This document shows, piece by piece, positions 1 through 64,000 of a stretch of DNA of 64,000 bases; position 1 is the first letter of the stretch; the number at the start of each line of letters is the position of its first letter. Location: contig NW_015971540.1 in NCBI RefSeq assembly GCF_000182565.1, positions 1 to 64,000 on the forward strand, read 5' to 3'. The notes beneath the pieces are model-generated. The model did no database searches. It saw only the letters and a list, made by a program, of their open reading frames with translations, and was not told the DNA's origin. This stretch comes from Spizellomyces punctatus DAOM BR117 (lineage: Eukaryota > Chytridiomycota > Chytridiomycetes > Spizellomycetales > Spizellomycetaceae). The translations under genes and the position numbers were made by a program.

Positions 1-85
1 GCAGCGATCAGAACATTGCCTTCCCTTAGCCTGTAACGACCTCAGTTTGCTCGAATAGCACCTTCCATTGTCCTCCATAGCCAAT

Positions 86-856
86 ATGTGGGGCTACAAT
101 ATCACTCTTCCGTTTGTGGGAGACATTGGCCTTCCTTATATCGAAACCCGGCCAGCTTATTACAAGGTACTCTTGTTAATTCTCGGCAAACTACCTTCCT
201 TCCCGGAAGAGGTGCGCATCGATACGAATCATTTCTGGTACAACTGGACTCTCATTTGTCTGTTTGTCTGCGCTCGGAACGGCCGCTGGTTGCCAAGGCA
301 GAGCAACTCACACTCGCGAGTACCTGAAATCTTGTTCCTTGCCAAGCTGGCGACGTACACGATGTACTACGTTTCCGAACTTTCATTGACCAACATGTGG
401 CACGGGAATTTTCACATGGCAATTCACCATGTGATGGCCCTGTTACTGTTTGCAACTTTCCTCGGCGACGGTCGACAGATCTGCGTAACGGCCATGGTTC
501 CCTTTCTGATCCATGAAGAACTCTCCCGCTCTGAGGAAAGACGATTGGACCTGCTGGTTTGGTATAATGTCTCCATGTACACTGTGGGGCTCGTGGGGCA
601 TGTCATCAATAGACGGGGAATGTTCTCGTGCACGGCGCTACCTAGTCTGTGTGTGATGATTGCTTTATGGAACGTGTTCGCGAGCTGCAGAAAGGGAGAG
701 CGGGGGCTGGATGTCTTTTGTACTTCAGGATGGGGAACGATGGTTGATGGACCGTTTGCCACGGCCGCCAGTTGGGGTTTATTGTGGTGGGTTTTGCGTG
801 AGTGGTTGTCCAGGAAAGTAGCAGGTCTGGGATGGGAAGTCCCTAAGAAATGCTAG
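86..856 (+). CDS. Multi-pass membrane protein, possibly TLC-domain-like
   Basis: Open reading frame of 256 codons from the first ATG at 86; an open stretch extends upstream without an ATG, so a 5' exon outside the window is possible. The protein has several hydrophobic segments. A central block reads KLATYTMYYVSELS, then a paired His in AIHHVMALLLFATFLG, then a segment ending VPFLIHEE. The order of an aromatic-rich helix, an HH pair and a following helix resembles TLC (TRAM/LAG1/CLN8) proteins, which act in ceramide synthesis or membrane lipid sensing at the ER. The match is by eye and weak. No intron is needed. The function is not established. Confidence 0.5.
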   Translation: MWGYNITLPFVGDIGLPYIETRPAYYKVLLLILGKLPSFPEEVRIDTNHFWYNWTLICLFVCARNGRWLPRQSNSHSRVPEILFLAKLATYTMYYVSELSLTNMWHGNFHMAIHHVMALLLFATFLGDGRQICVTAMVPFLIHEELSRSEERRLDLLVWYNVSMYTVGLVGHVINRRGMFSCTALPSLCVMIALWNVFASCRKGERGLDVFCTSGWGTMVDGPFATAASWGLLWWVLREWLSRKVAGLGWEVPKKC

Positions 857-2140
857 TTTATTGAGATATGGTTGTACGGTTGCTGCAAATAAGAACTATG
901 TCACAGAAAGGGCGAATTTAATGATAATGTAAAAGTAGTCGCTATAAGTACAGTAGCTTCCGCAAAATGGATGACAACTGGTCGACTGCTGGCCCGTATG
1001 GTATGAAAAACCATATTATTTTACGTACACGGATTCCGAGCTTTGATTTCTCCTTCGGAAGTTCAACGGAGAGATTCTGGAAGGTCCGATATTGGACTCT
1101 AACATGGATCCACAGGGCGCTTTTGATAAGGCACGTAAATGATACAGCGATGAACATTCTCGCCGCAACGGCATGGAAGAGATATGGGGAATCACAATTT
1201 TGTATCGCAAAAATAAACGGTTAATCGGTTTGTATCAGGATCATGTGAACCTATATGGGGTTGATACTTGGAACGAGCTTCATGGTATACGAGTTAACGG
1301 CTAAGTTACGAGTACTTTCGAAAGTTCAAGAAATCTCTCGCGTACTATCCTTATGAGGAATTAATGTTGGCATGCACCGGTGTAAAACTACAATGTATCT
1401 CGCTTAGATAGCATGGAAAACGATGGGAAGAAATCGAAGTAGACCAGAATAGCTCAGAGTATAAATAGGCTAGTGGTTAATATAATCGAGAGAATAAAGA
1501 ATAATGAATTGCATTAGTCTATTTGTGCTTCTAGCCGAATATACTTTGCTTTATACATCGATCCTAGGGTAAACTCTGGATAAGAGGTCATTCGAGTATG
1601 AGCTCATAATAGTCCTGTAGTATAGTGAAGTAACAGCCTCCATATTGCAAACGAGTCGGAACCGACCAAGGAAACGCCTTTATACGTTCGCACTTAAGGT
1701 GGCTATCATGTTTAGTGGGTCTTAAGCATGGGTGTATATCGCCTTTGCCGTATTCCCATCCTATACATGCCTGTACAAATGTGCCAACTGCAACGTTGTG
1801 GAGGATCATGTGAGTGTTTGTGAAAGTCAAGTTATTGGTTTTTGCCTACAACTAGACTTGTTGCACTGAGAGGTGGATAGGTCTGTTAGAAGCTATGCCA
1901 TCGCTAGAGAACGTCTCTGGGGACCTTGCATCAAGAGAATAGCAAAAGAGTTATATTATAGAAGGAAACATGTGGGTCCCAAATATAGTACAGATCACAC
2001 AATGACAACCTGACTTTGACCTCTAATTTTGGCCCTAACCCTTCAGCGGAATGGTAACGTAATTTATCATTTACTCCATGACAGCGCTGAAACCCTAACC
2101 CGTATTCTGGTAACAAAACTAGATCTTTCCTGGATTTGCC
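857..2140. other. Intergenic, no supported gene
   Basis: No open frame here shows protein-like composition or recognisable splice-joined exons. Two short AACCCTAACCC-like stretches lie near 2034 and 2092, too short to be more than chance or a telomere-like remnant. Confidence 0.5.
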
Positions 2141-4528
2141 ATGATTCTCGGCCTTACTATCGCTCCGTTGATGACCCCCAGTCCTGATCAAGAAGATCAA
2201 ATCAATTTGTGGATTATGTTTATGGGTGTGTTATTTCGTATTAATCAGTTAATTGAAGTGCCCCGCCTGACAATGATTTCTAAATACCCTGCCCGCTCGT
2301 TCAGCTGGTTTGGCAGTGGGGGCCTTCTTTTTCAAGTGGGGACTCACTTGGGCATACGGATTGGCTAATGCGAGACTCACCAGTCGCCTGCGGCTGGCAA
2401 CACTTGGCAGTCTTTTACAGCAAGAAATTGGTTTTTTTGACTCGAAGTCGAATTCCGTTGGAGTCCTGATTACCAAGCTCGCCCTAGTTGAGGGAGTACC
2501 TCACTTGGTTACGGACATTCGGAAGGAGTTATCGCGCAATGGATTGTGAGTTTACTCAGCTTGTAGTGGAAAGCCGACATTCGTGTGCAGTGTTTGATCG
2601 ACTGTCCTTTTGCATTTCAGCACGGTGGTGTTTGGCATCGCTCCATCGTTCGCTTCTCAGTGGTCATGACTGTGGTATGGTTATACAACTCCATCTCCGT
2701 GTTATTGTACAGTGGCTCATATAAGACCTTCGCAGATCATGCTCGGTTTGGCACCCTTCATATTTCTTGCATCCTTCTGGCAGAGTTATTCCCTTTCCAG
2801 ATACGTCGACGCAAGTAAGGAAGCTATTGAGCAATCAACACAGATTGCCATTGAGTCTATTCGGGAAGTGAAGACCCTGAAAGATCTCCGCGGGAGGAGT
2901 TGCCCGTAAGGCGTTATGAAGGTATTGCAACGATTGTACATTTACCCAGCAGCAATAACTTATCCAACACTGAACCACATGATTGGTGAAATGTTGCAGC
3001 ATTCTTGAAAAGACCATTTGCTCTCAGTAAGAGAAACGCATTCATAGACAGTATCCCATATGCATTCCAGAACGCGGCCACTACCCTCACTGTCTGTGGT
3101 GGTCTTTCTGCGGGGGCCATGTTGATGGAAAAGGGGACCGTGACATTAGCGAACATGCTTACTGCAATCATGGGCATGTTAATGTCGACGATCTCGATCG
3201 CGGATTCTGCCGGGCTTGCTACGTCGTTTGCCAAAGGAAAATTTGCCGCCCTTTCGGTAAGAAATCTGCGGCAGTCCTCCGCACTCCTCACGAAATCCTT
3301 GTACATGTCTTCAGGTCGTCGCTGACGAATAGAAACCTCGTTTCATGTTAGACTTTTGCTCTCCTGGATCGCAAAACACTCATTGATGCGGATCATCCGG
3401 GAATTGCGTCTCGTGACTTTGAACCTAGCGTCAAATTGTCGAACGTCATATTCGCGTATCCCACCTCACCAGATCTTATCTTCGACGGCCGGTTCAATTT
3501 ACAGTGGGCACCGTACAAGTCCTTGGCGCTGGTAGTGTTGTTCAATTGACTTTTCGCTCCAGAGGCGGGGTCTTAAAAACGCTATTTCATCTGACACGGG
3601 CAGGTCGGACCCTCCGGTTGCGGCAAGTCCTCCGTTTTGGGTCTTCTGCAACGTTGGTACGATGTCAACGCAGGCGAAGCACGAATCGGAGATATCCCTA
3701 TCAAGCAATACCATCTCCGAAACGGGCTGCGTTCTCATATGGCTCTGGTGGGACAGGAGCCAATTCTATTTGACCTGTCCATCATGGAAAACATTGCTTG
3801 GGGCGCCGAGCATGGGGCATCCATGAAGGAGGAGATTGTTGAAGCAGCGAAAATGGCTAATGCTGATGTTTTCATCCGCGACCTTCCTGAAGGTATTGGC
3901 AACCGGACCGCTTGTCCCCATAAAGATAGAGCATTTCCAATAAATCATTTGACCCATAGGATATGACACTCGTGTGGGTCTGAAGGGAGGCCAGCTTTCA
4001 GGAGGTAATGTCATGGCGATTATCCTTGACGCATATTCTAAGTTGATCTAATGCTCTCTGGCTGCTTTCGGTTTCGTCGTCTATTTTATATAGGCCAGAA
4101 ACAGGTAAACCCTTCCTCCTGGCTTGTCTTCCGATCATGATGGTATTGCTGTACTTCTCCCGCTGTTCTTTTCAGAGAATCGCCATCGCTAGAGCGCTGA
4201 TCCGGCGACCGAAAATGCTCCTGTTGAACGAGGCGACCAGTGCGCTCGATTCAGCATAGTGAGCAAGAAGTCCAGAAAGCCATTGAAAATGCTTCCAGTG
4301 GAAGGACAACCATCACCATTGCTCACAGGTATGAGGATTGAATTTGCTCACCTCACATTGATGGAAAGCTTCTTTGTTGAGTCGAGCAATCCCAGACTCT
4401 CTTCCATCAGAAACGTTGATTGCATTGCGGTGGTCAATGAAGGACAAGTCGTCGAACTCGGACGACATGATGAGTTGATAAAGACCAATGGGCTTTACGC
4501 GTCGATATGCCGGCAGCAAGATATTTGA
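2141..4528 (+). pseudogene. Decayed ABCB (P-glycoprotein/MDR-type) transporter, second half
   Basis: Fragments in different frames line up in order with the second transmembrane domain and nucleotide-binding domain of a full-length ABCB exporter. The loop with LLQQEIGFFDSKSNSVG is near 2415-2465. A helical stretch with STQIAIESIREVKTL is near 2835-2880. Walker A GPSGCGKSS is at about 3608-3634, the Q-loop VGQEPILFD near 3750, the signature remnant LKGGQLSGG near 3980-4003, and Walker B plus D-loop [13 protein letters not shown] near 4217-4255. It is broken: an in-frame stop precedes Walker A, there is a +1 shift directly after LDSA (about 4257), and several other frame changes occur. Walker B carries Asn where Asp is usual. 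Some old introns seem to remain, for example about 2546-2621. Upstream half not seen. Called a pseudogene rather than a spliced gene because several breaks lie inside conserved motifs. Confidence 0.85.
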
Positions 4529-5472
4529 TAACCGCCATAGAACAATGGGCCACCGAATTGTTCGTTCCTGACCGTCTCAAACACTTCTTCGCGCGATACA
4601 TCCTGGAAAACTCGAATAGCGTAACTTTGTCGTCTCGCGTACCGGATGAGCAACATCTTCGGCTGCTTCGCTTTTTCTTTGTTCAGTATATCATGCGTGC
4701 ATTCATCATAATGACTTGGAACAACGTAGATAGGCCAAAAATATATTCGAGAGCTGCACAATCCACTTGACAGAAAGGCATGCGATTGTCCTGCAGCCAG
4801 GATTAAGCGTTCAATGTAACGTCAACACACCGCGCCACTTTCACTGCTGAACTTGGCTAGCAAACTTCTGCGACCAAACTCTCCTGAACTTCCATTGCCG
4901 CGCACCATTGGACACTCACTTTCCTGTCCATAGTGCCGACTGAAAATAACTTCACATTTTAGTCTTAAGAGGAAGCCTAGCTCGAGCTTCATAGAATCTC
5001 CTCATTAAGATGTCTGTTACGATATACGGGACGAATCAGTACAGTGTCCCGTTGTAGTCTGATTTCTCACACAGCTATGTGTTGGACTATTTTCGCCCGC
5101 AAAGTCCGAGGGTTAAACAGTCGTCAAGTACGTTGTTGTCCGCACATTTTAGTATAAATGCCGTTCAGTCTCACAAGCTGTTGATGCATGCCTTGGGGTT
5201 CTATTTTGCTGTACCTGGTTGAGTGTTCAGTCAAACCATGCTGTTGATTTGGAGTACCGACTTATTTTGAAAAACTACCTGTCGCCAGTGGAGATGCTCT
5301 AACCCTAAGGCTTAGCCCAACCGTAGCCACACTAAGCCCATTCGTGGCTCGTCACATCTTTAAATTCTCTCTGCCTTTTGCCTCCATTACAGGCTGTCAC
5401 CGATGAGAAGTAAGTGGGTAGTAAATAGCAGCCGCGAAAGGGTTAATATCTGCAGTTCAGATAAAGGCGCAG
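4529..5472. other. Intergenic, no supported gene
   Basis: Stretch between the ABC pseudogene and the acidic H3-like gene. The short open frames lack recognisable features. It presumably holds the promoter of the gene at 5473. Confidence 0.5.
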
Positions 5473-6303
5473 ATGGACACTGAAGACATTTCCAATCCCG
5501 ATGAGGATGGATGGTCCAGCGCAGCTTCAAGTGAATCGGATCCGACCTACGTTCCTCCTTGGTATGGGGAGGAAGCTGATGACTACGAGAGTGGCGACTC
5601 TTCCGACTCTCATTCTGATTCTTTCTACGAACGGGAGGCACAAGAAGTAGAAGAAGCGGCTATGAATGAAGAAGCTGATGCGGAAGCAAAAAAACGTTAT
5701 CGACATCTACGACGATATCTAGAGACGAAAGTCGCTAACCCTCAATTTGACGAGAATCCATACATACCGAGCGACAGCGAAGCGAGTACGTGCACTGATA
5801 TGGAGTATCAAGCCTCCTGGCTTGAGAGACTCTATCTACCAGATATGGTGGACGACATGGACATCAGCGCTGATGACAACGTAGCTGGTTCCTCCTCGTC
5901 TGCTGCTGGGAATCAGAACAGCGAAGAAAATCCCGCCATAAGAGAAGATGCTGACGAATACGTGAGTAGTGATGGGCTGGAAGGGCTATATTCAGAACAT
6001 CTCGCCATAAGGCAGATGCGTTTTGAGCAATGCCGTACAGATTTTTGCTTGGATCGCGATGGAATCAAGCAGCTTGTCCGGGAGGCTGCGGCATTGGTGC
6101 TATCTAATACCAAGTTCACCAGAAAAGCGATTGATGCCTTGCAAACCGCGGCCGAAGATTTTCTTGTGCAAAGATTCAAGCTTGCTTACAGGCTGGCTTT
6201 GAGCAATTATAGCGCTTCTGCTGACAATGAAAAGCAAGTGAAGCTAACTGTGAAGAATTTCTGGGTGGCGTGTGCAATTATGGAGGGACGAGATTACCCG
6301 TAG
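5473..6303 (+). CDS. Acidic protein with C-terminal histone-H3-like fold
   Basis: Single-exon gene of 276 residues starting at the first ATG. Residues 1-190 are very rich in Asp, Glu and Ser, the opposite charge of a histone tail. Residues about 194-275 match the helix pattern of the H3/CENP-A fold. A helix-1-like RDGIKQLVREAA corresponds to the H3 region ending in LVREIA. The long helix 2, KFTRKAIDALQTAAEDFLV, corresponds to the H3 helix starting RFQSSAV and containing ALQEASEAYLV. Helix 3 is VKNFWVACAIMEGR. Loop 2 appears about eight residues longer than in H3. No basic N-terminal tail is visible. By inference it could be an H3-fold chaperone, a decoy or a specialised chromatin protein. A divergent CENP-A is less likely because of the acidic extension. 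The resemblance was seen by eye. Confidence 0.75.
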   Translation: MDTEDISNPDEDGWSSAASSESDPTYVPPWYGEEADDYESGDSSDSHSDSFYEREAQEVEEAAMNEEADAEAKKRYRHLRRYLETKVANPQFDENPYIPSDSEASTCTDMEYQASWLERLYLPDMVDDMDISADDNVAGSSSSAAGNQNSEENPAIREDADEYVSSDGLEGLYSEHLAIRQMRFEQCRTDFCLDRDGIKQLVREAAALVLSNTKFTRKAIDALQTAAEDFLVQRFKLAYRLALSNYSASADNEKQVKLTVKNFWVACAIMEGRDYP

Positions 6304-7331
6304 CTGGTACAGCACTGTAATGTACTGCAGCGATAGATAGAGATTGGTGCATCTGAACTGCTTACATGAGGACTTTGGTGTGGCTTTTTTGGCGATCCGC
6401 ACAAGTTGCCGTCTTTTATACGATGGACGCAGGCAAACCTGGTGCCTTGTGAATGGGAATTACACATAGCCAATATGGGTGCGTCTATAGTGTCGTCATC
6501 TAACCATGCAGTTGCTAAATGCCAGTCTGCCCACCCTGGTAACAGCTACTTTAAGATCTTCAGCAATTTTTCTCTGAGATTGCATACGAAACATTTGGAC
6601 ATTGCAAACTAAGGAATTTTCGGGTGTAGAAGCCATTTCTGGTGATGAAAGTAAGCATAACCCGAACCTGTGAGAGGGGTGCATACTTATGTCGGGCATT
6701 GAGCTGTGTACCACCATGTTTTCAAAAAATACTGCCATAGTTGCAATGATTGTAGACAAGGCTAAACGACTGCTATGCTTGAACGGTAAATAGGTCGTAT
6801 AACTAGACGAGTCCAATTAACTCCCTTATTGCATATGCCACACTCTGCAAAGATTCTGTTCACGCATATGATGGGCAACATGCGGATATCCTGCAATCCA
6901 AAGTCAGCCTTTCCTTGTCTCGAAATCGGCAGTTCGCTGATCAGTAAGCATCGACATCGTGCTGGTAAAATACATCATGACAATGGGCTCATGTCATCCA
7001 TAGCGTAAAATATAACTTTACAAGTGAAGAGTGGGAAGCCAAAGTGTAGTGCAATGTTTATGGTAAAGTCATGCATGGATACCAGTACAAACGAACATCA
7101 AGTTTATTTCAGGCAAAGAATCAAAGAGCGTCGGACTACACTACGTTACCCTATGAACGACGACTCTCCCTCATTAATTGCGCATACGTTGTCTTGCACC
7201 CTGTAACACGACTAGCCACAATCGCCTTAACGCAACGCTCCTTGCCAACGTCACGGCAGTTGAGATGGTCGAAACGGTGCTGGCGAGAGCGGTTAACGGA
7301 GGATGAGCAAGCGTATAGGTTGTTGGGATGG
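6304..7331. other. Intergenic, contains one copy of a dispersed repeat
   Basis: No convincing gene. Positions 6619-6710 match 10654-10745 (see repeat entries). Confidence 0.5.
6619..6710. repeat. Dispersed repeat, copy A
   Basis: Begins TTCGGGTGTAGAAGCCATTT and continues with ATAACCCGAAC, GAGAGGG and ATACTTATG in the same order as the copy near 10654. The copies differ by substitutions and by an A-tract in the second copy. Origin unknown. Confidence 0.7.
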
Positions 7332-7640
7332 TCACTTCCGCCATTTTTGCGGGAGATGATGTGGCATCTGCAAGTATCGAAACGTATAAGCTGCTACTGA
7401 ATAGAGGGGAAGGCTTGAAGAATAGCCATTCACGTACTTATCCTGCCCAGCTCGAACGACCAATTTCCCAGTACGGCCGTCACTCCCGCGACAACAACCG
7501 ATGGTCTTGGCGACTTTGGTCACGACCCGTTGGTTGCTGCGTACCGTTTTACGAATCCCACAATCTACGTAGTATTGGCTACCATCCGCACGCTCGTATG
7601 TCTTCAATTGACGATTGGTGTATTTTTGGCGTTTGCACAT
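7332..7640 (-). CDS. Small basic protein of unknown function
   Basis: An ATG at 7640 opens a 102-residue frame, and a TATAAAA box sits about 45 bp upstream (7683-7689 on this strand). The protein begins MCKRQKYTNRQLKTYER and is basic, with a possible Cys pair (IGCCRG). The frame extends further 5', but placing the start after the TATA box is preferred. It is divergent to the gene at 8018, which has its own TATA box. No family recognised. Confidence 0.4.
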   Translation of the reverse strand: MCKRQKYTNRQLKTYERADGSQYYVDCGIRKTVRSNQRVVTKVAKTIGCCRGSDGRTGKLVVRAGQDKYVNGYSSSLPLYSVAAYTFRYLQMPHHLPQKWRK

Positions 7641-7682
7641 GTTGGGTAGTTTGCGTGAGAGTGAATCTTTTAGAAGGGGTGC

Positions 7683-7689
7683 TTTTATA
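7683..7689 (-). promoter_or_regulatory. TATA box for small minus-strand gene
   Basis: TATAAAA on the minus strand, about 43-49 bp upstream of the ATG at 7640. Confidence 0.4.
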
Positions 7690-7960
7690 GGAATTGTGCG
7701 CACATTAGAGATTTCTGCGATCCATGTTTGGCTGACATGCTGGGATGCGAGATGGTATGAAATGATAAAAAAAATTGAATTAGTGCTACTATGCTGAATC
7801 GCTGTCGCTGATTTTCATCGACAGGATATCTTCGGATATCCAAGATATCTTGGACCTTCGGACGCGTCACACAAGCAACTACTAGTGGGTGGGATATCTA
7901 AATGAAAAAAGGAAAACAAATCTATGCTTGCAGCCAGCCCCGATGTAGGCACCCACGGAG

Positions 7961-7968
7961 TATAAATA
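7961..7968 (+). promoter_or_regulatory. TATA box for gene at 8018
   Basis: TATAAATA within GGAGTATAAATAACCC, about 50-57 bp upstream of the ATG at 8018. Confidence 0.5.
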
Positions 7969-8017
7969 ACCCATCGCTTTTCTTCGCCACCTCAACTCTC
8001 CAGCACCCAAATTCAAT

Positions 8018-8506
8018 ATGGCTCCCCTCTCCCGTAAAAAAGATCTTTGCAACAAGTTCCTCGACAGCGAACTTCGACGTGCCGCCCGCAGATACGGTAT
8101 CTCCGTAACCGACCGACTCAAAGACGAAGTCGCCTTAGCTCTCTCCCGAGCGCATATCAGCGACGCTCAAATCCGACGAGCCAATTCTACATATGCCGTG
8201 GTCGAGAGATCAGGACGCGCGGCAATCATGCCCTACCGTCCCAATTCCCATCGTGCACACTTCTCCGGTGGCCAACACACTCTCACTTTCGGTGGCAATG
8301 GGGATGTTTACGCCAGCACGTATGCTCGTATCGGTCCCAACCATCGTCGATTGATCAGAGATGAATTCGATTCGTATGATGCTGCGTTTAATGCAGTTCA
8401 GAGTGAGACTGCGCGGGTTCACGGGACTTGGCGGCACTTTCCCGTGATTTTTTCGCGAGTGGAAGGGTTGAGTCGGGTGCACGTAGAGCGCAATTGGGGT
8501 GGTTGA
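8018..8506 (+). CDS. Small basic protein of unknown function
   Basis: Single-exon frame of 162 residues with a clear TATA box upstream. The first 55 residues are helical and basic (RKKDLCNKFLDSELRRAARR, then a GISVTDRLKDEV stretch). That layout vaguely recalls a SAP or other small DNA-binding helical domain, but this is weak. The C-terminal part is rich in His, Arg and Tyr (for example TARVHGTWRHFPVIFSRV). It is divergent from the small gene ending at 7332, with about 380 bp between the two ATGs. No family recognised. Confidence 0.55.
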   Translation: MAPLSRKKDLCNKFLDSELRRAARRYGISVTDRLKDEVALALSRAHISDAQIRRANSTYAVVERSGRAAIMPYRPNSHRAHFSGGQHTLTFGGNGDVYASTYARIGPNHRRLIRDEFDSYDAAFNAVQSETARVHGTWRHFPVIFSRVEGLSRVHVERNWGG

Positions 8507-8866
8507 ATTCCTTTTGGGGGGCGAATAGTGGTAGGAGTGGCAGTGGTAGTCGAATTGAAGAGCTTACGGATGATTGAGACGGATCATCATTAGAACGACC
8601 TGGTGGTTCATGGGGTACTGCCAATGTCTCTTTTGCTCACGATAGTTAAATACATCTGTTTTTTCCTATATTGGGTGTTACTCAGCTCAGTTATACTGTT
8701 GGTCATCAGGCAGTCGGAATGAGCGGTAACCCAGCAGCCCCCGCCACATCTAAAAATAGCATGGAGCGGGCAGCCTGTTTCATTCGAAGCTCCATTTTTT
8801 CAACGGCTGACAACTTGGTTTGCTCTCAACTTACTCTTTACTTCTTTCAATTCTTAGCTTGGTACG
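8507..8866. other. Intergenic
   Basis: No supported feature seen. Confidence 0.4.
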
Positions 8867-8933
8867 ATGGTAATCATGCCAGACGATGACGAGCTTAGTA
8901 CGATTTTAATGATGCCTGACGATGACGAGGTGC
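8862..8933 (+). repeat. 36-bp imperfect tandem duplication
   Basis: Two 36-bp units (8862-8897 and 8898-8933), each containing GTACGAT and GACGATGACGAG. In the frame starting at 8867 they duplicate a PDDDE motif. Confidence 0.6.
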
Positions 8934-10301
8934 AGAAAGAAGTCTTTGCGGGGACTTTGTTTAAAGAAAGACTCGGAATTTTTCTTGGGGTTAGAAAAAG
9001 AGGATGGAGGCCGGAGAATAATAACAAGGTTGACTGTGAGTGCCATTCGTGCATGAAATGCCCACATTGCGGTCACGAGGACAAGGTGCCTGTGAAGTGT
9101 TTTGCGAAACTGAATAGATATTCATATATGCTCTTCTTTATGTACAGTGGTTTTTGCCAACGCCAACGAATGAGCCTGTGGGGTCCTGTCCGAGAGACCT
9201 GAAGACGCCCAAATTGAAAGATTTAGACTCCCACGTCGGGTGTTCAGAACATGGGAAGACGCCAAAGAGTACGAATTCTGCATGGCGCGGTGCGTCAAAG
9301 GAGAGTACATCTGTGGATACATACAGCGGAACCGAAACAAAAGCATGAATGTGAAGGAGCTAATGAATCACATACGATCGCATCATGGGCTCTACGAAAG
9401 TGTCGCTGCCGAGTTCCCTCATCTGAAGCCGAATGGGACAGGTTGGTTGTCGCCCGCGAGACTCAAATTTTGATGTATACTCACGCGATTCCTCAGCTGC
9501 TGATGTCAGTCAGCAATCCACCGAGGAAACCAACAACCATGACACACTGTCAACCGAAGAATCACCGCCTGGCAGGAACAATGCTTCACAGAGTCGCACC
9601 AGGACACCAAGCACAAGAAGCTCAGAAGGTATGTAGCCGTAGCCTTTCGCTTCCCAATCGACCCAAACGATTCAACCATACCAATACGGTCAATCTCTAA
9701 CCCAGGCAGCAGCAGCTCACACCCCACGACGCCACCACGACGAACACAAGCGTCTCGAAGCTCCAGCACTTCCACCACTGGCATCACCACCATTCCTACA
9801 CCGCCACCATCCAGCGAAAAAACTGCCATGACAAGGCGAGCGAACGGTCAATCCCCCCGGGCAAGCTCGGAACCTCTACCAAGCAGTCCCGCTTCATTGG
9901 AGACCTCAACAACAGCTCAGCTCCGGTCGCGACGCAAGGACCGCAATACAGGATCAACCATCACCAAGCCTGATAGCTCAACAGCGGAAGAGAGTACTGA
10001 GACACCAGGTGATAAACAGGCTAGGAGGAATGGCATGGGGTTGAACCTCAACAAAAAAGGCAAAGAGTCTGTTAGTCCAAAAAATCTAGCAAGCGCTTCA
10101 AATGCGAACATCCAGCAAACAACAAACGATGCCGGCACCCAACCTTCCACAAATCAACCTGAGTCATCCTTACTTACGCAAATAACAGACCTTGAGGCAA
10201 AGCTATCTGAGCTAAGCGTGGAGTTTTCCGATAAATTCCACGCGCTACAAACTGAGATTGAGCGTTTGAAGAGTTCGCACCGCCATGCTATGCGTCCGTA
10301 A
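8867..10301 (+). CDS. Putative Zn-finger-like, Ser/Thr-rich protein; gene model uncertain
   Basis: Three coding-looking blocks lie in order. Block 1 starts at ATG 8867 with a duplicated PDDDE motif and a Cys-rich stretch, CECHSCMKCPHCGH, resembling a zinc-binding site. Block 2 (from about 9174 to 9441) has FCMARC followed by ELMNHIRSHHG, a C2H2-like spacing. A 55-nt GT-AG intron (9442-9496) cleanly links it to block 3, which is Ser/Thr-rich. A second intron at about 9630-9705 leads to the final exon, which ends at 10301 with a predicted coiled coil (ITDLEAKLSELSVEFSDKF). I could not find a phase-consistent splice between blocks 1 and 2, so they may be separate genes, or a frameshift may lie between them. 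Possibly a transcription factor-like protein. Confidence 0.4.
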
Positions 10302-10317
10302 TGTTAACATTGAAGAA

Positions 10318-10508
10318 GATCAGACGTGATGAGGCAGTGTGCAGATATCTATTAGCTCATCGCATGAGCCGTTCTTTGTCAAGTGTATCTATACGCCTTA
10401 TAGTACAGTTGCTGATCAGACGTGATGATCAGTGTGCAGATATCTATTAGGTCACCGCATGAGACGTTCTTTGTCAAATGTATCTATACGTCTTATAGTA
10501 CAGTTGCT
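10318..10508. repeat. Two-copy ~96-bp tandem repeat
   Basis: Unit 1 is 10318-10413 and unit 2 is 10414-10508. Both start GATCAGACGTGATGA and end TATAGTACAGTTGCT, with a few substitutions and a small indel between copies. It lies just downstream of the gene ending at 10301. Confidence 0.8.
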
Positions 10509-10547
10509 GAATCAGAAGAGAAAGCAGTTCTTTGTTTACAATTATGA

Positions 10548-10650
10548 TGCCTTGTCGAATGCACACAGAAACCATGAGTACCTTGCCAAGTCTCGTGTTT
10601 ATGGTAGATTAACTTGCCTGAGCCATGGTGGAAACATTTCTATAATAATT
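10548..10650 (+). pseudogene. Partial copy of the BMT5-like gene (end of exon 1 plus intron)
   Basis: This stretch matches 11482-11580 closely. Both encode a peptide of the form ALSNAHRN.E.LAKS..YGR, followed by the same intron beginning GTAGAT and containing GCCTGAGCCATGG. The upstream part of the gene (the GEG motif region) is missing, and an A-tract plus the dispersed repeat follow, so this is a fragment. Confidence 0.65.
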
Positions 10651-10653
10651 CCC

Positions 10654-10745
10654 TTCGGGTGTAGAAGCCATTTGTGGTATCAAAAAAAAAAAAAAAAAAA
10701 AAACCATAACCCGAACTTATGAGAGGGCGGTATACTTATGCGACA
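10654..10745. repeat. Dispersed repeat, copy B
   Basis: Second copy of the element at 6619-6710, with an inserted run of about 22 A (10682 onward). It directly abuts the BMT5-like fragment. Confidence 0.7.
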
Positions 10746-11234
10746 TCTTGTCACCGTGAACCACCACTCGTTCACAGTCTCGATCCTTTTGGCGCTATTT
10801 TTCATTGACGGACCTTCGTGCATCAGCACTTCCGCGACAAACGACACAGGGTCAATACACCATGACATTTCCGATGAAATCAAAGAATGAATTCCAATAC
10901 AATCTGTTCAGACATAAAATGGCTGCGGCAGAAAGTTGCCACCTATAGCATAATAAAAAGAACCATAAAATCTAGCCCTTACATTAAGACTATTTGTCTA
11001 TATGTGTTTACATCCGTGTGCATTTGGGGCGTACGTGCGTGTGTGTGTTTGTAGCACAGAGGAAAGAAGCGTGGATTGCAATCTCCACAATCTCGCATGT
11101 ACAAAAGAGGGCAGAGTGCGAGCGTACTCATGAAAGGAGAGCAAAGGCGAATATAGAATGGTACTGTTCACCAAGGACGTACACGACACAGAAATCACTT
11201 GTGCTGTGCGTTGCTGAAAGCGATCAGGAATACG
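10746..11234. other. Intergenic, probable 5' region of the BMT5-like gene
   Basis: No separate gene supported. An upstream in-frame ATG at 11199 gives 12 extra codons to the gene below. Confidence 0.4.
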
Positions 11235-12152
11235 ATGAGCATCAAGATTGAAGTTCTTTGGGGTCCTGAACCAGAGGGCAAGTTTATCACCCTGCCACTG
11301 GCGTCCGGGCGGTTTCAAAAGATCTTATTTGATCGCAGTTTGCCAAAGGTTCTTATTGTGGGAGAAGGCAAAAACTTCACATTCACAGCCGCCTTTGTAG
11401 CGCTCAGACGATCCTTCGAGAACGTCATTACAACCACATGGCCAGTTCTTTCGCCGGATTGGAGTGAAGTGGTAAAGACTGCCTTGTCGAATGCGCACAG
11501 AAACCAAGAGTTCCTCGCCAAGTCTGATCTTTATGGTAGATGAATTTGCCTGAGCCATGGCAGAAACATTGATAACAATCTCCTTTCACTAGATACCACG
11601 TCATTCACCGTTGAAGAAGTATATACTCGCTACGGAAGCATTTTTGGTGTATCACCTTCCACTGGTCCAACCTATATCGGAAATGTCAATGCGACAGAAC
11701 TTGAAGAACACGACAATATAATTCACAGTCATTGCGAAAACATTTTTTTCCAGTGTCCCCACGACGGGCAATCGGGAACCCAGCACCTGATTGTGAGTTT
11801 TATGTCGAGTGCCGCGCGGGTGCAGAAGGCTGGGAACTACCTGTTCCTTGGAATCACTAAAGATGGACGATATTCCAATGTTTATGGCCTTCGTGAGCTT
11901 ATTGAAACATCTGCACCAAACATCGGTTATCGGTTGGAAGGGGTCGATGACATTACTATTCAAAAGATACTGCATTTTGGGTACAGGCATCAAGCAAGAA
12001 GAGATGAAGATGATATCCATGACAGAATATTAGCGCATCATGTTACGCTTGTTTTTCATAGAGAGGTTGTTTGGTTTTGCTTGAACAAACAGCCTTACAC
12101 GATGAATATTAAATCGGCATTTTTTCAAAGGACTCTTCCAGTAGCCCAGTAA
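11235..12152 (+). CDS. DUF2431/BMT5-like Rossmann methyltransferase-family protein, divergent
   Basis: Two exons, 11235-11535 and 11593-12152, flank a 57-nt GT-AG intron and give 286 residues. Exon 1 carries KVLIVGEGKNFTFTAAF, which corresponds to the glycine-rich GEGdFSF motif of the DUF2431 domain in 25S rRNA uridine-N3 methyltransferases of the Bmt5 type. Exon 2 carries IFFQCPHDGQ, matching the family's FNFPH motif, and a stretch with GNYLFLGITKDGRYSNVYGL. Both motifs are altered (an insertion in GEG.FSF; Gln-Cys before PH), so catalytic activity is uncertain. A partial copy lies about 0.9 kb upstream, suggesting a locally duplicating family. ATG 11199 is an alternative start. Confidence 0.7.
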
Positions 12153-12803
12153 ATGCAAATGATTTGAGTGACGAGTTTGCCTCGAGGCTCAACATTAGAG
12201 AACCTCAGAGAAGAACCGGGATTGAATATTCTGACGATGAAGGATAGGAGGTTCAAAGGGAAAAAGTTAAACGGGAATGAAGGGTGGTCGGCAATCATCA
12301 TTTAATGCTTTGTAGAGACGGCTAAACCAAATATAATAAGGGGCTGGAAATCGGTGGACAGCTGCTCTCATAGACACGCCGATGCTTGAATAGAGACTGA
12401 TGCAGTCAACTCAATCCATTACACATTTTCCTGTTTTCACTGGCAGCTGTTGCATGTTCGCTGAATCGATTTGACCACGCCTCCGAGCACGCTTCGGTTA
12501 GGACAGTTTTAGTACCACATACGCATGCATGGTTATTTTTAGGGTTAAGAGTGTCCAATGCGTAAGGAGCATTAGGCAACAGAACGCCAACCACTTCAGT
12601 TGTGAGTTGAATTGCCCGATAACGTAGGGAAGACTTTAAATCGGAAAGTTTCACTGCGTATGCATAAAGCGCACAGTAAGCAGTAATAAATAAAGCAATG
12701 TCGGACAAGAGCGCGCTTTGAGGATGACTCAGGTCGAAACATGAAAAGCGGACCTTTTATAAACCTCACGACGCAAACAGTAAGCCATCATCAAATCAAA
12801 AGT
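12153..12803. other. Intergenic
   Basis: A 100-codon minus-strand open frame (12406-12708) lacks an ATG at its start and has no recognisable motif; not called. Confidence 0.4.
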
Positions 12804-13766
12804 ATGGACGAACAGAAAGTATCTGAAGCCAATGTTCTCATCATATACGGCTTTGGCAAGGATGAGAATATGCCGAGTGGGGTACGGCCGCAATCCATAT
12901 GATACATGACAAGTTGCATTGTTCCTGCTCATTTACCTTTTACTACAGTCTGGTTTCTGTCAAAAGGTAGAAACCTTTGCAAGAGCGACAAAAATCCCAT
13001 ATGAGCTCCGCGCAACTCTGCCTGATCGTGCGCCGAAAGGAAAGCTTCCTTACATTACTTTCGGAGATGAAACTGTCGCGGATTCCCATTTCATTTTAAA
13101 ATACGTCGTCCAGAAGCGTATCTCTCGGGATCTAGATGCCTCTTTAACTCCTTCTCAAAAGGCGGACTCCCGCGCTTTCCAGTCATATATTGAGGAGCAT
13201 TTGTATTCGTGTATTTGCTATGAGAGGTGGATGGTAGATGCCAATTATCAGGTTGTCGTCCGGGAGTCCTTTTCGGCAGCTCCGTCAGTACTTCGACCAT
13301 TGTTGGGCTGGTACTTTTGGAGAAAAGTGAGGTCCGGATTGTGGGCACAGGGCGTGGGAAGGCATTCGACTGAAGAAGTCTATGGGCTTCTGGAGGACGC
13401 TGTAACCCATCTCGCGGCAAGGCTGGAGGTTCAGTTTGACATCACTGCGGACAAGTCAAGACACATTTACTTTCACGGAGGAGAGAGCCCCACCCAGATT
13501 GATGTCATTCTTTATGCGTTCCTTGCCAACGCTATCGCAACTGATTCGTGAGTAGTGAACCTGTGACTACGAAAAGGCCAGCGCATGTTTGGCTTTGGCT
13601 AATAATGCAAAATCCTTTCCTCTCTACCAGCAATCCGTACTTTAACAAGCTTATGCTTGCCCAGCCAGCACTGGTGACATTTACAAGACAAATGACGACT
13701 CTTTTGTTTCCCGAATACACAAAGGTCTTGGAAAAGCTAGACGCTGGTACTCTTGCGAAAGACTGA
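12804..13766 (+). CDS. Failed-axon-connections/metaxin-like glutathione S-transferase fold protein
   Basis: Three exons, 12804-12881, 12949-13547 and 13631-13766, joined in phase, give 270 residues. The N-terminal thioredoxin-like part reads NVLIIYGFGKDENMPSG and then FCQKVETFARATKIPYE. The usual Ser-Pro-Phe-Cys of the Fax family is represented by Ser-Gly-Phe-Cys, and PKGKLPYITFGDETVADSHF follows. The C-terminal helical GST domain contains ICYERWMVD and SPTQIDVILYAFLAN. Members of this family are found in fungi and animals, and some are outer mitochondrial membrane import components. No transmembrane tail is seen here, so a soluble Fax-type enzyme or binding protein is more likely. Exact function unknown. 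Confidence 0.85.
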
Positions 13767-14936
13767 AAAAGCAACTCTTGACGAGTTGAAAAGCGGCTGA
13801 CCCTTCGATCCAACCACCAAGTGACAAAGCCGTTCGTTCATCATATGCCTTATGTAACTTACACCACAAGTGTAAAAATAGATTTGGATGATGGATGGAT
13901 GTAAAGACAGAGGGAAATCCGTTTTGGGACCTCTGCACGTGCTGTATGAAATTCTCTCCCTTTGAGTACCGAGGGATGGACAACGTGGAGGAGTTTGTGC
14001 TCTCGCTCCGTCAAGTAGAATCAAGTGCATCTATTTTCTTTTGTGTTTGTGGAATGGTGTGGGGAACAATTCGAAAATCTCTGTGGAATTATCCATCTCA
14101 GTTTGCTTCTGTTCTTGTCTTACGATCCGCATGTTCTCTTTTTTTCGTAGCGGCTTTGAAACAATGCATGCAACATTTCATAGTGACCAATCGTATATTG
14201 CATATTTAAAGTCATTGACACATTTGACATGAAATTGGCGCCCAACACAAAACTTTAAACGTATGAAAATGGATATCAACCAGCCCTCTATTCAAACTCC
14301 TCACCGCCTCATCTCTCTTGAATCTACAAAAGCGGGCTTTTGGCTGTTTCCCATGTCCGATTTGTGTTTTTTTGACATTTGCTTTCTGTCCAACCACCAA
14401 CTTGTGTTTGCATGCTAAAAGAAGAAAGAAAAAAAAAAAAAAAGTTGATCGGCCCTCCCATTCTGCCAAATGCTTTAATCCACTCGGGCGAGGGCATGGC
14501 AGCATGTGCTGAAGTTTCAAACGATAAAAAGCACTCGAATCACATCTGTTAATGGGATAGGGTTAAGAATGTTAAATGTTCTTGTAGAAAAAACGATTCG
14601 AATTGTCCAATCGAATGTTCCTGTTTCCAAAATGGGGCGTATCAAAAGAATTGAGAAAACATTTTTTTCTGCCAAAAGACAAATCAAACCGTTTCAAAGA
14701 GCCGCGTGTTCTGAGATATGTCTGCACGTGCAGTCATTCTGGCCATCGGTTGGTCATTGCGTTGAAATGTAGATGAACGAAGTGTTCCACTTTTCTTTTT
14801 TTTTTATTCTTTTTCTTTATTCAGCTTCTGTGGTCAGAATGGAAATAAAAGGCGGACCCTCGCTCGGCCTTCCCTGGTTTCTTTACCCTACCCGTCGCCT
14901 TGTCTACCTGCCGATCCCTCATCAGGTACCTCAGAG
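13767..14936. other. Intergenic
   Basis: AT-rich with homopolymer A and T tracts (about 14430-14443 and 14797-14806). No supported gene. It holds the promoter of the phosphate symporter. Confidence 0.5.
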
Positions 14937-16728
14937 ATGGCAGCTACACGGCAAAATGCTTTCCAAGCCCTCGATGAGGCAAAGTTTGGTCGCTCTCATG
15001 TGCGCGCGGTCTTGGTGTCTGGTGTCGGTTTCTTGTATGTTCAACATATCGCATTTCTAAAAACGCAATGGGAAATGAAATCTAACTTGCGTTTTTGGTT
15101 AATCCAGTACTGATGCCTACGATATCTTCATTATCGGTCTTGTTGTGCCAATGATCGGTTTTGTATATTTCCAAGACAATGGCGGCAAAGTCCCTACGTT
15201 CCCTGGGTCCAGTATCGATTATGACGGTCTTATTAAGGGTGTTTCCATTTGGGGTACTCTCCTTGGTCAATTGGTCTTTGGTATTCTTGGTGACAAGTTG
15301 GGTCGTAAGAAGGTGTATGGTGTGGAGTTGGGTATTATGATTGTGTCTACCATTGGTAAGTTTTCCGGCATCAATTAATTACGACAGAAACGATGAAAAT
15401 CTTAACATTACATTTTTTGCCAGGGTGCTGCTTCGCGTCCAACACTGCCCGTGGTATCGGTATTCTTGCTATGCTCGGTTTCTGGCGTTTCTGGCTTGGT
15501 TTCGGTATCGGTGGTGACTACCCCGTTTCCGCTATCATCACCTCAGAGTTCGCCACTGTCAAGAGGCGTGGTCAAATGATGGCCATGGTCTTCTCCATGC
15601 AAGGAATTGGTATCTTGCTCGGAGCCCTTTTCGCCTTTATTGTTCTTGCCTGCTTCAAGAGTGCGCTCACCGATACATCAGACCCTCAAGCTTACCTCTA
15701 CTTTGACTACGTGTGGCGTATTTGCCTTGGTCTTGCTGTCATTCCCAACTTGTGCGCTATTTACTTCCGTCTTACCATCCCTGAGACACCCCGTTACACC
15801 GCTGCCATTACTGGAGATGCCGAAAAGGCTGTTCGAGACTCTGAGAGATTTGTCAACGGAGGTGCCGACACTACTGGCATGCACACCCCAGCCACTGGCG
15901 CTGTCGTCCCCGCAAAGAAATCCAACAGTTTTGCCGAGTTCAAGGCATTCTTTGGAAAACGGGAGAACTTCAAGCTCCTTTTCGCCACATCCCTCTGCTG
16001 GTTCTGCCTTGACGTTGCCTTCTACGGTCTTTCCCTCAACAACTCTGTCGTCATCAGCAACATCGGGTTCAAGACCGACAAACACTCGTCGCCATACGAT
16101 GTTATCCACGCCCAGGTCGTCGGAAATGTTATCATTGCGTTCTGTGGAACGGTTCCAGGTTACTACTTCTCCGTCGCATTCATTGAGAAGATGGGCAGGA
16201 AGAAGATTCAATTGATGGGCTTCGCCATGTGCACGATCATCTACGTCGTTTTGGCTTCTGCATACAACAAGATCCTCGAAACTAGCACAGCTCTTTTCAT
16301 CGTCCTCTACTCTCTCGGCATGTTCTTCAAGAACTTTGGAGCCAACATGGTATGTTGACACCACACAGGCAATTCCATCCGATAATGTAACCATTGCTCA
16401 TCTTTACTGTTCTGCGCAGACCACCTTCATCTACCCTGGAGAAATCTTCCCCACCCGCTTCCGATCCACTGCGCACGGTATCTCCGCTGCTGCTGGTAAG
16501 GCAGGTGCCATTCTGGCCGCTCATGGTTTCGCGAAATGGAAGGCAGACCTTGGGCTTGACGGTACCTTGGGTGTGTTGGCGGGTTTCATGTTCATTGGTT
16601 TCTTGACAACTTTCCTTTTGCCTGAAACGGCCGGCCGTAGTCTTGAGGAAATTAACAACGAGGGGGTATATGACCCAGAACACACACATGGCGAGAAGGA
16701 GCGGGATGTAATTGAAGTAAAAGCCTAA
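14937..16728 (+). CDS. PHO84: Inorganic phosphate:H+ symporter, Pho84-type (MFS)
   Basis: Four exons (14937-15034, about 15108-15355, 15424-16349, 16420-16728) give 526 residues, typical for the family. This plasma-membrane major facilitator takes up phosphate with protons. Visible motifs, in order: FFTDAYDIFIIG in TM1, GDKLGRKKVYG between TM2 and TM3, GFGIGGDYPVSAIITSEFA in TM4, PETPRYTAAI after TM6, a cytosolic loop with Ala/Pro/Ser-rich sequence, FIYPGEIFPTRFRSTAHG, and PETAGRSLEEIN near the C-terminus. The last four are characteristic of phosphate:H+ symporters. The MFS motif-A loop and TM4 signature are intact, so it should be functional. The exon 2 start was inferred from frame and could be off by a base. 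Confidence 0.96.
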
Positions 16729-17467
16729 TGTATAGACTGGTCTCTAGCCATCTTCGCATAGCTTGCTTGTAAAGTTGCCGCCGTAGAGGCAGGACTATTG
16801 CTGCCATGTTTGCCTTATTATCTTTTAAATAATTTTCCCTAGCGTATATTTGAGTCAGAAATAAATCCTCATGACCCATATTTCCTGTCGAACTAGTTTG
16901 AAGAGTACTTTTGTGTGCAGGTTGCTTGTAATTGTAATCCCACATTTTCGTTCGCAGATCTTACAAAATTGTAGTTGTAGTTGTAAACTGTGGCACAGTA
17001 ACATTCGCCCCGCACCCTCTAAACCACCTTGACGGTCGCATGCCAAACCAGGTTTGCAAGGGACTAATGTAATTATAACGGTATGCCTGCGTTCGAGGAA
17101 TTGACTTCATGAGGTATATTCATCCTCTCATAGTTAAAAGGGCTACTGAATCATTTAATGACCAACTGCGCCATGCTCTGGAAGACGGGCGATTCGACAA
17201 CATGTTCATAACACTATAGTGCACGACAAAAAGAATTTCAAAGCATCGCCCTCTCAAGCAAGACTTGGTTGCAACAGATTTCAACAAATGCAAAGAAAAA
17301 TTCTCTCTATTTAGTTTTATGGTACACTTTTCACAAATATGCACCGCTGTATCGACTGACCAGTAAACTATACATACGTCTATTGTAAATGACTATCAAA
17401 GAGTCGGTGAGCTACTAGCAGCGCCGGTGTTGAGCGTGAGGGGGCGAGGTCATTCGTCATGGACTGT
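16729..17467. other. Intergenic between convergent genes
   Basis: 3' regions of the phosphate symporter and of the minus-strand secreted protein. No supported gene. Confidence 0.5.
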
Positions 17468-19120
17468 CTAGTTGGTGTTCTTTTGAGAGGTGTTGTTGTT
17501 GGCCGTCTGCTTGTTCGCGTTTGCTTGGCCGTTCTTCTGGTTGTTGTTCTGCTTGTTATTCTGGTTGTTATTCTTCTTGTTGTTCTGGTTGTTGTTATTC
17601 TTTTGAGAAGCGTTGTTGTTGGCCGTCTGCGTGGTGTTTTGGTTTGCGTTTGCTTGGCCGTTCTTCTGGTTGTTGTTCTGCTTGTTCTTTTGGTTGTCCT
17701 TTTCGTTGTTGTTCTGCTTATTGTTATTCTTCTGAGAGGTGTTGTTGTTGGCCGTCTGCGTGGTGTTTTGGTTCGCGTTTGCTTGGCCGTTCTTCTGGTT
17801 GTTGTTCTGCTTATTGTTATTCTTTTGAGAGGTGTTGTTGTTGGCCGTTTGCGTGGTGTTTTGGTTTGCGTTTGCTTGGCCGTTCTTCTGGTTGTTGTTC
17901 TGTTTGTTATTCTGCTTGTTGTTCTGGTTGTTGTTATTGTTTGCAAATTTGAGGTCGATGGCCACACCCTTCCCATTCAAGACGGGAGTAATTGGTGATT
18001 TAAACCCGAGTAACCCCTCACAATTCAAACCATCCGCTCCAAAAGAGTTTGCAAATCGTGCCCCAAGAAAGGTAAACAAGTTGTTGCCTGTGGCGGGATC
18101 CGGCGTAGTTCCTTTGATGGTCAAACCTTTTTGACTCTGGATTACAGGCGGCGCAACCTTGGCAAAGTTTTGACAATATGTTTTGGGGTCAGCGTCTTTA
18201 AGCGTCGCAGCGAGAGTTTGACCGACTTCTTTGCGGTAGGCATTGATTTTGTTGAGATTCTGCTTGCCATTAACGAGCACCATCGGATCATTGGCGGGTA
18301 TTAGGGCGACGGGAGCTCCTTGGAGGGAGGCTTGAAGTTCGTCTGTACCAAGGGTTGCGCGCTTTGCGCCAGGATCATCCAAGGCGGACACGAGGAACGG
18401 AGTGCATCCGATAGCAGGGTCCAAAAAGGCTGTGAGAAGAGCGTTGTCGGAACCATTGTTAATAACTTTGGCTTTCTTTCCCAGTTTTTTCCTGTTGTCT
18501 GCTGTATCCTGCGCAGTAGTTTCTCCAACTTGGAGGTATTGCGTATTTACATTATCTGATTGGTCCTGGTCGATAACGGCGAACGATCGGACAGTGGGGC
18601 AGGTGGTACCGTCTTTAGCGTTACCGAGTTGGGGAATCTTGGCTTGCTTTTGCGCTGCAGCAAAGAAGCCCGCTCCGTTGCAAGAAGCAAATTGACCGAA
18701 AATGCTGTTTCCGAGACCATTGACACATTTGGCTTGCTTGAGCGAACCCTTTACGTCGACAAGCTGGAGATTGTCTGCATTGGTACCAAACCAAATGCCA
18801 ACAATCGCATTTGCGGGAAGGGTGGGAACAACAGGTGCAATGGCGGGTTTGGTCCCTTTTGTGATGACGAGAGGAGAATATGCAAACAGTTCTCCAGTGG
18901 CGGGATCCAGGATGGTGGCCTCTACAAAGCTTTGTGTGTTTGGATCAGACTGCTTGCAGCCGCCAGCGAGTTCGTAAGGGGTAGCTAGCCCTTGGGCGGA
19001 AAGGGCATTAGGAGGAACCGTGAGTGTGCATGGCGCTTTTGCCGCTGGGGCCGCCTGGGCCTTTGCGGTAAAGAGAAGGATGCTACAGCCGAGGATAACA
19101 AGGATTTTGTTGAAAGGCAT
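17468..19120 (-). CDS. Secreted protein of a conserved fungal family with Q/N-rich repeat tail
   Basis: Single exon, 550 residues, read from ATG 19120. An upstream in-frame ATG exists but the signal peptide starts here: MPFNKILVILGCSILLF, with likely cleavage after AQA. Residues about 25-400 form a compact Cys-containing domain. Landmarks are SAQGLATPYEL, PVVPTLPANAIVGIWFGTN, NSIFGQFASCNGAGFF and CPTVRSFAVIDQDQSDNV. I recognise this as a conserved extracellular domain of unknown function in many fungi. The C-terminal ~150 residues are almost only Asn, Gln, Lys, Thr, Ala and Ser, in four repeats built around QKNGQANANQNTTQTANNN. The tail is prion-like in composition and may mediate cell-wall or surface aggregation (inference). 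Gene ends TAG at 17468. Confidence 0.85.
   Translation of the reverse strand: MPFNKILVILGCSILLFTAKAQAAPAAKAPCTLTVPPNALSAQGLATPYELAGGCKQSDPNTQSFVEATILDPATGELFAYSPLVITKGTKPAIAPVVPTLPANAIVGIWFGTNADNLQLVDVKGSLKQAKCVNGLGNSIFGQFASCNGAGFFAAAQKQAKIPQLGNAKDGTTCPTVRSFAVIDQDQSDNVNTQYLQVGETTAQDTADNRKKLGKKAKVINNGSDNALLTAFLDPAIGCTPFLVSALDDPGAKRATLGTDELQASLQGAPVALIPANDPMVLVNGKQNLNKINAYRKEVGQTLAATLKDADPKTYCQNFAKVAPPVIQSQKGLTIKGTTPDPATGNNLFTFLGARFANSFGADGLNCEGLLGFKSPITPVLNGKGVAIDLKFANNNNNQNNKQNNKQNNNQKNGQANANQNTTQTANNNTSQKNNNKQNNNQKNGQANANQNTTQTANNNTSQKNNNKQNNNEKDNQKNKQNNNQKNGQANANQNTTQTANNNASQKNNNNQNNKKNNNQNNKQNNNQKNGQANANKQTANNNTSQKNTN
17485..17945 (-). repeat. Coding tandem repeats of ~93 bp and longer variants
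   Basis: Four imperfect units inside the secreted-protein gene. Two are nearly identical 31-residue units; the others carry extra N/Q/K-rich insertions. The strand asymmetry (G/T-rich on the plus strand) produces open but meaningless frames on the other strand. Confidence 0.85.
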
Positions 19121-19952
19121 GCTGCCTTCTTCAAGGTCGGAAGGAAAGGTTGTTGAACTCTGGTGTGTGCTTCTTGGCAAAAGGCAACCATTTGTATTTT
19201 CATATTTATGTGCATCGTAATTAAAAGTTCAATCAGCTGTGGGAAAATTGGAGAAGAAGAGGAGATCCGCGTGAGAAAAAAATAAATTCCAAAATCGAAT
19301 TGCGAATATTCCCACAGGTCATTTAATTAATAAACCCCTTAGAAAGACTCCCCTGAAACACGTCTGGCTGCCTAAGCCGTTGTTGATGGAACTTCTAGAG
19401 ATAAAACAGCTCCGCAAAATAAATTTAAACAAAAGCAAGGCATGAAGCAGGAGATGGACAATGCTTACAGCCGAAACAGCCAAACCGACCGTCGGGTTGG
19501 ATTGCACACAAGAGAGAATGTGACTTGATGATGACGATGAGTGGTTACGCTCAAATAATATGGCTCCGATGACCGCCGATTGCCCTTGACAATCAAGACG
19601 AGCACATTTTACCCATTAAACTCCCTCTCGGCAATTGCCAGCCATGAAACAGCATCAAGATCGTACCAAACAAAATGAACACAAGAGTTGATTGTATGAC
19701 GGAACAACTCTCGCTGCAAAACACACATAGTGACCTTGACAATGCAAAGTATTCACGTGAATTCAACCTATGAACGGCGAACGGCCGCCGCTTATGAGAC
19801 TTTAGGGGTTTACTTCACACCTAGCATACTGCTGTATGGGACCATGTTCTGTGGTTTGAGGATGGACTTGGACAAAACTGCCCCCGCTGAGGGATAGCAG
19901 GTTTCATACTTTGTACTGGGAGGGCGATGCTACGTCCGGCAAGGTATTATTT
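19121..19952. other. Intergenic
   Basis: Promoter side of the secreted protein and 3' side of the HhH gene. No supported gene. Confidence 0.5.
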
Positions 19953-20932
19953 TTATGAGACATCCTCATCGGCCGCCTTTCGCCGTCGTTTACTCCTCCT
20001 TAGACCAGTCGTTTCGTCATCATCATTGGACTTTGAGGGACGCTTTTCCTCCTTCTCAGGTATTCCATCTTCTTCTGTGACAGGAGTGCCCGTGTCATTT
20101 CCATTTCCTTTGTCCTCACCCATCTCAGTCAGTCCAAACCGCTTCCCAATGCACCAAGCCCACACAGCGCGCTCGCATTTTCCAGCGGTCCAATTATCGC
20201 TCCCTTCCCTCTTGTTTAATTCGGCAGCTTGAGCGCGCAGCTTCTCCAAAAGGTTTTTATACGCAGGTACTGTATATTGAAGTTTAGCGGAATAGAGGGA
20301 CAGTGCTTCGTCCGACATGAAAGGGATACTCGGATTATATGCAGACAGAAGAGCTGGTAGTCCAAATGCTTAATATTGCAAAAGGTCGTCACACGTTCAT
20401 GTTCACGAACTCACCAGAAGCGGTGGCTGGTCCGACACCTTTCAGCTTTGCCAATTCCTTCAAGGCGGCTATTATAGATTCATCAGATTCTTTAACTAAC
20501 GAAAATCCTCTGCGAGAGGCCCCTACAACAACATCTGGTGGATTGGAGGACACCTGCGCAAGAAGGGTCGGCCGAAATTTTCCCCTCTGAAAAAATATCG
20601 CTCAATCCCCAACACCTCATCTCCCGAGGAACACGTCATTCACAGAAATCTTACACTCAACTTCCACTCCATGACTTTGACCTAAGAGTTTGAAAATCGG
20701 AACGTGAAGCTCCCATCACCTTCGCCCAAAAGACCCAAAGCTAACCAACCAGCTCGTCCCGCGTCAAGCTGCCTCGTTCCACTATCGCCTTGTGAAGATC
20801 ATTCCACATCCACTTGTCCAGCTCCTGTAGTTTGTTTCCTTTAGCAACTTCCTTGGAGGTACATAGAGCTCTAAGAGCCGAGGAGTAGGAGGCATGCGCA
20901 TTTTGCCAGTCGGTGGGAAATGAAGGCGGCAT
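19953..20932 (-). CDS. Conserved eukaryotic helix-hairpin-helix protein of unknown function
   Basis: Four exons read 20932-20750, 20681-20655, 20586-20415 and 20353-19953, giving 260 residues. The second exon is only 27 nt and encodes VKVMEWKLS. It is needed to give the conserved WKL.RGKFRP stretch. Next come LKELAKLKGVGPATASALLS, a helix-hairpin-helix (GVGPATAS) as in base-excision DNA glycosylases, and IPFMSDEA. The order matches an uncharacterised family widespread in fungi, animals and plants. No glycosylase catalytic Lys/Asp or Fe-S Cys set is evident, so enzyme activity is doubtful. The C-terminal ~60 residues are charged and end in a basic RRSKRRRK cluster, a likely nuclear signal. By inference it is a nuclear DNA-binding protein. 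Confidence 0.85.
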
Positions 20933-21294
20933 TTTGACAGAGATCGCGACCTGCTGCTGCTTCAGCCAAGCCTGTCTCCGAAAATGTCACGTGACTTGCC
21001 TTGTGCTAAGATCGTTTTGCATCGTCGTTGCCAGTACTGGCCTGTCGTCAACAATGGTTGACCTATCCAGCGATGGATTGGATATTTCTCATATATGAGT
21101 AACATGTTTGTCCACAATGACCTCGCTTGGATGAAACACGAGAGTATGCACAACGTCCACATATTTGCGTTCTCCGTTTTGACAGGGTATTATATTTTCA
21201 TATCACTGCGATATACTATGACATATGATACTCTAGGATATTGTAGACAACGACCTACAGGCAATAGTGAACAGGTACAAACTCCTCCATTCCC
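20933..21294. other. Intergenic
   Basis: No supported feature. Confidence 0.4.
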
Positions 21295-21979
21295 TCAATA
21301 GCCCAGCTTTTGATAAATGCCAGCCGCCAATCCGTCAGCAATGACCTGACTCTGCTCCAACGCCTTCGTAGCCAGCCCATATCCCTCCTCATTGCGGTGC
21401 TCAATGATGGCTCCGGCGGCTCCAATTGCTAGGTCTTCGTGTTCTTTCAACAAAGCGAATATCTTGTCCTTGGGATACGCAGGGGGATTGAAGCTCTCGA
21501 CCACTGCAGAAAGCTTCTTGGTGCCATCCAGTAGGGTCTTATACAATTCCTTGACTTTCTCCGTGTTCCCAGCTTTTGTTTCGTCCGTGATCTTGGAAAG
21601 CAGGACGATATGTTCCGCAAAGAGCTTTTCGAAAGTGCCGACATCCGCGTCCGGGTAGAAAGATCCAAGGAAATTGGCCATCTTTGGTGCAATCTCAAGT
21701 GCTTTAGGTTTGATGGCGTTAGCGAGGTCCCAGTTGTCGCTGCCAACAGCTATGGCATAATCTCCTGTTGTGGCGACGTGCGCTACCCAAAGGAACCGAG
21801 CTTGACCTGTGACTTTGACGGCCAAATCGACAAGTTCTGTACGATAGGCATGAGTATTAATAGCTTTGTTAACAAGATGACCCGTGACGCATACCATGTC
21901 GCCTATAAACAGGTGTGGAATTCACCAGTGAACACGACAAGAGAAGAAAAATGGAGAGAACTGCGTTCTTGAGCTGCAT
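21295..21979 (-). CDS. Small secreted helical protein of unknown function
   Basis: Two exons, 21979-21895 and 21836-21295, separated by a 58-nt GT-AG intron, give 208 residues. Exon 1 encodes a signal peptide starting MQLKNAVLSIFLLLSC and a short linker. Exon 2 encodes ELVDLAVKVTGQARFLWVAH and continues as a largely helical domain of about 180 residues with FNPPAYPKDKIFALLKEHED and a tyrosine at the end. No Cys is seen in the mature domain. Without the intron the second exon would appear to start at an internal ATG and lack the signal peptide. No family is recognised with certainty. It is likely extracellular or endomembrane. Confidence 0.7.
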
Positions 21980-24123
21980 GGTGTCGGTAGTGCTGTCTTT
22001 TATGCTCGCACGTCTGCTTACTGATTGACTTGAGAGTTGCTGACAGAGGAGTACTTTCATGGGAAAATGGGGGATTCGGAACGCGACCTGTTTTTATAGA
22101 GGGAAATGGCAAAGTGAGGCATTGGCACATCTGGCCTGGCGCAATACGGTCCGGCGTCGAGTAAGCCCCTCCGACCGCGATGCGTCAGGGTGGAGAAACA
22201 ATTTCATGAGGTGACCTCCACATGAGCGTATCGAGCAGCATCGTGCGGAACCGGTCGCGATTTCGGACATATTCTCACACACATTCATCTTGCGGGAACG
22301 AAGACGACGGAAAAAATCCCAGTACGTAAGGTATGCATCGATCAAGGGGCTCGTTGATCCTTGACTGCCACAAATTGCGGATATCCACCGCGTTCTCTCG
22401 TCATCAATACGATGTAAAGTGTCGATGAACGGACACTCAGCAACGTTAAGCACGTCAAGTGCCTCCAACAGTCCCTGAAGAGATTCCATCATCTTTCATA
22501 TCAGCTCGAAGGCATCATTCATGAGAGATCGAGTGGTCCAGTGGTCGCTTGACAAAATAACCCGCGTGGGCAGGACAATGATCGGAGAGTGGGGGAGCGG
22601 AGACTGTGATGACAGCAGCGGTCTCCCACAGTGATCCCTTGGGTAGCGAAATTAACGCACCTTACTTAGCGCTTAGCATTTGATGCTGGCTGACGTAAGA
22701 TTGGGAGACTTTCAAAATAAACGTGTTGCTCGCGAGAGAATATTGCTATAATGCCTTTGCTTTGCCTTCCCTCCGAATGCCTACGAATATTTCCCCATGT
22801 AGATGGACTGGTGTCATCCCCGGTGAGAAAACACACGTCTGCATCTCAAGCCGCATACACACTGAATTCAGCCTGGGTTGACTGCCACGTCACCCATCAA
22901 CAGGAGATGACCACTGCTTCTCCAACCCCCGGTAGATTTGTGTCTTTTCCTGCATCATCGCTCGCGTGGCCTTCCGGGGTTCCTTCAAAAATGCACGTAT
23001 GACGAAAACAAAACTGTTGCCAAATACCATCGAACCTCCCTATTACCATTGTAAAGTCCTAAATGAAAGATCTGTAATTTTCCGAGCTTTTGACTTTTGC
23101 CTGTTCTGACATGACCACCAAATAGTCGTAGTTTCATAATAACATTCACTTGGTCAAATTGATCAAGACTTGTTCCAGCGTGCAGTAAGAAAATAATTCA
23201 ATTCAATCGATGAAAGTCAACATGAAGACGAAGAACCACAGAATTACATGCTCTGGGGGATTGGGGTAGAGTGACATGGTGGTAGTCATCATTGGATTGT
23301 AGTGAAATATTATCTCACAATTACCGCCCAAAACTCAAAAGGCAAATGTTTTGCTCATCAGTTTAGCCGCAATGCCAAAAAAGAAATCTCACTTTCCCTA
23401 GTTGACGACAATGAAAAATCAAACCCATATTGTGAGGAAGACATGTATTCTACAATCGGTCCACTGTCCTTGAAGCAACCCACTGTACAGAATGCAAAAG
23501 ACCCGTTTTTAAATTGTGAAGGAAAGTTAATTTTCAACAACAAATTGAGATCGTCTCAACATCACCGACGTGGGTATTTGAACGCACATTGCAAAGAAGA
23601 TAAGATCAATCATTTAGGTCGCCTTATGAACTTGAGTGAGGAATATTGGATGACTACCGAATTCAAAGCCAAAAATGTGCTGACATTTCCTGTGTGAAAC
23701 GTCTCATAGCTCAATCATATTCAAGACGTCCGGCTCAGAAAGAGTGTTGGAGGTAGAACTCATCTTGCGGAGGAATTCTGGTAACTTCAACCGACGATTT
23801 TTAGTCTTGCATGAGAACTTAAAAACATCTCATATTTGTTGATTTTTAAAAGCAAAGTTAAGACATACCTCCTGTGTAAATAGTGAAATCAATTCCGGGC
23901 AAAACTAAATATCACAACGGCCTATTGAAAAACTCCTTCAGAGGGTACGATCAGAGTTATAGTGGCAGGGCAGCATATGACAAACACCGATCAGGCCTCA
24001 GGTCTTCAAGGCAGAGGGTAAGTTTTAACTCAAATGCAAATGTATCGGGCACGTATCACAAGGGTGGACGTTAGAAAATGAACATGCAAATTTCAAAAAA
24101 AAATACCTGGCCAAAGTGTGGAG
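21980..24123. other. Gene-poor stretch
   Basis: Two open frames were considered: 22094-22492 minus (132 codons) and 23302-23697 plus (131 codons, no ATG at its start). Neither shows motifs, joined exons or a promoter, so they are not called. Confidence 0.4.
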
Positions 24124-24206
24124 TGACGAGAGTGGGATTTGAACCCACGCCTCCGGAGAGATCAGGGCCTTAACCTGACGCCTTAGACCAACTCGGCCAT
24201 CTCGCC
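24124..24206 (-). tRNA. tRNA-Leu (anticodon AAG)
   Basis: An 83-nt cloverleaf with no intron. The acceptor is GGCGAGA paired with TCTCGTC (one G-U) and discriminator A. The D-arm is of the Leu type (TGGCCGAGTTGGTCTAAGGC). The anticodon stem TCAGG/CCTGA has loop TTAAGGC, so the anticodon is AAG. There is a long variable arm as in class II tRNAs, and a T-arm GTGGGTTCGAATCCCAC with a good B box. Confidence 0.96.
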
Positions 24207-24308
24207 ATACAGAATCAAATCTGTCTACTTTATTATATTCTAAATATATATACAACAGTGGACAACTCTGCGAATCTTGCCGTCCGCCCATGACCTCTCT
24301 TGCCCATC

Positions 24309-25208
24309 ATGACAAGCATTGACTTGATAATAAAAATAGGTGGGTCAGTCCTAACAGATAAAACCAGCTACGAAACCCTCAGTCCACGTTCCCTCCTTGA
24401 CCCCCTCTTCGACTCCATCTCCAACCTCCACGCGACGACCAGATTCCTCCTCATTCACGGTGCCGGCTCGTTTGGCCATCCACACGCGCATGCAGCGGGT
24501 CTATCAATAGGGTTTACTCCACCTTCTCCAAAACATGTTTTGGGAGCTGCAAAGACACGACATGCTGTTGCTACGTTGAATAGAATGGTTGTTGGTGAGC
24601 TGATTGATAGGGGGATTCCGGCTGTGTCTGTCAACCCTGGGTCATTGTTGGATGGGAATTGGTCTCGCGGGGAAGGTACAAAACCGGACCCGCCCCCACA
24701 GACTGCTTATACGGCTTTATTGCGACATGTCACTGCGTTGATAGACGCTGGATACATCCCGGTCTTACATGGAGACGTGGTATCAAGTCCATTGTTTGGA
24801 TCCATGATACTGTCTGGCGACGATTTGATAGTAGCTTTTGCCTATGCACTCAAACCTAGACGAGGTTGTGTATTTCTTACTGATGTAGACGGAATATTTG
24901 ATCGGGATCCTAAAGTCTTTGCTAATGCTGAACTGTTACGAACCATTCATGTGAACCGAAAAACGGGGTCCTCAAATTGTAATTGCGTGACATCCGAGTC
25001 CATAACTGTGGGGAGTGCTGTAGATGTGACAGGTGGCATGTCCAAAAAGCTGGCCTCTGCGATTGCTGTGGTGAGAGGTCCGCTGGAAGATGTGCAATGG
25101 AATTGTCGGGTGGTGCTGGTAAAGGCGGGTAGTGATGATGCAAGCAAAGCGTTGGCTGGTGACTTACTCAATATTGGGACAACCATGTTAGGCGATGATC
25201 AGGCGTAA
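24309..25208 (+). CDS. Isopentenyl phosphate kinase
   Basis: Single exon, 299 residues from ATG 24309. An amino-acid-kinase-fold enzyme that phosphorylates isopentenyl monophosphate to isopentenyl diphosphate in the alternative mevalonate pathway. The N-terminal Lys-glycine loop is IIKIGGSVLTDK (residues 7-18). The family-specific HGAGSFGHPHA is at about 50-60, and the conserved His within GSFGH fits IPK. PVLHGDVV is at about 151-158, LSGDDLI at 168-174, FLTDVDGIFDRDP at 189-201 and VDVTGGM at 238-244. The protein length is slightly above archaeal IPKs. The gene is intronless and lies between a tRNA and the DUF1640 gene. IPKs are best known from archaea and plants, and scattered eukaryotes also have them, so its presence in a fungus is notable. 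Family identity is clear; in vivo role inferred. Confidence 0.92.
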   Translation: MTSIDLIIKIGGSVLTDKTSYETLSPRSLLDPLFDSISNLHATTRFLLIHGAGSFGHPHAHAAGLSIGFTPPSPKHVLGAAKTRHAVATLNRMVVGELIDRGIPAVSVNPGSLLDGNWSRGEGTKPDPPPQTAYTALLRHVTALIDAGYIPVLHGDVVSSPLFGSMILSGDDLIVAFAYALKPRRGCVFLTDVDGIFDRDPKVFANAELLRTIHVNRKTGSSNCNCVTSESITVGSAVDVTGGMSKKLASAIAVVRGPLEDVQWNCRVVLVKAGSDDASKALAGDLLNIGTTMLGDDQA

Positions 25209-25805
25209 GACATACCCGTGTGCTCTAGCATAAACGCAGGAAAACCATACTATGGGAGATATAATACACTAGATTTACAACAAAATCATGATTCTCCTCG
25301 CAACTCGATCCCTGCAGAGGCCAATAGGTCGATGTACTTTCTATTATGAGATATCTGTTGCTCCCATAGATTACGTAGGCTGTTGTCGCAAGCTTGAAGC
25401 CAGCGGTTGTTGTCGTCCGACTAGTTTTGCGGATAGAGTCCACCAACGGTCGCGCCCTCAGTGCAAGTTCATATATATCGCTCCCGGCGTATCATATATT
25501 CTGTATACCGGCATTTTCTATCAAAATGTCTTAGTCTTCATTACCGTATGAACTCTGAAAGAGTGGCAGAAGAAAGTCCCAGAGTCGATAGGGTTAGGGT
25601 TAGAGATGAGATTGGAGTGCACTCGAATGCCTCATTGGCCAGCGGTTGAAGGCTCTTTGAGGTCGTCGCGGCGTGTGGGGTAACAGGATCAACATGCACG
25701 TCCGCATGAACATAATAGGGCCGTGTGCAAGGCGGGGATTAGGGGCAGGTACGTGCTTCGCTATTCAGGATACTGTGTACTTTGTGGACTCAAAAAGGTT
25801 TCGGT
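25209..25805. other. Intergenic
   Basis: No supported gene. A short GGGTTAGGGTTAG lies near 25593. Confidence 0.4.
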
Positions 25806-26817
25806 ATGGCAGTTTCAAGGTCCTGTCCAAGGTCTGGACGACCAACACTCTCTCAATCCCTCGTCCTATCCATCCGTCTCAACTCCACGCCACCCTCCGA
25901 TAACGCACTTCCGGCATCCGAGGTCCCATCCCCGCCAAAGTCATTTGGCAACCGAACCGCCGAAAGTACCCTCGAAAGCTCGCTTCCACCTCTCTCATCC
26001 CCATCAACGCATGTGGACCCCATATCAGCATCATTATCCATGTTGGGTGGAAACACGACGTTTAATACTGCGAGGTATGCGCAAATGCTGCAAGCGGAGG
26101 GATTTACGGCTGCTCAGAGTGATGCAGTATTGGCGTTAGTAACCGAGGCTGTCTCTGAGAGGTACGTTTCTCTAAGCTGTTGGGTGATACAAGTGGAATA
26201 AAGCTCATCCAAAGAACAGCATGGAGAACGTCGCCCGCTCCATGGTCACAAAATCCGAGCAAACTGCCGAGCTAACAGACGCTGAATCCGATTTCACCCA
26301 ACTTCGCTCCGAAATCCACACCCTCGAGAAAAGGGACTTTGCCATCCTCCGCGCCGAACTCGAACGCATACTCCAAGAAGTGGATCGTATGAAATCCAGC
26401 ATGCGCGAAGAAGTATCGCGCGTGCATGGTGGGGTGCGGCTAGATATTAATTTGGAAAAGGCGAGAATACAGGATGAGGCTGGGCAGTTGAGGGATATGG
26501 TGGTCAAGGCTGAGGAGAGGATTGATAAGGAAATGGAGAGCTTGACCAACCGGATGGTGCAGATTCGGGAGGGCACCAAGGCGAGCTTAAAACGTGAGTC
26601 CTACATTATTGACTGCTGCCTAAACTTGTTGATCTGAACGTATTGTTTATTACCACCTCCTTCCAGAGTTTATGGGAATTGCCTTCACGGCGTTTTTAGG
26701 TATGAGTCTCCCTGCATCTCTATGTCTCCTGCTACAACCCCAAATTAACCAGCACTTCAATTCTGCTATATAGTCTATAAACTTATCAGCTACCAACAAC
26801 AACAAAAGAACCGATAA
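25806..26817 (+). CDS. Mitochondrial DUF1640 / MCUR1 (CCDC90)-family protein
   Basis: Four exons, 25806-26161, 26220-26593, 26667-26699 and 26774-26817, give 268 residues. The N-terminus starting MAVSRSCPRSGRPTLSQSL is Arg/Ser-rich and looks like a mitochondrial targeting sequence. FNTARYAQMLQAEGFTAAQ follows, the start of the family domain. A long coiled coil comes next, with RLDINLEKARIQDE, a signature of DUF1640. Then there is a short C-terminal hydrophobic segment FMGIAFTAFLGVYKLIS and a tiny hydrophilic tail. Family members are inner-membrane proteins; animal MCUR1 is linked to calcium uniporter or complex IV assembly, yeast Fmp32 to cytochrome oxidase. Two very short terminal exons (33 and 44 nt) carry the membrane segment. 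SURF1 lies in the same window but not adjacent. Confidence 0.88.
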
Positions 26818-29275
26818 AATTGTTTACTTTGTCTAATTTTGACTATTAGTATTTATATATGGTGGTTGCTATTGAATTGCTATATCATACTAGCCAAGTG
26901 CTTTGTGCATATTTGAAGGTAGGATGAGAAACACAAAAAGGCCATGTCGTATGCCTCACTTGCAGGATGCATCTTGACTGCATATAATCAATGAACAAGC
27001 TTTTGAAAATCCCATGCTTGCGAACGAAGGATAGGGAGCAACGGATTGTTCTAATACCATTTCTCATCATCCATTCGTCCTTTCCTCTTTATTTGCCCGA
27101 TATTAGCGGTGATGGATAGATCTCCCTAATAAACTTGTACCCCACCTTCTCAGCTCCTGCATCCAGTTCACATCTTCGATGCAACATCCATACGCAACAA
27201 GACGATCCATGATCCCTTTTAGCGTACACACTTGGCCTAAATCACCATTGTGCTTCGTTTAGAATGTAATCTCATTACACCAATTATCTGGAATTCATAT
27301 AGGGAAGCGAAAAGCTTGTTGCCATATCGCTCATATCATTCTGTTTTTACGTCGTATAGGATCTTTTTTAATGCCTTGAACAAGATGCATATGCATTATC
27401 TGAACCAAACTCCTCGGGAGGGTCCGTCATAAACAGCTGTACCTTTGCTTAGGTAGAGGTTGGTGGAAACATGAGTGGACACAACGAACACCATAAGAAA
27501 AATGGCTCTAACCATAGATCTACTTAAAATTCTATCGTTCGTTCTTGCATAGTTGAAAAGGAGAGGACTCGCATCTAGGTCGTACCGCCATAGCTTATGG
27601 TTTAGTTAGTTCTTTGATACCTATCAGTTCTTGTTCACTTCTTTTTATTTCTCGTCTATCTATCATGGTTACTTTTTGCTGACTCGTAGCTCTTGTGGTT
27701 CATCCATTACGTTTGGGTATATATCGTAGTGATAGTTACAAAGGAGATTTGGCAGGTCTGGAGGTAGGCGATATTGCTTGGATAGCTGAAAGCAGGGGTA
27801 ATAACCAGTTTCCAGTCTTCTCTCCAGTAGTCATTAATTAAGGGGAGCTGCATCAGCATGCGGTTGTTTGAGGTTCGTCGGGATTTGGTCCTTGTCTCCA
27901 ACCATGCGTATACATAGTGCAGTGCCTGCTGCAATACTTGTCGGCTAGTTTGTAGCACAGGGCTGTTTTTTCCGCAATCAGGGCATCCATATAGTCATGC
28001 AATAGGTTATTAACCTTGCATTTCTCTAAGGTTGCGTCTGTTTCTAGACGCCGTTCTTTGGCGCAGATAAAACCAACCCGGAGGTTCTGTGCTGCAACAA
28101 ACGCCAATCATCTAAAATTGCGCGACCAGTTTGCTTATACAGGCACAAGAATCCTTTTCCTTGTATCGCTTTTATGAGATGAAAATACTTGAGTGGCAGC
28201 TTAAGCATCTGTGTGTTGCCCCCATCGGCACGTTCCTGAATTGGATAACACTACTTTGTATTTCTCTGAGATCGAGATCTTTAATGAGGTAAAGGATAAT
28301 GTGCAGGCCATTGACATAATCTGGAACTTGAGTGAAAGTCAATCAGGTGCATTTGTTTATAAGAGGAACTCACTATCCTCAATGTCTCTTTCGTCCATCA
28401 CAAATTTATTATTCTCGTGGACATTAAAATCATACTCATACCCACACGCTGCATCCTGTTGTAAATCAGTGTGCGTCATGGACTTGGTTTTGAACAGCCA
28501 GCTTACTTGCAGCATTTTTGATAGCCCACAAATACTCTGGGTTTGGCCAGCAGGCACTGTCATGCCGGTCAATTCATTGAAAGGTGTGCGCTAATGCTTC
28601 CCCGCTCAAGTTATCCCCAAGAGCTGTCCCCTCCAGAATTTTGTGGAACGCTGCTAGACTAGCGAGAAAACAAATATATTAGCTTATTGGCTGCGAGGTA
28701 CAAAGCGAGGGTTCGGGAGGAAATTCCTAATATATGTACCGGCTTGGATTTTTCCGATGATGAGGACTAGGAACGTTCTTGCTAGGTGTAAAGAGTTTGA
28801 CCTTTACAGGTTGTATTTAGGGGTACCGCCAAACCACCAGGATTTGTGTTGTATCACATATTGAATATCCCAATGCTGTGGCATTCATTTTCAACCGGCT
28901 CATGTTACGTTTCAAGACGTGCCTGTAATATACTTTGTTTTTAAAGCAATCTATGGCGTATTGCCATAAAAGAGGATGAAAAGAACATGAAAATCAAAAA
29001 CGTCAGCGGTAACGATAGAATACCATCTCAGTGCCAAAGCATGACGTGAACCCTGCAGGACTTACTACCAGCGACGTCGGAGACGTAAGGGACATGAATT
29101 TTTTGTGTATTGTATAAACGACCATTTCCCCTTTTTTTGGTGAATTCTTGGAATGCAGATACGATATCAAGCATTGAAAAACATCAATGCACGGTACATG
29201 CTACACAAAAAGCTATCAAGGTAATGGAGGAACAGTACTCAAAAAAAATGAATATTATAATGTACATCACAGGGA
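26818..29275. other. Gene-poor AT-rich stretch
   Basis: About 2.4 kb with no confidently supported gene. Minus-strand frames at 27853-28107 and 28357-28572 have somewhat protein-like composition (for example LLHDYMDALIAEKTALCY), but no start, exon linkage or family was found. They could be remnants of an old gene. Confidence 0.4.
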
Positions 29276-32200
29276 TCATCGTTGGCGTATCATCGGGTAT
29301 GCTACACCAAAAAAGCAACGCACACAATGAATAACACTCCAAACCACAACACAAAAAAAAAGAAAAAACTTACTCAAATTCCGTTTGCGTTCAAGCACAC
29401 CTACTCTCCCCTCCGAATTCCGCACCTCCTTTCTCAAAACATTCAATTCAGAAACCAACATAGCCTGCTGTTGAGTCAAATCCATGTATTCTTGGATCCG
29501 TTTTTCAGTTTGTTTGGTGAGGCGAGTTTGGAGGGTTGTTAGGGTGCGTTCGAGGTGGTCGCGTTGGGTTATTGTTGTTGGTGGGGTGTTTTTTTCGGGG
29601 GTTGGGGGTGTGTGCGGGGGTGTGGTTGGGAGAGAGGTTTGGTGGGTTTTTAGGAGGGTTCGCTGTGTTAAGCATCCGAGTTGGTGGGTAAAGATTGTGT
29701 TTTGTTGTTATATATGTGTAGGATGTCATATGTTTGTTGTGGTGCAATTCGTCGATAGAAAGAAAATAGTAAGCCATCCAATAAACACACAAAAAACTAA
29801 ACCCAATAAAACAAACCTTGAGAGCCGGCACATCCTCAACAACATGATACAACTCCCCCACCTCTTTCCTAACCCTCTCCAAAATCCCTTCCCAAAACCC
29901 GCGTAACGTCCCCTCCTTTTTCCGTTCATTCTCAACCGCCCGAACTCGCATCCGAACCTGCTTCAAAGAGCGTAAAAGTTTATCATGGGTTTCATGGTAG
30001 GCTTCCAATTCTGTATCCATGTCTTTGATAGTGGTGGATAAGGACACGATGTCGTCTTCGCGGGGCTCGACTTGTTTAAAGAGTTCGGCCATTTTGTAGT
30101 CGAGGACGAATTTGAATTTTTCGAGTTCTTGGTTCTTTTTTTTGAGGTCGTAGATGCGTTTGGATTTGTCTTGGATCGTGTCGTCGCGTTCTTGGATCTT
30201 TTGTTTGTGAGGTTATCATTGTTGTTGCGTATCGTAGGAAATGAGTTTATCAAGCCGATCCAAGCATGAGGTTTTGAAAAAGGATCCGTTGCATAGGGTA
30301 TACCACCAAGTAGTAATGTGCGTTTCGTATGTAGTAACCACCGGAAAGCGTGATCGACAAAAGGCATCCGAATAAATGTGCATACAATCATGCAATGACC
30401 AGGCAAAAGACAATACCATAGGCAACAACCAAAAAGAAGAAAACCAACAAAATCAACCACCTGTCCAACCATGTAAACCTCAAAATACCACACAAAAAAC
30501 AAACCTCACGTCGAATCCCCCCAATATCCCTCTCCAAACTCTTAATAATCCCCCCTAACCTCCGTTCCTCATTCACCCGTTTCGCCAACTCCATTTTCTG
30601 CTCCTCTACACCTCGAGTCAGCGCCATAAATTTCGCATGCATAGAAGCATTTTCGGCGCGGATGGAGGCGAGGGATTGGCGTTCGATGGAGAGGAGATGT
30701 TCGTAGTGGGTGGAGAGGTGAAGGATTTCGGTGGTGGTTTCGGTTGAGAGGTCTGTGAGGGTTGCTTCGTGGGTTTGGAGGGCAGTTTGGGAGGTTGCTT
30801 TGAGCTGGTGTTTTTGGTAATCCGGTGTGATGAGGTGTTGTACCCGATGTTTTATAGGTGATTCAGGTGGAATGGGCATTCATGGGGTGTGGTCAACGAG
30901 TGTACACGGCGGTTGATGGGCGTCATGGTTTCCAGGGTAGTAATAGGCATAACGGGTGTAATGGATGAGTACGATACACGAATATATGATAGTTTGCAGC
31001 GTATCAAGGAGGGTCGAAAAATTCCGTTAGTACCCTATCGTAAACACCTTAAAAAAAAGTAAGAGACAAACCTGTTCAATAACTTGAACCTTCTCTTTAA
31101 TCCTCTCCCCAAAAAACCTCTTAACCTCCTCAACCCGTTCCTCATACTCGGATCCCATCCCCTTCATCTGCTCCTCCCACTGCACCTCCATTTGCCGCGT
31201 CCGAGTTTGGAGGGCATTGTATTTAGATGTCACGTCATCGAGTTTAGTGGAAAAGGAGGTTTGGAGGGATGCGAGTTCGGCGGTGTTTGTGGTGCGGGCT
31301 GTGTTGAGGAGGTTGGCGTGGTGAGCTAGGTTTTGGGTGTGTTCGGTGTGAAGGGTGGTTATGGCCTTGGATAATATATGTATGAGGATCGTAATTGGGG
31401 TACATGTGAGATGAGTAACATGGGGGACATACGTTTTTGAGTGTTTCGATTTCTGCACGGTATTTTTCTTCAAGTTCTGTGAGGCGATGTCCATAATTGA
31501 GATCCTTGACACGGAGTTGCGTCTCGTTTTCAGCACGAAGGTCCTAAACAAAACACAAAAGAGGGCAAATCATCAGTTCGCATATTAAAAACAAACAGAA
31601 GAGACATGCCAATACAGCTTCATAAAGTTTACCTCGACTCGCCGTTTCAATTCCGACTGAAGTTTAAAATTATCTTTCAAATCCGATTTCGTGACCAATA
31701 TCTACATCACCACAGAAACCGACACTCAACACTATACACGCACATACCAAAAACCAATTCGGCAACACACGCACATACCTCATCACTAAATCCCCACTCC
31801 TTCTCCCTCTTCCTCTCCCTCTCCACAACCCGAAACACCCACACAAGCCCATCCTCACCACACGTAAATAAATGCTGATCATCATACGAGATGCGGAGGC
31901 GGGTGATGGGTGCGGAATGGAGGGTTTGGTCTGTGTAGTCTATTGGTGCGTCTTGGGGGAAGGGGTATTTGAGGGTGCGGAGGGTACGAGGTGTTGCTGA
32001 TTTATGGGAAAATTGTGGTGAGTAAAGTAACACGATAACGCACAGCATGGGGCTGTTTGTGAAATCAATGACGAAAGAAGACGTACTTGCGAATGCCATT
32101 TTGCCGTTCCGCGAGACTAGGACTTTAAAAGATACTTGTTAGAAACGAACAGACGGCGAAATAGTGCAGAATGGCACAAAATAAAAGAGTACATACTATT

Positions 32201-34598
32201 TGCCAAAGGAACCTTTGTCGAAAACTCTCTCGAGACATGTCCATCACTCACTTCCTAAATATCACCCGCAAAATCACTCATCAACATCAATGAAAAACAG
32301 CAATCCAAAAGACAATAAAAACTCACCCTCAAAACCCCATCTCCACCCACACAATAAACCAACTTTGCATCCGGCGTCACAACCGCTCCCAAAAACACCA
32401 CCCCCTGCACCCGCACTTCCCCCATTTTCTTACTCCCACGCACATCCCAATCATATACAACGCCGTCCATGCCGCAGGAAAGAATGCGGGTGTCGTCGGG
32501 TGACCAGGCAATAGAACGGATTTTGCCATTGTGGCCTTTGAGGTGGGTGATAATGTCTAGTGTCCAGGTGTTGTAAATGAGGATGGTTGAGCCGTGAACG
32601 GCTGCAAAGTACTAAAAAAAGAATCACATCGGTTTGTGTGCTGTTCCTACATTGAGTAAAAAAGCAAATGTTTTACCTGTCCACCATGACTAAAATGACA
32701 CTACCAAAACATCAAAACCCGATCAAAATAAACAAACCATAAAAAAAATCCCACAAAATCATACAACTAAACTCACCTCTCGACACCCTCTCACAGGGGC
32801 CTCCCAATACTGCCGAATATCATCAATCAAGACATTCATGAGCTTCAACCCGTCCGTAAACCCCACCAAAACGTACAACCCACTCGGATGTAACGCGACG
32901 CTAAAAACGAAACCAAAAAAACCAAATTCATACCACCCTTTTTTGGTTCTGTTACAAAAACATGATACATACCTTAAGGGCTCATCAAGAAAATACTTGA
33001 ATACTTCAAGCGAGTTGTCAAGGTAGTTCCATATACGGACGGACCGGTCAGTTCCGCAAGTTGCTAGGAGGGGCTTACGGATGCATGTGTCCATGCCTGT
33101 GATGGAGCCGTGGTGGAAGGGGTGCGTGAGGTAGGTGCATTTGGCATTGTCAGTCTTCATGTCGTGACAGTGTGTCCATGCGCGTGCGTGGAGTTGTTTG
33201 TAAAAAGTCAATGCGTGTTATCAATTCGGTAGGAACGTAATATGTCGCAAGCAAAAAGTTTGTAAAACAGCAAATCAGTACAAACACTCACCATAACAAA
33301 CAAGACAAAACTTCGTACCTCAACCTCCAACCCAACAACAAAAACCTGACTCCCACTCACAACAACCGCAACATCCTCACTCACACTCGTAGCAACCCAC
33401 ACAACCCCAACACCATCCTCAACAACCGTTTCCCGTCGTTTAACCAACCCCGAATCCTCTTTCTCGAAATAAACGAGCACGCCATTGGATGTACCCGCTA
33501 GGACGCCATTGGAGGTGGATTTGAGGGTTGTGATGGAAGGGAGGAGGGTGGCGTGGGGGAGGAGGTAGGCGATTTCGAGGATGAGGTCGCCGGAATCGTA
33601 TAAAAGGAGTTTGGAGTCTTGGGTGCCGGCTAGGATGCGGGTTTCGGAGAGGTAGGTGTGGCAAAGGAGGTTCTTTAAAAAGTCCGTATTATTTGAGTGC
33701 GTGTGAGAGTGGTGGGTGAGAAAGTACAAGACTTTATTATACGTACCTTGTCCGTCTTTTGAGACCACACAACCTTCCACCCCCCCTCACCATGCTTCAG
33801 CGTCCGAAAAACACAATTTCCGGTAACACACACTTGAGTCCCAGCATGTTCAAAAGGGTTGACACTCAAATGACGGATATCCGCATGGGGGGAGCTAACG
33901 GTTTTGTAGGTGCCACGGAGTTTGGCCTTGTCCCAGTCCCAAATGTAGAGTATCCAGTCTGGAAAGGATGATTGGGCGATAATGTGTTTGGAGTCGGGGG
34001 AAAAGGCGAGAGCCATGAATTCCTGTGCGTTAGGAGTGGATGTTTTCAAAGGAAAATTTAAAAGGCTATAAGGCATAGAGTATTAAAATCCTTTGCAACG
34101 ATTTTTCTTACCTTTGCATTGGGATCCCCAGCAACAAGCACCTTTTTCTTTCTCCCATTCACAAAATCATACACCAAGACAGCAGCCTCCCTCTCCATAT
34201 TTCCACCCCCAAAAACACTCGGCCTCGTATCCCCTCCAGCAGTCGGAGGCGTCCCACTCGCACATCGCACCGCAACAGCCACAAGCGACGCTGAGGAACT
34301 GACGGCCATGGCCGTGATACCCTCTCCATCCGTCACATGTAGGAATTTCTGCGTCTTTTGTTCCGTGTTGTAAGAGACGAGTTGGGTTCCGGCGGGATAG
34401 AGGATAATTTGGTCATCAATGTAGGTAATGGGGTTATGGACGTGGGAGCTGATGCCAAAGACGTGGCTAAAATCAAATAATTGGATGATGAGCCATATTA
34501 CACACAATACACACAAGACGAGTTTCTTGTTCTTTTGTATAGATTATTGGTAAGACGATGAATGAATCTTACCTCGGAACCACAGAGGGAATCGACAT
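29276..34598 (-). CDS. CFAP57: Cilia- and flagella-associated protein 57 (WDR65)
   Basis: A long multi-exon gene read from ATG 34598 (MSIPSVVPR) to TGA at 29276. A large N-terminal WD40 region spans about 34600-31780. It begins HVFGISSHVHNPITYIDDQ, the characteristic CFAP57 opening, and includes SPDSKHIIAQSSFPDWILYI, CGTDRSVRIWNYLDN, SVALHPSGLYVLVGFTDGLK, GHNGKIRSIAWSPDDTRILS and HLFTCGEDGLVWVFRVV. From about 31700 the remaining exons encode a long coiled coil (RAENETQLRVKDLNYGHRLT, then DDIVSLSTTIKDMDTELEAY). The last small exon ends TYPMIRQR. Introns are short and numerous. In other eukaryotes CFAP57 is an axonemal protein linked to inner dynein arms and the N-DRC region. Its presence argues that this fungus makes a motile flagellum. 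Exon borders were inferred and only some checked. Confidence 0.9.
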
Positions 34599-35297
34599 GG
34601 CGAACAAGGAGCTACAGTCATGTAGCAGTAAGTAGAAAAAGCCTCGGAGATCGAACACTCGTTTATCATCGGAACATTATTATATAAAACTAAGGGTAAA
34701 GTATGCAGTAACATGGATGAGGATCCCTTGGATGTTTTTGATTCTTTTAATTGCTACTATTGCGGTTCTCGGATGATTTTCAGCGTATAGGGGTATGCAG
34801 TGAGGGCAGGAAATTCGATGCTTACGAAAGTCCGATCAATGTAACGTAATCCGCTCCCAACCTCCCTCAATGATGTGAATTGCTGGCATTTTGCTATGGA
34901 CAATGGACAAACATTTGGTTCGTTTGCGTATGCTTGTATGTGCGGACCTGGATGGCCTTGTGCTGATGCATCAAATCTGTAAATATATAGTTCAGAGTCC
35001 ATGTTGCTTTAATGCATCCATGTCGTTACGGGTCTTGTCTCGAGTATGAACTCGTGTGTGTGCCAAAAGACTAACCTCGTGTGCATGCGTGTAACTATTG
35101 CTCTCGAGTGACATCTGTTCCGTCCATCACTTGGTATTGGTAAAAGCCTCCCCCGTCACCCGTGATTCATGATTGCTCTATTTTGCCAAAACTCAAAAAG
35201 CGGGGCTCCATTCTTCAAAGCCCCCGTCCAACCATTTGAGTTATAAAGCTTCAATGTGCCGATTCGTCCATCTCTGGTAAAAACAACTCGCGCAAAC
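34599..35297. other. Intergenic with one possible short ORF
   Basis: A minus-strand frame at 34757-35002 (81 residues from an ATG at 35002) has plausible composition, including LREVGSGLRYIDRTFVS, but no motif or neighbour support. Otherwise this is the divergent promoter region for CFAP57 and the gene at 35298. Confidence 0.35.
35242..35248 (+). promoter_or_regulatory. TATA box for gene at 35298
   Basis: TATAAAG about 50 bp upstream of the first ATG at 35298. Confidence 0.4.
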
Positions 35298-35663
35298 ATG
35301 ATGAATAATCAGCACCTTGAAGAAAGCAAAAAGCGTCTTGCCGCTCGAGGTAAGAGTTGCAATACGCATGTGTGTGTAGCTAGTGAAGATCCAACTAAAA
35401 AGCAACAAAAAGAGCGCGCAGAGCAACTCTTTCGCGAGCAACAAGAGCACGAAGAGCAAGAGAGGCGTGGATGGACACGCATTGCAGACCTGATTGTAAT
35501 GCACCATCAACCCAAAACCAAGACGAGAAAAGAACATAATGAACAGACGGGAGAAAAAGAAGAAAAGAGCAAAGCGAGAGAGAAAGCGAGACAATTGTAT
35601 GAACAAGCTGAAGAACAAGAGCAAAGGAAAAAGAGTGTGAGACGGTTGGTTGGACGAGTGTGA
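35298..35663 (+). CDS. Small highly charged coiled-coil protein
   Basis: Open frame of 121 residues from the first ATG after a TATA box. More than half of the residues are Glu, Lys, Arg or Gln; one stretch is EQLFREQQEHEEQERRGW. Predicted as a helical coiled coil. A GTAAGA...GTGTAG segment (about 35350-35378) could be a very short intron, but the frame is open through it, so none is needed. No family recognised. Confidence 0.5.
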   Translation: MMNNQHLEESKKRLAARGKSCNTHVCVASEDPTKKQQKERAEQLFREQQEHEEQERRGWTRIADLIVMHHQPKTKTRKEHNEQTGEKEEKSKAREKARQLYEQAEEQEQRKKSVRRLVGRV

Positions 35664-35807
35664 AATGTGTGTTCTGCATTATAGTGTAGGGATGAATTGC
35701 AGAAAAGTAACATGTAAGAATTCAATATGCAGTAAGCGTCTCTCGATGGGGAGTGTGAGAAAAAAAACCATTTTCTCTCCCTCTTGAGAGATATATGTCA
35801 GGAATCG

Positions 35808-37000
35808 TTACCCAACTATGCTGCGGTCGCGGGTTTCGAAATCTAGCACTCCCATGCGGGCATGGCCGCTCTTCAAGTAGCGGAATAGGGAAGTTACGCA
35901 CTTGGCAAACTTTTTCCTATCCTCGCCTTTTGCCAAATCAAATTCCTTTGTCTTCTTGAGCACCATGTAGTCTTCTGCGGCCAGACCGGTGCCTTCGAGA
36001 TTCTTCAAATAGTTGCTTGAGAACACCGCGGATACCAAATAGCATCGACGGTGATGAATGAAAAAAATGAAGACCTATCGATGCGCATCAGCACGGAAAA
36101 ATCCAGCTATGAAAAGAAGAATGTCGGCATCTAAATACCTCAGGAGTCCCATGTGATTTCTTTTTTTCATTATGTTGCGCGATTGCAATGGCTTCAGCGG
36201 CGACTTGAGCCGTGATCGCAACATCATTTTTCTTATGCAGGTGGCGCTTCGCCTCAACGCCAAAGGCCACAGTGGTGCTTACTCTCTTTTTCCCATCTCG
36301 ATTGCAGTGGGTAACTGCTCCGTAACCATCTGTTAGAGAGTTTACCAATGACCCCTGAATGGTAAGGCGCCCATGGAAAGATTGGGAGCGCACATCCAAC
36401 TCCATAGTGGTCCCATCGATGTCAAACCTCCCTGGTCCGCAAATGTCCTGACAGTTCCACAGGTTCAAAAAGCCAAGCAGAGTTTTTTCGGCAACCTTTT
36501 CCGCCTTATCCTCATCGTTTGTCCCGCGGGTATCCACAGACACGTCGCTAACATCTGAAGCGACAGTATTACCAGATCCAAAGGCCAATAGTTCCCTCAA
36601 ATCAAGGAAAAAAAGGGCGTAAATGCCGGGATTAGGTACCGCCTTCTCCAATATTTCACCACGAGTTGCCTCAAACAGCACCCCATGTTCTTCTAGCTCT
36701 GACATGCCACACACCAAAAAGTCAATATGAGCTGGCATTTTTTGACTGTATAAACTGAGGCAAACCTTGCTCTGATGGGTAGTACTCTTCAGGTACGACA
36801 AACTTGGGGTCAAGTCTCTCCACCATGTGCACTTTGGCGGCAGCATAATACCGACTATCCCACTTTGAAGCTGACTTCAAGTCATTGTCGGCGACCACAA
36901 TTCGTGTAAAGGTGTGTAAGCGGTTGGGATTGTTTAGTAGCTTAAACTCTGGATCGTCCTGAAGCAGCTCTTCAAGTGGGATACGGTGAGAGAATGTCAT
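35808..37000 (-). CDS. Crinkler-like protein with PD-(D/E)XK-type nuclease domain
   Basis: Read from ATG 37000. The N-terminal block contains LHTFTRIVVADNDLKSASKW and YYAAAKVHMVERLDPKFVVP. A second block (from about 36750 to 36139) continues with AHIDFLVCGMSELEEHGVLF. It carries a nuclease-like core: SLVNSLTDGYGAVTHC, then STTVAFGVEAKRHL (the E-x-K motif), then AQVAAEAIAIAQHN. A clean 64-nt intron (36075-36138) leads to the last exon, which encodes VFIFFIHHRRCYLVSAVF and a helical end. This layout (conserved Asp, E-x-K, then Q..AEA helix and a 'PvvfvL' strand) is typical of Crinkler-type and related fungal/oomycete nucleases. Between the first two blocks there is a frame change near 36760 that I could explain only by a 34-nt intron or a frameshift, so the gene might be broken. 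Confidence 0.6.
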
Positions 37001-37569
37001 TGTTGCAATGGTCTGAAATGTGTTTTGCTCGATTATAAGGACATTCCCAATATAAATCATGTGATTGTTTGTTGCCCCATTCCGGCGTAATATTTTGCTT
37101 TGATATTTTTGTATCTCTCTCTTTTTCAATGTGTCTCGCCGAGTGTATTTGTTTACAAGTTTATTTATATATGCAACCGCGGTCTCTCTTCTCTTAAGCA
37201 ACCCCAACAAAAAGATGATTCAGTGGCTATAATTAAAGACTACACACGTATAACATATTTGCATATTGGCATAAGAGTCAATTGCCGCCTTTCTCATACA
37301 TCTCTCTGACACACACACAGACTCTATCGCAGATTCATTTGTTTTGTTGTGGAATTCTTTCCATGTGTGTGTTTGTATGATCATTGCTTGCTCTCATCTC
37401 TGTTCATCATGTGATATCCCATTCCACGTGTTCTTTCAATCTTTTCATCATTGTGATATTATCACGTGATTATTATTAGTGATTAGTATGTGTGTGTTAT
37501 GGATCTTCCTTTTTCCCACGCACTCGTAGGTTTTTGTTGTTTTGTTCATCATCATCATCTTTAGTAACA
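37001..37569. other. Divergent intergenic region
   Basis: Promoter region for transketolase (plus strand) and the Crinkler-like gene (minus strand). The first frame may extend 5' to 37210 but without added motifs. Confidence 0.4.
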
Positions 37570-39856
37570 ATGGCTACGGACACGCTTGCCATCAACACGA
37601 TTCGCACACTCGCTCCTGATGTCGTCCAAAAGGCAAACTCTGGTCATCCAGGCGCTCCCATGGGATGTGCTCCCATGGCTCACGTCTTGTTTTCACGCTT
37701 CATCTCTGCCAACCCACAGAACCCTCACTGGGTATGTCTTATTGGTTTTTTTTTATCACGTATTGCTTGCTCACTTTTGTTGTTTCGCAGATTAACCGCG
37801 ATCGCTTTGTTTTGTCAAACGGTCACGGATGTGTTCTGCAGTATGTCATGCTTCACCTCCTCGGCTATGACTTGTCCATGGAGGACCTGCAATCCTTTCG
37901 TCAAGTAGGCTCAAAGTAAGAGTTTTTTTATGGTTGGGATGAACAGAGAGGGCATCGCCATTGTGGCAAAATGCCCGTCGTGTCCCACTTTTGCCTTACG
38001 TTCCCCTCGTCTATGCCACTCACTAACGCTCGGTCATGACTCGTTGCCAGAACCCCAGGTCATCCAGAGGCAAACCACGGCACACCAGGAATCGAGGTTA
38101 CTACCGGCCCCCTCGGTCAGGGCATTGCCAGTGCCGTCGGTCTCGCTATTGCAGAGGCCCACCTCGCCGCTGAATTCAACCAGCCCGGCTTTGATCTCGT
38201 TGACAACTACACCTACTGCATCCTCGGTGACGGTTGCATGCAAGAAGGCGTTCAAGCGGAAGCCGCTTCCTTGGCTGGCCACTTGCAACTGGGCAAACTC
38301 ATTGCCTTGTACGATGACAACCACATTCAGATTGACGGAGACACTGCCCTTGGATTCACAGAAAATGTCCGCTTGCGCTACGAATCTTATGGCTGGCACG
38401 TTCAGTTTGTCGAAAACGGTGACTCGGACATTGCCGCGTTGACCAACGCCATTGAAGCCGCCAAAAAAGTCACAGACAAACCATCCTTGATCCAAGTCCG
38501 CACCACCATTGGCTATGGATCAAAGAATGAGGGAGAGGAAAAGGTTCACGGTGCTCCCCTCGGCGAACCCGATATCGCTCAAGTAAAGACCAAATTTGGT
38601 TTTAGCCCCGACCAGAAATTCAATGTCCCCCAACAAGTCTATGACTTTTACGGCAAGGTAGCTGCCAAGGGCAAGGACGCAGAAGCCCAGTGGAACCAGC
38701 TCTTTGACCGCTACGCGGCTCAGTTCCCTCAGCTCGCCGCTGACTTTAAGCGTCGCCTCGCCAAAAAACTCCCAGACAACATCAAAGATCTCTTGCCCAC
38801 CTACAAGCCCAGTGACCCCCCCGTGGCGACCCGCAAACTCTCTGAAACCGTCTTGAACAAGATCGCCCCACAGCTTCCCGAGCTTATTGGTGGTTCGGCC
38901 GATTTGACTGGCTCAAATCTGACCCGCTGGAAGGGCGCCGAAGACTTTCAACCCCCATCCACTAAACTTGGCTCGTACAAGGGCCGCTACATTCGCTTTG
39001 GTGTCCGCGAACACGCCATGGCCGCGATTTGCAACGGTATCTCTGCTTACGGGGCCTTGATTCCCTTTGGAGCCACCTTTTTCAACTTTATCAGCTACGC
39101 TCTCGGTGCCGTCCGTTTGAGCGCATTGTCCAAGCATCACGTTTTGTACATTATGACCCACGACTCGATTGGATTGGGCGAAGACGGTCCTACCCATCAA
39201 CCCATTGAGACGCTGGCCTGCATGCGCGCCATGCCCAACATTCTCAACTTTAGACCCGCGGATGGCAACGAAGTCTCTGGCTCCTACCTCGTGTCTCTTG
39301 AAGCCCACGACCGCCCCTCTGTACTGATTCTCACCCGCCAAAACCTCCCCCAGCTCGCCGGCTCCTCGATTGAAGCCGTCCGTAAGGGCGCCTACGTCCT
39401 CGAAGACGCACCCAACCCCTCGGTCATTCTGGTCGCCACGGGTTCCGAAGTCTCCCTTGCGGTCGACACGGCCGCCCAGCTTGCCAGTGAAAACATTGCT
39501 GCTCGCGTTGTTTCAATGCCCTGTTGGGAGCTCTTCGAGGAGCAATCGGTCGAGTACCAGCAATCCGTCTTTTTGGATGGCGTGCCTGTCGTGAGCATTG
39601 AAGCCATGTCAACGTTTGGATGGCAAAAGTGGGCGCATTTGACGTGTGGAATTGATACTTTTGGTGCGAGTGGGCCTTACAAGGTATGTCTGTTATTTTT
39701 TATCTTTACTTTTGCATATACTGACCATGACAATCTGGGATTTAGGACTTGTACAAGAAATTCGGACTGGTTCCTGATGTCATTGCTGCCAAAGCTAAAA
39801 AGCTGATTGCCTTTTACAAGGACCGCAAGCCCGAGAACAAGATTCAGAGGATTTAA
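37570..39856 (+). CDS. TKL1: Transketolase
   Basis: Four exons, 37570-37731, 37791-37915, 38051-39683 and 39746-39856, join in phase to 676 residues, the normal fungal length. A cytosolic enzyme of the pentose phosphate pathway that moves two-carbon units between sugar phosphates using thiamine diphosphate and a divalent metal. SGHPGAPMG (conserved His), [19 protein letters not shown], then [11 protein letters not shown] with the ThDP/metal GDG and a downstream [11 protein letters not shown]. Later come [47 protein letters not shown] and [11 protein letters not shown]. All recognised active-site motifs are present. The codon use looks biased toward C-ending codons, as expected for a highly expressed gene. 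Confidence 0.97.
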
Positions 39857-40187
39857 ATAGTGTCTTTTTTTTGTTTGTTTTTGGATCTTGAGATTTTTGT
39901 GGTTGAGGGAATATGTAAACGCAGGATGATAGGACCGCTTCTGAATCTGAATTTTTGTATTTTTCCTTGTATGTGTGTGTGTATCATGATGACATGGCCA
40001 GATGTGACAGACATTTGTGTTGTATCGGCGACATGTATCAAAATCCCAATACCCAAGATACACCGCTTAAATATGCAAAAAGGTACCTATCGCCCACGCC
40101 TCCTAACATTGCCATCAACCCCGTCATCATCCCTCACCTCTATCCCCGCTAAACAACGTACACCTCACCTATATATACGCAAAAAGT

Positions 40188-41394
40188 CTAGCGTACCCGC
40201 CGTCGACCCCTCCACAACACGGCACTCGAAAACAGCATAATCCCATACCTACCCAACAGAGAAAAAACACTCAAATATTAAAAATCCCCTACAACAACAA
40301 CAAAATCACAACAAGAACATACCACGTAATAGCATACTGCAAATGATTATTCCTAAAATTCGTAAAAGCCTTCCGCCGAAACGGCGGCGTCTCCAACCCT
40401 TTATTCAATTCCGAATCTAAAAGAAACTCGTTAACCACACAATACACTTAAACCCAAATCTCAAAACAAAACTCTTTTACCTTCCAACAATTCAACTAGG
40501 ATCGGTTCTGCACCTACGTGGGAGGCCATACCCTTTAAATCCATCCAATACCATTCGTTTTTATCTGTTCGATGAAACATTAATACATAGGAGACAGGTA
40601 TCCCGTCGCAGAATCGAATGTACCTGGTCGATTCTTGGGCATGAATATGGATCCCTACAAAAACAACACCATCAGCACTTTTCTCCAAAAACCAAACAAA
40701 ATCCACAAAAAAAAGCATTACCTCCTCCCCTCTCTTCAAAACCCCCTCAACCCCAACACCACCCTCAACACTCTTCACACCAACCCCTCTAGGAACCCAC
40801 CCCCGATTCACCAAAACAATCCGACCATCATCATTCCGGAACCCCGATATCAAGAAATATCCAACGGGGTTGTGTTGGGTGGGTGGTATATCCGTTCTAG
40901 TTCGTGGACCGAGATGGATATCGGGGGACGTGAATTGGCCTTTTAGAGTTACGCGGGTGTATTCATCCAACGGCGTTATCCTAAAAGATGGTCACATCAC
41001 GCAAAGAGTAGAATCAAAAGTATGATGATTATACATACGTTTCAGGAAGAGGGATACCACCTCTAGACATCCTCTCCTCCCATTTACGAATCAAATCCAA
41101 TTTCCAATCGAGTCGGTATAATTGCCATGATCCAAGACAGAATGTTGTGAGAGGGACGCTCCAGAGCCAGCCTCCGAGGCGGGGTTGGTGGGGGGATGAG
41201 GTATGGGGACCTAATGTGAAAATGGGTGGGTTTAGGGGTTGTTTTTTGGGGATGTGGAGGGGATATAAAACGTACCTGCTCGAATTCCTCGCCAGATCAT
41301 TATCCTTTGCTGGAGATTTGCTATAGCGAGAAACTGTTGGTATGGGTTTCGGGTGGTCACGTGTGTATGTGATGTCAGCATGGGACTTCTTCAA
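40188..41394 (-). CDS. SHY1: SURF1 / Shy1, cytochrome c oxidase assembly factor
   Basis: Multi-exon gene. From 40980 the exons are 40980-40722, 40654-40624 (31 nt), 40564-40481, a further exon starting about 40418, and a final one ending TAG at 40188. The first exon, from ATG 41394, contains PRLGGWLWSVPLTTFCLGSW, the first transmembrane segment, and QLYRLDWKLDLIRKWEERM. The middle part has YFLISGFRNDDGRIVLVNRG, which holds the GW family core, and then GSIFMPKNRPDKNEWYWMDL. The end has FRNNHLQYAITWYGIMLFSS, the second transmembrane segment with the conserved HLQYA.TW. SURF1 sits in the inner mitochondrial membrane and helps insert heme a into Cox1. The 5' end includes a stretch that may be an unspliced intron, so the presequence is uncertain. 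Confidence 0.92.
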
Positions 41395-41653
41395 GATCCC
41401 AGATATCGTAGATGGGTGGGCAGGTATCCCGTCATGTTTTTTGTTTCCAACTTTGAAAAGATGTGTTTAAGGCGTTCGTGAACATTCTAGGAAGTTTCGG
41501 TGGACCATGATGGATTTCAGAGAATATTTGGAATTCAATCAGACGTTCGGGGGATAATCCTCGGTTGGGACAAAACAATCTTGGAAAAAGTAACCCAATG
41601 TACAATGCAACATTCCATGTCCTTTCTGTTTATATCTGTTTTCTTTATTTTGG

Positions 41654-42590
41654 TTAAACAGACGCATCATCATCTTCATCCTCTTCCTCATGCTCATCCT
41701 CATCCTCGTCCTCATCCTCTTCATCCTCTTCATCATCCTCATACCAAAAATTCTCATCATCGTCTGTTGGAGGCGGTGGCTTAATCACAAAATCCGCTTC
41801 TACAAAAAAAAAGCATTAGCAAAAGCCCCACACACATTTACCACCAATAGCACATGTACGCACCACTGGTAGGCATCACCAAATCCCCAGGAATATCCCC
41901 CCGACTCTTCTCCACCTGTGCCCTTACAATCTCCTCAAAAGCCCCCCGATCCTTCCGATACAACACCCCTGCATTCACATTCGCAGGTGACGAACAATTC
42001 GGATCATTCAGTAATGATAAAATGGATAACAGCACGCTTTCGACACTTTGAGTTGGGTTCCATCGTTCTGAGGCGGATTCACCAGAGAGAGGGTCGTCGC
42101 CTGGGGGGTGGAGGATTGAGATGCAGAGACGGCCGTCGGGGTAGACGTTTGGGTGGAAAAAGGGGGAATTGAAGGTAAAGGTCGGAGGGTTGAAGGGGAA
42201 GTCTTGTGGGAATTTGAGGGTTGCCTGAATTTTTGAACGAGTCAATTACACAAGATATTTTTGGTATGTTGATTTGGTATTGGTACTTACCAAGAAATAC
42301 CCCCCAGCATACGGCGTCCGAAACGGACCAATAATCCCCACCCTAAGAAACAAACCTTTAACCATCACCACCCATCAACAACTCCTCAAACAAACGTTAA
42401 AGAACTCACTCCCACTCAAAAATATTATCATCCTTCATGGCGACGCGAAACCCCGGAATCGGATGCTTCATCAACTCTGCACAAGAATCCACACCCAATA
42501 CACATGAACAATCCATCTTGCGTAAGATAACGTGTTACAACGCATACCTTTAAGTTGCCGCTGTAAAGCATGTTGCGCGGCATTTGACAT
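41654..42590 (-). CDS. Ubiquitin-conjugating enzyme E2, CDC34/UBE2R-type
   Basis: Five exons from ATG 42590 (MSNAAQHALQRQLKELMKHP) to TAA at 41654. The E2 core includes VGIIGPFRTPYAGGYFLATL, FPFNPPTFTF and the active site PDGRLCISILHPPGDDP, whose Cys accepts ubiquitin. The acidic insertion that follows the active site, DDPLSGESASERW, is characteristic of the CDC34 and UBC7/UBE2G groups. The last exon encodes a strongly acidic tail (Asp/Glu runs) after KPPPPTDDDENFWYEDD. Such a tail is typical of CDC34, where it binds cullin-RING ligases. Together these favour CDC34, which drives SCF-dependent cell-cycle protein turnover, over UBC7. Confidence 0.9.
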
Positions 42591-43565
42591 TTCCAGAGTT
42601 CACAAAACACTATGTCGCTTTCTGAAACAATTGTTAAATACCCGTTGGAAAAAAGGATTAACAGTGCGCAGTAAAAATAACGAAAACACAACACGCATGC
42701 AATTCAACACTTGATGGGGGATTATTGTTGCCATGTCAATATGAGATCTAGTGCACTCGAATGTGTTTGTTTATATTACAAGCATTTGCACACATCTGGT
42801 ATTGGTATATCATTATTCCATTTGCTTTTTGTTAGTTTTGTTACTCGTACTTTTGGCGCTAGATGGCTCATCACATCACCAACATTGCTTTGAACTTTGG
42901 GTTTATTTGTTGTATATAGTCACGTTCCATTTTCCATGGCCTGCTCGTAAGGACGGTATGTGCCTTCCCAACACAGCATCAAGTTTCGGTTGCATTTGCT
43001 CACGACCCACATGTATGCAAACACACATATTGCTGAATTCGTACGTGCTTCTTACATTGCACTATTCTCTTAATGTGGGATGGTAGGTACAGATATGATG
43101 CAATCTTGCGCACAAAAAGAAAATGAAAAGTGAATTGTGCCTGTACGCTTATTGAATGTCAAATGGATTGTCAACATGACCGAGATTCGTATCAGCTTTA
43201 GATCAAAACAAATGGAGTGGGCGTTGAATCTGAATATTGCATAACTTGTATGAAATGCATGATATTCTGATATCTCAAATGTTGGGAAGGTTAGGGTATC
43301 TAACATGGTGACTGGTAAATACAAAGGTCGACTACGCGGATTCACATTCTGATATCCCGAATAATGGGAATCTAACATGGTGACTACTAAATACAAAGGT
43401 GGACTACTGCAAATCCACAGGAATGCAAGCGTTTGTCCGAAGCCAGCACGTACGAAAGATGAGCGATCTCTCACATAAAATGACGCGATACGTAAGCGCG
43501 ATCCAAGAACAACACATCTCATCCCATATCCTTTTTCAATACCAAAAACAGATCTACAAGAAACG
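42591..43565. other. Divergent intergenic region
   Basis: Holds promoters of the E2 and of the WD40 gene. A near-identical ~30-bp motif is repeated at about 43296-43325 and 43371-43401 (CTAACATGGTGACT.(C/G)TAAATACAAAGG). No gene is supported. Confidence 0.45.
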
Positions 43566-46500
43566 ATGGAATACCGCCAAACGATTCCAGACGCCCACCC
43601 TAAACCCATCCTAGCCCTCCAATATAACCCCTTCCGACGTGAAATCTACAGTGGGGGAGAAGGTAAAAAATCCAAAGTTTTTACATATCAAAAGTTGTTT
43701 TAAAACCTTGCAATTTTCTCTAGATGCCATTATACGTGTATGGGAGGAATCAGGAAAACTCTCTTCGACACTCTCTGAACATGTTGGGTGGATCACGGGG
43801 CTTTTGTACTGGTATGTTCTGCTTTTTTTTTTTGCTCTTTTGAGATGAGGCATAAATAACGTACGTATGCACTAGCAAGGAGCATAAACTGCTATTTTCA
43901 TGCGCGATCGATGGGATGTTGATTGCATGGTCAAACGGCAAAGTCCTCCAAAAAATCGAGGTAAAGCAAAACCGCCCTCAAACTCTAACAAACCCATTTT
44001 TCTCATTTCCTTTATCATAGACGGGCTCACCCATCTACTCTCTCGCATACAACTCTCGTCGTCAACAAATCATGGTAGGCTGTAACAGACAAGTCCGCGT
44101 CTTCCAACTCGTCAGCACAGAAGAAACACATACATCCGATATCCTCGAACGGAAATCCGTATCCTGTACCGAACACTCTGATATCGTGAGTTGTATCGTG
44201 TCGTGTGAAGGGAGGTTTTATTCTGCTGGGTATGTTCTACGCAATATACTATTCGGTCCATATAAAAACGAAATTGAGAGTTTTGTGGTGCGGGGTAGGT
44301 ATGATCGTAAGATTATAATATACGATATTCCACATCACGGAAACCTCAAGCTACGGGTATCGAATGTGATTAGCAATGCGCACGATGCGGCGATTTCTTG
44401 TATGATTTATGGTAAAGATGCTGATAATAGCTGGTAAGTGAAAACAATCCATATTGTTTGTATGTAAAGGAGAGAGTTCTAATGATCCAAAGGTTGATTA
44501 CAGGATCATTTGATCGGTCCGTGAAACTTTGGTCTTTGGATGGCAACTTGTTGCAAAAGTTTGATGGGTTAAGGTAAAGCTATCCTTTTGTTTCCACATG
44601 TTTTCAATATGTGTGTTCCTGAACCGGATCTAGTGATACCGTCACATCCCTCTGCTACGTCCTCCCTACACAGACGCTATGGATCACGACAAATTCCAAT
44701 GTTCCCATTGTTTACGACCCTCGAAGTGGTATCAATGTGAGACCTACCCATCATACAAAAATGTTGAACGTATATTCACATACGGCATTTAGGTATCGGA
44801 TTTTGTACGGACGGGAGAAGAAGGGTTTCAGCATAGTAGCGGCGGGTTCGCGTTTAAACACCTCTTATTTGTCCCGGAAGTGAATGAAGTGTTTGCTGCG
44901 ACGAATCGCAAGAGTATCGTTGTGTGGAAATTCAATCCTTCTGCGGCTTTGACGGTTTTACCGGGGCATACCGATGTCGTCGAGTGTTTGACGTTCAGTA
45001 TGTATCTTTTTGTTTGGATTTAACCCGAGAGTTGCCATGATATCGTGGTGCATTTATTGACTTTTTTTTGCATTGTCTCTTTTTTGGGTAAGCTTCCAAG
45101 GAACCATTATTAATCTTTAGTGGAGGAGACGACGGCGTGATTCGCAAATGGGAACGTCTGCAGTTGAATACCTTCATGTACAGGTAAAGAAGCACACCCT
45201 CACATTCCCACTCCAAACCTGGAACACACACATGAAATGGCTATTCATCACAGCAAAGAAGTCCTCACCCTCCCGAAAGAAGAAAAGCAAGAAGAAGCCC
45301 CTATGCTCTACACATTCTCCCGGGACCCCGAAGAACGCCGAAAAAAACAAGCAGCCCTCCATAAACGGGTTACAGCCAAACTCAACTCTTGGGAACGCGT
45401 AGAAGAAGACCCAGCATCCACACTCTTGCTCACCCAAGATGCGTTACGAACACTACGTAAAAAAGATCATGAAATTGATCCGGAAAACAAGATTTTGAAA
45501 TTAAAAAATAATCGGAGTTTGGAGGGGCTGGAGAATCTTCGTCGAAAAAGTCAAGACGAGCCTTCCAAACCGGGCGTCGTGTCCTTGTTGTATACGAAGA
45601 GTTGGATCTCCTAATCTCTGGNNNNNNNNNNNNNNNNNNNNNNNNNNNNNNNNNNNNNNNNNNNNNNNNNNNNNNNNNNNNNNNNNNNNNNNNNNNNNNN
45701 NNNNNNNNNNNNNNNNNNNNNNNNNNNNNNNNNNNNNNNNNNNNNNNNNNNNNNNNNNNNNNNNNNNNNNNNNNNGAAGCATTTAACGATAAAGACAAGG
45801 AAGGCGTTGATCCAACGGGACTGGCGAATGATGGTGTAACGAATCGTGTTGCGGGCATGTCCCTCAAATACACATTGGAAGAACACAAGGGAGCCGTTAC
45901 TGGAATTGCATGTTTTGCGAGGGATGGGACTCATTGGCTGGTATGTGCACGTTCGTTTTACAACCAAAAAAAGGCCAGACACGCACCTAGGACTCACATA
46001 AACAAAAAAGCTCAGTTCCGGATTCGATCGTCGTATCTGCATATGGGAGTACATGCCCACAACCGCCCAATTCCAACGCCACGACGTCTTTCGAAACGCT
46101 CACGCAGGGTTCGGTAAAGAAGAACTCGCTGCAGATGGCATCATCCTCGACCTTGCTTACTGCCCAGAACGAAACGAGTTTGCCTATGCTTCAGCAGATA
46201 AACTGGCTTATATCCGTAAATTCTCACCAAAAGGGACCGAAATGTTACTACAAGCCATTTTACAAGGCCACGAAGCCGAAGTCACACAGGTAAAACACAA
46301 AGCTACAAGTTTACCTGAACATTCTTGCCTTTTTAACACAACGTCCAGATCAAATGGAACGACATTCACAAACAATGGATAACAGCCTCTGAGGACCGTA
46401 CGATCCGTATCTGGCCTCCAGAAGGTATCCCCTGTCTCCGCGTCATCAACAACGACGCACCCTGTACCGCACTCTGTATCGACAATGTCAACGGGAGTAT

Positions 46501-47419
46501 TATCACCGGGTCCCAAGATAAGATTATTCGTGTGTTTGATCCGGATAAAAAGGATGAGTTGGTGCAAAAGAATGTGGGACATACGGATGAAGTTCGATGT
46601 ATTATACACATCCCGGTTCGGAATCAGGTACGAAAAAGAAGTAACAGAAGCTACCATGTTTTATTGTTTTTACATTTCAAATGTCTTCTTTTTCTTTTGG
46701 GTGGTGACAGTATGTATCGGCCTCGTGGGATAACACTGTGCGCGTATGGAATGGTATGCTACCATTCAATCTTTCTTTTGTCAAAATTTTTCACTTTTTA
46801 ACACCGTCGATACCCTATCCAGCATACCTCAAAAAAGGTCAGCTCCCAACCACCCAAAACCACATAATTCCTCTTTCTTACCCCTCTATCGATAGGACAA
46901 CGCCGAATCGCAGCATCAAAAAGCACTACATACACCCCCACAGGAACATTTGACGAACTCGAAGATGTACGTTTCATCAGAGTATCCCACACTTGTTTCC
47001 GTTACTCACAAAACCTTTTTTCACAGTCAGCAACATATTCTGACATTAACCCCCTCATTAAACCCAAACTGCTCTCCAAACCCCTCTTCATAACCGACTT
47101 ATCCCCAACAAAAGGCTCCCATAAAGACGAGTACGGGTTACCCACCGTAAGTTAAAAAACACCCCATTACCACTCCAAACCCCCATCTTACACATTACTG
47201 TTTTAAAGCAACAATCTCGACTTGAAGATGAACTCCGATCTACACTGAATGATCTGGAAAACGCATTAGCGGCATCCGATGTAAGTTTGATAAAATGTGC
47301 ATGTTTTGGGTTCTTTTTGCTGTTTTGGTAATTCTATTGGGTAGAAGGCACAGAGTGCTAAACGAGGTAGAGGAACGAAATCAGATCGACGAAAAGGGTC
47401 TGAAGGACGGATTGGATAG
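43566..47419 (+). CDS. Large WD40-repeat protein, interrupted by assembly gap
   Basis: Many-exon gene from ATG 43566 (MEYRQTIPDAHPKPILALQY). WD repeats are recognisable throughout: DAIIRVWEESGKL, ITGSFDRSVKLWSLDGNL, FSGGDDGVIRKWERLQLN before the gap, and WITASEDRTIRIWPPEG, IITGSQDKIIRVFDPD and QYVSASWDNTVRVWN after it. This makes probably two beta-propellers. A charged helical insert (EERRKKQAALHKRVTAKLN) lies near 45330-45400. The C-terminus has a helical stretch (SRLEDELRSTLNDLENALAA) and a basic end. The N gap (45622-45775) lies inside the gene and a frame break sits just before it. Such long two-propeller proteins are often flagellar or scaffold proteins, but I cannot assign a named orthologue. 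Confidence 0.75.
45622..45775. other. Assembly gap (154 N)
   Basis: Run of N inside the WD40 gene; its true length is unknown. Confidence 1.
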
Positions 47420-48128
47420 TCATACATACAGTATTTATTTATTATACAATTTATGTGTGAGAAATGTTATGGGCTTGCTCTGAGAGATGGCAGGGTCATA
47501 TCGCTCGCAAGTGCATCTCCCCGTCCCTGTAGCCCGTAATGCAGTTCCTATCGTCTATATCGTAATCATTGCACACCTTGTCACCCATTCCAACATGGAG
47601 AAACCTGCGGAATGGGAGGCGAAGGCGGTAGTGTTTTGTTGTGTACACTTGCGAAAAGTAACGATTTTGATAAACAAAAAACAAAACGAAATAGCACGAA
47701 TGTTGGATTATCACTTGTATGGGCACTGCAACCGAGATTGCAACCATACTCTTAACGTGACTGAAAAGCGTGTGTGCAGTGACTGGGTACATTTAATCGA
47801 ATAAATGCATTAAATCCTACTTTATGTAATAAAGTGTTATTTACCTTGGATGGTTAAGCGACAAGCTGCGCGTTGTGTGCTAGAAAATAAACTTACTCCA
47901 CGATCACTCCGTTATTTGCAAAAATGACTTTGGTTTTTTTTAGACTTTCAAATTGTTGCTCCGCAGCGTTTTTTTTGTGTTGCTGATAAGCGGAAAAGTG
48001 CAGCAGCAACATGAGAGCAAAAAAAAAAAAATAGATGGAAACAAGAATGACTGTGATGCTGAAAATATAAAAGCATAGCGAATCAACTGACACCATCTTA
48101 GCATCTCATCCCCATCCTCATCAAAGCC
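47420..48128. other. Intergenic with weak minus-strand coding signal
   Basis: A minus-strand frame at 47893-48096 starts ATG and encodes a hydrophobic N-terminus (VSVDSLCFYIFSITVILVSI), then a charged tail ending in a GAGTAAGT that could be a splice donor. A downstream frame at 47496-47792 might be a continuation, but no clean join was found. Not called as a gene. Confidence 0.3.
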
Positions 48129-48934
48129 ATGCACAGTCTTGCTATTCTCACATTGTCGCTGGTCAGCGTAGTGGTTGCCCAGAATGAAGGTGGCCCAGTG
48201 TCGCTGCCTCGTCCAATTCCTTCCTTGACTCTCCCATCTGTGCCATCTGGGTTCCCTACTACTTTTCCTTCGGCGTTCCCATCGGCGTTCCCAACCATTG
48301 CTCCATCTAGTCTGCCGCAGACAGCGGGACCGTCCAGTGTGACAGCAAGTATAGCACCCAGTGGAGCGCCTACCCCGAGGGCCACAAGTTCTCCGACGAA
48401 CCCAATAGGCAATTCCCCAAGCAATCTACCAGGAGGAGGTAAATGACCACGAATCTAAGCAAAAATCATACTATGACAAAGGTGTTGATTCATGATCATC
48501 CTTGGCTATTAGATTGCATGCAACTAGTGAGTGGGCTCGTCGACTGTGAAAGTGAATTTGTCCGGGCTGCCATTACCCAGTCCATCGATTACCCCTCCGA
48601 AGCCTTTGACACGGCAATCGCAAAATTTAGCTCCTGCACATGCGACATGTTCGGAAAACTCAATAGCCTCCAAAGCTGCAAGAGCAATATGAACGACCAA
48701 GAGTTGAAGGATGTGAAAGGCGTTTGTGCCGAACAGCCTTTGAGTGTCAACAAAGTTTTCCTAGCCATTGGAAAGGCTACCGGACAAACTGCTACGATCA
48801 AGTTGCCAAATGGAAAGACTGTCACCCCACCGTTCAAGAATGCAAAGGGTGAGGTTGTCAACAGTGCTCAGAACACTGGAGCCTCTCTCATGGGGGTCAT
48901 TGGGTTGGCTTTGGCTGTCGTTGCTGCTATGTAG
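48129..48934 (+). CDS. Secreted, probably GPI-anchored cell-surface protein
   Basis: Two exons, 48129-48438 and 48513-48934, give 243 residues. Signal peptide MHSLAILTLSLVSVVVAQ is followed by a Pro/Ser/Thr-rich linker (for example FPTTFPSAFPSAFPTIAPSS), a likely O-glycosylated stalk. Exon 2 encodes a small Cys-rich domain with six cysteines: MQLVSGLVDCESEFVRAA, then SSCTCDMFGKLNSLQSC, then VKGVCAEQ. The end is a hydrophobic segment, SLMGVIGLALAVVAAM, preceded by small residues NTGA, as in GPI signals. Six-Cys surface modules occur in many fungi, but the spacing is not the standard CFEM pattern, so no family is named. Confidence 0.75.
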
Positions 48935-49159
48935 ATTTCAACTTCTGTAACAAGAAAATACCTCATAGACTGCTGGCAAATATAAGCAGAGCACACTAGT
49001 TTAGATGGGCTAGATGAGCATAGTTCGCAAATAAAAAAAAGTTATATCCAACTCGATGTTTGCGTAATCATTGTAAAGACTTAATTTCCAGATGACTGTG
49101 CAAACCGATTAGCCAATAAAAAGGTGGCACAGCTCTCATTCTTTTTGGCGAGACTGGAA

Positions 49160-52100
49160 ATGAACGATCGCTTGGCGACTATCTGCAAAAAACACACCTA
49201 CAAAAGCGAGTCGACTGGGACATTGGACGGGTGGGACGCCAGTAACAGAACTCATACAAAAATGTCCAACGATATGATGGCACTGTACTGGGAGTTGGCC
49301 TCCGTCGACCCCACAGTACGTCAAAAAGCTGCCGACAAACTTGTCCGCGCTCTGTACACATTCCAGCATGATCTCCACCCAACACTGGAAAACGCCGTCT
49401 CAACGCCTTCAGGCGATAATTTGGACCAACTTTGTGCACAGGATGTATCGTACGGTATTAAGCGATTGCTGAGAGGGTTGCCTTCTTCGAGGGATGGAGC
49501 CCGGCAGGGGTTTGCGGTTGCTTTGACAGAGGTGGGTGTTGAGCTGCTCCCACGGGAACGAATTCAAAAAAATGACCAACTTTTTTTTTGCTCAGTTGCT
49601 GAAAAGTTTGGAATTTCTTCGAGTCTCAACGGCTCTGTCTCTACTCGCCAAACTGACACAAACCGAAGGAGCAAAAGGCCAGGAGGAGCGGGATATCCTG
49701 TTTGGACGGATCTTTGGGTTAATGGCCATATGTCAGGCGGACATGTTGGCAAGACCGCATACCACGATTGAAGATGTACAGGAGATGGTGACGAGGCTTT
49801 TGAAATATGCATCGAGCAAGTCGTACATCAAGGAGACTTGCTTCAAAGTGTTGATAACCATGGTGGAGAAGCTACATGAAACAAAACTAGAGGCGGAGGC
49901 TGTGGAGTATGTTATTCCCACTGTTTTGAGCAAGGGGATTGAGGGTCCAGAGGAGCTGTGGTTTGCTATTGTCATGCAATCTCGGTATCCAAAGTTTGCA
50001 TGGGCATCCGTCCTCCCATCCTGGAGAGATGGTTCAGTCCTCCACACAAAGAACAAGACACAGCTTGTCGCGATTCTCAAAGAGTCGACGTACACTATTC
50101 CACGCGTTCACTTGGTATGGGACGCCTTGTTGGATGCTGTGCTTACCAGCCCTCCATTAAGCAAGCTCTCCATTCGGGATTTATGGAGCGTCCTCGATGA
50201 CGCACTGTTTTCCTCCTCTTACGAACGCAAATTCCTTGGTTTACTCCTCTTTCAAAAGATTCTTCCCCGTCTTGATGCGACCGAGGTTCCATTCTTGTTC
50301 ACACCTCAACTCCTCCGCACACTGATCAACAACCTTGCGAAACACGACAATTACCTGCATAAAGTCGCCAAACAGACGGCCAGCATGCTTTCAACTGTGG
50401 CCTTAGAGCGGAAAGATGTTGCATTGCAGCTGGTGTTGCAGCTGGTCGGGAAGAATGGACATCAGAGGTTCGATCAGGTGACCAAGACGAAAACAGTTGA
50501 GAACATCTTGGGTAGCTTGGAAGGAGAAGGAATCGAAACCTACATCAAATATCTCCAAGACATGTTTGTAAACCAAGGTGAACCGGGTGACGCAGGGGAG
50601 GCGGATACTGTGAATCAACGCCGGCAATGGGCCGTAGACCAGATGTTGCTTCTTTTAAAGAACGGAAAGATCCCAAAGGAGGAAAAATGGATCCAGCGGA
50701 TTGCGCGTTTCGTATGGCTTCATGCTTTTTTCAAGGTTCAAAAAGCAGACCCAAAGGTGGATGTGATTCAAGTCCCGCGTCCAGAGGTATCCGACGCTAC
50801 TAGGGAACTTTGCACAGAAAGACTAGGTAGCTTGTTGGCCACACTTGCCGGAATTGCTTTGAAATCAACTGGAGGTGACATTTTCTCCTTCTTCTGGATC
50901 GACCGGTATGCGCAATACTGAATCTTTACTCTATTTTAGAAACGCGATTGGCCCCAGGGACCATGACAGATGGCCAGTATTGGGCAAACGATCTCCACAC
51001 CTTCACGGTGGATCTTTCCAAGAACAAGCGCGTATCGCTCCTGGTGGAACTAGACCAAGAAGCGCAACAAACCGTTCAAAACGCAACATCCACCCTTCAT
51101 TCCATTCAGAAGCGGATTACCAAACCCGAAGTGTCCCAAAACCGCGACGTCTTGGCCCAATACAAGGCCTTTGAGCTACTCTTCCTCCATCTTCTTCTCC
51201 ATGTGTATATTGAACCGGCGGAAGCTGTTGGCGTCCTCGACGAACTGAAGAATTGTTTTGACCTGTTTTTCCAGGACAAATCTGCAAGTCCTAAAAAGAG
51301 AAAGGCAAAGGATGCTGACGATATGGAAGAAGATCACGCTCCTATCGAGGTTTTGGTGGATATTTTGATCAGTTTCTTGGCGAAACCTTCCGCTCTCGTT
51401 AGGAGTTTGTCGCAGGATGTATTCAAAGTGTTTAATAACCAGTTGACGAAAAAGTCGTTGGACCTTATCTTTGAGGTTTGCACATTTTTATTTGTGATTG
51501 ATTTGCTGGTCGTCTGACTAAATGATTGTATTTGCTAGGTATTATCTGCAAAGGGCGGTGTTGCCGGTGCTCAAGAGCTCTTTGAGGAGGAGGAAGAAGA
51601 GGACGAGGATGTTGACATGGAGAGTGGTGATGCCATGGATGTTGATTCGAAACAAGAGGACGATGATGACGAAGACGATGAAGAAGAGGGCGAAGACGAG
51701 GACGAGGACGAAGATGATGATGATGAAGAAGAATCTGGAGAGGTGGACGAAGAGCTTCGACGTAAAATCAAGGAAGCCCTAGGCAATGCCGCCATCGACG
51801 AAGAAGATGATGATTCAGACGAAGAGGCATTTTTGGATGACGATGAAATGGAGGCATTTGATGATAAACTGGCAGAAATTTTCCGTCAACGAAAGGAAAT
51901 AAAAACCGCAAAGAAAGGTACTGTGACAAAAAACCTGTACTGTATTCCCCCTGCATTCCTCCATTTCTTATGAATCTCCACTCTTTCCAGATGTCAAAAA
52001 TCAAGTATTGCACTTTAAACTCCGTGTGGTCGACCTCCTCGACATCTTCCTCCGTAAATCTCCTCAAAACCCGCTCGTCATCGAACTCATCATGCCCCTC

Positions 52101-53146
52101 ATCAAGCTCATCACAAGCACCTCACGTAGCACAGACGACAAAGATCTCCACGAGAAACTCCTGTCCCTTGCTAAAAACAAGCTTTTCAGGCTCAGGGAAG
52201 TGCCGACGGAGCCTGCTCTGAATGTCGATCGGGCTGTGGAGGTATTGAAGGAGGTTCATGAGTATGCGCGCCGAGCAACGGATGCCACGTTGTTTGGGTT
52301 GTGTAATGGGGCGTCGTTACTCTTGACCAGGATCTTGAGTCATGTCAAGGAACCCATTCCTAAGAAGGAGGTGAAGAAGACACCAAAGAAGCGCAAGGTC
52401 GAGACAAAGGAGGTGTGTACAATAATTGTCGTACTGGTGTATTCTTTATGGTGCGGTCGAGATTTAATGGTTCTTTGCATTTCAGGCGCCAGACACAAAG
52501 CCCATGAGCCGCGTCGCATCAGTCTACCAAGAAACCTTGTCTGATTTTATGACCAAGAACAAAACCCGCGTCAAACCCGTTATCTTCCTTGATCTCATCA
52601 ACCGGTATCCGGTCTACGCCTGGGAACTCTTGCCCTCCCTCGTAGACTTTACATCCGAGTCTGTCGATGCCAAAGCGTACAATCTGGTCCAAGCGTACAA
52701 CATTATCAGCCGGATTATGAAACAGGCACCCAAAGGGGAGGATGAGGAGCGGGCCAAGGTTGTCAAAGAGGTTTTGCCCAAATTGGCAGAGAATTTTATC
52801 CGCACTTTGCAGCAGGCAGTTGACGGAGAGGTGGATGGGCCGAGGAGTTTAGGAAAGGAGAGGGTAAAGGATTTGCTAAAGGATATGATGGCGGTTGCCA
52901 GGCGAAGTGTAAAGCTGATTGATGATCAGGATGAGGTAAGAAGATGACTGCTACTTGAATTTTCTGCAACAAAACATTGTGATGCTAATCCTGGTGTTGA
53001 ATGATGATAAGATTTCAAAACTGTGGCGAGCGGACGAGATACGACAAGCTTTGGACCGATTATGTGACAGTGAGCGATTCCAAGGCGTTACCTCCCTGAA
53101 GGGTCAAAGCAAGCAGCTGTTGGCGTTGGTGGAGAAGAAAGCCTAA
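49160..53146 (+). CDS. POL5: Pol5 / MYBBP1A-like nucleolar protein (DNA polymerase phi family)
   Basis: Seven exons (first ending 49531; then 49596-50874, 50940-51475, 51539-51917, 51991-52412, 52486-52935, 53012-53146) read as one frame. The first ATG is 49160; ATG 49262 (MSNDMMALYWELAS) is an equally good start. The N-terminal HEAT/ARM-like helices include MMALYWELASVDPTVRQKAA and GIKRLLRGLPSSRDGARQGF, the opening of the DNA polymerase phi/MYBBP1A family. A very acidic stretch (51590-51850, long Asp/Glu runs) separates the two helical halves, as in yeast Pol5. A basic KKTPKKRK cluster follows. Despite the name, family members act in rRNA transcription and 60S ribosome assembly in the nucleolus, not replication. 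Confidence 0.93.
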
Positions 53147-53270
53147 TTTGGGTGTAGATTGGGATGTGTGCACGAATTTGTATCATATGCTGCATCATGT
53201 TATTTATTTTGGTATTAGAATATATTTGTTTTGCCTAGCTGTCCACAGCCTCATTGCATAAAGTGGTACT

Positions 53271-54029
53271 CTACCAAAATTTTAGCCAACCCCAACGTCC
53301 CGTGGACGTCTTGTCCTCATTCCCGAGCAACTGTCTCTCACGCTCGTTGAGTAGTTTGAGTGTGTCCTCCAAAAATCTTCGCACGAGTAACAACTCGCGC
53401 TTATCAATTCCCTCCAGTTTCTTTATTTCGGCGACAGAGTCCAGATCTGCTAGCGCTGCTGCCACCTTTGCTTTTGCGAGAGTCAAGTAGCTTGCTGTAA
53501 GAGATAAAAAAAAAAGGATGGGCTGTTTGAACCGTTAGAAAGCAACAGAATGGGTATCTGAACGCTTACCATCCGCGTTGCTCCAGTTATACGCAAGATT
53601 GAGTCTGTAATCTCCAAATATCCCAGACAAGTCCAATGCGGAATGACTTTTGGCTTCTTCCGTCTCTCCCTCCTTTTTCTCCACGACTTTCTCGTCGTCG
53701 TCTTTATCATCCTCGTCGTCATCATCATCCGGTTGATACACAAATATTCCCCAATCCGCCAACAATCCTGATCCATGGCTGGCTATAAACGACCCAATCG
53801 TAACACCAGACACGGCAACTATGAGCAGTTTGGTCCATGCTCGCCAAGAGAGATCCGTGAGGTCTTCTGCAATGGCATCGAGAGAGAGGGAAGTGGCAGT
53901 TTTGTGGCTGGATATGATTTGGGGGTGGCCTTGAGTGTGAAAATAGAGTGCAGGGCGGACATGGGTGTGTACTTTAAGTGGTAATGGAGGCCGAAAACGA
54001 AACGGGAATCTTGTTAATATTCTGCTCAT
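53271..54029 (-). CDS. Mitochondrial single-pass membrane protein of unknown function
   Basis: Two exons, 54029-53570 and 53494-53271, join in phase to 227 residues. The N-terminus MSRILTRFPFRFRPPLP is Arg/Phe-rich without acids, a likely mitochondrial presequence. A hydrophobic segment KLLIVAVSGVTIGSFIAS follows. Then comes an acidic run of Asp (YQPDDDDDEDDKDDDEK) and a helical C-terminal domain spanning the splice (AYNWSNADASYLTLAKAK) and ending GRWGWLKFW. I do not recognise the family. It overlaps no other gene and is convergent with Pol5. Confidence 0.65.
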
Positions 54030-55059
54030 TGGTGTTTTGTGTTTACAGTTGGTGAGTTGGATTTTTGTCCAGCGTGGTCATGGAAGCAAAAGACGCGTCG
54101 CGTCGCGTTCGAGTCGAAAAACGCATCAAACTCGCGTCCTTTTCAGATGTCATTTGCTCTCCCTCTTTCTCTCTCTTGCTCTACAAACGTGACATTATTT
54201 GTAGGTATTTTTCATGCGTATGGGGGGCGTATGGGGGGCATGGGCAGTTTGGTATCCATTCCTGCGGGAACAGAACGGATGGGTGGTATGATGGAATGAT
54301 AAACATTCGACTACCCACTGCTGCATCATTTGTTATCAGTGGTACCCCCTGCTCTGCAAAACGAAACAATGAAACGTCGACCATGGAAACACACAAGTGC
54401 TGTTTTTGAGGTAAGCGCTGGTAATCGCCTTGTAAATTGCCCCCGTAGACGAGAAAAACACGAAATCGCGTGCTTAAATAAGCAGAAGCCAAACGCGTTC
54501 TTCCAAAGAGCGGAGTTGCATTGTGCATTTATGCCCATTTATAGATATATGGAATATCCATATATGGAAATAGATATTGTTCCCACACACGAACGGCTTT
54601 GCGTTTCCACTCGACGGTCACATTTCCCCCCCCCCCCCCCAGCGTCCTTTTTCCGCCAGTGCGTTCGGACATCTCTTTTTCTCGTCGCCTGCATTTCATC
54701 ACTCATCTGGGCAACAAAGGACTTTTAGTGCAACGCCTACTTTTTTTTGCTTTCTCTCCTCTTGCTGCACTTTAAGGTAAGGAACCTACGCATCGTCTTT
54801 GGTGAGAAAACGGGGAGCAGAGCGGAGTTGAATCCGGACCTGGGAATCCCCCAGGTTGATCGCTTTTGACGCGCAACGAGGAACTCTATAAAACCAGAGT
54901 TTCCGTTTTGAACACTCCTTCTACTGTCGTGTATGCGTTGCTATTCACTGTCGTGGTAGCAGCAACGTCAAAAGTGGTGGTGTCTCGCTTTTTTTTGTAC
55001 GCGGTACTCATCTCGAGCCAATCTGTTTCCTGTTCAGTCACACAGATTAAAACACCAGG
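54030..55059. other. Long divergent region upstream of beta-tubulin
   Basis: No gene supported. It contains a C-homopolymer near 54627-54640, a short direct repeat (TATATGGAATA / TATATGGAAATA near 54545-54570) and a TATA box at 54887. Confidence 0.5.
54887..54893 (+). promoter_or_regulatory. TATA box of beta-tubulin gene
   Basis: TATAAAA in GAACTCTATAAAACCAG, about 170 bp upstream of the ATG at 55060. A 5' UTR of about 140 nt would follow. Confidence 0.45.
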
Positions 55060-56849
<1,790 letters not shown>

Positions 56850-57498
56850 GCAACTCGACCGTAGTGGGAGGGAGAAAGCAAACCAGTGTAGAGCTCTTTA
56901 CCTTATTATAAGTAACCAAAGTTGTGTGTCCTCTGCTTGTGGTGTCTTGAGTGTTTTTTTCAAATAAAAAAAAAGTAAAAAAAAAAAAACAATCGTCCGT
57001 CTCGTGTTGGTCAATTGCTTGGTTTTTTGCATTCTGATTTTATATGCACAATACTCTTGTATCTTCGGTACGCCGAAAGATATGCATTCCACAATATACG
57101 TGCAATTTGCAATTCGGTTAGTTGCAGAAGTCTACCCTACCGAGAAACTTGATAATTCCCAGAGTCATCCCAAACACGTTGGCCAATTACCAGTACCTTC
57201 AAACCACCTCAGAAAACCCCCCAAAAGTACGGCAGAGTACAAACAGAACCCTATTATAATCGAGAGAAACCAAGTCCAACTTCCTACCATGAATTGACAA
57301 TAAAGAGACAAAAGAAAGGGTTCACGCCATTCCAAGTGCAAAGGAACCCATAAAGAAACAAACCAGTAAACCTTTCAGCCCTCAAAATATATATCGATTC
57401 CCACCACTCTCAACAACACACAAGTAACAAAAAAAAAAAGAAATCATGTACACTAGATTAAGTTCCATCATGTTTTTCTATAATTCTATCGGGGCATA
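56850..57498. other. Intergenic between convergent genes
   Basis: 3' regions of beta-tubulin and kinesin. A-rich tracts near 56966-56988 and 57430-57440. No gene. Confidence 0.5.
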
Positions 57499-60400
57499 TC
57501 AAGCCTTCTTGCTCAAGAGACTAATGTACCACGAAGATCGTTTGGCGGGTGCGTCTGATGTATCTGTCATACGGAAATGTTAGTACGAGTTTTGGGCACC
57601 GATGAGACATCATTCGCCTTACCAAGTTGAGAAAGTTGGGAAAGGGGGGATAATCTGTTGTGTACATTAGGGGAAGTTGGCAAATGAGATGAGAGAATGG
57701 AATAAGAAGTCTAGTCAGAGATACGTACGGTTCCTGTCCTTCACTTTCACCAGCGGCCACAAACGTCCCACCCCCTCCACGAAGGGGTTTGGCGATACGG
57801 GAAGAGTAGAGCCAGCTGCTTGTGGGTTGTTGTTGGGTTTGAGCTAAAAAGTAAAGGTTACTTGTGAGCGATTCAAAAGCCAAAAGGATTGTGAACAAAC
57901 ACAACGTACATCGAGCTTCTTGGACTTTTTCGCGCATGGCAGCTAGCTGTGCCTCGAACTTATGGTTCTGGAGCTCCAGTTTCGTTTGAGCATCTTGTAA
58001 AAGAGTTTCGAGATTTTGTATTCGCTCGTTTCTAGCCGACAATTTACGTTCCGCAACCGCCACCTCCTTTTTCAATGTCGTATTTTGCTCCACAAGTGTT
58101 TTCTGAACCGCAGTCAGTTGCTCCAGATTGCGCTCCAAAAAGGCCATCTTCTGCTGCTGGGCTCGCGAATTGGACGTCCGGAGAATGGAATTGTACTGTT
58201 CCCGCACGTCATCCAGGGAGATTTCGAGTTCAACGACCTTTTCGCAGCGGTTTTGGAGATCGCGCATCAGCTTCTTTTTCATAGTGTCAAACTCGGCCAA
58301 TTGGTGGGTCATGCTCTTGCGAATCGCTTCGATTTCCGCGCGCGCCTGCGTGTCGACGGCGGAAGATTGGTCGAGTGATTTCATAGAGTTCATAGAGTCT
58401 GTTACAGACTGGTTGTGCAAAGGATTATGAAATTAGTATGTAGCAAGGATTGACCTGAAAGACGCGGTGCTCAGTGCTCACTTTAAGATTCTCTGTAATT
58501 TTCGCTTGGTCCGTCATCATGCTGCAAAGATATTCCGTGTAAGGAGAGATTTCATGAAAAGACTCGGGCACAAACCGCCTCACCTCTGCACTCTAGCAAT
58601 CTCATCGTCCTTTCTCGCTAGAAGGGTCTTGAAATCTTCCATCTCCTTTTCTTGCATCTCTTTACGGGACTCGTATGTTGATTCCAGCTTGGCCTATTGC
58701 ATATATCAGTGCATGACGCGGATGCAATATTTCAAAACTGGAAACACCAACCTTCAGCTCTTCAAACATGTGAGCAACCTCCGGCCCGGCATTTTGTGTC
58801 TCCTCATGAATCGTCTTGTCCAAAAGCTCCTCATACTCTCTTTGCAAGGTCACCACCTGCCGTTCCAGTTCCTCCTTCCGCTTAGCTAGATGCCCCGCGT
58901 CCTCCTCCGCGATTTTGGTTTTCACCATTAGATCATCAATTAGTGCTTCCTGTTGAGTCAATTGGGCCTTCACGTCGAGGAGTTCATAATGCTGAGATTC
59001 TATTTCCTCGGGGTTTGTGGGAGGCTCAGAGTTTTCCTTCATATGAGCGAGTTTGGCAAGGGTAGAGCGGAGCTGCTTTTCCTTTTCGGTCATAGAAGCC
59101 TGTAATGGTGTACGATGTGAGTCTTCTTTACCTTGCTCAGGATACACCATCTGTCAGCACTTACGGATGGGTCAAACTCGGCCATCATTTGCGCCATCTT
59201 TTCCTTCTTCCGTTTTTCTTTCTCTTCCTCACTGATGGTGAGGACCGGTTGCGCGGATTGCAACTCGATGATCCGTTTCTATTTCCGCAAAGTCATGAAT
59301 CACTGCTTGTAGGCCAGCTCAACAGTCGGGTTATACCTTCAATTCATCGATTTCCTTGGACATTTCTGTATTGGCATCCTTCAAGCTGTCTACGGTAATC
59401 GCGCTGTCCTTGTTCTCAAAGGAGAGCTTCTCCATTTGAAGTTTGAGTTCACCCAATGTTGTGTTTAATTCCTTGTTTTCCTGTAACACAACGTCAGGCA
59501 AAGGCGCAAGCAACATGAAGAACGTTCATATATACCTGAGCCAATGCAGAGTCATCCTTCCGCAAAGAGGCCAGCTCCTCATTCATGGCTTCCGCATCCT
59601 TCTTCAATCGTTCTAATTGGGCTTCTTTCTCAGCTAATTGATCCGACAGCTCATTCTCGCGCTTCAAGAAGTCTTCGCGCTCATCGTCTGCTATTGGGAG
59701 AGCGGGCGTTGAGGAGCGGGCTACAACATCCGCAACAGAGGGTGGAGGAACGACGGTTGAAGCACGGTCCTGAAGGTAGTTTTGAGGTGTTACCCAATCC
59801 TTTTCTGGCACTGTTCCCCCCGAGCGCCAAATGCTCAGTTCGCCCTCAAGTGCGTTGGAATAGCTTTGCAAGGAGGCAATGTCGGCTTTAGATTTTTTGA
59901 GTAAGGCTTTCAGTTCCCCTGGACTGAGTTCAGCGTTAATCTTGGCCTTGTTCTTGATCGTCTTTGCTCGCATCCCGAAGCGCAAGGTGGAGAGCGTCTC
60001 GGATTCGTTGAATGATGACGGCGAGCAGTTGATGATGAGCGTTGTTCTCGAGTTTCCACCGAGCGACTCTTGGAGGATACGCGTCAGCTTCGAGTCACGG
60101 TACGGGATGTGTGATGATTTGCCGTCCGTGAGAGCATTGATGACCATTCCCAACGCTGACAGGGACTTGTTGATCTTTTTCGCTTCTTCAAGAGTCTGTC
60201 CTGAGGCACCCGTTTTACCAACTTTTTCTGAACCAGCAAGATCGACCAATGACAGTTTCCCGACTTTTTGGCTCCCGTCGTTCAAATTCTTTTGCGTGAT
60301 GGTCAAGACAAAGATGGAGTGACTTCGGGAACTCTCTGCATTCATATTTGTGTGTGCAACGACTCGTGAGCTCTGTCCACGCCGCATGGCCTCATATACC

Positions 60401-61211
60401 TCGTCTATCGATCCGACAAAGACTTCTAAGAGGCCCTTGACATAGACGCCTCGGGTCTTCTCTTCATGAATGGGGAGATTATCATTGCTGGGATTCAACA
60501 AATCACGGATCTTTTCCATGTAAATTTCCATGAAGGAGACGCGGACGGTAAATTCGAGATGGGGAGGGGAAGTAAAAATGGTTGAAAAGATGTTTTCGAC
60601 GATACGCGGTGTCAATCCCTTCATTTCCTCATTTTCCATGTCACCCTATAACCTCGCCTGTCAGCCCCGCAATGCCTGTTATACAAAGGGGATCCAGCAA
60701 TATACCATCATTGTGTGCGTCTTTCCACTCCCAGTTTGTCCATACGCAAAGATTGTTCCATTGTATCCCCTCATAACATCTAACATGCTTGGAATCAGAT
60801 ACCGCGTATCGTCAAGACAACCATTGCGCAGTTACCTTCTATCACAGCGCTCGCAGAATAGGCGAATACAAGCTCCTGAGTTGTATTCCAGTCGAACACG
60901 CGGTCAAAGTTGAAGGTGCCAGGGTAATCTTTACTCTGCAAAGTGTCAGGTCAGTGGATTTAGGTCGTCTGATATTGAGAACATGGCATGATGCTGTGCT
61001 CACCTCCAGCCGAACGCTCGTCATCTCATCATCAAACTGCACAACCGGCACACCACCCTCTTTGATTTCCCTCCCATTTTGCGGTCGAAACCGGCAAACA
61101 ACTCTAATGGAATCTACAAAGGGAGAGTCGGTTGAGATCATCAGATATGTGAGATCTGCAACCAGTAAGAGCCATACCTCCTGCTGCCCTGCTTGGGCTG
61201 TCTGCTAGCAT
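57499..61211 (-). CDS. Conventional kinesin heavy chain (kinesin-1)
   Basis: Multi-exon gene from ATG 61211 ([11 protein letters not shown]) to TGA at 57499. The motor domain includes [18 protein letters not shown], the P-loop [15 protein letters not shown] at about 60733-60775, switch [10 protein letters not shown], switch [20 protein letters not shown] and [20 protein letters not shown], followed by a neck and a long coiled-coil stalk. The tail carries [11 protein letters not shown]. The IAK motif and glycine-rich stretch are the autoinhibitory tail signature of fungal and animal kinesin-1. The last two exons are very short (31 nt, then one ending SLLSKKA). A plus-end-directed microtubule motor that moves vesicles and other cargo. 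All nucleotide-binding motifs are intact. Confidence 0.95.
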
Positions 61212-61653
61212 TTTGTTTGTGTTTTTGTGGGGATGCTAATGGGTAGGAGGAGGGTTTGAGCAAACAGGAAAGTGACGCTACAGTGAAGCAACCCAGTTAC
61301 ATTAATAAAATAATATCAGATCTAAGCGTCAGCTCCACTCGTCTGAACCAAAGGGAGGTGCATCTATCCGTCCTTGTACAAAAAACCAAGAGGTCCTACT
61401 AATAATATTGTAATCTATAAAAACCAAATGACAAGCTCGCAAATGTAAAATAAACCCGTAGGTGCCCAACGAACAGAAGCCGCTAGCCGTTTAAACGCGA
61501 AACGGTTTCATGCATCATAATTTTATTGCACGTGATTGCATTCATGTAACCATTTCTGGATTAATGAAGCATGTGATATGTGGATCTTGAAGTTTCTTTT
61601 TGGGATGAAGAGGTCCTGCGAATTTGGGAATTTCTGGTCATTGCTTTATGGGC
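61212..61653. other. Divergent promoter region
   Basis: Between the kinesin and Bud22 start codons. No gene supported. Confidence 0.4.
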
Positions 61654-62890
61654 ATGTCCACGCACGACGAGGACCAAGATGCCACCAGCCAGTCGAGGCA
61701 GGATAACACAGGAACTACACTGCAAGAACCAACATGGGAGCAACTTTCGGACCGTATTGCAAAACGCCTGGTAACAGCGTCCCCACTAGCGTTTTGCTTG
61801 TTTCTCGGATATCTCACACCTATTAGCATCACATTCGGATAGAATTAAAACGCGGCGCTAAAAAAGCCAAGACGTTCGAAACCCGGAAACTCGTTAAAAA
61901 GCTCCGTTTCTTTCGGAAACAGTATGACCAAGCCAAAAATGACGAGAGCACTCCAGACGAGATCAAACTTCAGCGACAGAAGATGGTTGAAAAATTTGAG
62001 GCCGATGTGGAGAGTATAAAGGTGTGTATGCAAGGACCTCTAATAACCCCGGCTTCAAGGACTAGACTAATTGCATAGTACAAGCACATCAACATGGACA
62101 AGATCGTGCACAACGCATTTGCTGCCTGCCTATCCAAATCCTCTCTGCCGCACCTCCCCAACCTTTTATCCACATGGGACTCCGCGAAAGACTGGACCCA
62201 AACGGATCAGAATACTCCATCCGTTACTCGAGTTGAGCAGCGACTATCTTCCTCTGAACCAATTCGGGATGCGGCGGAAGGAGCTATCGAAGATTTGCAT
62301 TGCCTATTAACCGGAGTACGATCAAAGACACGGAAGCGGAAGAAGAATCCTCCAACGCAGAAACTCTCCACTGTGTCCAAAGTCTCTGTGCAAACTGACG
62401 ATGACGATGACGAGGCCGACTCGGACGAGATGTCACGGCCTGTAACGTCTGCCTTCATCGCTTCTCTGGGTGATAGCGACTCAGAGTTGGATCTTAGTGT
62501 GTCGGAAGTTGAGGAAAGCGACTACGACCAGCCAGCCTCTAAGAAAGTCAAAAAGAATCGACAGGGACAAAGAGCTCGGCGAGCGTACGTTTTGATATCC
62601 TGGTATTCCGTCTTTAGCTCATCGACTCACCGCAGCGTGTTATTTTGAACAGCCAAGCAGAAAAGCTTTATGGCCAAAGGGCAAAGCACCTCCAAAACGC
62701 CTCTCATCCACCACCAAACTCCAAACGCGCCCCTTCATCAACAACAACACAACCTGTCAAAGAAGTCCCAAAAGAGACGCTCCACCCATCATGGGAAGCC
62801 AAACGCAAGGCAAAGGAAGCGCAGAGCATGATTTTGCAGGCTGGCAAACCAAAGAAGATTGTGTTTGGGTCTGAATCCGATGAGGATTAG
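61654..62890 (+). CDS. BUD22: Bud22 / SRFBP1-family ribosome biogenesis protein
   Basis: Four exons, 61654-61770, 61827-62021, 62079-62584 and 62653-62890, join in phase to 351 residues. The acceptor at 61826 was chosen because it gives RLHHIRIELKRGAKKAKTFE, the family's N-terminal pattern; the next AG downstream would hit a stop. The middle is charged with DDDDDEADSDE. The C-terminal Bud22 signature is KKNRQGQRARRAQAEKLYGQ followed by LHPSWEAKRKAKEAQ and KKIVFGSESDED. In yeast the protein belongs to the small-subunit processome and is needed for 18S rRNA processing. A nucleolar role is inferred from the family. Confidence 0.93.
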
Positions 62891-63092
62891 ACCATCGCCT
62901 GTATGTTTTTTTGGACAATTATTGTACATAGAATTTCATTGAGGGATGGCGACTACGATTCAAAGCACCATATTGAAAATCATTAAACACTATGATATAC
63001 ACGCGAATGTGAAAAATACTCCAATTGGATAAGACCCAAACGCTTGACTGCGTCTCCCGTTCTGATCCTCCTATACTCCTTTCTTATTCTTC

Positions 63093-64000
63093 TCATGAGG
63101 TTGCTCCCGCGGATTCTCCTGTTATGGATTTGCCTGTTAGTGTAATTCCGCCTTTGCCAACTACATGTGCAAGAGGAAGTTAGTTCAAAATATGGTCCAC
63201 GCAATGAGCTCTCCATGCTCCAGCATCCTAACCCCTCCAAACTCCGAACAACTGCTTGACACTCACTATCAATAATCCCCTTGGTTTTGAGCACGTAGAG
63301 TACAATCGCCACAACCACTAGCACAACAATCAACAAAATAAACACGATGAAGATCTTATCGGTCGCCATTCGTCTCAAAAACACACGCAATTGCTTTTCG
63401 GCTCGTTTGAGATTACTTTCCACCGTCGCAAGATCTTCCTGAATCTTGGACATCTGATTTCCCTGTTTCAAAACTTCATCTTTAACAGCCAATCCCATCT
63501 CCAACGTTTCCTCCACAATACGTTTCGTCCTTGCCGTCGACTGCTGGGTCTGCTCCTGGATTTGAATTGCGGTTTGAGTGATTTCTTTATTCGACATATC
63601 GTCGATAGTTTTTTTTTGCTTCAGATCATCGGTTTGGGCGGTTGTTTCGGCCCATTGGACATCTTGCGTTAGTTGGGCGATTTTCTGCTCGTAGGCTTTG
63701 GCTTTTTGATCCCAGGTGGTTGTTGGAGGGGGAAGTTCGCGGATTTCGACGAGGAGGGTTCTGTGTAGTTTTTTGGCGCGGTTTAGCCGGTTTTTGAGGT
63801 AGCTACATTTCTGGTTTAGGATGCCGAGCGGGTGTGGTAAGGAAAGAGTGGAGGCGGTCGCCCAGTGAATACCAACCTCATAGAACTGATATTGTAATTC
63901 AGAAACAAACCTCCATACGCTCCTGCCCTTTCAGTCTTGGTAGTTCCTTCCCCAACACATTCTCAATCTGCTCAAGCACCTCTTGCATTTCCTCATCGTA
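63093..64000 (-). CDS. NPSN-type Qb-SNARE (partial, 5' end outside window)
   Basis: The gene enters from beyond position 64000 (first visible EEMQEVLEQIENVLGKELPR) and runs on the minus strand. The SNARE motif reads QIQEQTQQSTARTKRIVEET, then GNQMSKIQEDLATVESNLKR with the central Gln of the zero layer. It ends in a membrane anchor ATDKIFIVFILLIVVLVVVA. The spacing and the ATDK just before the membrane span match the novel plant SNARE (NPSN) group of Qb-SNAREs more than Vti1, Gos1 or Bos1. A probable intron after the anchor (GTGAGT near 63269) changes the tail to GKGGITLTGKSITGE with a stop at 63093; without it the frame runs to 62983. Localisation unknown; endomembrane or plasma-membrane fusion is inferred. 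Confidence 0.8.

Follow-up and report, generated by a model that had tools for sequence, protein, structure and literature searches.

An acidic-tailed histone H3-like protein in the chytrid fungus Spizellomyces punctatus

We found that Spizellomyces punctatus DAOM BR117 encodes a protein of 276 aa, here called P0001, in which a long acidic N-terminal tail is joined to a C-terminal region (residues 176-276) whose homology to histone H3, as judged by sequence comparison, is well supported. The explanation that we favour, tentatively and with a probability that we put somewhat short of even, is that P0001 is a non-nucleosomal H3 paralogue: its partner would be H4 or an H4-like protein, and its acidic tail would serve as a chaperone-like or activator-like arm.

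The gene is a single-exon open reading frame (5473..6303, + strand, ATG to TAG) in the first 64,000 nt of contig C4, a stretch that we refer to as the window; the whole genome comprises 24.0 Mb in 29 contigs. The reading frame is real. A run of 292 codons free of stops arises by chance with a probability of about 2.5e-7 per start, and since only about 0.0016 such frames are expected on both strands of 64 kb, the frame is not at chance level; the antisense of the ORF contains eight stops in the frame read. The gene lies about 5.5 kb from the contig end, and a search of its own genome with P0001 gave a single match, P0001 itself. No intron interrupts the frame, whereas the two H3 genes and the CENP-A gene of this genome are split, and the intronless frame makes an origin of P0001 as a retrocopy possible. 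At 345 bases past the gene, a 44-base stretch (6648-6691) begins that is repeated at 10697-10740 with 82% identity. Further along the window, at 10318-10516 and 11480-11585, a 95-base unit occurs about twice in tandem, together with a stretch 84-88% identical to sequence adjoining it, about 1 kb away; a genome search with these repeats listed no further copy. The window also holds a 570-aa frame on the minus strand (17468-19180), in which we noted by eye a possible signal at the N-terminus; its repeat region, rich in Asn, Gln and Lys, is made of 93- and 129-base units, and no Pfam match was obtained for the frame at E<=0.1. A transketolase frame on the plus strand (38238-39806) is without the start of its N-terminal domain and is therefore probably a later exon.

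The similarity of P0001 to H3 was assessed by several searches. The best Pfam match was Histone (PF00125), with E=3.3e-4 for the whole protein and 6.1e-5 for the C-terminal piece; the scores of 21.3 and 23.7 bits, respectively, are under the curated cut-off of 26.4 bits, below which P0001 has diverged. When PDB chains were searched by phmmer, the best match was H3.Y (5ay8, E=3.1e-4, P0001 residues 176-237), and the best 60 of the 159 matches were all named H3, H3 variant or H3/CENP-A chimera, except 7xcr_E, which is listed as a histone domain-containing protein. The H3 of S. punctatus itself scored 20.8 bits against the P0001 domain by phmmer; among 2000 shuffled domains, 1873 of which gave a score, the highest value was 8.0. 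Its CENP-A scored 12.3 bits (best shuffle 4.6), while its H4, H2A, H2A.Z-like and H2B proteins reached at most 2.0 bits, less than the 6.7 to 10.8 bits of the top shuffle for each. A similar order was obtained by hhalign with the alignment of P0001 and its relative P0002 from Fimicolochytrium jonesii: the value was 95.35% for the own H3 (score 48.2, against a maximum of 19.7 in 200 column shuffles), 87.57% for the own CENP-A and below 1% for each of H4, H2A, H2A.Z-like and H2B. P0002 alone scored 12.5 bits with the S. punctatus H3, 7.6 with its CENP-A and at most 2.4 with its other histones. On these scores the H3 resemblance of P0001 is beyond chance, and phmmer, the PDB search and hhalign all place it closer to H3 than to the other core histones, although P0001 and the own H3 are identical at 28 of 90 residues only, as against 83 of 90 shared between the own and the human H3. 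The original prediction, made from the DNA letters, would have been contradicted by the lack of any histone-fold match in profile searches; instead, phmmer and hhalign matched H3, and the best Pfam match was Histone. It had assigned an H3 helix pattern to residues 194-275, of which the likeness to H3 was borne out but the starting point was not, because the similarity sets in near residue 176 and takes in an alphaN helix, which the prediction had not listed. We ascribed two further weak Pfam rows, Csm1_B (E 0.033; 0.0039 for the piece) and Zn_ribbon_5 (E 1.1), to chance or to helical similarity, and no match to P0001 was found in NCBIfam, a prokaryote-oriented library.

Aligned with H3, the region begins with the alphaN-like helix (5998..6042, + strand, as for all the following parts; residues 176-190), in which LAIRQMR aligns with VALREIR of H3. 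It is followed by alpha1 of the H3-like fold (6055..6099, residues 195-209) and by alpha2 (6118..6207, residues 216-245), which contains the strongest H3 match (AIDALQTAAEDFLVQRF). Loop 2 (6208..6249) carries an insertion relative to H3, which had been predicted to be about eight residues long and which is 8 residues in our alignments; the insertion of P0002 is 5 residues. The weakest match is that of alpha3 (6250..6282, residues 260-270), where VKNFWVACAIM corresponds to H3 numbers 121-131; the best local matches stop between residues 236 and 258, and a global alignment was required to match this helix. The AlphaFold2 models of P0001 were of too low a confidence (pLDDT 55.8 and 48.3) to confirm the fold; in them the helices follow the order alphaN-1-2-3, those for alphaN, alpha2 and alpha3 lying at residues 172-192, 217-246 and 253-271, and there was no histone among the matches listed for these low-confidence models by Foldseek and VIA.

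P0002, an uncharacterized protein, is the closest named relative of P0001, and their folds are 62% identical (59/95). It begins at P0001 residue 125 and has the last part of the tail only (about 60 residues), which nevertheless provides the acidic-tailed chytrid relative that the original prediction had proposed to look for; its gene model may be short. P0002 contains 8 extra residues near loop 1; CENP-A, too, is longer in this region, and the PDB chain best matched by P0002 is a CENP-A named cnp1 (E 0.007). P0003 (188 aa) has kept the tail, with 78 of 150 aligned residues identical to P0001 (52%) and an acidic residue at 31 of the 42 acidic positions, and is without most of the fold, ending after alpha1 begins. 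Wrong splicing in the models of P0002 and P0003, or a real difference in the loop, may lie behind the extra residues of the former and the break in the latter. The full fold of this close family is present in P0001 and P0002 only. In P0001, P0002 and P0003 alike, the acidic tail runs directly into the start of the H3-like region; therefore, the layout seen in the window is no accident of a gene model.

The same layout occurs in a more distant protein, P0004 (462 aa), with an acidic part of 367 residues followed by a C-terminal H3-like fold that scores 48.2 bits to Pfam Histone, well above the cut-off. P0004 was found with P0001 alone (E=3.4e-3), and hhalign aligned it to P0001 and P0002 at 97.84% with a score of 71.45, compared with 48.2 for H3. 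It shares with P0001 the replacement of R63 by D and the string AAEDFLVQRF in alpha2, but it has no insertion in loop 2. Its identities are 35/87 to the own H3, 34/87 to human H3.1 and 34/88 to P0001, and in a tree of 8 sequences with long branches it falls outside H3 plus CENP-A with a support of 94 (80 under a mixture model). A profile of P0001 to P0003 returned only these three at E<=1, without P0004, among the 7986 candidates scored, which were those sharing most words, and the P0004 domain retrieved P0004 alone at E<=0.01 among 697 candidates. P0004 and the P0001 group may be one family or two independent cases on these comparisons. Pattern matches numbered 2 and 138 in two scans of viral contigs and 109 in a scan of bacterial and archaeal genomes; none of them was confirmed as a relative of P0001, and the matches in PHROGs were weak (best E 0.018); a viral or prokaryotic origin of P0001 is without supporting evidence in these searches and was set aside.

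The tail comprises residues 1-175 (5473..5997, + strand), with a net charge of -38 and a pI of 4.05, where a nucleosomal H3 has a basic N-terminal tail. An acidic tail in place of a basic one had been predicted, and is what we observed, but at about 175 residues it is shorter than the predicted length of about 190. The corresponding net charges are -10 for the acidic part of P0002 (62 aa), -40 for the whole of P0003 (188 aa) and -47 for that of P0004 (367 aa). Within the tail, a basic island of net charge +6 recognised by eye (5689..5730, + strand, residues 73-86) is a candidate nuclear localisation signal, and P0003 likewise has a basic run at this position. The motif LERLYLPDM (5821..5847, + strand, residues 117-125), which reads LEQLYLPDM in P0003, is a candidate partner-binding or activation motif.

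Such a tail could also be the activation domain of a transcription cofactor that docks on an H4-like partner through its H3-like fold; motifs like WLERLYLPDMVDDMD resemble acidic-hydrophobic activators. The bulky hydrophobic residues of the acidic tail and the conservation of LYLPDM in P0003 are in line with this, and histone folds are common in TFIID and SAGA subunits, TAF9 docking with TAF6. But the similarity of P0001 is specifically to H3, and no TAF or NF-Y Pfam family was reported for it at E<=10, a range where the HMMER filters drop most weak matches. The genome has separate genes for TAF9 and Asf1, and the former rules out that P0001 is TAF9 itself. We consider a cofactor rather unlikely.

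To relate the fold to function, we compared 16 DNA-contact and 29 core positions of H3. The core positions are hydrophobic at 28/29 in P0001, P0002 and the own CENP-A and at 25/29 in P0004, with 16 identical to H3 in P0001, 14 in P0004 and 21 in the own CENP-A. The DNA-contact residues of P0001 depart from those of a nucleosomal H3: 4/16 are identical, as in P0004 (P0002, 2/16), compared with 12/16 in the own and 10/16 in the human CENP-A. The H3 triplet R63-K64-L65 is replaced by D-R-D in P0001 (residues 194-196, window 6052-6060) and P0002, and by D-R-E in P0003 from the alignment, so that, with P0004 included, all four proteins have D in place of R63. Further substitutions in P0001 are R53 to F, K56 to C, R69 to Q and R116 to Q (H3 numbering), and P0002 in addition has R49D, R69E and K122E. 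Nevertheless, 8/16 of the DNA-contact positions of P0001 are K or R (R49, K64R, R72, R83K, S86R, K115, T118K and K122) and two are D or E, compared with 11 K or R in the own CENP-A and with six K or R and five D or E in P0002; some DNA binding by P0001 is possible, given these eight basic residues. The changes H113S, D123N and R129A, read from the global alignment, affect residues of the H3-H3' and Asf1 interfaces, and the handling of P0001 would accordingly be expected to differ from that of H3. With the core kept and the DNA contacts changed, the simplest inference is that the pairing of a histone-fold dimer has been retained and ordinary DNA wrapping lost; since the core hydrophobics of H3 are kept, pairing with H4, or the H4 partner trap suggested in the original prediction, is plausible.

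The same residues bear on the alternative that P0001 is a true H3 variant of special nucleosomes, for example those of the sporangium or zoospore stage, where the acidic tail would loosen chromatin. Descent from H3, the presence of the alphaN helix, the basic residues kept or gained at half of the contact positions and the net charge of +4 of the fold all agree with it. We nonetheless regard it as improbable, because so few contact residues are identical, R63 and L65 have both become D, F. jonesii has three further charge reversals, the H3-H3' residues are changed and a tail of net charge -38 would lie beside DNA.

The histone complement of the genome was surveyed with Pfam histone profiles, which gave 15 exon-level matches. 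By tblastn with human histones, these were assigned to two H3 genes, one CENP-A gene, two H4 genes, three H2A, two H2B, one H2A.Z-like (a label of our own assignment), P0001 and one leftover, L009 (C5:1445591-1445734), which tblastn did not place with any of the four core histones and which we presume, from how it reads, to be NF-YC-like. Because the genome already has two H3 genes, CENP-A and H4, P0001 is an extra gene of the H3 class. The own CENP-A (C1:1059265-1059659; L003, about 1313-1919) has three exons by eye and a long loop 1. Like P0001, CENP-A is an H3 paralogue with a diverged tail of its own. A longer loop 1 is the signature of CENP-A, whereas loop 1 of P0001 is of H3 length, and its scores with CENP-A are below those with H3; with a normal CENP-A gene present, we ruled out that P0001 is the centromeric H3.

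A kinetochore protein similar to CENP-T would also combine a long flexible N-terminal tail with a C-terminal histone fold. The CENP-T_C profile matches P0001 weakly (E 0.088 for the C-terminal piece; 8.5e-4 for P0004), and among the genome matches to this profile at E<=1, three in number and all from H4 and H3 genes, no CENP-T gene was recognised; CENP-T may be missing or unrecognised, and intron-split exons could hide it. However, the C-terminal piece reaches 13.3 bits, below the cut-off of 28.1 bits, and the whole protein is unlisted, while the own H3 scores 25.6 and the own H4 proteins 35.4 and 33.2, so the match reflects general histone likeness. CENP-T carries extra C-terminal helices after its histone fold, but P0001 ends right after alpha3 and is better matched by H3. 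We think a CENP-T-like role very unlikely. Slimmer still is the chance that P0001 is a functionless, decaying copy of H3 or CENP-A, as its strong divergence, its position near the contig end, its intronless frame (which could mean a retrocopy) and the lack of most of the fold in P0003 might indicate, for the 276-codon frame is intact, the core is hydrophobic at all but one position, and both fold and tail are conserved in P0002 and P0003 to the extent given above.

We return to P0001 as a non-nucleosomal H3 paralogue. With H3, among which H3.Y is its best PDB match, it shares the alphaN-alpha1-L1-alpha2 pattern, the length of loop 1 and the hydrophobic core, and it differs in the acidic tail, the 8 residues added to loop 2 and the DNA-contact residues, most of which are changed. 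In the titles and abstract openings of the papers listed in literature searches, no acidic-tailed H3 family is named. Acidic residues in N-terminal tails are described for the pandoravirus H2B and the medusavirus H2B- and H2A-like proteins (PMC9145170), but these giant-virus histones are of H2A/H2B types whereas P0001 is of H3 type. In composition only, the tail resembles the acidic domain of APLF and the acidic arms of chaperones, being a long acidic stretch dotted with aromatics, though in P0001 this stretch is joined to an H3-like fold. The APLF acidic domain is reported to bind core histones through aromatic anchors and to mimic DNA contacts (PMC9328677). By this precedent, if an H3-like fold with such a tail binds an H4 dimer, the tail could cover the basic face of the latter. 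The tail aromatics are identical in P0003 at 9/14 positions, compared with 78/150 overall, which is not a significant preference (P=0.25); as they are not clearly better kept, the idea of aromatic anchors is without statistical support.

As a non-nucleosomal paralogue, P0001 would work as follows. The H3-like fold would pair with H4 or an H4-like partner without wrapping DNA, and the acidic, aromatic-dotted tail would stand in for DNA and shield the basic surfaces of the histone so bound, much as the acidic arms of histone chaperones do. P0001 might in this way store, escort or compete for H4, or for H3-H4 or H2A-H2B complexes. A bolder proposal, which we hold to be doubtful, is that in a fungal lineage an H3-derived fold has itself become a histone chaperone, capturing H4 in an H3-H4-like dimer; as an acidic tail has taken the place of the basic one and key DNA-contact residues are changed, such a dimer would be unable to wrap DNA. 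P0001 would then be a self-contained trap or carrier of H4, possibly with a second and wider set of acidic-tailed H3 proteins, represented by P0004, in the same role elsewhere.

If P0001 is what we read it to be, the H3 fold would be reusable outside the nucleosome, despite the slow change of H3, and P0001 would offer a small protein with which the control of H4 supply or of H3-H4 assembly could be tested in chytrids.
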